Part shown: positions 1 through 64,000 of the stretch, in pieces | Layout of the letters: every line of letters begins with the position of its first letter | Numbering within the stretch: the stretch's first letter is position 1 | Source: Herminiimonas fonticola | Lineage (GTDB): Bacteria; Pseudomonadota; Gammaproteobacteria; Burkholderiales; Burkholderiaceae_D | Assembly: GCF_003293745.1 (NCBI RefSeq) | Contig: NZ_PTLZ01000004.1 | Location: forward strand, 62,001 to 126,000 | Direction: 5' to 3' | DNA length: 64,000 nt | The notes under the pieces: generated by a model | What the model was told of the DNA's origin: nothing | The model's database searches: none | What the model saw: the letters and a program-made list of their open reading frames with translations, nothing else | Program-made: the position numbers and the translations under genes

Positions 1-129
1 GTAGTGGAAGTGGCCTTTTTCTGCAAAAACAGCAGTTTTTAAGGCTGTAAGCAGTTGCTTAAGCAGCGTTTATCCGCAGTCTTGGATGGATTGCTCTAAA
101 ATAACGGGCTAAACCTTTTTTCAGTCCTT

Positions 130-381
130 ATGTCCAAAAAACTATCCTCCGCTGCACTGCCTTCTTCGTTTGAAGAAGCGATGACAGAACTTGATGAGTT
201 GGTCGCACGCATGGAGGCGGGCGAGTTGCCGCTGGAAGCATCGGTTGCGGCATACAAGCGCGGTTCAGAACTGGTCAAATATTGCGCGGCCCAACTGGAG
301 AAAGTCGACAATCAAGTCAAAGTGCTGGAAGGCGACATGCTGAAGCCGTTTAACGCTGAGCGTATTGAGGCGGATGAATGA
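130..381 (+). CDS. xseB: Exodeoxyribonuclease VII small subunit
   Basis: An 83-residue protein, the usual size for XseB, which binds several copies per XseA and is needed for exonuclease VII to degrade single-stranded DNA into oligonucleotides. The family signature is plain near the N-terminus: SFEEAMTELDELVARMEAGE, then a Y-x-x-G-x-x-L helix and a short helix with a cysteine. The stop overlaps the next start as ATGA, so it is translationally coupled to ispA. xseB-ispA-dxs is a well-known proteobacterial order. The start has only a weak ribosome site. The 129 bases before it hold no gene I can support. Confidence 0.95.
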   Translation: MSKKLSSAALPSSFEEAMTELDELVARMEAGELPLEASVAAYKRGSELVKYCAAQLEKVDNQVKVLEGDMLKPFNAERIEADE

Positions 382-1268
382 CGGAGCAATCGTTTGAAGG
401 CTGGATGAAATCAATTCAGGTTGAAATGGAAGTGGCACTGGTGAAGCTTTTGCCGTCAGTGACGCAAAAACCTGCGCGTCTGCACGAAGCGATGCATTAC
501 GCAGTACTGGATGGTGGCAAGCGCGTGCGTCCCTTGCTGGTACACGCTGCCGGCGCCTTGTTCGATGCGGATGTCGCCGAACTGGCGCGCGCTGCAGCTG
601 CCGTTGAAATGATTCATGCGTACTCGCTGGTGCATGACGATATGCCTTGCATGGATGACGATGCGCTGCGTCGCGGCAAGCCGACCGTGCATGTGAAGTA
701 CGACGAAGCGTGCGCGCTGTTGGTAGGCGATGCATTGCAAGCGCAGGCGTTTGAAATATTGGCTGAAGGCGGACTCGACGCGGCGCGTCAACTTGCGATG
801 CTACGTTTGCTGGCAAAAGCATCCGGTTCGTTTGGTATGTGCGGTGGTCAGGCGATCGATTTGGCGAGCGTCGGTTTGACCTTGTCGCTGCAAGAGCTGG
901 AGCAGATGCATACGCTGAAAACCGGTGCCTTGTTGCGCGTATCGGTATTGCTGGGCGCGCTCGCTGGCAAGGCTTTGTCTGAGAATGAAATAGCTGCGTT
1001 GGATCAGTATTCCAGTGCAATTGGTTTGGCGTTTCAGGTGGTCGATGATGTGCTGGATGCAACGGCAGATTCGGCAACTCTGGGTAAAACTGCTGGCAAG
1101 GATGCTGCAGATAACAAGCCGACTTACGTATCGATTTTGGGTCTGGAGCAATCACAGGCTTTGGCGGAAAAATTGCGCACCGATGCTTATCGTGCGCTGG
1201 AGCAGTTTGGAGACAAAGCACGACGCTTGCGAGAACTCGCAGACTTGATCGTGCAGCGGAAGGCCTAG
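378..1268 (+). CDS. ispA: Farnesyl diphosphate synthase (short-chain polyprenyl synthase)
   Basis: A 296-residue trans-prenyltransferase that condenses IPP with DMAPP/GPP to farnesyl diphosphate, the precursor of ubiquinone side chains and undecaprenyl phosphate. Visible motifs are GGKRVRP (residues 46-52), the first aspartate-rich motif DDMPCMDDD (87-95), and the second, VVDDVLD (221-227). These bind the magnesium-diphosphate. Length and motif spacing fit IspA. The start overlaps xseB by four bases and dxs begins one base after the stop, so the three genes form one operon. A larger chain-length product cannot be excluded from sequence alone, but the neighbours favour FPP. Confidence 0.95.
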
Positions 1269-1269
1269 T

Positions 1270-3141
1270 ATGAATTTGCTTGAAAAAATTAATGATCCTG
1301 CCGAGATTCGGCATCTGTCGCGACCGCAGCTCAAGCAGCTGGCGGACGAGCTACGCGCGTTTGTGATTGAATCGGTCGCGCAAACCGGCGGTCACCTGTC
1401 GTCCAATCTGGGCACGGTAGAACTGACGATTGCGCTGCATAATGTGTTCAACACGCCGGAAGATCGCATCGTGTGGGACGTCGGCCATCAGACCTATCCG
1501 CACAAGATATTGACCGGACGTCGCGATCAGATGCATTCATTGCGTCAGCGCGATGGTATTTCCGGTTTTCCGCGTCGCGATGAAAGTCCTTACGACACCT
1601 TTGGTACCGCACATTCATCGACCTCGATTTCAGCCGCTTTGGGTATGGCACTTGCGGCCAAAACCAAAGGCGAAGACAGGCATGCGATCGCCGTGATCGG
1701 CGACGGCGCGATGACTGCCGGTATGGCGTTTGAGGCGATGAATAATGCGGGTATTCACGACGACATCAATTTGCTGGTCGTGTTGAACGATAACGACATG
1801 TCGATCTCGCCGCCAGTCGGCGCCTTGAATCGTTATCTTGCGCGTCTGATGTCAGGTCAATTTTATGAAGCGGCGAAAAACGTCGGCAAGTCTGTATTGC
1901 CTGCGCCTGTGCGTGAGCTGGCAAAACGCTTGGAAGAACACGCAAAGGGCATGATAGTGCCGGCCACGATGTTTGAAGAATTCGGTTTCAATTACATCGG
2001 TCCTATCGATGGTCACGATCTGGATTCATTGATCCCGACCTTGCAGAATCTGAAGCATCTGAAAGGCCCGCAATTTTTGCACGTCGTGACTAAAAAAGGT
2101 CAGGGCTATAAATTGGCGGAAGCGGATCCTGTGCTGTACCACGGCCCGGGTAAATTCGATCCGGCTGAAGGCATCAAGCCAGTTGCGGCGAAGAAGGTGA
2201 CTTACACCAGCGTCTTCGGTGACTGGCTGTGCGATATGGGCGCTGCCGACAAACGCCTGGTTGGCATTACACCGGCGATGCGCGAAGGTTCAGGCATGGT
2301 CGAATTCGAGCGCCGTTTCCCGGATCGTTATTACGATGTTGGTATTGCCGAACAGCATGCAGTTACTTTTGCCGCCGGTATGGCTTGCGAGGGTTTGAAG
2401 CCTGTCGTCGCTATTTATTCAACCTTCCTGCAACGTGGCTACGATCAATTGATACATGACGTTGCATTGCAGAATCTGGATGTGACCTTCGCGTTGGATA
2501 GAGCCGGTTTGGTCGGCGCAGATGGCGCAACTCACGCCGGTAACTACGATATTGCTTATTTGCGCTGTATTCCTAATATGGTTGTGATGGCGGCATCTGA
2601 CGAAAATGAGTGCCGTCAGATGCTCTCGACCGGTTTCCAATACAATGGACCTGCTGCTGTACGGTATCCGCGCGGCGGCGGTGTAGGCGCCAAGGTGGCG
2701 AACACGCTGGAAACGATTCCTCTCGGTACTGGCGAAATTCGTCGCGAAGGTAAAAGCATTGCGATCCTGGCATTCGGCACTATGGTTGCGCCTAGCCTGC
2801 AAGCCGGTGAAGAATTGAATGCGACTGTGGCGAATATGCGTTTCGTCAAACCGCTGGATGTTGAATTGCTCAAACGCCTGGCAGCAACGCACGATGCGTT
2901 GGTGACGGTGGAAGAAGGTTCGATCATGGGTGGTGCGGGTGCCGCAGTAGCAGAAGCGATGGCGGCAGAAGGTATCGTCAAGCCACTATTGAATCTGGGT
3001 TTGCCGGACCAATTTATCGATCATGGCGACGCAGGACAGTTGCTGGCGTCGTGTGGTCTGGATGCAAAAGGGATTGCCGCTTCAATTCGGCAACGTTTTT
3101 CCAAAGACGAGCCAAGACTGGTCGTCAACAATAAACAGTAA
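1270..3141 (+). CDS. dxs: 1-deoxy-D-xylulose-5-phosphate synthase
   Basis: A 623-residue thiamine-diphosphate enzyme of the transketolase family. It joins pyruvate and glyceraldehyde 3-phosphate to make DXP, the entry step of the MEP isoprenoid pathway and a source for thiamine and pyridoxal. The TPP/Mg motif starts at GDGAMTAG (144-151) and runs to the NDND of [16 protein letters not shown]. The C-terminal transketolase-like domain has the conserved [15 protein letters not shown]. Full length for the family. It begins two bases after the ispA stop codon. Thiamine synthesis genes lie about 50 kb away in this window, so the cofactor is made by the same organism. Confidence 0.97.
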
Positions 3142-3184
3142 GCAGCACTTATTTCGGCTTCGTGCCGACAGGACAGGTTTCAAA

Positions 3185-3991
3185 ATGAATACTCGCGATC
3201 TCAGTTTGAGCGCTATGCCGGATGTGCAAGCCACTCCAGACACTCGTCACATTGTCATTCAGCGCGTCGGCGTCAAAGGTGTGCGTTATCCATTGACGGT
3301 GAAAACATCTGCTGGCACACAGCCATCGGTTGGTACATGGAATATGTATGTGCATCTTGCTGAAGAACAAAAAGGCACGCACATGTCGCGTTTCATTGCG
3401 TTGCTGGAAGATTTGCGTGGCCCGCTCGACGTGCCTGCATTCAGCAAACTGATGCGAGACATGCTGGTTTTGCTGGATGCAGATGCTGGCCGGATTGAAG
3501 TGTCCTTCCCCTATTTCATCAACAAGACTGCGCCGGTATCCGGCGTGCAAAGTTTGATGGATTACGAAGTCGGCCTGACGGGTGAAATCAAGAATGGCGC
3601 GCTGGAAATTACCTTGAAGGTTTTGGTGCCGGTGACCAGCTTGTGCCCATGTTCGAAAAAGATTTCCGCCTACGGTGCGCATAATCAGCGCTCGCATATT
3701 ACCGTGCATGCGGTATTGAATGGCGACCTGCTAGTTGAAGAATTGATTGCGAAAATCGAAGAGCAGGCGTCGTGTGAACTGTATGGTTTGCTGAAGCGTC
3801 CCGATGAAAAGTACGTGACTGAACGTGCTTATGACAATCCAAAGTTTGTCGAAGATCTGGTGCGCGATGTTGCTGTGATGTTGAATAATGAAGAACGTGT
3901 TTTGGCTTATACGCTGGAAGCGGAAAACTTTGAGTCTATACATAACCATTCGGCGTATGCCTTGATTGAGAACGATAAGCGCTTGAAATAA
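3185..3991 (+). CDS. folE2: GTP cyclohydrolase IB (FolE2 type)
   Basis: A 268-residue COG1469 protein that converts GTP to 7,8-dihydroneopterin triphosphate, the first step of folate (and queuosine precursor) synthesis. The hallmark segment [19 protein letters not shown] carries the metal-binding cysteine region. I chose the ATG at 3185 because it gives the normal family length. An in-frame start 54 codons earlier would overlap dxs and add sequence unlike the family. It lies 43 bases after dxs on the same strand and ends in a strong terminator, so it is probably the last gene of the operon. FolE2 often backs up zinc-dependent FolE, but no FolE is in this window. Confidence 0.93.
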
Positions 3992-4011
3992 ACGTTCTTT
4001 GGTCTGTATTG

Positions 4012-4050
4012 AAAATGCCGTTCGGTGTGTTGCACTGAACGGCATTTTTG
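4012..4050 (+). terminator. Intrinsic terminator after folE2
   Basis: A 12-base arm AAAATGCCGTTC pairs with GAACGGCATTTT across a GC-containing loop and is followed by a T run. It closes the xseB-ispA-dxs-folE2 unit. Confidence 0.85.
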
Positions 4051-4146
4051 TTTGTTCTTGATATTGCTGAAGCAACCCCAACGGCAGTTACGGTATAGCG
4101 CAACTAATGGAACGAAATGAAGCGAAGCCGGAAATGTCAGTCAAAC

Positions 4147-4704
4147 TCAAATATCCCTAACCCTATCCTTCTCCCACAACACATCCCCACCACCCGCATA
4201 TCGATTCAATACCCGCGATAAGACAAACAATAAATCCGACAGCCGATTCATGTACTGGCGCGGATTGTCATTCATTTTTTCCGATTTCCCCAAACTGACT
4301 ATCACTCGTTCCGCACGCCGGCAAACCGTGCGGCACACATGCGCTTGGGATGCAGCACGCGAGCCGGCTGGCAGGATGAATTCTTTCAGTGGCGGCAGGT
4401 CGGCGTTGTATTTCGCTAGTAGCGCATCCAGACGTGCGACTTGCGCGTCGTGAATCAGCGTATAGCCCGGGATGCACAGCTCGCCGCCCATATCGAACAG
4501 GTCATGCTGGATGGAGATCAGTTCTTCGCGCAAGGCTGATGGCAAGTCTTCGCATAACAACAGGCCGAGGTGCGAATTCAATTCGTCAACGTCTCCCATC
4601 GCGTGTACGCGTAGCGCATCCTTGGCTACGCGGCTGCCGTCGCCCAGGCCTGTGGTGCCGTTATCGCCGGTGCGTGTGGCGATTTTTGAAAGTCGATTGC
4701 CCAT
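4147..4704 (-). CDS. Cob(I)alamin adenosyltransferase, PduO type
   Basis: A 185-residue enzyme that transfers the adenosyl group of ATP to cob(I)alamin to make coenzyme B12. The N-terminal ATP-binding segment reads TRTGDNGTTGLGDGSR, followed by a DELNSHLGLL helix. The C-terminal helix has the RRAER motif that completes the trimer active site. Length matches PduO/MMAB enzymes, not the CobA/CobO family. It is a single gene, divergent from the LysR regulator that follows. The window has no other cobalamin genes, so a salvage or maintenance role is likely. Confidence 0.92.
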   Translation of the reverse strand: MGNRLSKIATRTGDNGTTGLGDGSRVAKDALRVHAMGDVDELNSHLGLLLCEDLPSALREELISIQHDLFDMGGELCIPGYTLIHDAQVARLDALLAKYNADLPPLKEFILPAGSRAASQAHVCRTVCRRAERVIVSLGKSEKMNDNPRQYMNRLSDLLFVLSRVLNRYAGGGDVLWEKDRVRDI

Positions 4705-4806
4705 GGAAATAGAGAAAGATGATGAAGTAGTGAGGATACGGCAAAACGTTCCAGTCGTCGCGGCGCAGCGAACCCGGTAAAATCACTGCTTCGCAATCGA
4801 CGATTA

Positions 4807-5715
4807 ATGGACGCAATGGCAAGTAGATTACCCCCCGTGCACGCTCTTTCCGCCTTTGAGGCCGCGGCGCGCCATGGTTCGTTCGCGCTGGCGGCGGAAG
4901 AGTTGTGCATTACGCCTTCGGCGTTTTCGCATCGTATTCGTCTGCTGGAAGATTTTGTCGGTGAGCGCCTGTTCCTGCGTGATGGTCGCAGCGTCAGCCT
5001 GACTGAGTTCGGTCGCCGTTATCTGGATGTGGTGCGCGGTGCATTGAGCTCGCTGGCCGATTTTCCCTTGCCGCATCGATATGCGTCTGCACAGCTGAAG
5101 GTCAAGGTGACGGTGCCGCCAACCTTTGCGCGCTATCTGTTTTTGCCGCATCTGCATGAATTCATGAGCCTGCATCCGGAGATCTCGATTGAAACCTATC
5201 TGTCGGTGCCGCTGTATGACATGAGCCTGTCAGAAACCGATATTGAAGTGCGTTTTGGCGCCGGCAAATATCCGGACATCGTTACCGAAAAACTGTTCAG
5301 GGAGCCGGTATTCCCGGTCGCCAGCCCTGCCTATCTGGAGCAGATAGGTAAATTGAATGTGCCTGCCGATTTGCAAAAAGCGCAATTATTGCGTTCTGCA
5401 CTGGAGCCGTGGCAGCCGTGGTTTGAAATGGCGGGGCTGGATTGGCAGGAGCCGTCAACCGGCCTGCGTATCGATGATCTGGGTTTGCTGCTGGAAGCGG
5501 TAAAACATGGCTATGGGGTGGCATTGACGCGCCAGCATTTTGCCGCCGACATGATCGCCAGCGGCGAGATTGTTCCCTTGTTCGATCTGCAATTGACGAC
5601 GCCGCAACATGCGTATTACCTGGTGTATGACCGCCATGTGCGCGAGCGGCCTGAGGTTGCGCTGATGCTGGACTGGATGATGGAGCGTTTCAGTACGCAG
5701 CGACTCAGCCTTTAA
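4807..5715 (+). CDS. LysR-family regulator, GcvA-like
   Basis: A 302-residue LysR-type regulator. The N-terminal winged helix-turn-helix reads LSAFEAAARHGSFALAAEEL, then ITPSAFSHRIRLLEDFVG, which is typical of the GcvA branch. A ligand-binding domain of about 200 residues follows. Two ATG codons (4807 and 4816) are both plausible starts. It lies 187 bases upstream of glcDEF on the same strand, but a terminator separates them. Control of glycolate genes is possible but not shown. LysR proteins usually act on a divergent neighbour, which here is the cobalamin adenosyltransferase gene. Confidence 0.88.
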   Translation: MDAMASRLPPVHALSAFEAAARHGSFALAAEELCITPSAFSHRIRLLEDFVGERLFLRDGRSVSLTEFGRRYLDVVRGALSSLADFPLPHRYASAQLKVKVTVPPTFARYLFLPHLHEFMSLHPEISIETYLSVPLYDMSLSETDIEVRFGAGKYPDIVTEKLFREPVFPVASPAYLEQIGKLNVPADLQKAQLLRSALEPWQPWFEMAGLDWQEPSTGLRIDDLGLLLEAVKHGYGVALTRQHFAADMIASGEIVPLFDLQLTTPQHAYYLVYDRHVRERPEVALMLDWMMERFSTQRLSL

Positions 5716-5733
5716 ACCCGCCACATTCTTTTG

Positions 5734-5779
5734 AAAAGCGTATAAATGTCGTTGTTTTGACGGCAGTTATACGCTTTTT
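5734..5779 (+). terminator. Terminator after LysR gene
   Basis: AAAAGCGTATAA (5734-5745) pairs perfectly with TTATACGCTTTT (5767-5778), with further pairing of TGTCG and CGGCA inside the loop, followed by a short T run. It separates the LysR gene from glcD. Confidence 0.75.
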
Positions 5780-5902
5780 GCATATCAGTTGAATATTTTT
5801 CACGGGCAAGGGGAAAGCTTTCAGTTTACTGGCGAGCGGGATTCGCTACACTGTGTTTAAACGATATAAGTGTTATTCGATTGTGTAATGGATGCAGGAT
5901 AG

Positions 5903-7435
5903 ATGATGAATACGACTTTGGCAGTTCCCGCTTTGCCAGCCGCCGCTTTAGCAGATCCCGCTTTAGCACCATTCACCGTCGCGCATCAGCGTACGGTAGT
6001 AGATGCATTGCGTGCCGTACTACCTGAACATTGTGTGCTCTTCAACGAAGAAGACACGCGTCCCTATGAATGCGACGGCCTGTCTGTCTATGCGCAGTTG
6101 CCTATGGTGGTGGTTTTGCCCAACACTGAAGAGCAGGTCGTTGCGATTCTCAAAATATGTCATGACTTGAAAGTACAAATCGTGCCACGCGGTGCCGGTA
6201 CCGGTTTGTCTGGTGGTGCATTGCCGATTGCCGATGGCATCGTGCTGTCGACCGCCAGAATGAACAAGATCGTCAAGGTAGATGCGTATGCGCGGACTGC
6301 CGTGGTGCAGCCAGGCGTGCGCAATCTGGCGATTTCCGAAGCGGTGGCGCCACTGGGTTTGTATTACGCACCAGATCCATCTTCACAGATTGCCTGCACC
6401 ATAGGCGGCAACGTCGCCGAGAATTCCGGCGGCGTGCATTGTCTTAAATATGGTTTGACCGTACACAATGTAATGCGCGTACGCGTCGTCACCATTGAAG
6501 GTGATGTGATCGAGCTTGGCGGTGCTGCACTCGATGCGCCTGGTCTCGATCTGCTATCCGTGTTTGTCGGTTCGGAAGGCATGCTCGGCATGGTGACCGA
6601 GGTGACAGTCAAATTGATTCCAAAACCAAAACAGGCACGCGTGATCCTGGCTTCCTTCGATGATGTGGTCAAAGGCGGCAATGCAGTGGCCAGCGTGATC
6701 GCAGCCGGCATTATTCCGGCCGGGCTGGAGATGATGGACAAGACTTCAACGCGCATGGTCGAGCCGTTTGTGAAAGCCGGTTACGACATGGATGCAGAAG
6801 CGATTTTGCTGTGTGAATCCGACGGCATACCAGAAGAAGTCGAAGAAGAAATCGCGCGCATGACGGAAGTGTTGAAGCACTCAGGCGCTACCGCAATCGC
6901 TGTCTCGCGCGATGAGGCTGAACGTTTGCGCTTCTGGTCCGGACGCAAGAATGCATTTCCTGCCGCCGGTCGTATTTCTCCTGATTATTACTGTATCGAC
7001 GGCACGATCCCGCGTCGCAGCCTGGCCGATGTGTTGACCGGCATTGCGCAGATGGAAATCAAATACGGCTTGCGCTGCGCCAACGTGTTTCATGCGGGCG
7101 ACGGCAATTTGCATCCGCTGATTTTGTTCGATGCCAATACCGAAGGTGAATTCCACCGTGCTGAATTGTTCGGTGCCGAGATTCTGGAAATGTGTGTCGC
7201 CGAAGGCGGCACTATCACCGGTGAACATGGCGTAGGCATGGAAAAAATCAATCAGATGTGCGTACAGTTTTCACGCGCGGAAATGGATGCTTTCCTCAGC
7301 GTCAAGCGCGCCTTCGATCCGGTCTCGCTGCTCAATCCCAACAAGGCAATTCCGACGCTGCAACGCTGTGCCGAGTACGGCAAGATGCATGTCAAGCGTG
7401 GCATTCTGAAGTTTGCCAATCTGCCGCGATTTTAA
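5903..7435 (+). CDS. glcD: Glycolate oxidase subunit GlcD (FAD-binding)
   Basis: A 510-residue flavoprotein of the FAD-linked oxidase (PCMH-fold) family, the catalytic subunit that oxidises glycolate to glyoxylate. Conserved pieces are PRGAGTGLSGGALP (FAD pyrophosphate binding), FVGSEGMLGMVTEVTVKL, and the C-terminal HAGDGNLHP and TGEHGVG motifs. Two adjacent ATG codons begin the frame. glcE follows after 15 bases and glcF after that, the classic glcDEF order. The product feeds the gcl pathway encoded at 46-52 kb in this window. Confidence 0.95.
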   Translation: MMNTTLAVPALPAAALADPALAPFTVAHQRTVVDALRAVLPEHCVLFNEEDTRPYECDGLSVYAQLPMVVVLPNTEEQVVAILKICHDLKVQIVPRGAGTGLSGGALPIADGIVLSTARMNKIVKVDAYARTAVVQPGVRNLAISEAVAPLGLYYAPDPSSQIACTIGGNVAENSGGVHCLKYGLTVHNVMRVRVVTIEGDVIELGGAALDAPGLDLLSVFVGSEGMLGMVTEVTVKLIPKPKQARVILASFDDVVKGGNAVASVIAAGIIPAGLEMMDKTSTRMVEPFVKAGYDMDAEAILLCESDGIPEEVEEEIARMTEVLKHSGATAIAVSRDEAERLRFWSGRKNAFPAAGRISPDYYCIDGTIPRRSLADVLTGIAQMEIKYGLRCANVFHAGDGNLHPLILFDANTEGEFHRAELFGAEILEMCVAEGGTITGEHGVGMEKINQMCVQFSRAEMDAFLSVKRAFDPVSLLNPNKAIPTLQRCAEYGKMHVKRGILKFANLPRF

Positions 7436-7450
7436 TTTTTCAGGTCCCGT

Positions 7451-8503
7451 ATGGAACAAGTAATCGAACAGTTTAAAGAACGCATACTCGCAGCCGGCCG
7501 CGACAAACAGCCGCTGTGCGTGCGCGGTGGCGGCAGCAAGGATTGGTACGGCCAGGAGCCAGTTGGTGAGGTGCTCGATACGCGCGCGTATCAAGGCATC
7601 ATTGCTTACGACCCAACCGAGCTGGTCATCACAGTGCGCGCCGGTACCTCGCTGGCGGAAGTGGAGAAAGTATTGGCTGAGCAGAACCAGACCTTCGCAT
7701 TCGAGCCACCACATTTCGGCCCTGGCGCAACTGTTGGCGGCATGGTTGCCTGTGGTTTGTCCGGCCCACGTCGTGCTGCTGTTGGTGCGGTGCGCGATTT
7801 TGTATTAGGTGCCGTGCTGATGGATAGCAAAGGTGAGGTTTTGCATTTCGGCGGCCAGGTGATGAAGAACGTTGCCGGTTACGACGTGTCGCGCTTGCTC
7901 ACAGGTTCACTCGGCACTTTGGGTTTGTTGCTGGAAGTGTCGCTGAAAGTGTTGCCTAAGCCGTATGCAGAAACCAGTCTGCGCCTGCAAATGACGGAAG
8001 AAGAGGCGATACGTAGTTTGAATAAATGGGGTGGCCAGCCTTTGCCGATCTCTGCCAGTGCATGGTGCGATGGCGCATTGGTGCTGCGTTTGTCTGGAGC
8101 GAAAGCGGCGATTACCGCAGCACAGAAAACCATAGGCGGTGAAGAAATTGCAGGTGACGATTTCTGGCTCGCGATGCGTGAACAGAGCAATGAATTCTTT
8201 ACACAGTCACCGACTTTGTGGCGTTTGTCTGTGCCGTCGACTGCTGCGCCGATGGCCTTGGGTGAGCAATTGATCGAATGGGGCGGCGCACAACGCTGGT
8301 TGCGGTCTGATGCATCGGCCGCAGTCATTCGTGATGCTGCAGTGAAGGCGGGCGGACATGCAACGCTGTTCCGTGGAGGTGATAAAGGTGTTGGCGTGTT
8401 TCAGCCTTTGGCGCCCGCTGTTGGCAAGATTCATCAAAACATGAAGAACGCATTTGACCCTGATGGCATCTTCAATCCGGGACGGATGTACGCGCAGTAT
8501 TAA
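7451..8503 (+). CDS. glcE: Glycolate oxidase subunit GlcE (FAD-binding)
   Basis: A 350-residue shorter paralogue of GlcD, needed for the glycolate oxidase complex. The FAD-binding domain shows RGGGSKDWYG near the N-terminus, GATVGGMVACGLSGPRRAAV, and VMKNVAGYDVSRLLTGSLG. The C-terminus ends with FDPDGIFNPGRM, usual in this family. The start is 15 bases after glcD. A hairpin lies in the 110-base gap before glcF. Confidence 0.95.
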   Translation: MEQVIEQFKERILAAGRDKQPLCVRGGGSKDWYGQEPVGEVLDTRAYQGIIAYDPTELVITVRAGTSLAEVEKVLAEQNQTFAFEPPHFGPGATVGGMVACGLSGPRRAAVGAVRDFVLGAVLMDSKGEVLHFGGQVMKNVAGYDVSRLLTGSLGTLGLLLEVSLKVLPKPYAETSLRLQMTEEEAIRSLNKWGGQPLPISASAWCDGALVLRLSGAKAAITAAQKTIGGEEIAGDDFWLAMREQSNEFFTQSPTLWRLSVPSTAAPMALGEQLIEWGGAQRWLRSDASAAVIRDAAVKAGGHATLFRGGDKGVGVFQPLAPAVGKIHQNMKNAFDPDGIFNPGRMYAQY

Positions 8504-8546
8504 GACGGTATTTAGTTAAGCGCAGTTTTTTGTCGAGCATCATGTT

Positions 8547-8568
8547 TGCAAGGTCCTTCGACCTTGCA
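8547..8568 (+). other. Intercistronic hairpin between glcE and glcF
   Basis: TGCAAGGTC and GACCTTGCA form a perfect 9-bp stem over a four-base CTTC loop. No T run follows, so it is not a typical terminator. It may set mRNA processing or stability inside the operon. Confidence 0.5.
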
Positions 8569-8613
8569 TAGCGAATGGTGTACTCATGCAGTAGAGATTT
8601 TCAGAGAAATACC

Positions 8614-9846
8614 ATGCAAACCAATTTAGCCGATTTCATCAAAGACACTCGCGAAGGCCAGGAGGCGGACGCGATTTTGCGCAGCTGCGTGCATTGCGGA
8701 TTTTGCACGGCAACCTGCCCGACCTATCAGTTGCTGGGTGACGAACTTGATGGCCCGCGCGGACGTATTTATTTGATCAAGCAAGTATTGGAAGGCAAGA
8801 CCCCGACGGCGAAAACACAAATGCATCTGGATCGTTGCCTGACTTGCCGCAATTGCGAAACGACTTGTCCATCCGGTGTGCAATATGGACGCTTGATCGA
8901 TATCGGCCGCAAGGTGGTGGAAGAGCGCGTACCGTATTCGTTTGCAACCAATCTGAAACGTACGGCATTGAAAGAATTTCTGCCGCGTAAATGGCTGTTT
9001 ACACCAGCCATGAAAGCCGGTCAGATGGTGCGTCCGCTGTTGCCGAAGTCCTTGCAAAACAAGGTGCCGCGCAAGGAAGATGCAGGCACATGGCCGACAC
9101 GCACACATGCTCGTACCATGCTGCTGCTGGATGGTTGCGTACAACCGGCGATGTCGCCAAATATCAATGCAGCTACCGCGCGCGTATTCGATGCGCTGGG
9201 TGTGCAATTGGTGGTGGCGCCCAAGGCCGGTTGCTGCGGCGCGATTCGTCATCACCTGAACGATCATGATGGCGCACTGAATGATATGCGTCGCAATATC
9301 GATGCATGGTGGCCTTTGGTGCAAGCCGGTGCAGAAGCGATAGTCATGACCGCATCCGGTTGCGGTGTAACGGTCAAGGATTACGGACATCTGCTGGCGC
9401 ACGATGCGACTTATGCAGCAAAGGCATTGCAGATTTCTGCATTGACGAAAGATTTGAGCGAAATTTTGCCGGCGTTTGAAGTTGAACTGCAAAGCAAGTT
9501 GAAAGGAAAAATCAGCAAGCGCGTTGCCTATCATCCACCATGCACATTGCAGCATGGTCAGCAAATACGCGGCAAGGTAGAAGATGTATTGCGTGCAGTC
9601 GGCGTGGATGTGCAATTGTGTGCAGACAGCCATTTGTGCTGTGGTTCAGCCGGGACTTATTCGGTCTTGCAGCCCGAGTTGTCGTATCAGTTGCGTGACA
9701 AGAAAGTCGCGAATCTGGAAGCGACCAAACCGGACATGATAGTCTCCGCAAATATTGGTTGTCTGACGCATATACAGTCGGGAACGGATACGCCAGTCAA
9801 ACACTGGATAGAGTTGATCGACAAGGCTTTGACCGCTGCACACTGA
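8614..9846 (+). CDS. glcF: Glycolate oxidase iron-sulfur subunit GlcF
   Basis: A 410-residue electron-transfer subunit that passes electrons from GlcD/GlcE towards the quinone pool at the membrane. Two ferredoxin-type 4Fe-4S motifs are intact: C25-x2-C28-x2-C31-x3-C35 and C76-x2-C79-x2-C82-x3-C86. Two CCG domains follow, marked by AGCCGAIRHH and HLCCGSAGTY. I start it at the ATG at 8614, since the upstream in-frame extension of 13 codons resembles nothing in the family. It ends the glcDEF operon at a bidirectional terminator. Confidence 0.95.
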   Translation: MQTNLADFIKDTREGQEADAILRSCVHCGFCTATCPTYQLLGDELDGPRGRIYLIKQVLEGKTPTAKTQMHLDRCLTCRNCETTCPSGVQYGRLIDIGRKVVEERVPYSFATNLKRTALKEFLPRKWLFTPAMKAGQMVRPLLPKSLQNKVPRKEDAGTWPTRTHARTMLLLDGCVQPAMSPNINAATARVFDALGVQLVVAPKAGCCGAIRHHLNDHDGALNDMRRNIDAWWPLVQAGAEAIVMTASGCGVTVKDYGHLLAHDATYAAKALQISALTKDLSEILPAFEVELQSKLKGKISKRVAYHPPCTLQHGQQIRGKVEDVLRAVGVDVQLCADSHLCCGSAGTYSVLQPELSYQLRDKKVANLEATKPDMIVSANIGCLTHIQSGTDTPVKHWIELIDKALTAAH

Positions 9847-9861
9847 TCAAGCAGTAAAGAA

Positions 9862-9896
9862 AATAAAAAACGCCGGCAATGCTGGCGTTTTTTATT
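9862..9896. terminator. Bidirectional terminator between glcF and gpx
   Basis: AAAAAACGCC pairs with GGCGTTTTTT over a short GC-bearing loop, with A and T tracts on both sides, so it can serve both converging genes. Confidence 0.88.
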
Positions 9897-9918
9897 TGCG
9901 GCCCAATTCCTTGATGAC

Positions 9919-10422
9919 TTATTCAGCGAGCAGCTTGTTGATATCGTTGAGCAGACTTTGCGGATTGGTTTGCGGTGCATAGCGTTTATAAACCGTGCCG
10001 TCTTTCCTGAGCAAAAATTTAGTGAAATTCCATTTGATCACTTCACTACCCAGCAGGCCGGGTGCGGCATGTTTCAAATACTTGAACAGTGGCGCGGCAT
10101 GTTCGCCATTCACATCTATTTTTGCGAATAGCGGGAAGGTCACACCGTAATTTTTTTCACAAAAATCGCCTATCTCTTCTTCATTACCCGGCTCCTGATT
10201 GCCGAACTGATCGCAGGGAAAGCCCAGTACTTCCAGACCCTTGCCATGTAATTGTCGATACGCTTCTTCCAGTTCCTTGTATTGCGGAGTGAACATGCAT
10301 TGGCTGGCGGTATTGACGATCAACAAGACTTTGCCGCGATACTGCGCAAGATCGATAGCTGCGCCGGTCAGGCTGGTCGCCTGAAAGCCGTAGACATCGC
10401 TCACGTTGATTGTCGCGCTCAT
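9919..10422 (-). CDS. Glutathione peroxidase family protein (cysteine type)
   Basis: A 167-residue thiol peroxidase that reduces hydrogen peroxide and organic hydroperoxides, using thioredoxin or glutathione. The peroxidatic cysteine is in NTASQCMFTPQY, a cysteine in place of selenocysteine. The catalytic glutamine lies in FPCDQFGNQEPG and the tryptophan/asparagine in KWNFTKFL. No signal peptide, so cytoplasmic. It begins 3 bases after pilU ends, on the same strand, so read-through from pilU is likely. E. coli BtuE is the closest well-known type. Confidence 0.92.
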   Translation of the reverse strand: MSATINVSDVYGFQATSLTGAAIDLAQYRGKVLLIVNTASQCMFTPQYKELEEAYRQLHGKGLEVLGFPCDQFGNQEPGNEEEIGDFCEKNYGVTFPLFAKIDVNGEHAAPLFKYLKHAAPGLLGSEVIKWNFTKFLLRKDGTVYKRYAPQTNPQSLLNDINKLLAE

Positions 10423-10425
10423 GAC

Positions 10426-11562
10426 TTACACGATACCCAGATGCTCGGTGCCCTTGCTCAGATCACGCGTTTTGGCATCCTTGCCATGCAGTTTAATCGA
10501 CAAGCGCAAATCGTTGACGGAGTCGGCATTGCGCAGCGCATCTTCGTAAGTGATCTTGCCGCTCTCGTACAAATCGAATAGCGATTGATCGAAAGTCTGC
10601 ATGCCCAGTTCTCGCGATTTTTTCATGATTTCCTTGATTTCATGGACGTCGCCCTTGAAGATCAAATCGGAAATCAACGGCGAGTTCAACATGATCTCGA
10701 CCGCGACGCAGCGACCCTTGGTATCTTTTAATGGAATCAGGCGCTGCGAAATCATCGCTTTCAGATTCAGCGACAGATCCATCAGCAATTGCTGGCGACG
10801 CTCTTCAGGGAAAAAGTTGACGATGCGGTCCAGCGCCTGATTGGAGCTGTTGGCATGCATGGTGGCCAGACATAAGTGGCCGGTTTCGGCAAAGGCGATT
10901 GCGTAATCCATGGTTTCGCGATCGCGGATCTCGCCGATGAAAATCACATCCGGTGCCTGACGCAAGGTGTTTTTCAGCGCGATGCCCCAACCATCGGTGT
11001 CGATGCCGATTTCACGTTGCGTGATGACGCAATTCTTGTGCGGATGCACGTATTCGACCGGATCTTCAATCGTGATGATGTGACCGTAGCTGTTTTCGTT
11101 GCGATAGCCGAGCATGGCTGCCAGCGTAGTCGATTTGCCTGAGCCGGTCGCACCCACCATGATGACCAGACCGCGCTTGGTCATCACGATATCTTTCAAG
11201 GTATCCGGTACTTTCAGGTCTTCAATTTTGGGGATCGCGGTAGTGATGGTACGCAGCACCATGCCAACCTTGCCTTGTTGTACGAAGGCGGAGACACGGA
11301 AGCGACCTATTCCGCTCGGGCTGATCGCGAAGTTGGCTTCTTTCGTCGCTTCGAATTCCGCCGCCTGTTTGTCGCTCATGATGGCGCGTGCCAGTTCGAT
11401 CGTATGCGTGGCGTTCAAGGGCTGATTCGACACTTGCGTCATCTTGCCGTCGATCTTGAATGCAGGCGGAAAATCAGCCGTGATGAAAAGATCGGAACCG
11501 TTCTTGCTGAGCATCAGACGCAGCAAGTCGTACATGAATTTGGTAGCTTGATCGCGTTCCAT
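10426..11562 (-). CDS. pilU: Type IV pilus retraction ATPase PilU
   Basis: A 378-residue hexameric secretion-type ATPase, the PilT paralogue that helps pilus retraction and twitching. Walker A is GATGSGKST (residues 137-145). The Asp and His boxes are present, with IFIGEIRDRET as Walker B and TGHLCLATMHANS. It lacks the AIRNLIRE segment that marks PilT, which together with its longer C-terminal tail makes it PilU. It lies 144 bases downstream of pilT; that gap carries two perfect palindromes. Confidence 0.94.
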   Translation of the reverse strand: MERDQATKFMYDLLRLMLSKNGSDLFITADFPPAFKIDGKMTQVSNQPLNATHTIELARAIMSDKQAAEFEATKEANFAISPSGIGRFRVSAFVQQGKVGMVLRTITTAIPKIEDLKVPDTLKDIVMTKRGLVIMVGATGSGKSTTLAAMLGYRNENSYGHIITIEDPVEYVHPHKNCVITQREIGIDTDGWGIALKNTLRQAPDVIFIGEIRDRETMDYAIAFAETGHLCLATMHANSSNQALDRIVNFFPEERRQQLLMDLSLNLKAMISQRLIPLKDTKGRCVAVEIMLNSPLISDLIFKGDVHEIKEIMKKSRELGMQTFDQSLFDLYESGKITYEDALRNADSVNDLRLSIKLHGKDAKTRDLSKGTEHLGIV

Positions 11563-11635
11563 GATGAACCTTTCTTTATTCGATTCTTTTAGCCGTGTGG
11601 GTTATTTGTGCATTCTTCAACTCTCGGCCCACTTC

Positions 11636-11651
11636 GCAGCTTGCAAGCTGC
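11636..11651. repeat. Perfect 16-bp palindrome in the pilT-pilU gap
   Basis: GCAGCTTGCAAGCTGC is its own reverse complement. It sits in the 144-base gap between pilU and pilT, 31 bp centre to centre from a second perfect palindrome. Confidence 0.7.
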
Positions 11652-11665
11652 CCGGATTCATGCGG

Positions 11666-11683
11666 CGCAAGGCATGCCTTGCG
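11666..11683. repeat. Perfect 18-bp palindrome in the pilT-pilU gap
   Basis: CGCAAGGCATGCCTTGCG is its own reverse complement and can also fold as a 7-bp stem with a CATG loop. With the first palindrome it could form two hairpins in the pilT-pilU mRNA, or a pair of protein sites on one DNA face. Confidence 0.7.
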
Positions 11684-11706
11684 AAACCCCGCATTCATCC
11701 CCGCGT

Positions 11707-12750
11707 TTATCCCGGGAAATTGTCCGGTGTTTTTGCGGCTGAACGTGCTGCTGCATTCGAAATGACATTGCGTTTCACCAGCTCGGTCAAATTGCTATCC
11801 AGCGTTTGCATGCCGACATTGGAACCGGTCTGGATCGCTGAATACATTTGTGCAATCTTCGCTTCGCGTATCAAGTTACGGATCGCCGGCGTACCGAGCA
11901 TGATTTCATGCGCGGCGACTCGGCCGCTGCCATCTTTTGTCTTCAACAGGGTTTGCGAGATGACGGCTTGCAGCGATTCGGACAACATCGCACGCACCAT
12001 TTCTTTTTCATCGCCTGGGAAAACGTCGATGATACGGTCTATGGTTTTTGCAGCGGAGGAAGTGTGCAGCGTGCCGAATACCAAGTGACCGGTTTCTGCA
12101 GCGGATAGCGCCAGGCGGATGGTTTCCAGATCACGCAACTCGCCGACCAGTACGACGTCAGGATCTTCACGCAGCGCCGAGCGCAAAGCGTTACTGAAGG
12201 AGTGAGTATGCGGACCGACTTCGCGTTGATTGATCAGGCATTTTTTCGAATCGTGCACGAATTCGATAGGATCTTCAATCGTCAGGATGTGGGCGTATTC
12301 GTTTTCATTAACGTGATTCACCATCGCTGCCAGCGTGGTCGATTTGCCGGAGCCGGTTGGGCCGGTGACTAGTACCAAACCGCGCGGTTTGAGTGACAGT
12401 TCGGCGAAAATTTTCGGTGCATTCAAATCTTCCAGACTCAGGATCTTGGAAGGAATGGTACGCAGCACGGCTGCAGCACCTCTATCCTGATTGAAGGCAT
12501 TGACGCGGAAGCGCGCCAGACCGGGGATAGCAAAGGAAAAGTCGATCTCCAGATTTTCTTCATAGGCTTTGCGCTGCCCGTCGTTCATGATGTCATAGAT
12601 CATGCCGTGCACATCTTTGTGCTCCAGCGGCGGCAAATTGATGCGGCGTACGTCGCCGTGCACACGAATCATGGGCGGCAGACCGGACGACAAATGTAAA
12701 TCGGATGCTTTATTCTTGACCGAGAACGCGAGTAGTTCTGAAATGTCCAT
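11707..12750 (-). CDS. pilT: Type IV pilus retraction ATPase PilT
   Basis: A 347-residue ATPase that depolymerises type IV pili, driving twitching motility and DNA uptake. Walker A GPTGSGKST spans residues 130-138, Walker B is DVVLVGELRD, and FGTLHTSSAAKTIDRIIDVF carries the His box. The PilT-specific TPAIRNLIREAKI motif is present near the C-terminus. It is transcribed away from yggS-proC, an order shared with many beta- and gammaproteobacteria. Pilin and assembly genes are not in this window. Confidence 0.96.
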   Translation of the reverse strand: MDISELLAFSVKNKASDLHLSSGLPPMIRVHGDVRRINLPPLEHKDVHGMIYDIMNDGQRKAYEENLEIDFSFAIPGLARFRVNAFNQDRGAAAVLRTIPSKILSLEDLNAPKIFAELSLKPRGLVLVTGPTGSGKSTTLAAMVNHVNENEYAHILTIEDPIEFVHDSKKCLINQREVGPHTHSFSNALRSALREDPDVVLVGELRDLETIRLALSAAETGHLVFGTLHTSSAAKTIDRIIDVFPGDEKEMVRAMLSESLQAVISQTLLKTKDGSGRVAAHEIMLGTPAIRNLIREAKIAQMYSAIQTGSNVGMQTLDSNLTELVKRNVISNAAARSAAKTPDNFPG

Positions 12751-12895
12751 TTATAATCCCTGAGCCTGCAAAGTAAAAGTGAAACAAGCGGTGAAGCAAG
12801 AGGTGCATCAAAAAGATAGAGCAAAACCATCCGACAAGCGATCGCGGTACTGAAAGTATTGCGAATGTTAAATAATGCCTTAAAGAACTTTGATT

Positions 12896-13600
12896 ATGTC
12901 TGTAATACGCCAAAACTTGCAAGCTGTGCGTCAGCGGATTACCGACGCTGCGGACAGCGCGCAACGCGACGTCCACGGCATTGATTTACTGGTTGTATCC
13001 AAGACCTTCAATGCTGACGCAGTGATCGCTGCCGCCGAGGCTGGGCAGGCTGCTTTCGGCGAAAATTATCTGCAGGAAGCGTTGGATAAAATTAACACTA
13101 TCCATGCAACGCGCCCCGATTTGGCGCTGGAGTGGCACTTCATCGGGCCGATACAAAGCAACAAGACGCGGCCTATCGCCGAACATTTTGACTGGGTGCA
13201 TTCGGTCGATAGAGAAAAAATTGCACAACGCCTGTCCGAACAAAGGCCGGCTGAATTGCCGCCATTGAACATTTGCCTGCAAGTCAACATCAGCGGCGAA
13301 GCCAGCAAAAGCGGCGTGTTGCCGGCTGATGCACTGGCGGTCGCCAAGGCGATTTCCGCATTGCCGCGCTTGCGGCTGCGTGGCTTGATGGCGATCCCTG
13401 AAGCTGAAGGCGATGAAGCGCAACAGCGCGCACCGTTCCGGCAACTGCATGCTTTATTTGATCAGTTACGTGCCGCGGGTTTGCAACTGGATACTTTGTC
13501 CATGGGGATGTCGGCTGATATGACGGCTGCAATCGCCGAGGGCGCAACAATCGTGCGGATAGGTTCCGCCATTTTTGGAACTAGGGAATATGCAAAATAA
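12896..13600 (+). CDS. yggS: PLP homeostasis protein, YggS/PLPBP family
   Basis: A 234-residue TIM-barrel protein that binds pyridoxal phosphate and balances vitamin B6 and amino-acid pools; it has no known enzyme activity. The PLP lysine is in LLVVSKTFNADAV, and the family segments FGENYLQEALDK, WHFIGPIQSNK and LSMGMSADMTAAI are present. I place the start at the ATG at 12896 (MSVIRQNL); the in-frame TTG two codons earlier is less likely. Its end overlaps the proC start. Confidence 0.93.
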   Translation: MSVIRQNLQAVRQRITDAADSAQRDVHGIDLLVVSKTFNADAVIAAAEAGQAAFGENYLQEALDKINTIHATRPDLALEWHFIGPIQSNKTRPIAEHFDWVHSVDREKIAQRLSEQRPAELPPLNICLQVNISGEASKSGVLPADALAVAKAISALPRLRLRGLMAIPEAEGDEAQQRAPFRQLHALFDQLRAAGLQLDTLSMGMSADMTAAIAEGATIVRIGSAIFGTREYAK

Positions 13601-14414
13601 TTTGAAAATCACTTTCGTCGGCGGCGGCAATATGGCGGCGGCTTTGATCGGTGGTCTGGCCGGCAAACTAACTGCCGCAAACAATATCCATGTCATCGAT
13701 ATCAATACCGATGCACTGACCAAATTGCAGCAGCAATTTGGCGTGACGACGTCTGCTCAGATCGACGCTGCGGTTGCAGCGAGCGACGTGATTGTGCTGG
13801 CGGTCAAGCCGCAGCAAATGAAAGACGTCGTTGCGCAATTGCTGCCGCACGTCAAAGCGCAACTGGTGTTGTCTATCGCTGCCGGTATTCGCGCAATCGA
13901 TTTGTCGCGCTGGCTGGGTGGTCATAATGCCATCGTGCGGACCATGCCGAATACGCCGGCGCTGATAGGCAAAGGCATCACCGGCATGGTGGCAAGCGCG
14001 GGGGTCAGCAAGGAACAACGCGCAGCAGCGGATGCGATCATGTGCGCAGTCGGTCAAACCGTTTGGCTGGATGATGAAAAGCTGATCGATTCGGTGACGG
14101 CAGTGTCCGGCAGTGGTCCGGCCTATGTGTTTTATTTCATCGAAGCGATGCAACAGGCGGCACAGGAAATGGGTTTGACCGCGGAACAGGGCAATGCATT
14201 GGCAATTTCCACCTTTGTCGGTTCCGCACAACTGGCAGCGCAGTCGCCTGATCCGATTGCCGTATTGCGTGAGCGCGTCACTTCCAAAGGCGGTACGACC
14301 TATGCTGCGTTGACCAGCATGGAAGAGAGTGGCATCAAGCAATCCATCATCACAGCGATGAAAGCCGCTGCGGCGCGCGGACAAGCTTTGGGTGAAGAGT
14401 TCGGGCGGGATTGA
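13590..14414 (+). CDS. proC: Pyrroline-5-carboxylate reductase
   Basis: A 274-residue NAD(P)H-dependent enzyme for the last step of proline synthesis. The Rossmann motif is FVGGGNMAAALIGGL at the N-terminus, and the C-terminal dimer domain carries VTAVSGSGPAYVFYFIEAM and SKGGTTYAAL. The ATG at 13590 has a TAGGGA ribosome site and overlaps the yggS end by 11 bases. A TTG at 13575 is a possible but less likely start. Confidence 0.95.
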   Translation: MQNNLKITFVGGGNMAAALIGGLAGKLTAANNIHVIDINTDALTKLQQQFGVTTSAQIDAAVAASDVIVLAVKPQQMKDVVAQLLPHVKAQLVLSIAAGIRAIDLSRWLGGHNAIVRTMPNTPALIGKGITGMVASAGVSKEQRAAADAIMCAVGQTVWLDDEKLIDSVTAVSGSGPAYVFYFIEAMQQAAQEMGLTAEQGNALAISTFVGSAQLAAQSPDPIAVLRERVTSKGGTTYAALTSMEESGIKQSIITAMKAAAARGQALGEEFGRD

Positions 14415-14536
14415 AGTACTTGAATAGCTGACTAGCTAAGTAACTCGGCACGCGTGTAATGAGATCCCATCATAGATGCTGCCTATTTTCTGAGTTGTTC
14501 GATAGATTGCAAAAAATACGCGCAGCCAAATAAATA

Positions 14537-14568
14537 CTGGCCGAATATCTATCAAGATATTCGGCCAG
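14537..14568 (-). terminator. Terminator for the RcnB-like gene
   Basis: A perfect 14-bp stem, CTGGCCGAATATCT with AGATATTCGGCCAG, over a four-base ATCA loop. On the minus strand it is followed by a T-rich stretch, which fits the gene at 14615-15016. Confidence 0.75.
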
Positions 14569-14614
14569 CAACAAGGTCTTACCTCACTTCATATACGTCT
14601 CAGACTAAGCTCTC

Positions 14615-15016
14615 TTAGTTGCTGAGAACAATCTGCGCGATGAGGCCGTTTGATATTGAGATCAGTACATAATCCGGTCCGGTTTGTACCCATTGATAAC
14701 CACGCGGTGGTGCATGCAGATGACGACCGCGCCAGTCGTTCACTACGTATTGGCGTTGACGATATTCACGCGACACATAGCCGCCCTTGTAATAATTATG
14801 CTGCGGGCCTGCACCGCGACCATTGTGGCGTCCATTATCATGATGGTGCGAATGCTTATCCTTTTTTCCATGGCCGTGGTGACGATCATCGTCGTGCCCA
14901 CGATCATGGGAGTGATGACCTTTGCCATTGTTGTGCTTGTCATTGTCTGCAAATGCCGCACTGCCTGCTGTCAGGAAGATCGCCATTAAAGCGGTAGTCA
15001 TTATTTTCTTATTCAT
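14615..15016 (-). CDS. RcnB-family periplasmic protein, histidine rich
   Basis: A 133-residue exported protein. The N-terminus is a signal peptide ending near AGSAAFA. A stretch of about 50 residues very rich in His, Asp, Gly and Lys follows (for example HGHGKKDKHSHHH). The C-terminus has the RcnB core: YRQRQYVVNDWRGRHLHAPP, then GYQWVQTG and a hydrophobic strand. RcnB of E. coli tunes nickel/cobalt export. The histidine-rich linker suggests metal binding, but no rcnA-type exporter is next to it. It is a single gene with its own terminator. Confidence 0.8.
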   Translation of the reverse strand: MNKKIMTTALMAIFLTAGSAAFADNDKHNNGKGHHSHDRGHDDDRHHGHGKKDKHSHHHDNGRHNGRGAGPQHNYYKGGYVSREYRQRQYVVNDWRGRHLHAPPRGYQWVQTGPDYVLISISNGLIAQIVLSN

Positions 15017-15307
15017 ATTTACTCCTTGCTGTGTTGATCAAGCGTTCAGTGCCCGGGATTGATGTTTATTATTCTTGCTGAAAAGAGTAATGGTGCATCA
15101 ATCCGCCTGAACTATGGGCTCATTAAATGCGAAATGGATGTTGAAAACCAGAGCGGATAAGTAAGGCGTGTTACCAGATGTATCTGTGTGACCTGATTGA
15201 GGGCGATAGACCACGATGTATTTCTTCCTTTGTTCTCACAAGTGTATCCAGTATTAATGTGTGTACGAATGAAATTGCACGGTGCGTACGTTTGGCCGTT
15301 TTCAGAA

Positions 15308-16783
15308 TTACACCGGTGGATTATTTGTGCTGTTTGCCTCGGCCACTTTATGCGTCGTGATTCCCTTGCTGACGGCTTCACCATCATTGGTTCGCAGTGT
15401 CCAGAACGACAATGATGAAAGAATCGTCAATCCGCCCAGCGTCAGGAAAGCATGATGCAGTGCGTTGATAACGGCAGTGCGATCAGACTGCGGCAAATCG
15501 CCGAGATACCAGGCCGCGATAATCGAGCCGAATGCCAATCCGAAACTCATGGACATTTGCTGCATCGAACTGGCGATGGTGCTGGCCATGCTGGAATCTT
15601 CCGTCTTGATATCCGCGTAAGCCATCGAATTCATGCTGGAAAATTGCAGCGAGTTGAAGAATCCTTGCGACAGTCCTAGTAGCAGGATTAACCAAATCGG
15701 CGTGCTTGGTGTAATGACGGAGAACATGCAGATGGTGATGCCTATCATCACTGTATTAACGATCAATACCTTGCGATAGCCGAAGCGTCGCAAGACCCTG
15801 ACGGATATCAGCTTCATCACCATAGCAGCGGCTGCGGTTGGCATCATCAGCAATCCGGATTGCCAGGCCGGCAGGCCCAAGCCGATTTGATAAAGCAGGG
15901 GCAATAGAAAAGGCAAGCCGCCTACACCTAAGCGTGTGATGAAACCGCCAGCGACAGAGATGCGGAAGGTGCGCGTTTTAAACAGAGCAAGCCGCAGTAG
16001 CGGATAAGCCGCATGTCGCGCATGCCAGACATAGGCGGCGAGCAGACCCAGCGACAGCAGGAACAGGATGAAGGTTGATGTCACATTCAGATAGTGCTCG
16101 CCGAATATCTCCAGTATCCACGACAGCAAGGCAATGCCGGAACCGAACAATGCCAGCCCGACCACATCCAGTGGTCGCGATACATCTGAGCGATAGTCGG
16201 GCATGTGTCTATGAATCAGCCACTGTGCAACCAAACCGATTGGTACGTTGACGAAAAAAATCGCCTGCCACGGTAGCCAGTGCACGATCAAACCGCCTAT
16301 GGTTGGTCCCAGCAAGGGGCCTATCAATGCAGGAATGATGACGAAATTCATCGCCGCCAATAATTCCGATTTGGGAAAAGTGCGTATCACAGTCAGACGG
16401 CCGACCGGCATCATCATCGCTGCGCTGAATCCCTGTAGCATGCGTGCGGCGACCAGCATCGGCACGTTGAAGGACAGGCCGCACAGGATGGATGAAAAAG
16501 TGAACAAGCCGACAGCAGTGCTGAAGACGCGTCGGGTACCGAAGCGATCTGCCATCCAGCCGCTGATGGGAATCGAAACAGCCAGACTCAAAATATAGCA
16601 ACTGACAACTGCTTTCAGGCTCAAAGGCGTGACGTTGAGACTGGCTGCCATCGAAGGGATCGCAGTGTTGATGATGGTCGAATCGAGCTGCTCCATGAAG
16701 AGTGCAGTCGCGACCACCCACGGCAAATATTTTTTGACCTTAGGATCGGCAGCGGGAGTCGTGATCGTTTGTGGAGCTGGCAT
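15308..16783 (-). CDS. MFS transporter, DHA2 (EmrB/QacA) family
   Basis: A 491-residue inner-membrane protein with about 14 hydrophobic segments, the layout of proton-coupled drug exporters. Family motifs are FMEQLDSTIINTAIPSMA in helix 1, the motif A loop GWMADRFGTRRVF, and helix 5 ALIGPLLGPTIGGLIV. I use the ATG at 16783 (MPAPQTIT); an earlier in-frame start would overlap ubiA. No EmrA-type membrane fusion partner is next to it, so the substrate is unknown. The 291 bases beyond its 3' end hold no gene I can support. Confidence 0.85.
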   Translation of the reverse strand: MPAPQTITTPAADPKVKKYLPWVVATALFMEQLDSTIINTAIPSMAASLNVTPLSLKAVVSCYILSLAVSIPISGWMADRFGTRRVFSTAVGLFTFSSILCGLSFNVPMLVAARMLQGFSAAMMMPVGRLTVIRTFPKSELLAAMNFVIIPALIGPLLGPTIGGLIVHWLPWQAIFFVNVPIGLVAQWLIHRHMPDYRSDVSRPLDVVGLALFGSGIALLSWILEIFGEHYLNVTSTFILFLLSLGLLAAYVWHARHAAYPLLRLALFKTRTFRISVAGGFITRLGVGGLPFLLPLLYQIGLGLPAWQSGLLMMPTAAAAMVMKLISVRVLRRFGYRKVLIVNTVMIGITICMFSVITPSTPIWLILLLGLSQGFFNSLQFSSMNSMAYADIKTEDSSMASTIASSMQQMSMSFGLAFGSIIAAWYLGDLPQSDRTAVINALHHAFLTLGGLTILSSLSFWTLRTNDGEAVSKGITTHKVAEANSTNNPPV

Positions 16784-16809
16784 ATCTTCGGTGCCGGAAT
16801 ACTTGTCTG

Positions 16810-17664
16810 TCAGCGCAACAAATAATCGAGTGCGACGCCGCCGAAGATAGCGGTCCCCAGCCAATTGTTATGCCGGAAAGCAGCAAAGCATCCACTGCGT
16901 TCACGATGCCGTATCAGCGTGTAGTGATAAATTGCGCAAGCAATTGCAAGCAGCAAGCCTGCGACAAACCATGTGCGCAGGCCGAACTGCCAGCCGACGA
17001 TAAAGATGATCAAGAAGGTCGCCGCATAACAGAGCATGACGGCGGCGACGTCGAAGCGGCCAAAGGTGATGGCAGAAGTTTTCATGCCTATCTTCAAGTC
17101 ATCTTCGCGATCGACCATTGCATATTCAGTGTCATATGCCACAGCCCAGAATACATTCGCTACCAGCAGCCACCACGCGGCGGCTGGCACTGTATTTTGC
17201 ACAGCTGCAAATCCCATCGGGATGCCAAAGCCGAATGCGATGCCGAGATACGCTTGCGGGATCGCAAAGAATCGTTTGAAGTAAGGATAAGTGCCCGCGA
17301 TGATAACTGCCGCGATCGATAATTGTTTGGTCAGTGTGTTGAGTGGCAGGATTAATGCAAAAGAGATTAATGTCAGAACCAGTGCGACCATCAATGCTTC
17401 ACGCGGCTTGATTTTTCCGCTGGTGATCGGCCTGTCTACAGTGCGCTGCACATGCTTGTCGAAATCGCGATCTGCGTAATCGTTGATGGCGCAACCGGCC
17501 GAACGCATCAACACTGTGCCCAGTGTGAAGATGGCAACCAGCGTCCAATCCGGTTTGCCATCAGATGCGAACCATAATGCCCACAAGGTAGGCCAAAGCA
17601 GAAGCAGGATACCGATTGGTTTGTCGAGGCGGATCAGGCGGAAATACAGTTGAAGACGATTCAT
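16810..17664 (-). CDS. ubiA: 4-hydroxybenzoate octaprenyltransferase
   Basis: A 284-residue multi-pass membrane enzyme that attaches the polyprenyl tail to 4-hydroxybenzoate in ubiquinone synthesis. The two aspartate-rich motifs are clear: NDYADRDFD, and [19 protein letters not shown] in the second loop. The N-terminus [20 protein letters not shown] is typical. It lies downstream of oxyR with a 46-base gap. The prenyl tail would be built from the FPP made by ispA at the start of the window. Confidence 0.95.
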
Positions 17665-17710
17665 GGTGCGGCGTTGTTAATGGTTTTTTCTACTGTGGTG
17701 GCGGCTGTCG

Positions 17711-18658
17711 TTACGCTTCTGATGACGGCTCGTTAGGCAACATTGTTACGCCTGGCAATTCGCAGGACAGCAAGGCTTGCCTGACTTCCTCGATGGCGAC
17801 GCCACGCGTAAAACTCTTACGCCATACCAGTACCACGCGACGCGATGGACCTGGCTGCACAAACGGGATGTAACGCAGCATGCCGTCGGTTGCATTCATG
17901 TCTGGCACCGATGCCTGCGGCAGGACGGTGATGCCGATGCCGGAAGCAACCATGTGGCGTATTGTTTCCAGCGAGGAGCCTTCGAAGGTGCGCGCGATGC
18001 CGTCGCCACTAGTCGAGAAGCGCGACATCTCCGGACAAACCTCCAGCACCTGATCGCGGAAGCAATGGCCGTTGCCGAGCAGGAGCATGGTTTCCGATTT
18101 CAAATCGTCGGTTGTGACACTGCTGCGTTTCGCCCACGGATGAGACTTGGGTACGGCGACGACAAATGGTTCGTCGTACACAGGTTGCACCAGCAAGCCC
18201 TGGTCAGGGAAGGGCAGCGCAACAATTGCGGCATCGATTTCGCCCTGACGCAATTGCTCCAGTAACTTGACTGTGAAATTTTCCTGCAGCACCAGCGGCA
18301 TTTGCGGCACGCGATCTATCATCGCTTTCACCAACGGTGGCAGAAGATACGGTGCGATGGTGTAAATGATGCCGAGGCGGAAAGGCCCCACCAGCGGGTC
18401 TTTATTCTGTTTGGCGATTTCTTTGATGGCGGCGGTTTGTTCGAGCACGCGCTCGGCTTGCGCAACGATTTGCACCCCCAGCGGCGTCATCGAAATTTCA
18501 CTGCCGCCACGTTCAAACAATGTCACGCCCAGTTCATCTTCCAGTTTCTTGATGGCGACTGATAAAGTCGGTTGTGCAACGAAGCAGGCTTCAGCTGCGT
18601 GACCGAAATGCTTTTCACGAGCGACGGCGACTATGTATTTGAGTTCGGTAAGAGTCAT
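17711..18658 (-). CDS. oxyR: Hydrogen peroxide sensor OxyR
   Basis: A 315-residue LysR-type activator of peroxide defence. The helix-turn-helix reads FGHAAEACFVAQPTLSVAIK. The redox cysteines fall at residues 199 (GNGHCFRDQ) and 208 (LEVCPE), the same numbers as in E. coli OxyR, where they form the regulatory disulfide. It lies between recG and ubiA on the same strand, an arrangement common in betaproteobacteria. The glutathione peroxidase at 9.9-10.4 kb could be among its targets, but nothing here shows that. Confidence 0.95.
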   Translation of the reverse strand: MTLTELKYIVAVAREKHFGHAAEACFVAQPTLSVAIKKLEDELGVTLFERGGSEISMTPLGVQIVAQAERVLEQTAAIKEIAKQNKDPLVGPFRLGIIYTIAPYLLPPLVKAMIDRVPQMPLVLQENFTVKLLEQLRQGEIDAAIVALPFPDQGLLVQPVYDEPFVVAVPKSHPWAKRSSVTTDDLKSETMLLLGNGHCFRDQVLEVCPEMSRFSTSGDGIARTFEGSSLETIRHMVASGIGITVLPQASVPDMNATDGMLRYIPFVQPGPSRRVVLVWRKSFTRGVAIEEVRQALLSCELPGVTMLPNEPSSEA

Positions 18659-18700
18659 GTTTTGGCTAAGCTGATGCAGTGGACTTGTGAAGCGTTCATT

Positions 18701-20914
18701 CTATACCTTCAGGTAATCCTCGCGCGCACCCAGCCAGCGCGCCAGATGCGCTTCGACTGTGGCCGGATCGTCACGCAGCAATGTGTGCGCTAGATCGCGT
18801 GCTTTATCGACCAGCCATTGATCGGTTTCCAGGTCGGCGAAGCGCAGCATTGCCTGCCCGGATTGGCGCGCACCGAGGAATTCGCCGGGGCCGCGTATTT
18901 CCAGATCCTTGCGCGCAATTTCAAAACCGTCGGTCGATTCACGCATGATGCGCAGTCGCTGTTTTGCAACCATGCCTAACGGCCCCTGGTACAGCAACAG
19001 GCAAACACTGGCAGCCGAACCGCGCCCGACGCGTCCGCGCAATTGATGCAATTGCGACAGGCCGAAACGTTCTGCATGTTCGATCACCATCAGCGATGCA
19101 TTCGGTACGTCGACGCCAACTTCGATCACGGTAGTCGCCACCAGCACGTGGATGTCGCCGCGTGTGAAGGCGTCCATCACTTCCTGTTTTTCGGCAGGCT
19201 TCATGCGGCCGTGCACTAGGCCAACTTGCAAATCGGGTAAGGCTGCGACCAGCGTTTGATGCGTATCGGTTGCGGTTTGCAATTGCAATGCTTCCGACTC
19301 TTCAATCAAGGGACAGACCCAATACACTTGCCGCCCTTCCAGTGCGGCTGCGTGTACACGCTCTATGACTTCATCGCGCCGGTTTTGATCAATGACGCGC
19401 GTGACGATAGGTGTGCGCCCGGGTGGCAGTTCATCGATGACGGACACTTCCAGATCGGCGTAGTAAGTCATCGCCAGCGTGCGTGGAATCGGCGTGGCAG
19501 ACATCATCAATTGATGCGGGATTTTTTGTTTGCTTGATGCGAGATTGTTGTCCAAACCTTTGTTGCGCAATACGAGACGCTGGCCTACGCCGAAACGATG
19601 TTGTTCATCGACGATGACCAGGCCCAGTTTTGAAAACTGCACGTCTTCCTGTATCAATGCATGGGTGCCGATAATCAGTTGCGCTTCGCCGGATTCGATG
19701 CGCGCCTTGGCTTCCAGTTTTTCTTTTTTCTTCAGACTGCCCGTGAGCCAAGCAACGTTGACACCCAAGGGTTCCATCCAGCCGGCGATTTTGCGGAAAT
19801 GCTGATCCGCCAGAATTTCGGTAGGTGCCATCAACACCGCCTGAAAGCCGCTGTCTATGGCTTGCGCGGCGGCAATCGCCGCAACGACGGTTTTTCCGCT
19901 GCCGACGTCGCCTTGCAACAGACGTTGCATGGGAAAGGATTGCTGCAGGTCAGCGCGAATTTCTTCAAGCACGCGTTGTTGTGCGCCTGTCAGTGCAAAC
20001 GGCAACTGTTTTAAAAACGCTTTTGATAATTTTCCGACGGTCGGCAGGACCGCCGCACCTTTTTCGCGGCGTGCGATCTGCGCGCGCTTCATCGACAATT
20101 GTTGCGCCAGCAATTCATCGAACTTCATGCGTACCCATGCTGCATGCGAACGATCGGCCAATGCGCTTTCATCGATATCGGGCGGCGGATTGTGCAGCAT
20201 TCTGACGGCTGGTTCGAACTGCATGAGTTCCAGCGAGCTGCGCAATTGTTCCGACAAGGTGTCACGCCATGCTATGCGTGCCATCGCATCGATAATGGTT
20301 TTGCGCAACAGCGTTTGCGATAGACCTTCACCCGCCGGATAAACCGGTGTCAAAGCCGATGGCAGCGGCGCGCCTTCTATCACCATCTTGTAGGAAGGAT
20401 GGACCATCTCTGCGCCGAAGAAACCGTGCCTCACTTCGCCGCGTGCGCGTACCCGATTGCCTTCGGCCATTTGCTTGACCTGGCTGCCGTAAAAATTCAG
20501 GAAGCGCATGACTAGCTGGCCAGAGTCGTCCGAGATTGTTACTACCAATTGTCGGCGCGGACGGAAGGCAACTTCGCATGCAGTGACGATGCCTTCAACC
20601 TGAACCGAGCGGCCGAAGATAAAGCCGGCTTCGCTGATGTTCTTGATTTCGGTTTCATCTTCGTAGCGCAAAGGCAGGTGCAAGACCTTGTCCATGTCGG
20701 AGCGCAGTCCGAGCTTGATCAGCTTGTCGTCGATTTTGGCCGCACGCGTAGCTGCTGCAGGCGCAGCAGGTTTGGCTGTCGATTTCGTTGTCGATTTCGC
20801 AGCAGTTTTGGTGGCGGTTTTCGCGGAAACGACGGGCTTTTTCTTCAATACAGGCATATCAGGCCGAAAATGGGGCGGCAGGGCGTAAAATAGCGGGTTT
20901 TTCGATGACTTCAT
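18701..20914 (-). CDS. recG: ATP-dependent DNA helicase RecG
   Basis: A 737-residue superfamily 2 helicase that remodels stalled forks and Holliday junctions. It has an N-terminal wedge/OB domain, Walker A QGDVGSGKTVVAAIA, Walker B DEQHRFGVGQR, and helicase motif VI in QLRGRVGRG, followed by the TRG region. Residues 20-60 are a low-complexity Ala/Lys/Thr segment (KTATKTAAKSTTKST) not part of the usual fold. Starts at 20914 or 20857 are both possible, and neither has a clear ribosome site. It is divergent from queA. Confidence 0.95.
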   Translation of the reverse strand: MKSSKNPLFYALPPHFRPDMPVLKKKPVVSAKTATKTAAKSTTKSTAKPAAPAAATRAAKIDDKLIKLGLRSDMDKVLHLPLRYEDETEIKNISEAGFIFGRSVQVEGIVTACEVAFRPRRQLVVTISDDSGQLVMRFLNFYGSQVKQMAEGNRVRARGEVRHGFFGAEMVHPSYKMVIEGAPLPSALTPVYPAGEGLSQTLLRKTIIDAMARIAWRDTLSEQLRSSLELMQFEPAVRMLHNPPPDIDESALADRSHAAWVRMKFDELLAQQLSMKRAQIARREKGAAVLPTVGKLSKAFLKQLPFALTGAQQRVLEEIRADLQQSFPMQRLLQGDVGSGKTVVAAIAAAQAIDSGFQAVLMAPTEILADQHFRKIAGWMEPLGVNVAWLTGSLKKKEKLEAKARIESGEAQLIIGTHALIQEDVQFSKLGLVIVDEQHRFGVGQRLVLRNKGLDNNLASSKQKIPHQLMMSATPIPRTLAMTYYADLEVSVIDELPPGRTPIVTRVIDQNRRDEVIERVHAAALEGRQVYWVCPLIEESEALQLQTATDTHQTLVAALPDLQVGLVHGRMKPAEKQEVMDAFTRGDIHVLVATTVIEVGVDVPNASLMVIEHAERFGLSQLHQLRGRVGRGSAASVCLLLYQGPLGMVAKQRLRIMRESTDGFEIARKDLEIRGPGEFLGARQSGQAMLRFADLETDQWLVDKARDLAHTLLRDDPATVEAHLARWLGAREDYLKV

Positions 20915-21060
20915 GTCTTGCGTATTGCATCACATGAAAATGCCGATTCGGCAAGCTTTGCAACCATAGCAGTTCTGCCGCGCGATTGCATGCAAACAGA
21001 TTAAATTTGTCTGCGTCACACCTCGGACAGTAAAACCGATGTCTTCAAACTATTAAGCGC

Positions 21061-23207
<2,147 letters not shown>

Positions 23208-23241
23208 TTTTTGTCAGGCTTTGCTTTGCTAATTTTCATAG

Positions 23242-23268
23242 AGCATTGGAAAGCATTCTTCCAGTGCT
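23242..23268 (+). other. Hairpin between tgt and yajC
   Basis: AGCATTGGAA pairs with TTCCAGTGCT with one G-T pair over a seven-base loop. No T run follows, so termination would be weak; it may thin transcription into yajC. Confidence 0.35.
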
Positions 23269-23317
23269 AGAATAACCGACTGTTATTTATCCCTTACACA
23301 ACAACCTGGAGCATTCA

Positions 23318-23647
23318 GTGTTTATTTCCAACGCATACGCAGCAGCAGCGCCAGCAGCAGGCGGCATCATGGGCAGCTTGACTCAATTCGTACCGATTCT
23401 GTTGATGTTTGTCGCGCTGTACTTCCTGATGATTCGTCCACAGATGAAACGTCAAAAAGAACACAAAGCGATGGTCGAAGCAGTGACACGCGGTGATGAA
23501 GTAGTGACATCTGGCGGCGTCCTCGGCAAAGTGACCAAGGTTTCTGACGTTTATGTTTCGATCGAAGTACAAGAAGGCACGGAACTGATTGTGCAAAAAA
23601 GCGCAGTTACAACCTTGCTGCCTAAAGGCACGATCAAGTCGCTGTAA
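23318..23647 (+). CDS. yajC: Preprotein translocase accessory subunit YajC
   Basis: A 109-residue single-pass inner-membrane protein that joins SecD and SecF in the Sec holocomplex. It has an Ala-rich short N-terminus, one membrane helix (FVPILLMFVALYFLMIRP), then QMKRQKEHKAMVEAVTRGDE and GGVLGKVTKV, both family hallmarks. The start is GTG with a GGAG ribosome site six bases upstream. secD follows after a terminator-like hairpin. Confidence 0.93.
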   Translation: MFISNAYAAAAPAAGGIMGSLTQFVPILLMFVALYFLMIRPQMKRQKEHKAMVEAVTRGDEVVTSGGVLGKVTKVSDVYVSIEVQEGTELIVQKSAVTTLLPKGTIKSL

Positions 23648-23660
23648 TCTGGGTTAAACG

Positions 23661-23697
23661 CCCCACCTCCGCCAGCCGGATGTGGGGTTGATTTTTG
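23661..23697 (+). terminator. Terminator-like hairpin between yajC and secD
   Basis: CCCCACCTCCG (23661-23671) pairs with CGGATGTGGGG (23677-23687) with one mismatch, followed by TTGATTTTT. Inside the sec operon it would probably be partial. Confidence 0.5.
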
Positions 23698-23728
23698 TCT
23701 GACGCTCCATACCGAACCCTGAGTCAAT

Positions 23729-25588
23729 ATGAATCGCTATCCTCTCTGGAAGTACATTACGATCGCCGTCGCATTGCTGATAGGCGTGCTGTACACAATC
23801 CCGAATTTCTTTGGTGAATCACCTGCGGTGCAAATCAGCAGTGCGAAAGCTACCGTCAAGGTTGAAAGTTCCCTGATAACTCAGGTTGAGCAAGCTTTGA
23901 AAAAGGAAGGCATTGAATACGATGGTGTCGTGTATGAAACGCTGGGCACGCAAGGTACCGTACGCGTCCGTTTCCCGAATACTGATATCCAGTTCAAAGC
24001 CAAAGGCTTGCTGGAAAAGGATCTGAATATCGATCCTGCTGATCCAACCTATCTGGTTGCATTCAATCTGTTGCCGAACACACCTTCATGGCTGCAAAGT
24101 CTGCATGCAGCGCCCATGTATCTCGGTCTCGATTTGCGCGGCGGCGTGCACTTCCTGATGCAGGTCGATACCAAGGCTGTGATGGACAAGCGTGTGGTTG
24201 GTTTGCAAGCCAGTGCGCGCGCGATTTTGCGTGACAAGAATGTGCGTCACGCCGGTATTGCACGCAGTGGCGACAATATCGAAATCGCTTTCCGCGATGC
24301 CGAAACCCGCGCCAAGGCACGTATCGCACTCGGTGACGAATTGCGCGAACTGGTATTGACTGATAGCGGCACGGGCGAAGATTTGAAACTGGTAGGCGCT
24401 TTGCAACCGGCCACATTGAAGCAAACAGTAGAAGACGCGGTTCAGCAAAACATTACCACCTTGTCGAAACGCGTCAATGAACTGGGCGTTGCCGAGCCAT
24501 TGATCCAGCGTCAAGGTGCAGATCGTATCGTGGTGCAATTGCCAGGCGTGCAAGACGTCTCGCGTGCGAAAGACATCATCGGTAAAACCGCAACACTGGA
24601 AATTCGTCTGGTCGATGAAACAGTGACGCGCGGCACCGAAGAAACTGCAGCAATTCCATTCGGTTCCGAACTGTTCAAGGTCGGCAAGAACGCGCCTGTG
24701 GTCTTGTACAAGGATACGATCATCACGGGTGAATACATCTCCAGTGCATCGGCCAGCTTCGATCAAAATCATCAACCATCGGTCAGCATTGATTTGAACG
24801 GTGACGGTGGTCGCCGCATGCGTGAGGCAACCCGTTCGCGTGTCGGCAAGTCGATGGCGATTGTGCTGTTTGAAAAGAACAAGGGCGAAGTGTTGAGCGT
24901 TGCGACCATCCGTGATGAACTGGGTGCGCGCTTCCAGATCACCGGCATGGGTTCTTCCGAAGCGGCGAGTGATCTCGCACTGTTGTTGCGCGCAGGTTCA
25001 TTGGCTGCGCCTATGGAAATCATCGAAGAACGTACGATCGGACCGCAACTCGGTGCAGAGAATATCAGCAAGGGTTTCCACGCGACGCTGTACGGTTTCA
25101 TCGCGATTGCGCTGTTCATGGTGTTCTACTACCGCATGTTCGGTTTCTTCAGCGTGTTTGCGCTGGCCGTCAACGTGATGTTGCTGATCGCATTGCTGTC
25201 AATGTTGCAGGCGACATTGACGCTGCCGGGTATCGCCGCGATTGCGCTGACGCTGGGTATGGCGATTGATGCCAACGTGCTGATCAATGAACGTATCCGG
25301 GAAGAATTGCGTGCTGGACATTCGCCGCAGACGGCGATTGCGATGGGCTTCGAACGTGCATGGGCAACCATTCTTGATTCCAACGTGACGACGCTGATTG
25401 CCGGTCTGGCACTGTTGATTTTCGGTTCAGGTGCAGTGCGCGGTTTTGCAGTGGTGCATTGTCTGGGTATCCTGACTTCGATTTTTTCGTCCGTGTTCGT
25501 ATCGCGCGGCTTCGTTAATGTCTGGTACGGACGCAAGAAGAAATTGACAACGGTGTCGATTGGCCAGGTCTGGAAAGCGGCCGACTGA
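23729..25588 (+). CDS. secD: Protein translocase subunit SecD
   Basis: A 619-residue RND-fold membrane protein that uses the proton motive force to help pull proteins across the inner membrane. It has one N-terminal helix, a large periplasmic P1 region (LGLDLRGGVHFLMQVD is the SecD signature), and a C-terminal block of five helices. GMAIDANVLINERIREELR carries the conserved aspartate of helix 4. Full length. It is followed by secF after 137 bases. Confidence 0.97.
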   Translation: MNRYPLWKYITIAVALLIGVLYTIPNFFGESPAVQISSAKATVKVESSLITQVEQALKKEGIEYDGVVYETLGTQGTVRVRFPNTDIQFKAKGLLEKDLNIDPADPTYLVAFNLLPNTPSWLQSLHAAPMYLGLDLRGGVHFLMQVDTKAVMDKRVVGLQASARAILRDKNVRHAGIARSGDNIEIAFRDAETRAKARIALGDELRELVLTDSGTGEDLKLVGALQPATLKQTVEDAVQQNITTLSKRVNELGVAEPLIQRQGADRIVVQLPGVQDVSRAKDIIGKTATLEIRLVDETVTRGTEETAAIPFGSELFKVGKNAPVVLYKDTIITGEYISSASASFDQNHQPSVSIDLNGDGGRRMREATRSRVGKSMAIVLFEKNKGEVLSVATIRDELGARFQITGMGSSEAASDLALLLRAGSLAAPMEIIEERTIGPQLGAENISKGFHATLYGFIAIALFMVFYYRMFGFFSVFALAVNVMLLIALLSMLQATLTLPGIAAIALTLGMAIDANVLINERIREELRAGHSPQTAIAMGFERAWATILDSNVTTLIAGLALLIFGSGAVRGFAVVHCLGILTSIFSSVFVSRGFVNVWYGRKKKLTTVSIGQVWKAAD

Positions 25589-25725
25589 TGTTGATGGGCA
25601 GTGTTTAATTACGCTGCCGGTTCTTTCTCGTTCTGCTTGTATTCAGCAAGATTCGTATTTAGACATACAGGCTGCATGAACGCGATGATCGCGACAAAAT
25701 GCAGCGGTTGCCAAGAGAGGTAGTG

Positions 25726-26670
25726 ATGGAGTTTTTCCGCATCAAAAAAGATATTCCGTTCATGCGTCATGCGTTGATTTTCAACGTGATTTCGGCGCTG
25801 ACATTCGTTGTCGCAGTATTCTTCCTGTTCCATAAGGGTTTGCATCTGTCGATCGAATTTACCGGCGGTACGGTGATGGAAGTCGCGTATCCGAAGGCGG
25901 CCGACATCGAAGGTGTGCGTAACAAGATCGGTGATCTGGGTTACACCGACATGCAAGTGCAGAGCTTCGGCACTGCGCAAGATGTGTTGATTCGTTTGCC
26001 AGTGCAATCGAACGCAGATTCGGCGCAGGTGAGTCAACGCGTGATGGGTGCATTGACGGCGCAGGACAGTGGAGTTGTATTGAAGCGCGTGGAGTTCGTC
26101 GGCCCGCAGGTTGGTGAAGAATTGACGCATGATGGTTTGATGGCGCTAGGTATGCTGGTCATCGGCATCATGATTTATCTGGCATTTCGCTTCGAATGGA
26201 AATATGCAGTCTCGGCAATTCTCGCTAACTTGCATGACGTCATTATCATCCTTGGTTTCTTCGCATTCTTCCAATGGGAATTCTCGTTGACTGTGCTTGC
26301 CGCTGTGCTGGCAGTACTCGGTTATTCGGTGAATGAATCGGTGGTGGTGTTCGATCGTGTGCGTGAAACCTTCCGTGATCGCAAGCACGGCAAGATGGCC
26401 GTTTCTGATGTGATGAACCATGCGATCACCAGCACCATCTCGCGTACACTGATTACGCACGGATCGACACAATTGATGGTCTTGTCGATGTTTTTCCTCG
26501 GCGGCCCGACCCTGCATTACTTTGCACTCGCGTTGACGATCGGTATCTGCTTCGGTATTTACTCTTCGGTATTCGTCGCGGCAGCATTGGCGATGTGGCT
26601 GGGCGTCAAACGTGAAGACTTGATCAAACCGATCAAGGAAAAAGATGAGCATGATGGCGCGGTAGTGTAA
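25726..26670 (+). CDS. secF: Protein translocase subunit SecF
   Basis: A 314-residue partner of SecD with six membrane helices. IEFTGGTVMEV is the N-terminal family motif and YSVNESVVVFDRVRE the conserved helix-4 motif. The ATG at 25726 (MEFFRIKK) gives the usual length; the in-frame codons before it do not match the family. The gene ends at a long perfect terminator. Confidence 0.96.
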   Translation: MEFFRIKKDIPFMRHALIFNVISALTFVVAVFFLFHKGLHLSIEFTGGTVMEVAYPKAADIEGVRNKIGDLGYTDMQVQSFGTAQDVLIRLPVQSNADSAQVSQRVMGALTAQDSGVVLKRVEFVGPQVGEELTHDGLMALGMLVIGIMIYLAFRFEWKYAVSAILANLHDVIIILGFFAFFQWEFSLTVLAAVLAVLGYSVNESVVVFDRVRETFRDRKHGKMAVSDVMNHAITSTISRTLITHGSTQLMVLSMFFLGGPTLHYFALALTIGICFGIYSSVFVAAALAMWLGVKREDLIKPIKEKDEHDGAVV

Positions 26671-26690
26671 GCGTCTGAGGTAAATTAAAA

Positions 26691-26730
26691 AACAATAAAA
26701 AAGCCGGCGATTGCCGGCTTTTTTATTGTT
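26691..26730. terminator. Perfect 18-bp bidirectional terminator
   Basis: An uninterrupted 18-bp stem (AACAATAAAAAAGCCGGC against its complement) over a four-base GATT loop, with T tracts on both strands. It serves secF on the plus strand and the converging MarR gene. Confidence 0.92.
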
Positions 26731-26740
26731 GATTGTCTTG

Positions 26741-27190
26741 TCAGTATTTGGGTTTCGGTTGCTTGCCGGTCAGGTTGGCGTGCAGCTTGGTCAATTCCTT
26801 GTCCAGTGCTTCGAAATCCTGTTCGGCATAGTTGGCGAAGGATTGCTTGCCGAATGCGATTTGCGGCGCAAATACGCGCTTGAATTCCGCTTCGCCTTGT
26901 TTGGTAAGTTTTACTAAAGTACTGCGCCTGTCTTCAAGTTGCGTGATGCGGTCTACCAATCCTTTTTCCTGCAATCTATCAATCACGCCGGTCAGTGTGC
27001 CTTTGGTGATCAGTGTCCGCTCGCCCAGTTCCTTGAAGGTCATGCCCGGCGTATTGCCCAGCGTCGCCACGATGTCGAACTGCGATGGCGTCAGGCCGGT
27101 TCTGCAACGGATGTTGGCACCGGATTGGCGTTCGAATGCATGGAAGCATTCAGCCAGTAATCGGATGCTGCGGACATAGCGTTCAGTCAT
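26741..27190 (-). CDS. MarR-family transcriptional regulator
   Basis: A 149-residue winged-helix regulator. The recognition region GERTLITKGTLTGVIDRLQE and the wing RITQLEDRRSTLVKLTKQG are typical of MarR, whose dimers usually repress efflux or stress genes and release DNA on binding phenolic ligands. It lies alone between two terminators, so its targets are not evident. No membrane segments or cysteine sensor stands out. Confidence 0.88.
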   Translation of the reverse strand: MTERYVRSIRLLAECFHAFERQSGANIRCRTGLTPSQFDIVATLGNTPGMTFKELGERTLITKGTLTGVIDRLQEKGLVDRITQLEDRRSTLVKLTKQGEAEFKRVFAPQIAFGKQSFANYAEQDFEALDKELTKLHANLTGKQPKPKY

Positions 27191-27261
27191 GAAATTCCAA
27201 AATTAAAACTAAATAAAAACGCAGAAATAAAATTAAAAGTGGCAAGCAAAAAGCGTGAAAG

Positions 27262-27295
27262 AAAAAGCCGACGCCATACAACATCGGCTTTTTTA
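27262..27295 (-). terminator. Terminator after the first YceI gene
   Basis: AAAAAGCCGA pairs with TCGGCTTTTT around a GC-containing loop; the T run lies on both strands. It closes the minus-strand cytochrome b561/YceI unit. Confidence 0.8.
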
Positions 27296-27309
27296 CATAT
27301 CAATTACGC

Positions 27310-27879
27310 TTAGTCTGCTTTGACTGCTTCAACCTGGATCGCCAGCTTGACTTCAGGCGAGAAGCCATAAGCCATGCCATAGGTCAGACCGAAATCAGCA
27401 CGATTGAAGGTGGCCGATACGTCAGCGCCACACACTTCACGTTTCAGCATTGGATGCTGAATACATTTGAATTTGTTGATTGCCAAAGTCACAGGTTTGG
27501 TAACACCCAGCAAGGTCAACTCGCCATCAACCGAAACCGGTTTGTCGCCATCGAATTTAATCGATTTGCTTTTGTAGATAGCAGTTGGAAATTTTTCTAC
27601 GTTGAACATTTCTTTGCTTTTTGCATGTTCGTTCATTTTTGCGTGGCCAAAATCGATAGAGCTGGCATCGATGGTGATATCCAGTGAGCCGGTTTTCGCA
27701 GCGCGATCCAGCACGACATTGCCGCTGGTTTTATCGAACTTGCCGCGCCAGAAAGAAATGCCCATGTGATCGGCTTCAAAGCTTGGGTAGGTGTGGCTAG
27801 GGTCGATCGTGTAGGTTTGTGCAAAAGCGGAAGTCGCGCTGGCGGCCAGCAAACAGATCAGTGCAATTTTGGATTTCAT
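27310..27879 (-). CDS. YceI-family periplasmic lipid-binding protein
   Basis: A 189-residue exported protein with a signal peptide ending at AFA-QTYTID. The YceI lipocalin-like fold is shown by [20 protein letters not shown] near the N-terminus and [17 protein letters not shown] in the middle. Family members bind polyisoprenoids or similar amphiphiles in a hydrophobic barrel. Two cysteines (CIQH and EVCGADV) lie in the second half. It is last in a unit with a second YceI protein and cytochrome b561, suggesting a role in quinone or isoprenoid redox handling at the membrane. Confidence 0.9.
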
Positions 27880-27983
27880 TCAATAACTCCTGTGTGGTTT
27901 AAATACGGCAGCTATGCCGAGTGTCGGTACTTATAAAGTTGTGCTGCAAGTTTTACTGCGATCGGTACACCGATTTTGTAATG

Positions 27984-28571
27984 CTATTGCGCCGCAACGA
28001 CGCGAAACTTGATTGCCACTTCATCGGCCACCATGCTGGTGTCTTTCCATTCGCCTTCGCCAATGTTGTAGGTCAAACGTTTGATAGGCAACACGCCTTC
28101 AAACACTTGATTGCTGCCGTCTTTTTTCACCGTCAAAGGGAAGCTGACGTCGGTGGTCTTGCCTTTGATCGTGAGCTTGCCGGTGACGTCGAGCTTGCCT
28201 GCGGTACCGTTCTTGATCTGGCTGGAGACGAAGCTGGCTTTAGGAAATTGTGCAGCGTTGAACCAATCCTTCTTCATCACTTCCTTGTTGTAGTCCGCAT
28301 CGCCCAGATCGAAGCTGGTGACGTCGATATCTACATTGGCTTTCGATGCTTCCGGCTTGGCGGCGTCATAGGTGATGGCCGCGGTGAACTTCTTGAACTT
28401 GGCATCGACAGGCACATTCAATTGCTTGAAGGTGATCGTGACATTGCTTTTTGCGGCGTCAGTTTTTAATGCAGTGGCGGCAATGGCTGGCACTGCGATG
28501 CAGACCGCCGCGACGGCAAGCCAGCGACGCGTGCTGCTTAATGTATGACCAAACGTGGAAAGTAAGAACAT
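27984..28571 (-). CDS. Second YceI-family periplasmic protein
   Basis: A 195-residue exported YceI protein with an N-terminal signal segment (WLAVAAVCIAVPAIAATA). The core has VTITFKQLNVPVDAKFKKF and GKLTIKGKTTDVSFPLTV. It is diverged from its downstream neighbour and lacks the cysteine pair. I use the ATG at 28571, which has an AAAGGA ribosome site; a GTG at 28601 would overlap the cytochrome b561 stop. It lies 26 bases after the cytochrome gene. Confidence 0.87.
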   Translation of the reverse strand: MFLLSTFGHTLSSTRRWLAVAAVCIAVPAIAATALKTDAAKSNVTITFKQLNVPVDAKFKKFTAAITYDAAKPEASKANVDIDVTSFDLGDADYNKEVMKKDWFNAAQFPKASFVSSQIKNGTAGKLDVTGKLTIKGKTTDVSFPLTVKKDGSNQVFEGVLPIKRLTYNIGEGEWKDTSMVADEVAIKFRVVAAQ

Positions 28572-28597
28572 GGGTAATCCTTTCGAGTATGTGAAGC

Positions 28598-29134
28598 TCA
28601 CGGGAGCATGCGTTGCAGCGTGCGGTCCCGGTCTATGAATTGATGCTTGAGTACAGCGAGAACGTGCAGGCAGAAGACGCCTAGCAATACAACATTGAAT
28701 GCATAATGGACTTGCTTGAGCAAGGCTTTCAATTCCGGATCAGGCGCGATAAAAACTGGCAATGGCAATACACCTAGATAAACGACAGGAACGCCGGCAG
28801 CCAGGCTGTAGAAATAGCCGGATAAGGGCACGGCAAAAATCAGCACATACATCAATGCGTGAGAAACATGCGAAGCTTTCTTTTGCCAGTTCGGCATGCT
28901 GTCGGCGTAAGGTGGGACGGCATGCGTCATGCGCCACAATACGCGCAGGCAGGCGAGGCTGAAGATGGTCACGCCCAGCCATTTATGCCAGGAGAAATAT
29001 TTGAGCTTGGTTGGCGTCAGACCGGGAATGTCGACCATCGTCAGCCCGAGCAGGAAGGCGGCGATAATCAGGGCGGCCATCAGCCAGTGCAGTGCGATGG
29101 CTGTCAGCGAGTAGCGGTTCGTGGATGAACGCAT
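28598..29134 (-). CDS. Cytochrome b561 family protein
   Basis: A 178-residue membrane protein with four hydrophobic helices and histidines placed to hold b-type heme (ALHWLMAALIIAAF in helix 1, FSWHKWLGVTIFSLACLRVL in helix 2, and HYAFNVVLLGVFCLHVLAVLKH near the end). The family shuttles electrons between ubiquinol and periplasmic acceptors. E. coli has the same cybB-like/yceI pairing (yceJ-yceI). It is first in the unit with two YceI proteins. Confidence 0.9.
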   Translation of the reverse strand: MRSSTNRYSLTAIALHWLMAALIIAAFLLGLTMVDIPGLTPTKLKYFSWHKWLGVTIFSLACLRVLWRMTHAVPPYADSMPNWQKKASHVSHALMYVLIFAVPLSGYFYSLAAGVPVVYLGVLPLPVFIAPDPELKALLKQVHYAFNVVLLGVFCLHVLAVLKHQFIDRDRTLQRMLP

Positions 29135-29185
29135 AGTTTCATTTTGATAATAAGTTCAAGTTAGGACTAATATAGCAAAATAAAT

Positions 29186-29232
29186 AGAAGTCTGCTGGCG
29201 ATCGGTTTTTTTACCGATGCCAGCGCGCTTCT
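29186..29232 (-). terminator. Terminator hairpin beside cytochrome b561 and purB
   Basis: GCTGGC-ATCGGT pairs with ACCGATGCCAGC, with one bulged base and a T loop, and outer AGAAG/CTTCT pairs. T-rich sequence follows on the minus strand. It lies just past the 3' end of purB. Confidence 0.75.
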
Positions 29233-29244
29233 ATCCGATGCGGC

Positions 29245-30666
<1,422 letters not shown>

Positions 30667-30763
30667 TTACTGCATATTGGGCGCAAATACGGAATTCGAC
30701 ATTTTACCACTCGCGGCAGGTGCAAAATAGGGGTGGGCAATCTGTGCGCAAAGACACGGTTTC

Positions 30764-30785
30764 TATAATGGGCCGATGTTATAAT
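30764..30785 (+). promoter_or_regulatory. Tandem TATAAT boxes upstream of the GST gene
   Basis: Two perfect TATAAT hexamers (30764-30769 and 30780-30785) lie 16 bp apart, 30-50 bases before the GST start. Neither has a good -35 at the usual distance, so the promoter call is tentative. Confidence 0.45.
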
Positions 30786-30814
30786 CCCCTTCCAATTTTC
30801 GACGTAAAGCATCT

Positions 30815-31423
30815 ATGAAACTGATTGGTTCTCTCGCCAGCCCTTACGTACGCAAAGTACGTGTTGTGATGTTGGAAAAAAGAATTGAGTACGATTTTGC
30901 TCTGGAGAATGTTTGGGCAGCCGATACCCTGATTCAGGAATCCAATCCACTAGGCAAAGTGCCTTGCCTGGTGATGGAAGACGGCGGCGCGATGTTCGAT
31001 TCGCGCGTAATCGTTGAATACCTGGATACCCTGACGCCGGTCGGCAAGCTGATTCCACCGAATGGACGCGAACGCGCCGAAGTTAAATGCTGGGAAGCGC
31101 TGGCAGATGGCGTCTGCGATGCCGCGATGTTATTGCGTCTGGAACATACCCTGCGCCCTGCTGAGCAGCGTAGCCAGAACTGGATAGACAGACAGACGGC
31201 CAAGGTGAATGCAGGTTTGAAGGCGATGTCGGTCGGTTTGAAAGATACGGCGTTCTGCGCCGGCAATCAGTACACGCTGGCTGATGTGGCTGTTGGCTGC
31301 ACATTGGATTGGCTGACTTTCCGTTTTCCGGAAATCTCGTGGCGTGCTGAATATCCAAATCTGGAAAAACTGATGGAAAAATTATCCGAACGACCATCGT
31401 TCAAGGAAACCGTGCCCAAGTAA
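30815..31423 (+). CDS. Glutathione S-transferase family protein, YibF-like
   Basis: A 202-residue protein with an N-terminal thioredoxin-like domain (GSLASPYVRKVRVVMLEKRI, then GKVPCLVMEDG with the cis-proline, and FDSRVIVEYLD) and an all-helical C-terminal domain with the YTLADVAVGCTLDWL capping motif. It resembles YibF-type GSTs of unknown substrate. It is a single gene with its own promoter region and terminator. SspA is a related alternative, but SspA normally sits next to rpsI/petABC and sspB, which are absent here. Confidence 0.88.
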   Translation: MKLIGSLASPYVRKVRVVMLEKRIEYDFALENVWAADTLIQESNPLGKVPCLVMEDGGAMFDSRVIVEYLDTLTPVGKLIPPNGRERAEVKCWEALADGVCDAAMLLRLEHTLRPAEQRSQNWIDRQTAKVNAGLKAMSVGLKDTAFCAGNQYTLADVAVGCTLDWLTFRFPEISWRAEYPNLEKLMEKLSERPSFKETVPK

Positions 31424-31447
31424 TTTTGCTTGCTTAAGCGAGGGTAC

Positions 31448-31477
31448 AAAAAAGGGACGCAGATGCGTCCCTTTTTT
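31448..31477 (+). terminator. Perfect 13-bp terminator after the GST gene
   Basis: AAAAAAGGGACGC pairs with GCGTCCCTTTTTT over an AGAT loop. It can also act on the converging bfr transcript. Confidence 0.9.
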
Positions 31478-31537
31478 ATTTTCGATCAGGTCGAACAAGC
31501 GGCAATGATCATCAGTGCCGCATTTGGAGTGAGTCGA

Positions 31538-32011
31538 TTATTCGCCAGCTATCTGCGATTGCAGATAATTCTGGATGCCGACTTTTTCGATCAGGTCGAG
31601 TTGCGTTTGCAGCCAGTCGATATGTTCTTCGGTATCGTCGAGGATGTGCTGGAATAATGCGCGCGAAACATAATCACCGGTTTCTTCGCAGGCTGCGATG
31701 CCTTCTTTGACGGTTTTTTGCGCAGCGACTTCCAGTTTCAAATCGCAGTTCAGCATTTCCGGCGTGTTCTCGCCGATCATCAATTTGTGCAGTGCTTGCA
31801 AATTAGGCAGGCCGTCCAGCATCAGAATGCGATCGATCAATTTGTCGGCGTGTTTCATTTCGCCTATCGATTCTTCGTATTCTTTCTTGGCGATTTTTTC
31901 AAAGCCCCAATGCTTGTACATACGTGCATGCAGGAAGTATTGATTGATGGCACTGAGTTCGTTGGTAAGCTGCGCGTTGAGCAGCTTGATGATTTTGCTG
32001 TCACCTTTCAT
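31538..32011 (-). CDS. bfr: Bacterioferritin
   Basis: A 157-residue four-helix ferritin subunit that stores iron in 24-mers and binds heme between subunits. Positions align without gaps to E. coli Bfr: E18, E51, heme ligand M52, H54, E94 and H130 are present. The bridging ferroxidase ligand expected at 127 is threonine instead of glutamate (sequence DDTEEHIDW). The iron-handling neighbours upstream (tonB system, bfd) fit its role, and Bfd is the ferredoxin that releases iron from Bfr. It has its own promoter region after the exbD terminator. Confidence 0.95.
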   Translation of the reverse strand: MKGDSKIIKLLNAQLTNELSAINQYFLHARMYKHWGFEKIAKKEYEESIGEMKHADKLIDRILMLDGLPNLQALHKLMIGENTPEMLNCDLKLEVAAQKTVKEGIAACEETGDYVSRALFQHILDDTEEHIDWLQTQLDLIEKVGIQNYLQSQIAGE

Positions 32012-32317
32012 GGGAGCCTCGAAAGTGATGTGTGAATAAGGGGCTGGCTGACAAGTGACGATGATGAGTCAACAAGTTTGGCTAGCAAGAGATGAACATG
32101 ATAGCGCAGGAAAGCCGGTTTGATAGCATTTTGGCTTCATTTCGTTAGCTGGAATCATTCGTGTTTCGATTGCAGGCGTGAGTCTGGGCGCGGGTTTGCG
32201 CTGATTTCAGAATGGCTGATTGTAAGAAGTTTGGCGCAAATAAAAAGCGCGCTGCAGCAAGTTGCTGAGCGCGCTTTTTTGATCGCAGGCAAGATTTTAA
32301 ACTCGCCTGTTCTTACT
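32012..32317. other. Intergenic region between bfr and exbD
   Basis: It holds the exbD terminator at 32242-32280 and, on the bfr side, about 230 bases that must contain the bfr promoter. I see no good Fur box and no open frame worth calling. Confidence 0.5.
32242..32280 (-). terminator. Terminator after exbD
   Basis: AAAAAGCGCGCT and AGCGCGCTTTTT form the stem, extended inside by CAGCAA/TTGCTG, with T runs on both strands. It ends the hemP-to-exbD block. Confidence 0.88.
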
Positions 32318-32731
32318 TTATTTCTTCGGTGCTTCCGTCACGAATCCCATCTTGGTCAAGCCGCCGGATTGCGCTGCGGCCATCACTTGCGCAACTTTTT
32401 CGTACGGTGTTGTACGTTCTGCGCGCAGGTGCAATTCAGGTTGCGGTGTCACCTTCGAGGCATCCGCGATACGTGATGCCAATTGGGTTTCATCCAGCAC
32501 TTCATTGTTCCAGTAAGTCTGACCAGCTGCATCTATTGAGAGATTGATGGTTTCAGGCTTTACTTCGTTAGGCTGATTCGCTGCACGTGGCAGGTCGAGC
32601 TTGACGGCGTGGTTCATTACAGGAATGGTCATGATGAAGATAATCAGCAAAACCAGCATCACGTCGACTAGCGGCGTGGTGTTGATTTCCGGATTGAAGT
32701 CGTCGTCATCCGACAGGGAGCCCATTGCCAT
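32318..32731 (-). CDS. exbD: Biopolymer transport protein ExbD
   Basis: A 137-residue inner-membrane protein with one N-terminal helix and a periplasmic domain. The conserved aspartate lies in NTTPLVDVMLVLLIIF and carries protons to energise TonB. Its start overlaps the exbB stop by one base, and tonB is upstream, so tonB-exbB-exbD is one unit. The TolR family is similar, but the TonB neighbour decides for ExbD. Confidence 0.93.
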   Translation of the reverse strand: MAMGSLSDDDDFNPEINTTPLVDVMLVLLIIFIMTIPVMNHAVKLDLPRAANQPNEVKPETINLSIDAAGQTYWNNEVLDETQLASRIADASKVTPQPELHLRAERTTPYEKVAQVMAAAQSGGLTKMGFVTEAPKK

Positions 32732-33459
32732 TATTTACCTCCGACTGCAACCAGTTTGGAGCCGGTTGCAGTATCAGTGCTGCCATCTTTGGCACGAGCG
32801 CCAGTGACAAACAATGCATGCAGGTCGAAACCGAATTTATTCATTTTTGCGATCGTCGATTTATTGCCGCGTACCAAGGCGTTGTAGCCGAAGGTTGCTG
32901 GAATCGCGACAGCCAGACCGAGTGCGGTCATGATCAGCGCTTCACCAACCGGACCAGCAACTTTATCGATACTGGCTTGACCCGAGGTGCCGATTGCGAC
33001 CAGCGCGTGATAGATGCCCCACACGGTACCGAACAGACCGACGAATGGTGCTGTCGAACCTACCGATGCCAATACCGCCATACCGGTTTGCAGTTTGGCC
33101 GATGTTTCATCAATCGCTTGACGCAAGGACAGGGTGATCCAGTCGCTGACCGACAATTGATCATGCAAATGACCTTTGTGTGCTTCGTGATGGCGCATTG
33201 CATTCACGCCGGCTTCTGCGATCGATGCAAATGGATTACCGGTGCCCAGTGTTGCAGTGCCTTGTTCGAGGCTGGTTGCATCCCAGAATTCATGGCCGGC
33301 AGCATTGCCTGCGCGACGATACTGCATCAATTGCAGTGCTTTGGTGACAATGACGTACCACGACGCGATCGACATTGCGACCAACAGGACTGCCACGCCT
33401 TTGGTGACGAAATCACCTTGCGACCACAAACTTTCTAAACCGTACGGACTGACTTCCAT
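32731..33459 (-). CDS. exbB: Biopolymer transport protein ExbB
   Basis: A 242-residue membrane protein of the MotA/TolQ/ExbB family with three helices. The central conserved stretch is STAPFVGLFGTVWGIYHALVA, followed by GPVGEALIMTALGLAVAIPA. With ExbD it forms the proton-driven motor that powers TonB-dependent uptake of siderophores, heme and cobalamin. It begins 13 bases after tonB ends. Confidence 0.94.
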   Translation of the reverse strand: MEVSPYGLESLWSQGDFVTKGVAVLLVAMSIASWYVIVTKALQLMQYRRAGNAAGHEFWDATSLEQGTATLGTGNPFASIAEAGVNAMRHHEAHKGHLHDQLSVSDWITLSLRQAIDETSAKLQTGMAVLASVGSTAPFVGLFGTVWGIYHALVAIGTSGQASIDKVAGPVGEALIMTALGLAVAIPATFGYNALVRGNKSTIAKMNKFGFDLHALFVTGARAKDGSTDTATGSKLVAVGGK

Positions 33460-33472
33460 GATGATTCCTTCT

Positions 33473-34159
33473 TTATCTATTTAATGTGAAATTAATTGGC
33501 ACGATGGCATACGCAGGAGTCGGTTTTCCGTCCTCCAGATAGGGTTTGAACAGTGCGCGCATCACGGCATCCCGTGCTGCATCGTCCATACGCAAAGAAC
33601 CCGAAGATTTTTGGATTTCCACTTTTTCTGCGCGACCCTTGTCGTTAATCAGCACGCGCAGCGTCACTGTACCTTCATTACCCATGCGTGCATCCAGCGG
33701 CGGATAAACCGGACGTGGCGCATTGATATAGGAAACACCTGAAACCAGTTTAGGAGTGGCAGGTACGGAAGGTGCAGATGGCGCGGCCGGTGCTGCGACT
33801 GATGGCGGTTCTTTCGATTCCTGCGGTGGCGATGGCGCTTCCGTGATGGCTTGAGGCGATGGCGTTTCAGTCACAACCGGGCGCGGCGTTGGGCGCGTCA
33901 CTTGTTTCTTCACGACAGGAACAGTTTTCGGTTCGGCTGGTTGTGGTCTTGGTTGCGGCGCAGGTTCTTCAGTAATGAAGTTGGCGAAAATTTCTCGCGG
34001 CAGAGCCTTGGCAACTTGATGTACCAGGCCACTGCGCAATGCATAAAAGAAAGCAATGTGCAGGGCGATGATAATGATGAGTGGCGCGTATTTTCTAAGG
34101 GCTTCTGACAAGTACGGCGGAAGGCGCGGTGCTGACGACTGAATCGATGTTGCGTTCAT
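33473..34159 (-). CDS. tonB: Energy transducer TonB
   Basis: A 228-residue protein with an N-terminal membrane anchor (LIIIIALHIAFFYALRS). A periplasmic spanning region rich in Pro, Lys and Glu follows (about residues 50-130). The C-terminal TonB domain shows SYINAPRPVYPPLDARMGNE and LRVLINDKGRAEKVEIQKSS. The C-terminus touches TonB boxes of outer-membrane receptors. It lies 8 bases downstream of bfd. Confidence 0.93.
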   Translation of the reverse strand: MNATSIQSSAPRLPPYLSEALRKYAPLIIIIALHIAFFYALRSGLVHQVAKALPREIFANFITEEPAPQPRPQPAEPKTVPVVKKQVTRPTPRPVVTETPSPQAITEAPSPPQESKEPPSVAAPAAPSAPSVPATPKLVSGVSYINAPRPVYPPLDARMGNEGTVTLRVLINDKGRAEKVEIQKSSGSLRMDDAARDAVMRALFKPYLEDGKPTPAYAIVPINFTLNR

Positions 34160-34167
34160 AAAATTGC

Positions 34168-34383
34168 TTATGCGGCCAATGCGTTTGGATGAAACATTAT
34201 AGGTTGAGACGGACGAGCATCAGCGAGGCATTCGCGCAATACACGCTTTGCACAGGAATGACATTTTCCACAGCAGGTGCCGACTTCGAGATTATTGCGC
34301 AATTCCGACATCGATGTGATGCCGCTATCGACAGCTAGCTTAATTTTCCGTTCGGAAACATTGTTGCAAACACAGACAATCAT
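34168..34383 (-). CDS. bfd: Bacterioferritin-associated ferredoxin
   Basis: A 71-residue [2Fe-2S] protein. The ligands C4, C6, C38 and C41 match the Bfd pattern (VCVCNNV near the start, GTCCGKCHSC later). Bfd docks on bacterioferritin and reduces its core to release iron; the partner bfr lies 2 kb downstream. It is followed closely by tonB and so is probably induced together with it when iron is scarce. Confidence 0.92.
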   Translation of the reverse strand: MIVCVCNNVSERKIKLAVDSGITSMSELRNNLEVGTCCGKCHSCAKRVLRECLADARPSQPIMFHPNALAA

Positions 34384-34481
34384 CGAAGCCTCTTGCTACT
34401 TTCTTTGTAGTTGAAAAAAACCAAAACGCTAGTTTTAAAATTTTCTTGCTGCCTACCGCTTTTGTTACTGCCGGTTTCACA

Positions 34482-34802
34482 TCAATTAACGCGCTGTCCG
34501 GCAACCAGGCGCGTGAACAATTTAAATTTTTCTGGTTGTGGCATCGCGCGTTCAACCACGACACCCCACTGTTCCGACAACTGCTGACATGTCGCGCGTA
34601 ATACCGGTGCCAGACCTGGCAAGTCAGCCAGTGCCTTCAAATGTCGCTCGATGACCGAGGCCAGTTTGATGCACGAACTGCTTTCCTGATTGTTCGCGGT
34701 GTAATGCGACATCAAATGCAACACGGCTGAAACGAGTAATTCTGGTTGCGCCGGTGCTGCGTTTGGTTCCTCTAATGCCTGATCCATTTTTTCGATAGCC
34801 AT
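34482..34802 (-). CDS. Uncharacterised protein of the iron/heme block
   Basis: A 106-residue soluble, mostly helical protein that I do not recognise. It has no signal peptide or membrane segment. One region reads SAVLHLMSHYTANNQESSSC and the rest is hydrophobic helix with a few conserved-looking Pro turns. The ATG at 34802 is preceded by a good GAGGAGA ribosome site, which supports it being real. It lies between hemP and bfd, all on the minus strand, so an iron-related role is inferred only from position. Confidence 0.72.
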   Translation of the reverse strand: MAIEKMDQALEEPNAAPAQPELLVSAVLHLMSHYTANNQESSSCIKLASVIERHLKALADLPGLAPVLRATCQQLSEQWGVVVERAMPQPEKFKLFTRLVAGQRVN

Positions 34803-34891
34803 CAAACTCTCCTCGTGGGTTGGTTTGGCTTGCTGGCGTAACGTTGAACGTTGCGCGTGGCTGGCTTGCGAATCGATGTTTCTGTTACTTG

Positions 34892-35086
34892 TTATGCCGT
34901 CAAAATCAATTTATTCAACTGCGTCAGGCGGAGCCGATAAATCCGGCCTTCATGCGCAATTTCCACTTCCCTCATTTGCCGAAACAAATCGCGGCTGCTG
35001 ATACGTGTGATTGGTTCCGTTACCTCATTCTTACGTGCCGCGAGGGGAGCATTTGCCTGTGCTTCACGTTGTGTTGAGATCGCCAT
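34892..35086 (-). CDS. hemP: Hemin uptake protein HemP
   Basis: A 64-residue protein whose C-terminus carries the HemP motif: RISSRDLFRQ, then EIAHEGRIYRLRLTQLNKLI. HemP proteins are small, Fur-regulated and needed for heme uptake gene expression in some betaproteobacteria. The ATG at 35086 has an AAAGG ribosome site; a TTG two codons earlier is less likely. It is first in the block and lies just downstream of a possible Fur box. Confidence 0.88.
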   Translation of the reverse strand: MAISTQREAQANAPLAARKNEVTEPITRISSRDLFRQMREVEIAHEGRIYRLRLTQLNKLILTA

Positions 35087-35102
35087 GATCAACCTTTTAT
35101 CT

Positions 35103-35124
35103 AAATGAGAACAATTCGTGTTTA
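35103..35124 (-). promoter_or_regulatory. Possible Fur box upstream of hemP
   Basis: AAATGAGAACAATTCGTGTTTA matches one half of the 7-1-7 Fur consensus well (TGAGAAC, ATTC) and the other half in part. It lies 17 bases before the hemP start, where a repressor would overlap the promoter. Confidence 0.5.
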
Positions 35125-35277
35125 GATTATTGGCGATTTGACGGTGAATTGCAAGTTCTTTTGTTCTGGATTGAGCTTGGAGGCTAAATATTTTCTGGAT
35201 ATTTGACGCCGGTCACTATAAAAGTTGGCTGGAGGCTATGTTTCCGCTGTTTTTATATACGTATGGCAAAAATGACA

Positions 35278-35315
35278 AAAGCCAGGCAGGCCAATATTCG
35301 GCTTGCCTGACTTCT
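35278..35315 (-). terminator. Terminator after the glutamate-synthase-like gene
   Basis: GCCAGGCAGGCC and CGGCTTGCCTGAC pair with mismatches around an AATATT loop, and a T run follows on the minus strand. Confidence 0.65.
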
Positions 35316-35340
35316 ATATGAATAGAGCGAGTTTGAGGTG

Positions 35341-36969
35341 CTAGCGGATAGGATTAAATGATGCTGCCTGCGCAATCGGCCAGTAGGTGGCGAACACTTC
35401 CGGCAATGCTGTTTCGGGATTGAACTCGCTCAGTAACTGGCCGGATTCCAGATAAGGCAGCAAGGCCGAGGCCAGCTTGACTTGATTCGCTGATACGCGG
35501 CGCACCAAATGATGTGGTTTCAATTCAGACGGATGATTCAAGCCGGCAGCGGCAATCAATTCGGCCAATGCTTTCAATGTGTTTTGATGGAAATTGGCGA
35601 CGCGCTCGGCCTTGTCAGGAACGACCAATGCGCGCTGCCGCATTGCATCTTGCGTCGCAATGCCGGTCGGGCAGCGATCAGTATGGCAGCTCTGCGATTG
35701 TATGCAGCCGAGTGCGAACATGAAGCCGCGTGCCGAGTTGCACCAGTCGGCGCCCAGTGCAAGCGTGCGCACGATGTCGAATGCGGTCACGATTTTTCCC
35801 GATGCGCCTATCTTCACCTTGTCGCGCAATTTGGCACCGACCAGTGTGTTATGCGCGAGCAGCAGTGCTTCCTGCAAAGGTACGCCGACATGATCTGTGA
35901 ACTCGACTGGCGCGGCACCAGTGCCGCCTTCACCGCCATCGATGACGATGAAGTCAGGCGTGATGCCGGTATGCAGCATCGCTTTCACGATGCCGAAAAA
36001 TTCCCACGGATGACCTATCGCTAATTTAAAGCCGGTCGGCTTGCCGCCTGAAAGATTGCGCAACTGCTCGATAAATTGCAGCAAACCGATAGGTGTATCG
36101 AAGGCAGAATGCGATGAAGGTGAAATGCAATCGATGCCTTGCGGCACGCCGCGTGCGGTGGCGATTTCGATAGACACTTTCGCGCCGGGCAGCATGCCAC
36201 CGTGACCGGGCTTGGCTCCTTGCGAGAGCTTTACTTCTATCATTTTGACTTGCGGCAGCGTTGCGTTAGCGGCAAATTTTTCGGGAGAAAAACTGCCGTG
36301 CTCAGTGCGGCAACCGAAGTAGCCGGAGCCGATTTCCCACACCAGATCGCCGCCGGGTTCATTGCCATTATCAGGCTGGTGATAGCGACTGATACTGCCT
36401 TCGCCAGTGTCATGCATGAAGCGGCCTTTTTGCGCGCCTTGATTTAGTGCGCGTATCGCGTTCGCTGATAAAGCGCCGAAACTCATCGCAGAAATATTGA
36501 AGATGCTGGCCGAATACGGTTGCGCGCGGTTTGCACCTATCGTGATACGGAAATCATGCGAACCAACTTTTGCCGGCATGATTGAATGATTGATCCATTC
36601 ATAATCACTTTGATAGACATCCAGTTGCGTGCCGAACGGACGTTTGTCTATCGCAAGTTTTGCGCGCTGATAAACCAGTGAACGTTGATTGCGTGAAAAC
36701 GGATTTGGCGCGGCGTCGTCTTCGAGAAAATACTGACGTATTTCCGGTCGGACTGATTCGAGTAGATAGCGAAAATGCGCGAGGATAGGATAGTTGCGTA
36801 GCAAGGCGCGCTTGGTCTGGCTGATATCGGCAATGCCGACTGCAGTGAGTGCGCCTGATAGGATCACTAACCACCAAGCAGTGCTCAGCAGCATCGCCAA
36901 TATCAGAGATAAAGCAAAAACAAATCCGGCCACGATCAAGGCCAGATAACGTACAGGGAAATCGCGCAT
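35341..36969 (-). CDS. FMN-binding glutamate synthase family protein, membrane anchored
   Basis: A 542-residue protein. Two hydrophobic helices lie at the N-terminus (ALIVAGFVFALSLILAMLL and TAWWLVILSGALTAVGIA), followed by the FMN-binding TIM barrel of glutamate synthase (GltB central domain). Visible pieces are HGGMLPGAKVS, GGEGGTGAAP, and a C-x5-C-x4-C cluster (CIQSQSCHTDRC) that holds a 3Fe-4S centre in GltB. It lacks the glutaminase domain and a GltD partner. Its substrate is not known. The anchor suggests electron exchange with the membrane. Confidence 0.85.
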   Translation of the reverse strand: MRDFPVRYLALIVAGFVFALSLILAMLLSTAWWLVILSGALTAVGIADISQTKRALLRNYPILAHFRYLLESVRPEIRQYFLEDDAAPNPFSRNQRSLVYQRAKLAIDKRPFGTQLDVYQSDYEWINHSIMPAKVGSHDFRITIGANRAQPYSASIFNISAMSFGALSANAIRALNQGAQKGRFMHDTGEGSISRYHQPDNGNEPGGDLVWEIGSGYFGCRTEHGSFSPEKFAANATLPQVKMIEVKLSQGAKPGHGGMLPGAKVSIEIATARGVPQGIDCISPSSHSAFDTPIGLLQFIEQLRNLSGGKPTGFKLAIGHPWEFFGIVKAMLHTGITPDFIVIDGGEGGTGAAPVEFTDHVGVPLQEALLLAHNTLVGAKLRDKVKIGASGKIVTAFDIVRTLALGADWCNSARGFMFALGCIQSQSCHTDRCPTGIATQDAMRQRALVVPDKAERVANFHQNTLKALAELIAAAGLNHPSELKPHHLVRRVSANQVKLASALLPYLESGQLLSEFNPETALPEVFATYWPIAQAASFNPIR

Positions 36970-37297
36970 TTTTTCTCCAGGCAGAATCTCTGTCTACGCG
37001 CAGAGTATTCGCGGGACAGTGTACAACGGCGTATGGGATTTTCCTCTGGGTCGTTTATGTGCAGCATGACTTGCGGTAGATGTCTATCCCATAAAAATGG
37101 CATTGCACCAAAGTAACCATGTTGATAAGCTGCCGTGGCAGAAAACAGTTTGAATGCTGTCGACCAGGCGAAATCGGTATGGCAGTAAATGAAAACTGAC
37201 TTTCGATAATTATAAAAAATAGCCGCCGCCTCAAGCATCCATTTCAACCAAAAAGTTAGTCCTTCATTTTCACTTCCACCTAAGTCCTGGATTCCTT
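36970..37297. other. Intergenic region before the lipoprotein operon
   Basis: A 328-base gap between divergent genes. Apart from a seven-base inverted pair (ATGGGAT at 37033, ATCCCAT at 37086) I see no strong structure and no supportable gene. It should hold promoters for both flanking genes. Confidence 0.4.
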
Positions 37298-38257
37298 ATG
37301 CATACAAAGTGGGTTTTTCTAGTTGCGCCGCTGATATTGGGTGCTTGTGCAGTAACTTCGCCACCGCCGCAACCAGTTGAAGCGCCTGTGAGCCGAGCGC
37401 AGCAGATCGAAGCGCAGAAGCAAGTGAGTGCGCCACAGGTGAAAACTCTTAAGCGAAAAATCGCGATTGGCCGTTTCACGAATGAAACGCGCTATGGAAA
37501 AACTTTTCAGATCGATGCCAATCAGGATCCTCTTGGTAAACAAGCTTCCGACATGCTGAACAATCGGCTCATCAGTTCGAACAAATTTCTGACTTTTGAG
37601 CGATCGGATCTGGAAAAAATCAAGAGTGAGCAAGCATTACTTAAAGAGGGAAACCTGATTGGCGTCGATACGTTGATCTTGGGATCGGTGACCGAATTTG
37701 GCCGTAGTACCAGTGGTAAATCCGGGTTTTTGAGTTCTACAAAAATTCAGATTGCCAGAGCCAAAGTTGAAATTCGCTTGGTCGATGCCAGAACTGGATA
37801 TTTGTTTTTTACTGCAACAGGAACCGGCGAAGCTTCTACTGAATCTGGCGAAGTCGCGGGATTTGGCAGCAGGGCAGATTACGACGGCACTTTGAATGAT
37901 AGAGCCATAGGTGCGGCAATCTCCGATGTGCAAAATGCATTGATCAGCAAATTGGAAGAGCGGCCATGGCGTACCGATATTCTGAAAGTAAGTGGAAGAC
38001 AGATATTCATATCGGGAGGTGCGCGGCAAGGTCTGAAGGTAGGTGATGTGCTGGTGGTGATGCAACAAGGCGAAACGGTTAAAAGCAATCAAACCGGCTT
38101 CGCTATCACCTTGCCTCCTGCATTGATCGGAAAAATCCGCGTGACAAGTTTGTTTGGAGACAACGAAACCAATGAAGGAGCGATTGGTGAGCTGGTATCT
38201 GGTGATGCAAGTGCGGCTAAAGGTTCGACGATTTTCGTTGCTGAAAACAAGGAATGA
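37298..38257 (+). CDS. CsgG-family outer-membrane lipoprotein
   Basis: A 319-residue lipoprotein; the lipobox LILGAC ends at C17, and the next residues (AVT) lack a +2 aspartate, so Lol should send it to the outer membrane. Residues about 50-220 match the CsgG fold (KIAIGRFTNETRYGKTF, then GVDTLILGSVTEFGRS and VEIRLVDARTGYLFF). A C-terminal segment of about 90 residues (FISGGARQGLKVGDVLVV) goes beyond the curli pore. No curli subunit, CsgE or CsgF gene is nearby. It heads an operon of four lipoproteins, so it is probably not a curli secretion pore. Confidence 0.85.
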   Translation: MHTKWVFLVAPLILGACAVTSPPPQPVEAPVSRAQQIEAQKQVSAPQVKTLKRKIAIGRFTNETRYGKTFQIDANQDPLGKQASDMLNNRLISSNKFLTFERSDLEKIKSEQALLKEGNLIGVDTLILGSVTEFGRSTSGKSGFLSSTKIQIARAKVEIRLVDARTGYLFFTATGTGEASTESGEVAGFGSRADYDGTLNDRAIGAAISDVQNALISKLEERPWRTDILKVSGRQIFISGGARQGLKVGDVLVVMQQGETVKSNQTGFAITLPPALIGKIRVTSLFGDNETNEGAIGELVSGDASAAKGSTIFVAENKE

Positions 38258-38262
38258 GCATC

Positions 38263-38574
38263 ATGAAAAATTACGTTTCCATCGTCTTCGCACTTTTGTT
38301 GAGTGCTTGTGCCGTGCCTGATACGACGGTCAAAACCGGTTCGCCACGTCCTACGCTCGTAATTAAAGGTGCGCCTGCTGATTCAACTTTGCTTGTGGAC
38401 GGACTGGTAATGGGGCCTGCAACGCAATTCAACGGTGATCCGAATGTCCTCATCCTTGAAGAGGGTTTGCATCAGATCGTGATTAAACAGGCAGGCGTCA
38501 CGATTCATACTGAGAAAACAGTCATCAGCAATGGCGAATCTCGTACAGTAACTATCAATGCAGGAGTCAAATAA
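38263..38574 (+). CDS. Small lipoprotein, PEGA-like beta domain
   Basis: A 103-residue lipoprotein with lipobox LLSAC (C16) and no +2 aspartate, so outer-membrane sorting is expected. The mature part is a single beta domain resembling PEGA: a VDGLVMGPATQF turn and LEEGLHQIVIKQAGVTIHTE. The ATG at 38263 is chosen because AAGGA lies nine bases before it; an ATG at 38254 overlaps the CsgG-like stop. The end overlaps the next start (TAATG). Exact function unknown. Confidence 0.8.
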   Translation: MKNYVSIVFALLLSACAVPDTTVKTGSPRPTLVIKGAPADSTLLVDGLVMGPATQFNGDPNVLILEEGLHQIVIKQAGVTIHTEKTVISNGESRTVTINAGVK

Positions 38575-38948
38575 TGCGCATCTCTTCAATTCTTTGTGCG
38601 GGAGCGTTGTTTGCACTTGCCGGTTGCGTTACAACAGCTCCAGCTAAATACAGTTGGGGCAACTATGAAAATTCGCTCTACTCGTATTACAAGGATTCAT
38701 CGAAATCAGCTGAATATGAGGCTGAACTGGCAAGCATGATTCGTAATTCCGAGGCAACTGCAAAACCTGTTGCGCCTGGTCTTCATGCTGAATATGGATT
38801 CTTGATGCTGCAGGAAGGGAAATTGAAAGACGCGATAGCGCAGTTTGAAAAAGAAAAAGCGAAATGGCCGGAATCAACTTACTTGATGAATAACCTGATT
38901 CGCATCGCATCGAATCCCGTCAAGAAAACAACGGCATCCAAGGAGTAA
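38574..38948 (+). CDS. DUF4810-family lipoprotein
   Basis: A 124-residue lipoprotein with lipobox ALAGC (C18). The mature part begins with the DUF4810 motif KYSWGNYENSLYSYYKD, followed by two helices with TPR-like character (AEYGFLMLQEGKLKDAIAQF). The ribosome site CAGGAG lies seven bases before the start, and its ATG overlaps the previous stop. It is conserved beside CsgG-like and DUF799 genes. Helical repeats suggest a scaffold in a complex with its neighbours. Confidence 0.85.
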   Translation: MRISSILCAGALFALAGCVTTAPAKYSWGNYENSLYSYYKDSSKSAEYEAELASMIRNSEATAKPVAPGLHAEYGFLMLQEGKLKDAIAQFEKEKAKWPESTYLMNNLIRIASNPVKKTTASKE

Positions 38949-38954
38949 TCAAAC

Positions 38955-39623
38955 ATGTCACGAAATTTTAAACTCTTATTGGCGTGTTTCTTTGTTTTGA
39001 GTATCAGTGGTTGCGCTACGCAAATGCAAAAGAAAAGCGACTATACGGCTTTACGGACTGAAGCTCCTCGCTCGATTCTGGTTGTGCCTGTGATTAATCG
39101 CAGTGTGGAAGTCAATGCACCGGATTATTTTCTTTCGACGATTTCGCGACCATTGGCCGAACGTGGCTATTACGTTTTCCCCGTGCATTTGGTTAAACGT
39201 ATGATGGAGGACGATGGCTTGGGCGATGCCAATATGGTGCACGTCGGTGAGCCACAGCAGTTGGGGAAAATGTTCGGATCGGATTCCGTGATGTATGTCA
39301 CGATCGAGCGTTGGGATGCACAGTACATCGTATTTGCTACAACGGTGACCGTCGAATTGAAGTATGTATTAAAGAGTACGTCGAGCGGACAGACTTTGTG
39401 GCAAAACTCGCAAAAGCTGGTGTACCAGCCGCAGAACAATAATTCTGGCGGTGGACTTGCCGGTCTGATTGCGCAAGCGGTAACGGCTGCCATTGCGAAA
39501 GCGGCGCCGAACTACGTCCCGCTTGCTCAGCAAGCCAATATGCAGGCAATTAATACAAAAGGTCAGGGTTTGCCGGCGGGACCGTATATTGATTTATATC
39601 AGAAGGATCAGGCTGATTTTTAA
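38955..39623 (+). CDS. DUF799 lipoprotein, GNA1162 family
   Basis: A 222-residue lipoprotein with lipobox SISGC (C20) and no +2 aspartate. The core has the DUF799 motif PRSILVVPVINRSVEVNAPD and GSDSVMYVTIERWDAQY. The C-terminal 60 residues hold a Gly/Ala-rich segment (GGGLAGLIAQAVTAAIAKA) that could insert in a membrane. The meningococcal relative GNA1162 is a surface-associated antigen with a fold compared with TolB N-terminal domains. Last gene of the operon. Confidence 0.86.
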   Translation: MSRNFKLLLACFFVLSISGCATQMQKKSDYTALRTEAPRSILVVPVINRSVEVNAPDYFLSTISRPLAERGYYVFPVHLVKRMMEDDGLGDANMVHVGEPQQLGKMFGSDSVMYVTIERWDAQYIVFATTVTVELKYVLKSTSSGQTLWQNSQKLVYQPQNNNSGGGLAGLIAQAVTAAIAKAAPNYVPLAQQANMQAINTKGQGLPAGPYIDLYQKDQADF

Positions 39624-39679
39624 CGCGGCAATGAATGATCAGCTTGTTCTAAGCGGATGCGATTAGAGCATTCTTAAAT

Positions 39680-39720
39680 AAAAAAGCCGCGCAGATGAAA
39701 AACATCTGCGCGGCTTTTTT
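39680..39720. terminator. Perfect 18-bp bidirectional terminator
   Basis: AAAAAAGCCGCGCAGATG pairs fully with CATCTGCGCGGCTTTTTT over an AAAAA loop. It closes the lipoprotein operon and the converging mnmA gene. Confidence 0.92.
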
Positions 39721-39729
39721 GTGTTCTGT

Positions 39730-40860
39730 TCAATTTATCGGTGTGGATGCATTGATGATGCCGCCGCCAAGGCAAACATCGCCTTGGTAAAGCACTGCAG
39801 ATTGCCCCGGTGTGACGGCCCATTGTGGGGTCTCAAAGTTGAGTGAAAAGCTGTCGCTGCCGGTGTGCTGTACACAGGCCACATCGGCTTGCCGATAACG
39901 CGTCTTGGCCGACAGTTGTTCCATGTCGGGTGGGCTGCCGGCGACCCAGCTCATTTGACCGGCGCTTAATTCAGACGACAGCAGCCATGGATGATCGTGC
40001 CCTTGCACTATATATAGTGTGTTGGTCGCGACGTCTTTGCGGGCAACGTACCAAGGGTCGCTATTGCCGTCGGTATTTTTGTGCGTCTTCATGCCACCCA
40101 AGCCTATGCCTTTGCGTTGGCCCAGCGTGTAAAAACTCAAGCCTACATGTTCGCCGACGATCACTCCATCCGGCGTTTTCATCGGGCCCGGTTGATATGA
40201 CAGATAGCGATTCAGGAAGTCACGGAATGGACGTTCGCCGATGAAGCAGATGCCGGTGGAATCTTTTTTCGTCGCATTTGGCAGCTTCAGTTGTTCGGCG
40301 ATCTTGCGCACTTCGGTTTTGCGAATTTCACCGAGTGGGAAGAGGGTCTTAGCCAATTGCGCCTGATTCAAACGATGCAGGAAATAACTTTGATCCTTGC
40401 TGGCATCGACAGCTTTCAGTAACTGCGTTTGACCGGCGTTCGGTCCCGACGTCACTTCGCGTACACGCGCATAGTGGCCGGTGGCAATCATGTCAGCGCC
40501 TAATAACATGGCGTGATCAAGGAATGCTTTGAATTTGATTTCGGCATTGCACAGCACGTCCGGATTTGGCGTACGACCGGCCTGATATTCGCGCAAGAAC
40601 TCGGCGAATACGCGGTCTTTATATTCAGAGGCAAAATTGACGGCTTCGATGTCGACACCAACCACGTCGGCGACACTGACCGCATCTATCCAGTCCTGGC
40701 GTGTCGAACAATATTCGGAGTCGTCGTCATCTTCCCAGTTCTTCATGAACAGGCCGATGACTTCGTAGCCTTGTTCTTTTAATAGCCACGCAGATACTGA
40801 CGAATCGACGCCGCCTGACATGCCGATGACGACACGTTTTTTTGTCGGACCTTTAGCCAC
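39730..40860 (-). CDS. mnmA: tRNA-specific 2-thiouridylase MnmA
   Basis: A 376-residue enzyme that thiolates U34 of Lys, Glu and Gln tRNAs using sulfur relayed from IscS through the Tus proteins. It has the PP-loop SGGVDS (residues 15-20), the first catalytic cysteine C104 ([11 protein letters not shown]) and the second, C205 ([10 protein letters not shown]). The start overlaps the Nudix gene stop by eight bases, matching the nudJ-mnmA order known in enterobacteria. Confidence 0.96.
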
Positions 40861-41338
40861 CGATCACCTCGTAGACCGCCGGATCAGTTTGCAGCAACGA
40901 CAGTGGGGCACGTTTTCCTGCGATATAGTCATCGACGCGCGCCAATACAGAAGGGCTGCGGTGCTTGTCTTTGCAGGCGACCAGTTCGTCGTAGCTCATC
41001 CAGACGGCGCGCAGAATGCCGACGTCCAGCGGTTGATCGTGCTGGGCACCGACTTCGCCGCAAAAGCTGAAGCTCAAATAAGTAACGTCGTGGCCGGTGC
41101 GCGCAGAAACATAACGCGACATATACATGCCGACCAAGGCAGTAGGGATGAAATCGTGGGCGGTTTCTTCCAGGGTTTCGCGGACGACAGCCTGCTCCAG
41201 CGATTCGTGTGGGTCTAGATGACCGGCAGGCTGATTAAAGCGCACGCCTTCGCTGGTCTCTTCCTCTACCAGTAGGAAAAGTCCATCACGCTCAATGATG
41301 GCGGCAACAGTAACAGATGGTTTCCAGACGTCAGGCAT
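40853..41338 (-). CDS. Nudix hydrolase, NudJ-like
   Basis: A 161-residue pyrophosphohydrolase. The Nudix box is complete: [20 protein letters not shown], followed by T-A. The N-terminus has [17 protein letters not shown] and RFNQPAG. NudJ hydrolyses thiamine pyrimidine pyrophosphates and nucleoside tri/diphosphates in E. coli; the adjacency with mnmA supports the NudJ call. The substrate here is inferred. Confidence 0.87.
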
Positions 41339-41451
41339 AGGGGCTCTCGGAATAACCCGCTATTTTAGCGCGCACGGAAGAAAGTTGCCCGCAATGTTTC
41401 CCCGGCTGAAAATGTTGTAAAAAATGAGTCAGGTCAAGATTGCGCATCTTT

Positions 41452-41697
41452 GCCTTTGCTAAGGCGGACATTTAGCTTTATGCTTATTGGTTCGTTGCTC
41501 CAACGGAAGCCGACGAAAAGCACGCGCACCTTGGCTAAGCCGAGTAGCGTGCTCGCCCGATGGATCGGCGCGAATTCTCTTGTAGCTGTGAAAAAGTCGG
41601 TTACAGGAATGACTGCTTCAGACTGGCGGAAGCCGCCGGTTCTGGGGAAATACATAAATAATTGATTTGCCTTCGCCATGTTTTGGCGTTGAGGCAA
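41452..41697 (+). ncRNA. Candidate structured RNA/leader upstream of panD
   Basis: Seven hairpins lie in series: GCCTT/AAGGC (41452-41465), 41489-41511 (CGTTG-CTC-CAACG), AGCACGC/GCGTGCT (41519-41553, with an inner stem), 41554-41570 (CGCCCGAT/ATCGGCG, one bulge), a 10-bp stem with wobbles (41579-41607), 41620-41642 (CTGGCGG/CCGCCGG), and TTGCCT-CGCC/GGCG-AGGCAA (41667-41697). The panD start is 28 bases after the last one. It matches no RNA family I recognise. It may be a cis-regulatory leader of panD or an independent small RNA. An open frame of 71 codons (41450-41665) overlaps it, but I do not think that encodes a protein. Confidence 0.45.
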
Positions 41698-41724
41698 GGG
41701 TTTGAATAACGGAACGGAAGAAAC

Positions 41725-42084
41725 ATGCAACGTATTATGCTCAGGGCTAAAATTCACCGCGCAAAGGTGACTCAGGCTGACCTGCACTACGAAGGTTCGT
41801 GCGGGATCGACGCGGATTTGCTGGATGCTGCCGATATCAAGATTGGCGAAAGAATTGAGCTGTACAACATTAATAATGGTGAACGCTTTTCCACTTATGC
41901 CATTCAAGGCGTACGAGGCAGCGGCGAAATCTCGTTGAACGGAGCAGCTGCGCGCCGTGCGCACCTCGGCGACTTGATGATTATTTGCACCTATGGTCCG
42001 ATGAGTGATGAAGAAATCGCAACCTATGTTCCGAAGATTGTTTTCGTTGATGAAGACAACCATTTCGCCGGAATGAAAGATTAA
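41725..42084 (+). CDS. panD: Aspartate 1-decarboxylase
   Basis: A 119-residue pyruvoyl enzyme that makes beta-alanine for pantothenate. The self-cleavage site G24-S25 is in YEGSCGID; Ser25 becomes the pyruvoyl group. Further conserved parts are [13 protein letters not shown] and [14 protein letters not shown]. Length fits the family. It follows the hairpin-rich region and is not next to panB or panC in this window. Confidence 0.96.
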
Positions 42085-42111
42085 TAATATCCAACCTTAA
42101 CGCTAGAAAGT

Positions 42112-42150
42112 CCCGGTCGCGCCATTAGTGCCGCTTGAGCCGGGTTTATT
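42112..42150 (+). terminator. Possible terminator after panD
   Basis: CCCGG (42112-42116) pairs with CCGGG (42140-42144), with partial inner pairing GCG/CGC, and TTTATT follows. Weak. Confidence 0.45.
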
Positions 42151-42206
42151 CGTGTGCGTTATTTCACTGGTAGTAAAGAATTTAAACAAACTATGAGAGA
42201 TGCATT

Positions 42207-43805
42207 ATGTCTTTAGTTATAGGAGTGCCGCGGGAGTCATTCCCCGGGGAAAAACGGGTGGCAACAGTACCCGAAGTCGTTGAAAAGCTGATCAAACTCG
42301 GCTTTTCCGTCAGCGTAGAATCCGGCGCCGGTGACGACGCTAACTTCAGCGACGATACCTACCGCGCTGCCGGCGCACAGATCGTGCAAGGCGCTGCCAA
42401 CTTGTGGTCCGGGTCCGATATCGTCTTCAAGGTGCGTGCTCCAAGTGCCGATGAAGTCGGTCTGATTCGCGAAGGCAGCACCCTGATCGGCTTCATCTGG
42501 CCGGCACAGAATCCTGAATTGATGCAGCAGCTTGCGGCCAAGCGCGTTACCGTTTTGGCTATGGACTCGCTGCCACGCACGTTGTCGCGCGCGCAGAAGA
42601 TGGATGCTTTGACCTCCACCGCCGGTGTCAGTGGCTATCGCGCCGTCATCGAGGCTGCCAATGCCTTCGGTCGTTTCTTCAACGGCCAGATCACGGCTGC
42701 AGGCAAGGTTCCTCCGGCTAAAGTATTTATCGCAGGTGCTGGCGTGGCCGGTTTGGCTGCGATCGGTACGGCTGCCAGCCTGGGCGCCATCGTGCGCGCC
42801 AACGATACTCGTGCCGAAGTGGCCGATCAAGTTGTATCGTTGGGCGGCGAATTTGTTAAGGTCGATTTTGAAGAAGAAGGTTCGGGCGGCGGCGGCTATG
42901 CCAAGGTCATGTCCGAAGGTTTCCAGGCTGCGCAGCGTGAGATGTACGCCCAGCAGGCCAAGGAATGCGACATTATCATCACCACCGCGTTGATCCCTGG
43001 CAAACCAGCTCCGAAACTGATAACCGCCGAAATGGTTCAGTCCATGAAACCCGGCAGCGTGATCGTCGATATGGCGGCCGAGCAAGGCGGCAACTGCGAA
43101 CTGACCGAACCTGGCAAGGTTGTAGTAAAACATGGCGTGACCATCGTTGGTTACACTGACCTGCCGAGCCGTTTGCCTAAGCAGGCCAGTACGCTGTACT
43201 CAACTAACCTGCTGCGCTTGACCGAAGAGCTGTGCAAGGACGCTGAAGGTAAAAAGACGACTGACGGCATCATCAACGTCAATATGGAAGACGAAGCCAT
43301 TCGCGGACTGACCGTCATCAAGGAAGGCAACATCACCTGGCCGCCTCCACCGCCGAAACAAGTGGCTGCTCCGGCTGCCAAACCGGTTGTGGCTCCAACG
43401 CCATCACATGGTCATGGTCCTAGCACCAAAGTGTCGTCGCCAACCCGCGTGGCGACCATGTTTGCATTCGCCATTCTGTTGTTTGGTTTGATTGGCTATG
43501 GCGCGCCAACGGCTTTCCTCGGCCACTTGACAGTGTTTGTACTGGGTTGCTTCATTGGTTACATGGTGGTCTGGAATGTGACACCGGCATTGCATACGCC
43601 TCTGATGAGCGTTACCAACTCCATTTCGTCGATCATCGTGATCGGTGCGCTGGTGCAGGTCGCTCCTCCGTTGGCTGATGGCATGGCGCGTCCCGAGCTG
43701 CTGATCAAGTGCCTCGCCGCTGCTGGCATCGCTTTGACCGCAATCAACATGTTCGGTGGCTTTGCTGTTACCCGTCGCATGCTTGATATGTTCCGTAAGA
43801 ATTAA
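42207..43805 (+). CDS. pntA: NAD(P) transhydrogenase subunit alpha
   Basis: A 532-residue subunit of the proton-translocating transhydrogenase, which reduces NADP+ with NADH at the cost of the proton gradient. Domain I (NAD binding) fills about residues 1-380, starting [19 protein letters not shown] and including a glycine-rich [20 protein letters not shown] Pro/Ala-rich linker ([19 protein letters not shown]) leads to four C-terminal membrane helices. This is the single-chain E. coli type alpha subunit, not split into pntAA and pntAB. pntB follows after ten bases. Confidence 0.95.
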
Positions 43806-43815
43806 GGAGACCACA

Positions 43816-45228
43816 ATGTCTGCAAATCTGGCCACTGTCTCCTACATCGGAGCAACCATTCTTTTTATCCTCAGCCTGGGTGGCTTGTCGCATCCGGAAA
43901 CTTCGCGTCGCGGTAACCTTTACGGCATGATCGGTATGGGCATTGCTGTGCTCGCTACCATCATTGGGCCACGTGTAACACCTGAAGGTTACGCATGGAT
44001 CATCGCTGCGCTCGTCGTCGGTGGTTCTATCGGTCTGTACGCCGCCAAGAAGGTCAAAATGACCGAAATGCCGGAACTGGTCGCATTGATGCACAGTTTC
44101 GTCGGTCTGGCCGCAGCTTTGGTTGGTTTCGCCAGCTATATCGATCCGTCGATCCATCTGGAAGGCGCTGAAAAAGCGATCCACCAGGTTGAAATTTACG
44201 TCGGTATCTTCATCGGTGCAGTAACGTTCTCGGGTTCCCTGATTGCGTTTGGCAAACTGAACGGCAAAATCGGCGGTAAGCCATTGATGCTGCCAGCACG
44301 TCACTTCATCAACCTGATCGGCTTGCTGCTCGTGATCTGGTTCGGTCGTGAGTTCATGAATGCACCAGACGTTGCCAGCGGTATGACACCGTTGATCATC
44401 ATGACCATCATCGCTTTGCTGTTCGGCGTACACATGGTGATGGCGATCGGTGGTGCCGATATGCCGGTCGTGGTTTCGATGCTCAACAGCTACTCTGGCT
44501 GGGCGGCTTCGGCTACCGGTTTCATGCTCGGTAATGATTTGCTGATCGTGACTGGTGCGCTGGTTGGTTCGTCAGGTGCGATTCTGTCGTACATCATGTG
44601 CCAAGCGATGAACCGCAACTTCTTCAGCGTGATCGCCGGTGGTTTTGGTGGCGGCGCTCCGAAGGCGGGCGGCGCTGTTAAAGAGCAGGTTGGTGAAGCG
44701 ACTCCTGTTTCCGCACAAGAAACCGCAGAACTGCTGCGTGAAGCAAAAAGCGTTGTCATCGTGCCGGGTTACGGTATGGCAGTGGCACAAGCTCAGCACA
44801 CAGTAAACGACATCACCAAGTTCTTGCGTGCCAAAGGTACCAAGGTTCGTTTCGCGATCCACCCTGTTGCAGGTCGTATGCCTGGTCACATGAACGTGTT
44901 GCTGGCTGAAGCCAAAGTGCCTTACGACATCGTGATGGAAATGGACGAGATCAACGAAGACTTCCCGGATACCGACGTAGTCATGGTTATCGGTGCTAAT
45001 GACATCGTGAATCCGGACGCGCAAGAAGATCCGGACAGCCCGATCGCTGGTATGCCAGTGCTCGAGGTCTGGAAGGCTGAAACTTCGATCGTCATGAAGC
45101 GTTCGATGGCTTCCGGTTACGCTGGTGTCGACAATCCGCTGTTCTACAAAGAAAACAATCGCATGTTGTTTGGCGATGCGAAGAAAATGCTGGATGAAGT
45201 TTTGACGACTCTTGAGTCCAGAAGCTGA
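43816..45228 (+). CDS. pntB: NAD(P) transhydrogenase subunit beta
   Basis: A 470-residue subunit with about nine membrane helices, followed by the NADP-binding domain III ([19 protein letters not shown], then [18 protein letters not shown]). I start it at ATG 43816, which is preceded by a TAAGGAGA ribosome site; upstream in-frame codons run into pntA. Ends at a strong terminator. Confidence 0.95.
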
Positions 45229-45243
45229 TAAGCATGTTTCGAT

Positions 45244-45271
45244 AAAAAAGCCCGCGTAAGCGGGCTTTTTT
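45244..45271. terminator. Terminator after pntB
   Basis: AAAAAAGCCCGC pairs perfectly with GCGGGCTTTTTT over GTAA. It can serve both pntB and the converging LysR gene. Confidence 0.9.
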
Positions 45272-45318
45272 ATTGGGGTCTTGCGAAGCAGATTCTTAAT
45301 GAAGTGAAAAGCGAACGC

Positions 45319-46224
45319 TTACCTACTCCAATAGCCTGGCTGGCTGTACATGGTTTTTAAATGCGAGATGAATAAACGCACCTTGGCCGGGACGTTTCTC
45401 TGTTGCGGATAAACAGCCATGATGTCGTATTCAGGAATCGCGTAGTCATCCAGCACGGTTTCCAGCAAGCCGCTTTCCAGCTGGCTTTGAATCTCCCACA
45501 CAGAGCGCCAGGCGATGCCCAGGCCTTCCGTCATCCAGCGATGCAGCAATTCGCCGTCGTTACAGTCCAGACTGCCCTGTGCGCGCACCGATACGGTTTT
45601 GCCGCGGTAATTAAAATACCAGCCGCGTTGCTGTCCACCTTGAAGATTAAAGGAGAGGCAATTATGATTAGCCAGATCGTCCAGCGTTTTTGGCTTACCA
45701 TGCTTGTCGAAGTATTCCTTCGTGCCGCACACCACACGTTTATTTGCGGCAAGTTTTATGGCAACGAAATTCGGGTCGATGTTGCCACCAATACGAATAC
45801 CCATGTCATAACCTTCTTGCACCAGATCGACGACGCGATCGGTCAGGTTGAATGACATTTTGAGCCCGGGATGTTGTTCCAGAAATTCCTGTGCATACGG
45901 TGCTACGTGTTGGCGACCGAAAGATGCAGGGGCAGAAATGATCAGATGCCCGGTGACTTTGTTATTGCCTGCTGAGAGCGCGCTTTCCGCCAGATCCAGT
46001 TCTCCCAGCATTTTGCGGCAATGTTCCAGATAGACGGAACCTTCTTCGGTGAGAGCTAGCCTACGTGTGGAGCGGTGCAGCAGGCGAACGCCGAGGCGTT
46101 TTTCTAAAGTGTCAATGCGGCGCCCGACCATGACGGGGGTGACTTGCAAGGCCAATGCGGCTGCGGCGAAGCTGTTATGTTCGACCGCCATCACAAAGGC
46201 TTCTATCTGTTTGAGCTTATCCAT
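45319..46224 (-). CDS. LysR-family regulator divergent from gcl
   Basis: A 301-residue LysR-type regulator. The N-terminal HTH is KQIEAFVMAVEHNSFAAAAL, then VTPVMVGRRIDTLEKRLG, in the CrgA/AaeR-like branch. It lies 107 bases from gcl in divergent orientation, the classic LysR layout, and a dyad sits in the gap. It is therefore the best candidate controller of glyoxylate carboligase genes. The effector is unknown; glyoxylate or tartronate semialdehyde would be guesses. Confidence 0.88.
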   Translation of the reverse strand: MDKLKQIEAFVMAVEHNSFAAAALALQVTPVMVGRRIDTLEKRLGVRLLHRSTRRLALTEEGSVYLEHCRKMLGELDLAESALSAGNNKVTGHLIISAPASFGRQHVAPYAQEFLEQHPGLKMSFNLTDRVVDLVQEGYDMGIRIGGNIDPNFVAIKLAANKRVVCGTKEYFDKHGKPKTLDDLANHNCLSFNLQGGQQRGWYFNYRGKTVSVRAQGSLDCNDGELLHRWMTEGLGIAWRSVWEIQSQLESGLLETVLDDYAIPEYDIMAVYPQQRNVPAKVRLFISHLKTMYSQPGYWSR

Positions 46225-46263
46225 TCGATACTTTAAGTATTTAATTGGTTAATTAATAGTCGT

Positions 46264-46287
46264 ATTCTAAATTTAACACATTAGAAT
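46264..46287 (+). promoter_or_regulatory. Dyad in the LysR-gcl gap
   Basis: ATTCTAA (46264-46270) and TTAGAAT (46281-46287) form perfect arms separated by ten bases, near the middle of the divergent intergenic region. This fits a LysR binding site for gcl control. Confidence 0.55.
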
Positions 46288-46331
46288 TACTATACACATC
46301 AGGAAAATTTCATTTCAATGGAGATACAGTA

Positions 46332-48080
46332 ATGGCAAAGATGACAGCAGCCCAAGCAGCAGTTTGGGTAATGCAGAAAGAAGGCATTGATCAGGCGTTC
46401 GGCGTACCAGGCGCAGCTATCAACCCGTTTTACTCCGCCATGCAAAAGCAAGGCACGATCAAACACATTCTGGCTCGCCACGTAGAAGGCGCGACCCACA
46501 TGGCTGAGGGTTACACCCGCGCCAAAACTGGCAACATCGGTGTTGCGCTCGCTACTTCGGGTCCTGGCGGCACAGACATGATCACCGGTCTGTACTCGGC
46601 AATCGCTGATTCGATTCCAATCTTGTGCGTCACTGGTCAAGCGCCACGTGCACGTTTGCACAAAGAAGATTTCCAAGCTGTTGATATCGAAACAATCTCC
46701 AAGCCAGTAACCAAATGGTCGGTCATGGTTCGCGAGCCAGCATTGGTTCCGCAAGTGTTCCAACAAGCTTTCCACATCATGCGTTCAGGCCGTCCAGGCC
46801 CAGTGCTGATCGATTTGCCGTTCGACGTGCAAGTTGCTGAAATCGAATTCGATCCAGATCTGTACGAGCCGTTGCCAGTCTACAAACCAGCAGCGACCCG
46901 CAAACAAATCGAAGCTGCAATCACCATGTTGAACGCTGCAGAGCGTCCATTGCTGATTTCCGGCGGCGGCGTGATCAATGCAAACGCAACACCATTGATG
47001 CTCGAATTCGCTGAGCTGGTTAATGTTCCTGTCGTTCCAACCCTGATGGGCTGGGGCACAGTACCTGATGATCATCCACTGATGGTCGGTATGGTTGGTC
47101 TGCAAACTTCGCACCGTTACGGTAACGCGACAATGCTGGCTTCGGACTTCGCATTCGGTATCGGTAACCGTTGGGCTAACCGTTTCACCGGTTCTATCGA
47201 CGTCTTCACTAAAGATCGTAAATTCGTACACATCGACATCGAACCGACACAAATCGGTCGCGTGTTTGGCCCAGACCTCGGTATCACTTCCGACGCTGGC
47301 GCAGCACTGAAATTGATGATCGAAGTAGCGAAAGAATTGAAAGCTGCCGGCAAACTGAAAAACCGTGATGCATGGTTGGCTGAGTGCCAAGAACGCAAAC
47401 GCACCATGTTGCGTAAAACTGATTTCGACGTAACGCCTATCAAACCACAACGTGTTTACCAAGAAATGAACACAGTGTTCGGCAAAACAGCGCGCTATGT
47501 TTCGAACATCGGTTTGTCGCAAATCGCTGCAGGTCAATTCCTGCACGTGTACAAGGAACGTAACTGGATCAACTGCGGTCAAGCAGGTCCATTGGGCTGG
47601 ACTATCCCGGCTGCTCTGGGTGTCCGGGCTGCAGATCCAACCAGCGAAATCGTTGCTATCACAGGCGATTACGACTTCCAGTTCCTGATCGAAGAACTGG
47701 CAGCTGGCGCGCAATTCAACCTGCCATACATTCACGTGTTGGTGAACAACTCGTACCTGGGCCTGATCCGTCAAGCACAACGTATGTTCACAATGGACTA
47801 CTGCGTATCGCTGGCATTCGACAACATCAACTCGACCGAAAACGCTTCGTACGGTGTTGATCACGTTAAAGTTACTGAAGGCCTCGGCTGTAAAGCAATT
47901 CGCGTCTATAACCCAGACGACATCCAACCTGCGCTGCGTAAAGCACAAGAATGGATCAAAGAATTCAAAGTACCAGTCGTGGTTGAAATCATCCTCGAAC
48001 GCGTAACCAACATCGCGATGGGCACCGAAATCAACGCGATCAACGAATTCGAAGAAATCCTCGACGTTAAGGGTGCTTAA
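46332..48080 (+). CDS. gcl: Glyoxylate carboligase (tartronate-semialdehyde synthase)
   Basis: A 582-residue TPP enzyme that joins two glyoxylate molecules to tartronate semialdehyde with loss of CO2. Position 51 is valine ([14 protein letters not shown]) where most TPP enzymes have the catalytic glutamate; this is the known hallmark of Gcl. The TPP/Mg motif runs from [12 protein letters not shown] to LVNNSYLGL. hyi follows one base after the stop. The codon use, rich in CCA for proline, suggests a highly expressed gene. Confidence 0.96.
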
Positions 48081-48081
48081 G

Positions 48082-48861
48082 ATGACGAAACTTGCTGCTA
48101 ATCTGACGATGCTGTTCAACGAGGTTCCATTCATGGACCGCTTTGAACAAGCTGCAAAGAATGGCTTCAAAGGCGTTGAATTCCTGTTTCCATACGATTT
48201 CCCAGCGGCTGATGTCGCTGCGAAATTGAAGGAAAACAATCTGGAAATGGTTCTGCACAATCTGCCAGCCGGTAACTGGGCTGGTGGTGAGCGCGGTATC
48301 GCTTGCCATCCGGATCGTGTAGAAGAATTCAAGGCTGGCGTAGATAAAGCAATTGAATACGTCAAAGTGCTCGGCACCAAACAAGTCAACATCCTGTCCG
48401 GTATCGTGCCTGCTGGCGTAACGCATGAACAAGCAGAAGCGACTCTGGTTGCCAACTTGAAATATGCAGCTGCCAAATTGAAAGCAGAAGGTATCCCATT
48501 GTTGATCGAAGCGATCAACACATTCGATATCCCTGGCTTCTTCTTGACCGGCACCAAACAGACTCTGGACATCATTGCCAAAGTCGGTTCCGATAACCTG
48601 TTCTTCCAATACGACATCTATCACATGCAACGCATGGAAGGTGAGTTGGCGAACACGATGAAGAACAACCTCGCGGTGATTCCTCATCTGCAACTGGCAG
48701 ACAATCCAGGTCGTTTTGAACCAGGTACAGGTGAAATCAACTACACCTTCCTGTTCAAGTTCCTGGATGAAATCGGTTACAAGGGTTGGATCGGTTGTGA
48801 GTACAAGCCTAAAGCTGGTACGGTAGAAGGATTGGGCTGGCGCGCAGCGCACGGTCTATAA
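48082..48861 (+). CDS. hyi: Hydroxypyruvate isomerase
   Basis: A 259-residue TIM-barrel isomerase of the AP-endonuclease-2 superfamily. It interconverts hydroxypyruvate and tartronate semialdehyde. Conserved pieces are FNEVPFMDRFEQAAKNGFKG near the start, EAINTFDIPGFFL, and YDIYHMQRMEG and IGCEYKPKAGT, which hold the metal and catalytic glutamates. The ATG at 48082 directly follows gcl. Confidence 0.93.
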   Translation: MTKLAANLTMLFNEVPFMDRFEQAAKNGFKGVEFLFPYDFPAADVAAKLKENNLEMVLHNLPAGNWAGGERGIACHPDRVEEFKAGVDKAIEYVKVLGTKQVNILSGIVPAGVTHEQAEATLVANLKYAAAKLKAEGIPLLIEAINTFDIPGFFLTGTKQTLDIIAKVGSDNLFFQYDIYHMQRMEGELANTMKNNLAVIPHLQLADNPGRFEPGTGEINYTFLFKFLDEIGYKGWIGCEYKPKAGTVEGLGWRAAHGL

Positions 48862-48883
48862 TGTAGCGTCTCTAAGCATACTG

Positions 48884-48915
48884 AGCGGTCCGACATCGGG
48901 CCGCTTGGTATTTTT
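48884..48915 (+). other. Terminator-like hairpin between hyi and glxR
   Basis: AGCGGTCC pairs with GGGCCGCT over GACATC, followed by TTGGTATTTTT. Placed inside the operon, it may lower expression of the downstream genes. Confidence 0.5.
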
Positions 48916-48957
48916 ACTGGGTACGTTTTATTACACTTAAATAATCAGGAGTCAGTC

Positions 48958-49845
48958 ATGGCAAAAGTTGGATTTATTGGTTTGGGTATCATGGGCGCAC
49001 CAATGGCGCTGAACCTGCAAAAGGGTGGTCACCAACTGTTTTTGCATGATCAAAAAGCACCAGCACAAGAACTAATCGATGGCGGCGCAACTGTTTGCGC
49101 ATCGGGTGCTGACGTTGCTAAAAACGCAGACATCATCATCACCATGGTGCCGGATACCCCGCACGTGGACGCAGTTCTGTTTGGCGCAAATGGCGTTGCA
49201 GCTGGTTTGTCCAAAGGCAAAATCGTGGTCGACATGAGCTCGATCTCGCCTATCGCTACCAAAGAATTCGCTAAAAAAATTAACGCTCTGGGTTGCGAAT
49301 ACCTGGATGCACCAGTATCCGGTGGTGAAGTCGGCGCGAAAGCAGCTTCGTTAACCATCATGATCGGTGGTTCGGAAGCAGCATTTGCAACCGTCAAACC
49401 ATTGTTCGAATTGATGGGTAAAAACATCACTCTGGTCGGCGGTAACGGCGACGGTCAAACCACTAAAGTGGCGAACCAGATCATCGTTGCATTGAACATT
49501 CAAGCTGTTTCCGAAGCATTGTTGTTCGCTTCGAAAGCAGGCGCAGATCCAGCGAAAGTTCGTCAAGCATTGATGGGCGGCTTTGCTAACTCGCGCATTC
49601 TGGAAGTACATGGCGAACGCATGATCAAACGTACGTTCAACCCAGGCTTCCGTATCGAGTTGCACCAAAAAGATTTGAACCTTGCATTGCAAGGCGCAAA
49701 AGCAATGGGTGTTTCCTTGCCAAACACAGCTGCTACGCAAGAGCTGATGAATGCATGCGCAGCTAACGGCATGAGCGGTCTCGATCACTCGGCACTGTGC
49801 CGCGCGATTGAAATCATGTCGAACCACGAAATCGCTAAAGCGTAA
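48958..49845 (+). CDS. glxR: Tartronate semialdehyde reductase
   Basis: A 295-residue beta-hydroxyacid dehydrogenase that reduces tartronate semialdehyde to D-glycerate with NAD(P)H. The nucleotide motif is GFIGLGIMGAPMALNL, the substrate loop DAPVSGGEVGA, and the catalytic lysine is in TKVANQIIVALNIQAVSE. AGGAG precedes the ATG. Between hyi and the glycerate kinase, it matches the GlxR/GarR role. Confidence 0.94.
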   Translation: MAKVGFIGLGIMGAPMALNLQKGGHQLFLHDQKAPAQELIDGGATVCASGADVAKNADIIITMVPDTPHVDAVLFGANGVAAGLSKGKIVVDMSSISPIATKEFAKKINALGCEYLDAPVSGGEVGAKAASLTIMIGGSEAAFATVKPLFELMGKNITLVGGNGDGQTTKVANQIIVALNIQAVSEALLFASKAGADPAKVRQALMGGFANSRILEVHGERMIKRTFNPGFRIELHQKDLNLALQGAKAMGVSLPNTAATQELMNACAANGMSGLDHSALCRAIEIMSNHEIAKA

Positions 49846-49865
49846 TTTCGTTTCGATAGTCGTTC

Positions 49866-49905
49866 AACCGGCATTGCGCTTGTATGCAATGCCGGTTTGA
49901 TTCTC
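49866..49905 (+). terminator. Terminator-like hairpin after glxR
   Basis: AACCGGCATTGC pairs perfectly with GCAATGCCGGTT over an eight-base loop. The following TTTGATTCT is a poor T run, so termination may be partial. Confidence 0.55.
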
Positions 49906-50015
49906 GCGGTTTTTACGCGCAGTGAATCAAATAAAGCATCACATAGTTTGCATCACAAGATTTGCACCACAGATTTAATACGCACTTCCCCAATTCTTAG
50001 GAATATTCTCGCCAC

Positions 50016-51281
50016 ATGTCGATAGCCCCACGTCAATTTTTAAACGACCTGTATGCAACCGCGGTAGAAGCCGTGAGCGCACAGAAGTGCATGCCCGCCT
50101 ACCTGCCGAAGCAATCGGTCAAAGGTCGCACATTGGTGATCGGCGCCGGTAAAGGTGCTGCTGCGATGGCCAAAGTAGTTGAAGACACATGGCCAGGCAA
50201 AGTCGAAGGTTTGATCGTTACACGTTACGGCCACGGTGCGGACTGCAAGCAAATCGAAGTCGTTGAAGCCGCACATCCAGTGCCGGATGAAGCTGGTCGT
50301 CAAGCTGCCGGTCGCATGCTGGAACTGGTCAAAGGTTTGACCGAAGACGACCTCGTGTTGTGTCTGATTACCGGTGGCGGTTCTGCGCTGTTGAGCTTGC
50401 CGGGTGAAGGCATCTCGCTGGAACAAAAACAGGCATTGAACAAAGCCCTGCTGAAAAGCGGCGCAACGATTTCTGAAATGAACTGCGTGCGCAAGCACCT
50501 TTCATCAATCAAAGGCGGTCGCCTTGGTTTGGCTTGCGCGCCAGCACGCGTCGTCACGCTGCTGATCTCTGACGTGCCTGGCGATGATCCTGGCGTGATC
50601 GCCAGCGGTCCTACCTTGCCTGATCCAACCACTTGTGCAGAATCGCTCGCGATCCTGAAAAAATACAAGATCGAGATTCCAGACAACATCCTGCAGCATC
50701 TTGAATCCGGCGCCGGCGAAACACCGAAGCCAGGCGATGCACGCTTCGCACGCAATGAACATCACGTGATCGCAACCGCGCAACACGCGCTGGAAGCCGC
50801 TGCAGAAAAAGCACGCGCAGCCGGCATCACGCCGTACATTTTGTCGAATGATCTGGAAGGTGAGTCGCGCGATGTCGGTTCTGTTCATGCTGCGTTGGCA
50901 AAACAGGTCGCGAAGTATGGTCAACCATTCGCCAAACCTTGCGTGATCTTGTCTGGCGGCGAAACCACAGTGACAGTGCGCGGCAAAGGCCGTGGCGGTC
51001 GCAATGCAGAATTCCTGTTGAGTCTGGCAGTTGCGTTGAACGGTGCGCCTGATATCTATGCGCTGGCCTGCGATACCGATGGTATCGATGGTTCGGAAGA
51101 TAACGCCGGCGCGATCTATCAACCGGATTCGATCGCACGTGCTGCCGCTGCAGGACATAACGCGAAAGCAATGCTGGAAAATAATGACGGTTACGGTTTC
51201 TTCAGTGCGTTGGGCGATTTGATTGTCAGTGGCCCGACCCGCACCAACGTTAACGATTTCCGCGCCATCCTGATTTTGTAA
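50016..51281 (+). CDS. ttuD: Glycerate 2-kinase (GckA/TtuD, MOFRL family)
   Basis: A 421-residue protein of the DUF4147/MOFRL glycerate kinase class, once called hydroxypyruvate reductase TtuD. It phosphorylates D-glycerate to 2-phosphoglycerate. Landmarks are VIGAGKGAAAMAK near the N-terminus, LITGGGSALLSLP, SDVPGDDPGVIASGPT, and C-terminal CVILSGGETTVTVRGKGRGG. It follows glxR and precedes pyk, so the pathway can reach PEP through enolase. The symbol is traditional and the kinase activity is inferred from the family. Confidence 0.9.
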   Translation: MSIAPRQFLNDLYATAVEAVSAQKCMPAYLPKQSVKGRTLVIGAGKGAAAMAKVVEDTWPGKVEGLIVTRYGHGADCKQIEVVEAAHPVPDEAGRQAAGRMLELVKGLTEDDLVLCLITGGGSALLSLPGEGISLEQKQALNKALLKSGATISEMNCVRKHLSSIKGGRLGLACAPARVVTLLISDVPGDDPGVIASGPTLPDPTTCAESLAILKKYKIEIPDNILQHLESGAGETPKPGDARFARNEHHVIATAQHALEAAAEKARAAGITPYILSNDLEGESRDVGSVHAALAKQVAKYGQPFAKPCVILSGGETTVTVRGKGRGGRNAEFLLSLAVALNGAPDIYALACDTDGIDGSEDNAGAIYQPDSIARAAAAGHNAKAMLENNDGYGFFSALGDLIVSGPTRTNVNDFRAILIL

Positions 51282-51358
51282 TTTATTCGTCGCTGTGTTT
51301 TGAGTGCAAGCATAGCGGTTTCCATTTTTTAATTTTTCACTTAAGAAGAAGACCTGTC

Positions 51359-52774
51359 ATGAGACGTAATCGCAAAGCAAAAATCGTTGCTACCCTGGGC
51401 CCTGCAAGTAATGATGTCGCAACCATCAGCGCACTGTTTGAAGCTGGCGTGGATATGTTCCGCTTCAACTTCAGCCATGGTTCGCATGAAGATCACCGCG
51501 CACGTCACGAAATCGTTCGTGGCCTGGAAACCAAGTACGGCCGTCCTGTTTCGATTCTCGCTGATTTGCAAGGCCCTAAGATTCGTCTGGGTACGTTTGC
51601 TGGCGACTCCGCTGTGCTGACAGAAGGCGAACAATTTGTGCTCGACCGCGACCAAACGCCAGGCGATGCAACACGTGTGTACTTGCCGCATCCTGAATTG
51701 TTTGCTGCCGTTGCAGCTGGTCAGAACCTGCTATTCGACGACGGTAAAATTCGCGTCTCGATCGAAAGCAACTCGGGTGACCGTATCGTCACTCGTGTGA
51801 CCACAGGCGGCAAGATTTCTAACCGCAAAGGCGTCAATGTTCCTGACGCGATCCTGCCGATTCCTGCAATGACACCGAAAGATCTGATCGATCTGGAATT
51901 CGCTCTGTCCTTGGGCGTGGACTGGGTTGCGCTGTCTTTCGTGCAGCAAGTTTCCGATATTGAAGATGCACGCAAGATCATTGGTGATCGCGCTTTGATT
52001 CAATCGAAGATTGAAAAGCCTGCTGCAATGCTGGACATCGATGCAATTTGCAAAGCATCTGATTCCGTCATGGTTGCTCGTGGTGATCTGGGTGTTGAAC
52101 TGCCGATCTCGCAAGTGCCACGCGCACAAAAAGAAATCATCCGTGTTTCGCGCAAATATGGTCGCCCAACCATCGTTGCTACGCACATGCTGGAATCGAT
52201 GACCGAGTCGCCTATGCCAACGCGTGCAGAAGCTTCTGACGTCGCCACCGCGATCTACGAAGGCGCTGATGCTGTCATGCTGTCGGCTGAATCGGCTAGC
52301 GGTAAGAATCCTGTTCGTGCCGTGCAAATGATGGACGCGATCATCAAGGAAGTGGAATCCGATCCGGTTTACCGCAACCTGCTGGATGCACAACAAGTTG
52401 CGCCACGTGCAACGCCGGAAGATGCGATCTGCATCGCCTTGCTCGACACAACTACTTCGCTCAACGCAGCGTGCACTGTGACTTACACCAAGTCCGGCAG
52501 CACCAGCATGAGCGCTGCACGTGTTCGTCCGAATACTTCGATTCTCAGCATCACGCCGGAACTCAAAACCGCGCGTCGCCTGGCTTGGGTCTGGGGCATT
52601 CACTCGATCGTCGGCAAGGACGTGCATTCGGTTGACGAAATGGTCAGCGAAGCAGTGACGGCAGCCGTGCGCGAAGGCTTTGCCAAAAAAGGCGAATACA
52701 TCGCGATTTCGGCTGGCTTGCCATTTGGTGAGTCCGGTACGACCAATCTGTTGCACATCGCAACAGTTAAGTAA
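51359..52774 (+). CDS. pyk: Pyruvate kinase
   Basis: A 471-residue enzyme that converts PEP and ADP to pyruvate and ATP. Substrate motifs are KIVATLGPASND, FRFNFSHGSHEDH, ILADLQGPKIRLG and the active-site MVARGDLGVELP. The C-terminal domain for allosteric control is complete. It directly follows the glycerate kinase, making it the last step of the glycolate-to-pyruvate route. Ends with a hairpin. Confidence 0.96.
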   Translation: MRRNRKAKIVATLGPASNDVATISALFEAGVDMFRFNFSHGSHEDHRARHEIVRGLETKYGRPVSILADLQGPKIRLGTFAGDSAVLTEGEQFVLDRDQTPGDATRVYLPHPELFAAVAAGQNLLFDDGKIRVSIESNSGDRIVTRVTTGGKISNRKGVNVPDAILPIPAMTPKDLIDLEFALSLGVDWVALSFVQQVSDIEDARKIIGDRALIQSKIEKPAAMLDIDAICKASDSVMVARGDLGVELPISQVPRAQKEIIRVSRKYGRPTIVATHMLESMTESPMPTRAEASDVATAIYEGADAVMLSAESASGKNPVRAVQMMDAIIKEVESDPVYRNLLDAQQVAPRATPEDAICIALLDTTTSLNAACTVTYTKSGSTSMSAARVRPNTSILSITPELKTARRLAWVWGIHSIVGKDVHSVDEMVSEAVTAAVREGFAKKGEYIAISAGLPFGESGTTNLLHIATVK

Positions 52775-52799
52775 TCTGAAGTAAAAGTTTAGGAGTAAG

Positions 52800-52840
52800 C
52801 AGTTTCTGAAAGACGGTGTGTCTGCCGTTTTTCAGAACTG
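52800..52840 (+). terminator. Terminator-like hairpin after pyk
   Basis: CAGTTTCTGAAAGACGG (52800-52816) pairs with CCGTTTTTCAGAACTG (52825-52840), with one bulge. Its last three bases are also used by the next hairpin, so the two compete. Confidence 0.6.
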
Positions 52841-52900
52841 ACATGAATGAGTTGTTGAGTTGCAATAACTCATTCATGTCAGATGTAAAAATCTGACATG
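52838..52900 (+). other. Two mutually exclusive hairpins between pyk and thiC
   Basis: CTGACATGAATGAGTT (52838-52853) and AACTCATTCATGTCAG (52867-52882) form a perfect 16-bp stem. The end of the second arm, CATGTCAGAT (52875-52884), also pairs perfectly with ATCTGACATG (52891-52900). Only one can form at a time. Confidence 0.7.
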
Positions 52901-52906
52901 GGTCAA

Positions 52907-52946
52907 TTGACATAGCCGTTTTATGACATAGACTACGAGTCGTAGT
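52907..52946 (+). promoter_or_regulatory. Candidate thiC promoter with overlapping palindrome
   Basis: TTGACA (52907-52912), a 16-base gap, then TAGACT (52929-52934) form a sigma-70-like promoter. GTCAATTGAC (52902-52911) covers the -35, and ACTACGA-G-TCGTAGT (52932-52946) covers the -10 edge. The riboswitch begins about 25 bases later. Confidence 0.5.
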
Positions 52947-52972
52947 TTGATTGACCTGTTGTAGAAGTAAGA

Positions 52973-53062
52973 AGCTAGGGGTCCTAGGCAGATGCGTTCC
53001 GCATTTGCCGGGTGAGAAAAACCCTTGAACCTGATCTGGATAATGCCAGCGAAGGGAAGCTA
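52973..53062 (+). ncRNA. TPP riboswitch (THI element)
   Basis: The conserved THI core is present: GGGGTCC, a P3 hairpin GGCAGATGC/GCATTTGCC, GGTGAGAAAAACCC, TTGAACCTGATCTGGATAAT, GCCAGCGAAGGGA. It binds thiamine pyrophosphate and turns down thiCSG when the cofactor is plentiful. The aptamer ends about 125 bases before the thiC start, and that stretch can hide the ribosome site. Confidence 0.95.
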
Positions 53063-53141
53063 CCGAGAACGTGTATTGCATCCGAAAATTCGAATTGTAT
53101 TTATCGAAGTCAAAATTGAATGCGATGCATGTTCCCGAAAC

Positions 53142-55101
<1,960 letters not shown>

Positions 55102-55102
<1 letters not shown>

Positions 55103-55305
55103 TGATAAAAATTGAACTCAATGGATCGCCGCATCAACTCGACGCGCATAAAAGCGTGGAAGAGTTGATTGACGACTTGTCTTTGTCAGGCAAGGCAGTC
55201 GCCGTTGCTATCAATCGCGAAATCGTGCCACGTCATCTGTGGCAGCAGCGGCAGTTACAGACTGCCGATTGTGTCGATATCGTGCGCGCTATCGGCGGCG
55301 GTTGA
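55102..55305 (+). CDS. thiS: Sulfur carrier protein ThiS
   Basis: A 67-residue ubiquitin-like protein ending in GG (RAIGGG), which is adenylated by ThiF and converted to a thiocarboxylate for thiazole formation. MIKIELNGSPHQLDAHKSVE is a typical beta-grasp start. The ATG overlaps the thiC stop (TAATG). A terminator-like hairpin follows it inside the operon. Confidence 0.93.
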
Positions 55306-55317
55306 TCATTGAAGCAA

Positions 55318-55352
55318 ACACAAGGCAGCCACAAGCTGCCTTGTGTGTTTTT
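55318..55352 (+). terminator. Hairpin with T run between thiS and thiG
   Basis: ACACAAGGCAGC pairs perfectly with GCTGCCTTGTGT over CACAA, followed by GTTTTT. It looks like a full intrinsic terminator lying inside the thi operon. Confidence 0.8.
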
Positions 55353-55386
55353 ACGTATCTACTTGAATCATCGAAACAGGACCTCC

Positions 55387-56187
55387 ATGAGCACCCCAAC
55401 ATTCACCGATGAACCCTTCGTTATCGCCGGCACACCTTACCGTTCACGTCTGCTGGTCGGTAGCGGCAAATACAAGGATTTGAACGAAACGCGCGAAGCC
55501 AGTCTGGCCAGCGGTGCACAAATTGTCACTGTCGCGATTCGTCGCGTCAACATCGGCCAGGACCCGAATGCACCGAGCCTGCTTGATGTCTTGCCGCCTT
55601 CCGAATTCACTTTGCTGCCTAACTCTGCTGGCTGCTACAACGCCGCCGATGCGGTTTATACCTTGCAACTGGGCCGTGAAATCCTCGGCGGTCACAAACT
55701 CTGCAAACTCGAAGTACTCGGCGATGAAAAGACCTTGTTCCCGAACATGCCGGAAACCTTGAAAGCTGCTGAGACCCTGGTCAAGGATGGTTTCGACGTC
55801 ATGGTGTATTGCAGCGACGACCCGATTCAGGCGCGCATGCTGGAAGACATCGGTTGCGCCGCCATCATGCCGCTGGCTTCCTTGATCGGCTCCGGCATGG
55901 GTATTCTGAATCCATGGAATCTATCGCTGATCATCGAACAATCCAAAGTCCCTGTCATCGTTGATGCTGGCGTAGGTACCGCATCCGATGCTGCGATTGC
56001 GATGGAACTCGGTTGCGACGGCGTCTTGATGAACACCGCGATTGCCGGCGCACAAGATCCTGTGCGTATGGCACATGCGATGAAACTTGGTATCGATGCT
56101 GGTCGCAACGCTTATCTGGCCGGTCGTATCGCCAAACGTTTCTCTGCTTCGCCGTCTTCGCCTATGGCGGGACGCGTGGTCAAGTAA
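55387..56187 (+). CDS. thiG: Thiazole synthase ThiG
   Basis: A 266-residue TIM-barrel enzyme that builds the thiazole phosphate from DXP, dehydroglycine and ThiS-thiocarboxylate. The Schiff-base lysine and N-terminal motif are in [35 protein letters not shown] and [16 protein letters not shown] are conserved. The ATG at 55387 (MSTPTFTDE) gives the normal length. DXP comes from dxs at the start of the window. Confidence 0.95.
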
Positions 56188-56315
56188 GGCAATTGAAGGT
56201 AAAACGGTAGAGAAAGGCCAAGGTGCTTTGGCTAGGCCGCACTTCGATCTCTGGCAGAGGACGTGATTATCGAATATCCTTGCTGCCTTCAACATCTTCA
56301 CAATAAAGGATTACC

Positions 56316-57296
56316 ATGCGCGCGATCGAAATCACCCAGCCCGGCCCTCCTGATGTATTGCAACTCTGCGAGCGCCCTAGGCCTGAACCCAAGGCTGGCG
56401 AGCTGCTGATCAAGGTGCATGCGGCTGGCATCAATCGTCCTGACGTATGGCAGCGACTTGGCAGTTATGCTGTGCCAAAAGGCGCGTCGGATATTCCAGG
56501 CCTGGAAATCGCCGGTGAAGTAGTCGGTGGAGATCTTGCAGACAGCGGTTTTAAAATCGGCGACATGGTGTGCGCACTCGCGCAAGGCGGCGGTTACGCA
56601 GAATACTGTACCGCACCTGTCGAACAATGTTTGCCGATTCCCAAAGGTTTGGATGTGGTGGAAGCGGCTTCGTTGCCGGAAACATTTTTTACCGTCTGGA
56701 GCAATGTTTTTGATCGCGTCGGTTTGACCGGCAACGAAACCTTGCTGGTGCAGGGCGGCACCTCCGGTATCGGCGTGACGGCAATTCAGATCGCCACTGC
56801 GCTCGGCCATCGCGTATTTGCAACCGCTGGTAGCGAGGAAAAATGCCGCGCCTGTGAAGTACTTGGTGCCGAGAAAGGCATTAACTACAAGACTGAGGAT
56901 TTTGTCGAAGTCGTCAAGGCTGCGACCAATGGCAAAGGCGTCGATGTGATTCTCGACATCATAGGCGGCGATTATGTGGCGCGTGAAATCAATTGCCTGG
57001 CTGACGATGGTCGCCTGGTATTCATCGCGCTGGCGGGCGGCAACAAGGCAACACTCAGTCTGGGACAAGTCATGTTGCGTCGCTTGACGATCACCGGCTC
57101 TACCTTGCGCGCACGTCCGGTCGCGTTCAAGGCAGCGATTGCCGATCAATTGCGTACCAAAGTCTGGCCGCTGATCGAGTCAGGGAAGATCAAGCCTGTC
57201 GTGTATCAAACTTTCGCACTGGAAGATGCAGCGCAAGCGCATGCCTTGATGGAAAGCAGTACGCATATCGGCAAGATCGTTTTGAAAATCGTGTAA
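56316..57296 (+). CDS. NAD(P)H quinone oxidoreductase, zinc-free MDR type
   Basis: A 326-residue member of the quinone oxidoreductase/PIG3 branch of medium-chain dehydrogenases. It has GROES-like start LIKVHAAGINRPDVWQRLG and the nucleotide motif VQGGTSGIGVTAIQIATALG. Structural and catalytic zinc ligands are absent. It reduces quinones or enals with NADPH in relatives. Single gene with its own terminator. Confidence 0.9.
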   Translation: MRAIEITQPGPPDVLQLCERPRPEPKAGELLIKVHAAGINRPDVWQRLGSYAVPKGASDIPGLEIAGEVVGGDLADSGFKIGDMVCALAQGGGYAEYCTAPVEQCLPIPKGLDVVEAASLPETFFTVWSNVFDRVGLTGNETLLVQGGTSGIGVTAIQIATALGHRVFATAGSEEKCRACEVLGAEKGINYKTEDFVEVVKAATNGKGVDVILDIIGGDYVAREINCLADDGRLVFIALAGGNKATLSLGQVMLRRLTITGSTLRARPVAFKAAIADQLRTKVWPLIESGKIKPVVYQTFALEDAAQAHALMESSTHIGKIVLKIV

Positions 57297-57335
57297 GCGC
57301 CTGTAAAAATTTGATGCAGTAAAAATACATGCAAT

Positions 57336-57374
57336 AAAAAGCCAGACTGTCGATAAATGACAGTCTGGCTTTTT
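57336..57374. terminator. Perfect 16-bp bidirectional terminator
   Basis: AAAAAGCCAGACTGTC pairs fully with GACAGTCTGGCTTTTT over GATAAAT. It serves the quinone oxidoreductase and the converging LysR gene. Confidence 0.92.
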
Positions 57375-57400
57375 TAATTCTGCAGCAGTTTTTTTAGCTA

Positions 57401-58378
57401 CTACTTCTTTCTTCCCTTGGCTTTGACAGGAAGGTCGCTCAACTGATTGCCCGGTTTAGGGTTGTAGCGAATGATGCGTTCGATTAACTCCGGTCCTTCT
57501 TCCAATAGAAATTTTCTGAATGCTTGCGCGACCGGCGGCAGTCGCTTGTTTTTGCGATGCACGACATACCAGTTCAGCATTACCGGGAAACCTTCCACAT
57601 CCAGCACCGCTAGGCTGCCGGCCTGCAATTCCAGACTGATGGTATGTGCGGATAAAAAGCTGATGCCCATGCCTGCGATAACGGCCTGCTTGATGGTCTC
57701 AGTACTCTTGATTTCCATCGCGATATTGATGTCGTTGATACGTTCGCCGAAGCCGTCTTCCATCGAATGCCAGGTATCCGATCCCTTTTCTCTGACAACA
57801 AAAGGTTCGTGTATCAGCGTGCTCATCGGAATTTTTTTCTTGTTCACCAGATGATGGTCGGGGGCCGCCACAATCACATAGGGGTGCGGTGCAAAAGCCT
57901 CATTGATCGTATCCATGTCGGTTGGCGGTCGCACCATGATCGCAATGTCGGTCAGGTTGTTGGTCATCTGACTTAACAAACCTTCGCGATTATGAACGGA
58001 CAGATTCAGTGTCACGCCCTGATGGCTGCGCGCGAACTCGACCAGCAGGCGCGGAAAGAAGTAATCCCCGGCGCTGATCACGGCGACGTTCAGTTTGCCG
58101 CCAGTGACGCCCTTGAACTGCGTCATTGCGTCTTCGGCTTCCTGGAACTGCTGGATGATGGCCCGGCTGTAGTTCAATAATTCGGCGCCAGCGGGTGTCA
58201 GATAGATTTTCTTCCCCAGTTGCTCGAACAGGGCGAGGCCGGCGTGATCTTCCAGTTTTTTGACTTGCGTGGACACGGCAGGCTGCGTCAGATGCAGTTC
58301 TTCCGCCGCGCGCGAAAAACTCAAATGGCGAGCTACCGTCTCAAAAACCTTTAATTGCCTGAGTGTTGCATTTTTCAT
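57401..58378 (-). CDS. LysR-family regulator, CbbR-like
   Basis: A 325-residue LysR-type regulator. The HTH region LRQLKVFETVARHLSFSRAA, then LTQPAVSTQVKKLEDHAG, resembles CbbR-like regulators. The effector domain is conserved, and the tail is basic (KAKGRKK). No RuBisCO gene is here. It is divergent from a 111-residue uncharacterised gene, with a dyad in the gap, which is the likely target. Confidence 0.87.
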   Translation of the reverse strand: MKNATLRQLKVFETVARHLSFSRAAEELHLTQPAVSTQVKKLEDHAGLALFEQLGKKIYLTPAGAELLNYSRAIIQQFQEAEDAMTQFKGVTGGKLNVAVISAGDYFFPRLLVEFARSHQGVTLNLSVHNREGLLSQMTNNLTDIAIMVRPPTDMDTINEAFAPHPYVIVAAPDHHLVNKKKIPMSTLIHEPFVVREKGSDTWHSMEDGFGERINDINIAMEIKSTETIKQAVIAGMGISFLSAHTISLELQAGSLAVLDVEGFPVMLNWYVVHRKNKRLPPVAQAFRKFLLEEGPELIERIIRYNPKPGNQLSDLPVKAKGRKK

Positions 58379-58410
58379 GGGGTGGGGTAGTGCATGTATA
58401 AGCCAGAGGG

Positions 58411-58448
58411 AATCATTATGATTAAATACTTTAACTATGCCTAATCAT
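58411..58448 (+). promoter_or_regulatory. Repeated AATCAT/ATGATT elements in the LysR gap
   Basis: AATCAT-T-ATGATT (58411-58423) is a perfect 13-base palindrome. TAATCAT (58442-58448) repeats one arm, and pairs at a distance with ATGATTA (58418-58424). This is a plausible LysR operator. Confidence 0.5.
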
Positions 58449-58524
58449 TTTTTCGCCCTAAGATGCAACTCAAGTTTGGAAAACATCTCTGAACGAGTAT
58501 CAAAATACAGACAGGAGACTTGCC

Positions 58525-58860
58525 ATGTTCACAGCCGCGTTTGATCAATATTCTGCAGATGATGCAGCCGATCTGCACCGTAACGCCTATAACGCGGCGT
58601 TCTATGAACTTGGTTTGAGCTGGTACTGGGATGCGAACACAGGCGATGATCTCGCTACCATCTCGGGCGGGCGCAAGCGTCTTCAACATTATCTGGAGAC
58701 CTGCCAGGCGCATCTGCTCAAAGTATATGAAGCTGATTTCCTGATTGAAGCAATACAAGCTGCCAAAGCACGCTGCTATGAAAACATGACAGCGAGCGGT
58801 ACCCGCGTGACCCGTCCGGTAAATTGGGCGGAAATCCAGCGGGGCGAAGTCGGCGTTTGA
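58525..58860 (+). CDS. Uncharacterised 111-residue protein
   Basis: A soluble protein I do not recognise. It has no signal peptide or membrane helix. It begins MFTAAFDQYSADDAADLHRN and has a Trp-containing stretch YELGLSWYWDANTGDDLATI, then helices ending with RPVNWAEIQRGEVGV. A clear ribosome site (CAGGAG) lies upstream, supporting translation. It is divergent from the CbbR-like LysR gene, so it is probably under that regulator. Function unknown. Confidence 0.75.
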   Translation: MFTAAFDQYSADDAADLHRNAYNAAFYELGLSWYWDANTGDDLATISGGRKRLQHYLETCQAHLLKVYEADFLIEAIQAAKARCYENMTASGTRVTRPVNWAEIQRGEVGV

Positions 58861-59292
58861 GCACATGCATCATGCGCTATTCATCATGACCTGATGCAAT
58901 TGTGCTCTGATGCAAGTCAACTGTACTGCGTACATCAACTGATCGGTTCGATGTTGCGCCGCGTACAGTAGGAGCTCACTCAATTTGTTGTATCCAAAGG
59001 CGATTTTTGAATCGCTGCCCTAGTGTCGTTTACACTGGTGTCGACCTGTAAGTCAATTACTGAGTAAGTAAGTTGATTTAACTGACGACAAGTATCGAAT
59101 CTTAACCTTGGTCAAGGAGTTCGAGAGACGCTTCTCGCACAATCCCGGTCACCGTTTTCTATTCGATTTGGCAACTGTTAAAATAACTTTCTTTCTGCTA
59201 GAAAGACCGGCGGTTTTTGCGTGGATTTAATGCAAAAAATAATTTTATCGTAGCGAATTGCTGCAAAAAATTGATTATCAACAAGGACGATC
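58861..59292 (+). other. Long leader region before sucCD
   Basis: A 432-base gap with no convincing gene. It holds several small perfect hairpins: GCGATT/AATCGC (59000-59015), AGTGT/ACACT (about 59022-59036), CGAGA/TCTCG (about 59122-59138) and CTTTC/GAAAG (about 59190-59205, followed by ACCGGCGGTTTTT). It should contain the sucCD promoter and may be a structured leader. Confidence 0.45.
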
Positions 59293-60459
<1,167 letters not shown>

Positions 60460-60461
60460 GC

Positions 60462-61337
60462 ATGTCAATCCTGATCAATAAAGATACTAAAGTTATCACC
60501 CAAGGCATCACCGGTAAAACCGGTCAGTTCCATACCAAAATGTGTATCGAATACGCAAACGGTAAAAACTGTTTCGTTGCTGGAGTGAACCCAAAGAAAC
60601 CTGGCGAATCGTTTGAAGGCGTACCTATTTACGCATCCGTCGCTGAAGCGAAAGCAGAAACAGGCGCAACCGTTTCGGTTATTTATGTTCCGCCTCCATT
60701 CGCTGCAGCTGCAATCGATGAAGCAGTTGATGCTGGCATCGATTTGGTTATCTGCATCACCGAAGGTATTCCAGTGCGCGACATGATTCGTACCAAAGCA
60801 CGCATGGAAGGCAAAAAAACCTTGCTGCTCGGACCGAACTGCCCAGGCTTGATTACACCTGACGAAATCAAGATCGGCATCATGCCGGGTCACATCCACA
60901 AGAAAGGCCGCATCGGCGTGGTTTCGCGCTCGGGCACACTGACCTATGAAGCAGCGGGTCAATTGGCTGAATTCGGCCTCGGCCAATCGACCGTGGTTGG
61001 TATCGGTGGCGATCCAGTCAGCGGTTTGAAACACGTCGACATCCTGCGCATGTTCAATGACGATCCGGACACTGATGCAGTCATCATGGTTGGCGAAATC
61101 GGTGGCGATGCAGAAGAAACCTGCGCACGCTGGATCAAAGACAACATGAAGAAACCAGTTATCGGTTTCATCGCTGGCGTAACAGCACCAGAAGGCAAAC
61201 GCATGGGCCACGCCGGTGCGATTATTTCCGGTGGTAAAGGTACTGCGCAAGAGAAACTGGCTGTGATGGAAGCGTGCGGCATCAAAGTCACACGTAACCC
61301 AGCTGAAATGGGCCGTTTGCTGAAATCGGTTCTGTAA
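60462..61337 (+). CDS. sucD: Succinyl-CoA synthetase alpha subunit
   Basis: A 291-residue CoA-binding subunit. The Rossmann-like [19 protein letters not shown] binds CoA. The phosphorylated histidine lies in [16 protein letters not shown] near residue 246. [12 protein letters not shown] is also conserved. It ends before two inverted repeats. Confidence 0.97.
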
Positions 61338-61349
61338 TAAGAAGGTCTT

Positions 61350-61412
61350 AACACTCCTCTTGCATGAGGAGTGTTATCTCTACAGAGAATACCCAGTGTT
61401 TTTTGTAGAGAT
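61350..61412 (+). terminator. Two successive hairpins after sucD
   Basis: AACACTCCTC/GAGGAGTGTT (61350-61375, loop TTGCAT) is perfect. Directly after it, ATCTCTACA (61376-61384) pairs with TGTAGAGAT (61404-61412). Neither has a normal T run, so termination is not certain. Confidence 0.5.
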
Positions 61413-61533
61413 AGTTACACATGCTGATGCGCCTACTGCGCACGCCGGATGTGATCGCGTTAGAACGCAAGTTCGCACAGGTACTCCGTTGAGTAACAGT
61501 ACAAGTTTCGAAATTTAAAGAAAAGAGCCACAA

Positions 61534-62301
61534 ATGTCACAGCATTGGATTCGTTTTAGTCACGCAGGTAATACACAATTCGGTACGCTTGAAGGCGACA
61601 GCATTCAAGTTTACACAGGCGACATGTATGCCAATCCGGTCAAAACCAGCACTGTCTTGAATCTTAATGACGTCAAAGTGTTGATGCCTACCGAGCCAAC
61701 CAAAATCATCGCGATGTGGAACAACTTCCACGCCTTGGCAAAAAAATTGAATTTGGCAGATCCAGCCGAACCTTTGTATCTGATCAAATCGCCAAACTCG
61801 TATTTGAATCCAGGCGAAACAATCGAGAAGCCGCCTACAGACGAAAAAATTGTCTTTGAAGGTGAACTCGGTATCGTGATCGGCAAAACAGCCAAGCGCG
61901 TTTCCGAAGCAGATGCTTTGGATTACGTGTTCGGTTACACCGTCGCTAACGACGTAACTGTTGCCGACATCCTGAACCGCGATGCATCGTTCGCACAGTG
62001 GGTCCGTGCAAAAGGTCTGGATACCTTCTGCCCATTCGGCCCTGTTGTGGCAACTGGCATCGACCCGACCACACTGGTCGTCAAAACAATTCTGAATGGC
62101 GATATCCGTCAAGACTATCCGATCAGCGACATGCGCTTTTCGGTCCAGCAACTGGTGAGTCTGATTTCCGCCGACATGACGCTGAATCCTGGCGACATCA
62201 TCCTGTGCGGCACCTCTGTTGGTGTCGGCTCGATGAAGCCGAACAGCGTCATCGAGATCGAGATTGCCGGTATCGGCAAACTCACAAACGATTTTAAATA
62301 A
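61534..62301 (+). CDS. Fumarylacetoacetate hydrolase family protein
   Basis: A 255-residue enzyme of the FAH superfamily, whose members hydrolyse or decarboxylate beta-keto or acylpyruvate acids. The metal site has FEGELGIVIGK and the conserved aspartate in VANDVTVADI. CGTSVGVGSMKPNSVIEIE is the C-terminal family motif. The gene ends 18 bases before a ketopantoate-reductase-like gene, likely one operon. Substrate unknown; the usual 2-oxo-3-deoxy or acylpyruvate acids are candidates. Confidence 0.86.
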   Translation: MSQHWIRFSHAGNTQFGTLEGDSIQVYTGDMYANPVKTSTVLNLNDVKVLMPTEPTKIIAMWNNFHALAKKLNLADPAEPLYLIKSPNSYLNPGETIEKPPTDEKIVFEGELGIVIGKTAKRVSEADALDYVFGYTVANDVTVADILNRDASFAQWVRAKGLDTFCPFGPVVATGIDPTTLVVKTILNGDIRQDYPISDMRFSVQQLVSLISADMTLNPGDIILCGTSVGVGSMKPNSVIEIEIAGIGKLTNDFK

Positions 62302-62319
62302 TAGTCGCGAGGTAAGAGT

Positions 62320-63330
62320 ATGAAAATTGCAGTTATTGGAGCAGGCGCGATCGGTGGTTACGTTGGCGTAAAACTGGCATTGGCTGGTGAAGACGTTACG
62401 TTCATCGTGCGCGGTGCAAACCTGGAAGCCATCAGCAAGAACGGCGCCAAGCTGATCATGCATGATGGTTCCGAGCACGTCGCAAAGAACGTCAAAGCAA
62501 CTAACAACTACGATGAAGCGGGTCATCAAGACATCATCGTGTTGGCAATGAAGGCGCATCAACTCGAAGCGATCGCCGACGATCTGCCAAAATTGATCGG
62601 TCCTGAAACCGTCATCGTCACCATGCAAAATGGTATTCCGTTCTGGTACTTCCACAAGCATGGCGGCAAACTGGCTGGCACGCGCGTTGAAAGTGTTGAT
62701 CCGACCGGCAAGATTACCGCCCAGATCCCTGCTGATCGCGTACTTGGTTGCGTCGTCTACCCAGCATCCGAATTGATCGCACCAGGCGTCATCAAGCACA
62801 TTGAAGGTGATCGTTTCCCTATCGGTGAACTCGATGGTTCGATCAGCGAACGTGCAACCCGCGTTTCGGAGTGCTTCACTAAAGCCGGCTTCAAAGCGCC
62901 AGTACTGGAAAACATCCGTTCGGAAATGTGGTTGAAATTGTGGGGCAATCTGACCTTCAATCCAATCAGCGCCTTGTCGCATTCGACCTTGCAAGATATT
63001 TGCCAATTCCCGCTGTCGCGTGAGCTGGCTGCAGCAATGATGACGGAAGCGCAAACGGTCGCGAACAAACTTGGTATTGAGTTCCGCGTCACGCTGGACA
63101 AACGTATCGCTGGTGCTGAAAAAGTCGGCAAGCACAAAACATCAATGCTGCAAGACGTTGAAGCCGGTCGCGATCCAGAGATCGACGCATTGGTAGGTTC
63201 GGTGGTTGAGCTTGGTCGTTTGACTGAAACACCAACACCGCATATCAATACGGTCTACGCACTGGTCAAATTGCTGGCGAAAACCATGGATGAAGAATCC
63301 GGTCAGATCAAGCTGCAAAAAATCGCTTAA
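62320..63330 (+). CDS. Ketopantoate reductase family protein
   Basis: A 336-residue NADPH-dependent oxidoreductase of the PanE/ApbA family. The nucleotide motif is VIGAGAIGGYVGVKLALAG, with KLWGNLTFNPISALS and RDPEIDALVGSVVELG in the C-terminal domain. It may be 2-dehydropantoate 2-reductase, but it is paired with an FAH-type gene and not with panB/C, so another 2-oxoacid is possible. It lies 18 bases after the FAH-family gene. Confidence 0.83.
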   Translation: MKIAVIGAGAIGGYVGVKLALAGEDVTFIVRGANLEAISKNGAKLIMHDGSEHVAKNVKATNNYDEAGHQDIIVLAMKAHQLEAIADDLPKLIGPETVIVTMQNGIPFWYFHKHGGKLAGTRVESVDPTGKITAQIPADRVLGCVVYPASELIAPGVIKHIEGDRFPIGELDGSISERATRVSECFTKAGFKAPVLENIRSEMWLKLWGNLTFNPISALSHSTLQDICQFPLSRELAAAMMTEAQTVANKLGIEFRVTLDKRIAGAEKVGKHKTSMLQDVEAGRDPEIDALVGSVVELGRLTETPTPHINTVYALVKLLAKTMDEESGQIKLQKIA

Positions 63331-63343
63331 TTCAGTAAAGACG

Positions 63344-63380
63344 AAAAGCCCATGAAATTGTTTTCATGGGCTTTTTTTTT
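63344..63380 (+). terminator. Terminator after the ketopantoate-reductase-like gene
   Basis: AAAAGCCCATGAAA pairs with TTTCATGGGCTTTT over TTGT, with a long T run. Confidence 0.9.
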
Positions 63381-63928
63381 GAAATATTTTTGAATTCAGG
63401 GAATTCTGAGTGACGTAGCACTAAAGCCTGTTGATAAATTTTCATTTTTTATATTGAGGACTACGTATAAATACGTATGTCAATTTAGGCAAAGTTTTTC
63501 CCAATTTGCCTTGCAAGGATGGCACACTCACACAAAGCGGAAGAAATACGCAATATATAAGTAGCTGATGTTTCAGATTTGAGAAGATAAGTTGTTCGAT
63601 GATAGCCGCATATAAAAATTGGCACGTCGCAGCGATTTGATCGTTGAGTTGGCAAATACGAGAAATGGAGCTCGTAAATGCAGCGCAATAACTCTAAAAA
63701 AGTTACTCAAATGAAATGTAAAACATGCGATCAAGCAGTGGCCGGAGTCTCGTAAACTTGACGCCGGTCAAGAGAATTTTCAAAGAAAGGCCACACTATC
63801 TTTGAAAATAAAAGTAACTATAAGTTATGTTTGAAGGCATCGTAGTCGCACGATGCCAGTGCTCACAAGGCATCTCGACGCGGCAGTAGTAAAAAAGTAG
63901 TCAAAATTATTATTAATAGGAGACAGCA
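63381..63928 (+). other. AT-rich 548-base upstream region
   Basis: No supportable gene. It contains TACGTA-TAAA-TACGTA (63462-63477), ATTTTCAAAGA/TCTTTGAAAAT (63776-63809) and GGCATCGT/ACGATGCC (63836-63857). It precedes the partial gene at 63929 and must hold its promoter; it may be a long 5' leader. Confidence 0.4.
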
Positions 63929-64000
63929 ATGATCAAGGAATTCTTTTCGCACTCAAGCGGTATCGCAAAGGCAACCGCCGGCGCATTTGCAGCAGTCGCT
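63929..64000 (+). CDS. Start of an unidentified protein (truncated by the window)
   Basis: Only 24 codons are visible, beginning MIKEFFSHSSGIAKATAGAF, with an alanine-rich, mildly hydrophobic end that could be the start of a signal or membrane segment. AGGAGA lies five bases before the ATG, which makes translation likely. The family cannot be named from this length. Confidence 0.7.
   Translation, partial: MIKEFFSHSSGIAKATAGAFAAVA

Follow-up and report, generated by a model that had tools for sequence, protein, structure and literature searches.

A possible self-contained cassette of four lipoprotein genes for an outer-membrane ring complex

Introduction

What does a CsgG-family lipoprotein do when it is encoded within a fixed set of four lipoproteins that has no client gene? 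Flagellar motors and the exporters of curli and Pel all contain rings of CsgG-fold proteins at the outer membrane, and in each of them the client is known; the locus studied here places the same building block in a set without one. It lies at 37298-39623 of the window, the 64,000-nucleotide stretch of Herminiimonas fonticola DNA that was analysed. The original prediction was of a dedicated envelope complex, perhaps a pore or an activator of peptidoglycan synthesis, and not of curli export. Our reading, to which we give a probability of about 45%, is that the locus is a cassette complete in itself that spreads horizontally and encodes a ring complex anchored to the outer membrane; the four lipoproteins probably build one ring-like envelope machine, so far unstudied, that is not a curli exporter.

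Results

The ORF calls place four tightly packed genes on the + strand, encoding an extended CsgG-family lipoprotein (37298-38257; 319 aa), a PEGA-like lipoprotein (38254-38574; 106 aa from the first ATG), a TPR-like DUF4810 lipoprotein (38574-38948; 124 aa) and a GNA1162-like lipoprotein (38955-39623; 222 aa). The overlapping or close starts that had been noted earlier are there: genes 1 and 2 overlap by 4 bases, genes 2 and 3 by 1 base, and gene 4 starts 6 bases after gene 3. An intrinsic terminator-like hairpin on the + strand at 39678-39722 (20 pairs, 9 of them GC, and a T run) closes the gene run. Ahead of the cassette, the + strand showed no sigma-70-like site. Two other Herminiimonas carry the 25-base element at 37081-37105 (+ strand) without change upstream of their cassettes, and we regard it as a candidate operator; in the genome, its 20-base core occurs once exactly and once more with 3 mismatches. 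The PEGA-like gene appears more likely to start at the ATG at 38263, which AAGGA precedes by 9 bases, than at the first ATG.

A scan of contigs confirmed at least 495 CsgG relatives, and among the best 80 of these, kept by likeness to the window CsgG, the full four-gene set is present in all judgeable loci but one. Across the extended-CsgG loci, the PEGA-like gene follows csgG in 85 of 85 (one partial, at a contig end), DUF4810 is present in 83 of the 83 that could be judged and GNA1162 in 81 of 82. The exception, L091, keeps CsgG, PEGA and DUF4810, but where GNA1162 would be expected it has a peptidase-like reading frame. Of the extended loci that can be judged, only one departs from the order csgG-PEGA-DUF4810-GNA1162, and the median gaps between the genes are -1 base. 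The 85 loci include near-copies, and 71 are left after removal of those at ≥88% identity; L045-L047 were excluded from the counts as duplicates of L067, L070 and L073. The PEGA-like genes were counted with a profile built from stop-to-stop segments, and those of L049-L051 are very divergent (that of L050 is 21% identical to the window's) and were counted through this profile. The converse also holds, since CsgG and DUF4810 lie beside 29 of 31 stand-alone GNA1162 loci that were found without CsgG, the other two being at contig edges, and in one 120-genome sample DUF4810 and stand-alone GNA1162 occur in 12 genomes each, 11 of them common to both. Family distances among the four genes correlate with r of 0.69-0.85, compared with ≤0.32 in permutations (70 loci), which demonstrates co-inheritance and not contact.

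Hosts of the cassette are Beta-, Alpha- and Deltaproteobacteria, with further copies in bins whose names place them in other phyla; several of the bins named to far phyla are possibly misassigned contigs. Copies are carried on two plasmids. Two congeneric genomes have a clean empty site, which delimits a block at 37031-39750 that comprises the four genes with leader and terminator: in G141 the flanks end at window position 37030 and resume at 39751, 146 bases apart, and in G176 they end at 37028 and resume at 39752, 78 bases apart. No fixed neighbour gene was found when frames of at least 90 aa were compared at E ≤ 1e-8 and half coverage over a stretch that runs from about 5.5 kb upstream of the csgG start to 8.5 kb downstream of it, the two best clusters being common to just 6 of 84 loci, although small or fast-changing neighbours could escape these frame and E limits and many contigs end sooner. 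In different phyla the four genes remain linked, and they occur or are missing as a single block, with no curli, flagellar or other fixed gene beside them. The predicted dedicated set is strongly supported by this order in distant phyla, by the empty sites and by the lack of curli partners, and the conserved co-occurrence in other genomes by which it was to be checked was observed.

Direct reading agreed with the original prediction that each of the four adjacent genes has a lipobox and lacks Asp at +2: in gene order, the lipoboxes are LGAC-A, LSAC-A, LAGC-V and ISGC-A. When scored by script, 338 of 367 homologous proteins from 98 loci had a clear lipobox and signal peptide, and 1 of these 338 had D at +2; of the remainder, 21 had a weak signal peptide, the window PEGA-like protein being among them to judge by the order of the output, and 8 had no lipobox. 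That all four proteins reach the outer membrane is therefore well supported by their +2 residues but stops short of proof, because the +2 Asp sorting rule was derived in enterobacteria.

The CsgG-like protein carries its lipobox Cys at position 17, a CsgG core at about aa 47-225 and a C-terminal FlgT_C-like domain at about aa 226-319. The core matches PF03783 over aa 47-225 (103 bits against a cut-off of 20.8; E 1.8e-29), as do 73 of 73 relatives at E ≤ 0.01. An extra C-terminal segment had been proposed, and the window protein is indeed about 95 aa longer than 13 short relatives (220-252 aa). In the window protein FlgT_C scores 13.3 bits, under the Pfam cut-off of 27, and at E ≤ 0.01 it is matched by 14 of the 73 relatives, 66 of which are of the extended form; we regard the extension as FlgT_C-like, and this resemblance favours a ring or collar in some envelope machine over curli or LpoB. 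Profile matches of this C-terminal domain include 6ve2 chain O (labelled LysM domain protein; E 0.0021) and 3jc8 (labelled TsaP; E 0.74). A single-chain AF2 model (pLDDT 86.2, pTM 0.75) is nearest in a fold search to an LPHT-ring chain (8z5n; Z 16.8, model residues 28-318) and FlgT (3w1e; Z 14.2, residues 42-319), then to CsgG (4q79; Z 13.6, residues 45-224) and then to PelC (Z 11.8, 120 residues). The same search also matched HpaA, TolB and LptE (Z 8.9-11.2), which are not known to form rings, so the fold by itself does not imply a ring.

Of the family names given to the four proteins earlier, those of the CsgG-like, DUF4810 and GNA1162 proteins were confirmed by Pfam, whereas the PEGA-like name holds only through relatives. 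The gene 2 product has no significant Pfam family and no PEGA match of its own; PEGA (PF08308) is matched by 18 of 65 aligned relatives at E ≤ 0.01, at best with 1.3e-6. Its AF2 model is mostly beta (pLDDT 91.3) and gave no confident fold relative (best Z 8.1; none at E ≤ 0.001 in a second search), and its profile matched the PDB with a best E of only 0.047. The DUF4810 protein scores 93.4 bits against PF16068 (cut-off 34.7; E 1.3e-26), and its profile matches designed TPR proteins (best 2.2e-7) and CpoB (0.002). The GNA1162-like protein scores 146.6 bits against PF05643 (cut-off 25.9; E 7.8e-43). Its profile matches the solved relative 4hrv with E 1.7e-60, Foldseek in turn matches 4hrv to the CsgG-like model (E 1.9e-6), and the GNA1162 and CsgG-like profiles match each other in hhalign (E 3.1e-5, probability 73%). 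The GNA1162-like protein is thus the second CsgG-fold protein of the cassette. None of the four proteins matched a PADLOC anti-phage profile family at E ≤ 0.1, and a role in anti-phage defence was rejected.

Discussion

The conserved order in distant bacteria, together with gain and loss as a block, makes it probable that the four genes serve one machine, and we infer from the sequence data that their products may form a complex. The CsgG-fold core of the extended CsgG-like protein would mediate its assembly into a ring, as in CsgG, PelC and FlgT. Its FlgT_C-like domain occurs together with the PEGA-like protein, and the two are probably in mutual contact; GNA1162 could form a partner ring, and DUF4810 may serve as a TPR adaptor. 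Held by their lipid anchors, all four would hang from the outer membrane and face mainly the periplasm. The cassette brings no substrate, barrel, inner-membrane part or regulator along, and its target is therefore most likely supplied by the host or by the cassette's own lipoproteins; the ring complex would then stabilise or gate either the host's own envelope or a widespread envelope machine, or those lipoproteins. A more specific picture, rather unlikely in this detail, is of a portable machine with two CsgG-fold rings, one bearing a FlgT/TsaP-type collar and a PEGA partner. Such a machine would be related to the collars of flagella and pili but stand alone, pass from phylum to phylum, work with no fixed substrate gene, and display or gate its own lipoproteins.

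The placement of gene 1 in the CsgG family raises the possibility of export, in two forms. A curli or curli-like amyloid exporter is hardly credible, and the dismissal of curli export in the original prediction held. The window protein shares family, lipid anchor, core fold and hairpin-equivalent segments with the CsgG curli channel and differs from it in its extra C-terminal domain; it is the one CsgG-family match in the whole genome, and no CsgE, CsgF or curlin repeat was found there at E ≤ 0.001, while an E. coli control was positive for all three. The cassettes have no conserved neighbours. At the places aligned with Tyr51, Asn55 and Phe56, which we take to be the CsgG constriction (positions checked on the E. 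coli CsgG sequence), the window protein has F, A and N, and none of the 12 aligned rows, the window's included, retains Y, N or F at its place, in a loop that is aligned with gaps. Curli export was therefore rejected. The other form is a true CsgG-kind outer-membrane pore, which would export its lipoprotein partners, or a host polymer, or display them at the surface, while the FlgT_C-like domain and the remaining three proteins act as gate and adaptor. The changed constriction residues weigh against such a pore, as does the lack of a substrate gene accompanying the cassette. A pore is nevertheless a serious, if doubtful, possibility. Hairpin 1 of CsgG can be aligned (27 residues in the window, 30 in the short form and 33 in E. 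coli CsgG) and so can hairpin 2 (31 residues against 30), strands of 18 residues each occupy 125-142, 146-163 and 169-186 of the model, and over about the same span the model aligns 153-171 residues to the CsgG chains listed and 118-124 to PelC chains. However, the model shows a loop (block pLDDT 67-73) where hairpin 2 should have its second strand, and the hairpin segments hold 10-14 charged residues in 12 aligned relatives, a count that is not decisive because E. coli CsgG has 11. That segments equivalent to both hairpins persist counts against our preferred reading, since a pore would account for them no less well than a periplasmic ring.

The whole-chain structural matches to the LPHT ring chain and to FlgT, in which a CsgG/TolB_N-like middle domain precedes FlgT_C, would suggest an accessory ring of the flagellar motor, a variant of the H ring, and FlgI is present in 40 of the 47 carrier genomes examined (47 of 85 carriers were taken). 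The apparent link is undone by the finding of FlgI in 103 of 120 genomes of the window's phylum regardless of the cassette, a baseline that is unmatched in that carriers include other phyla, and by six of the 7 carriers without FlgI, which also lack a FliG_C match: Anaeromyxobacter soli, A. terrae and four metagenome bins of unknown completeness. Each flagellar marker misses some genomes, because G248 has a FliG_C match without FlgI and G255 has FlgI without a FliG_C match. No flagellar gene is common to the cassette neighbourhoods, and although the predicted fold is shared with FlgT and the LPHT ring over core and C-terminal domain, the window protein is a lipoprotein with three lipoprotein partners; we consider a motor ring very improbable. 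An activator of peptidoglycan synthases of the LpoA/LpoB kind is improbable as well. LpoB (PF13036) weakly matches 15 of the 73 CsgG-like relatives at E ≤ 0.01 and TolB_N weakly matches 33, and the TPR and CsgG-fold parts resemble in outline the TPR part of LpoA and LpoB, but no PBP or cell-wall gene is common to the neighbourhoods, and the fold search puts FlgT and CsgG first, with LpoB not among the 50 matches listed, which excludes nothing.

Other ring systems set the proposed portable ring complex in context. According to one report, PelC is a lipoprotein that forms a 12-fold periplasmic ring and works with the PelB barrel (PMC12141448); the window protein has a similar fold to PelC, while no shared neighbour of any kind is found beside the cassettes. 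TsaP of type IV pili resembles it through the C-terminal profile match, and the window protein differs in having no LysM match. The fixed order, together with presence or absence within one genus, makes the function of the cassette testable on a single 2.7-kb block.

The direct relative of the cassette is a short module of the same three families in the same order, CsgG (about 225 aa), DUF4810 and GNA1162. It lacked the FlgT_C-like extension and the PEGA-like gene in all 13 loci examined of 22 seen, its CsgG is about 30-36% identical to that of the window, and extended and short CsgG split on one tree branch with support of 100/96. The component families are thus already known, whereas the module as such is apparently undescribed within our searches: no description of it was found in the literature searched, outside which lie most subscription papers and preprints, DUF4810 (PF16068) was not mentioned there, the passages on DUF799 (PF05643, GNA1162) give no function, and CsgG together with "PEGA domain" was not found among the matches listed. 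The meningococcal short module is NMAA_0894-0893-0892 (NMB1164-1163-1162); the annotation in one paper sets DUF799 two genes away from CsgG (PMC5282872), and the gene between them is presumably DUF4810. The fixed gene set also suggests that GNA1162, a protein studied for its use as a vaccine antigen, belongs to a machine rather than being a lone lipoprotein. A report on Actinobacillus pleuropneumoniae in pig lung gives csgG as not regulated (PMC4446954), which counts against our preferred reading of a ring complex. Two further reports, which we count in favour of that reading, list two short-form lipoproteins in meningococcal vesicles (PMC10097807) and NMB1162- and NMB1164-like genes as upregulated in biofilm in both Haemophilus parasuis and A. 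pleuropneumoniae (PMC4245831).

Results

The cassette lies on the plus strand at window positions 37298 to 39623, with its four genes overlapping by 4 and 1 bases and separated once by a gap of 6 bases. The original prediction of four adjacent lipoprotein genes was sound: as read from the sequence, all four products have a lipobox and none has aspartate at position +2. Pfam gave high-significance names to three of the four proteins, and none of the four scored above the NCBIfam cut-offs. All parts are members of known families, except that for the window's PEGA-like protein itself Pfam gave no significant match. A strong terminator-like hairpin (39678 to 39722) is found 3' of the cassette.

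Searches from both ends addressed whether the genes stay together. Starting from GNA1162, matches were found in 20 of 120 sampled genomes of the phylum and in 19 of 97 sampled genomes of the family, giving 31 stand-alone loci (L002 to L013 and L026 to L044, with the window counted as L008). CsgG and DUF4810 were beside GNA1162 in 29 of these 31; the remaining two (L011 and L012) are at contig edges, and the other part of the L012 gene is on a separate contig together with both partners (L022). Left uncounted were matches within open frames of 562 to 783 amino acids in the 120-genome sample and L024, a frame of about 250 amino acids with a weak score and neither CsgG nor DUF4810 found beside it. 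The long frames with GNA1162-like segments (L014 to L021, L023, and L025, from other genomes of the phylum) look like a larger protein using the same fold. Within the sample of 120, DUF4810 and stand-alone GNA1162 each occurred in 12 genomes, 11 of them common to both. The CsgG-based search used an alignment of extended members against genome contigs, and the best 80 of at least 495 confirmed relatives were kept. Among these, Herminiimonas sp. KBW02 and H. contaminans were closest (86%), and the probable source of the window is a Herminiimonas-like betaproteobacterium. Across 70 loci, the distances of the four families correlated at 0.69 to 0.85, versus permutation maxima of 0.11 to 0.32. The gene set and its order are conserved, and the genes are inherited together and are present or absent as a block.

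Among 98 distinct loci studied in detail, 85 had the extended CsgG (314 to 351 amino acids) and 13 had the short CsgG (220 to 252 amino acids), the latter being those examined with wider flanks out of 22 short loci seen. The gene order is CsgG-PEGA-DUF4810-GNA1162 in the extended form and CsgG-DUF4810-GNA1162 in all 13 short loci, where a profile search found no PEGA-like gene. In the judgeable extended loci, PEGA was present in 85/85, DUF4810 in 83/83, and GNA1162 in 81/82 (77 complete, two beyond the limits of the first scan [L107 and L140], and two where the gene leaves the contig [L098 and L138]). A contig end cuts L121, leaving PEGA partial, and L133, through DUF4810, while L103 is interrupted by 100 N directly after PEGA. 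The real exception is L091, where a frame that by eye resembles a peptidoglycan peptidase replaces GNA1162 after CsgG-PEGA-DUF4810 (L091 8640 to 9201). In a tree of 73 CsgG cores (66 extended and 7 short) plus Escherichia coli CsgG, the two forms split across one branch (support, 100/96). Because of this single split and the distribution of PEGA between the forms, the PEGA-like gene goes together with the C-terminal extension, which hints that the two may be direct partners.

No neighbor was common to more than 6 loci when 2,357 reading frames around 84 cassettes were clustered. The window and two named Herminiimonas strains share the same cassette site, with flanking DNA 80 to 89% alike versus 74% for the cassette. 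The flanks are 146 and 78 bases apart in the congeneric genomes G141 and G176, versus 2.7 kb with the cassette, and in a third congener, G199, some 1.3 kb of other DNA occupies the site (L158, G199:C5:192400-194000); none of the three has a GNA1162 match. The G199 insert holds a frame that reads by eye like a PAS-GGDEF signaling protein, and this intergenic site therefore takes different inserts. The extended cassette is also found on plasmids pPNAP04 (Polaromonas) and pLA5 (Novosphingobium), where its genes are labeled "CsgG/HfaB family protein," "hypothetical protein," "DUF4810," and "GNA1162 family protein"; the PEGA profile matches both hypothetical proteins (4e-16 and 1.2e-10). On pPNAP04 (L154 1 to 12621), the cassette lies between an IS5 transposase near one end and a TerD/VWA/TerY-C/PP2C cluster at the other.

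Upstream, a 25-base element containing CCAT-AAAA-ATGG (37081 to 37105) is unchanged in the two Herminiimonas relatives (L065 and L066), while the remainder of the leader of about 300 bases is poorly conserved. Of 158 loci, 3 contain an exact match to a 17-base part, and these are all Herminiimonas copies; a single exact copy of the 20-base core is present in the genome. The element is a candidate operator of the cassette.

Discussion

The model of the CsgG-like protein, built on 73 sequences (pLDDT, 86.2; pTM, 0.75), predicts a fold that best matches the LPHT ring chain 8z5n (Z, 16.8; 243 residues; root mean square deviation [rmsd], 4.5; model residues 28 to 318), FlgT 3w1e (Z, 14.2; 236 residues; rmsd, 6.2), CsgG 4q79 (Z, 13.6; 171 residues; rmsd, 3.5), and PelC 5t11 (Z, 11.8; 120 residues; rmsd, 2.7), with HpaA, TolB, and LptE lower (Z, 8.9 to 11.2). 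Chain 0 of 8z5n is taken to be FlgT by its likeness to 3w1e. Foldseek returned the same first three and also GNA1162 4hrv (E, 1.9e-6). By hhalign, GNA1162 and the CsgG-like protein are remote cousins (E, 3.1e-5; probability, 73%). The C-terminal domain matched FlgT_C in 14 of 73 relatives, and its profile search gave chains labeled as a LysM domain protein (E, 0.0021) and TsaP (E, 0.74). DUF4810 is TPR-like. The PEGA-like model is mainly beta (pLDDT, 91.3), and structure searches found no confident relative of it.

Both membrane-hairpin stretches of E. coli CsgG have aligned equivalents in the window protein. The first is 27 residues long in the window, 30 in the short form, and 33 in E. coli CsgG; the second is 31 in the window versus 30. 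The best alternating hydropathy means (2.06 and 1.40 in the window; 2.10 and 2.54 in CsgG) give no clear separation, and the model has three 18-residue strands, the fourth being absent. The protein may thus form a barrel. The constriction residues of curli CsgG are changed.

Since the CsgG-like protein resembles FlgT, a flagellar link was tested. FlgI was present in 40 of 47 carriers (taken from 85), and the phylum sample, a baseline unmatched genome by genome to the carriers, had it in 103 of 120; with such similar shares, there is no enrichment. FliG_C had no match in six of the seven carriers lacking FlgI, namely, two isolates (Anaeromyxobacter soli and A. terrae) and four bins of unknown completeness. 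A flagellum seems dispensable for the cassette.

The best reading is a four-part outer-membrane ring complex. Lipid anchors would hold it in the outer membrane. The CsgG-like protein, bearing a FlgT_C-like collar and partnered by the PEGA-like protein, would be joined by a ring of GNA1162 and an adaptor of the TPR type, and the target would be either the envelope itself or some widespread machine of the host; we infer its ring, contacts, membrane side, and function. We rate the cassette as belonging among the CsgG-family outer-membrane lipoprotein assemblies. In the literature searched, neither the four-part cassette nor the FlgT_C link was found described, and the published hints concern only the short form. 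The vesicle lipoproteins listed for meningococcus include NMB1163 and NMB1164, and GNA1162 is named as a top human antigen (PMC10097807); a DUF799 protein of Acinetobacter baumannii is tabulated among vesicle proteins differing with oxygen (PMC10016710). NMB1162- and NMB1164-like genes of two Pasteurellaceae are in a table of genes up in biofilm (PMC4245831), and a pig-lung study finds csgG constitutive while citing its earlier up-regulation in lung and biofilm (PMC4446954).
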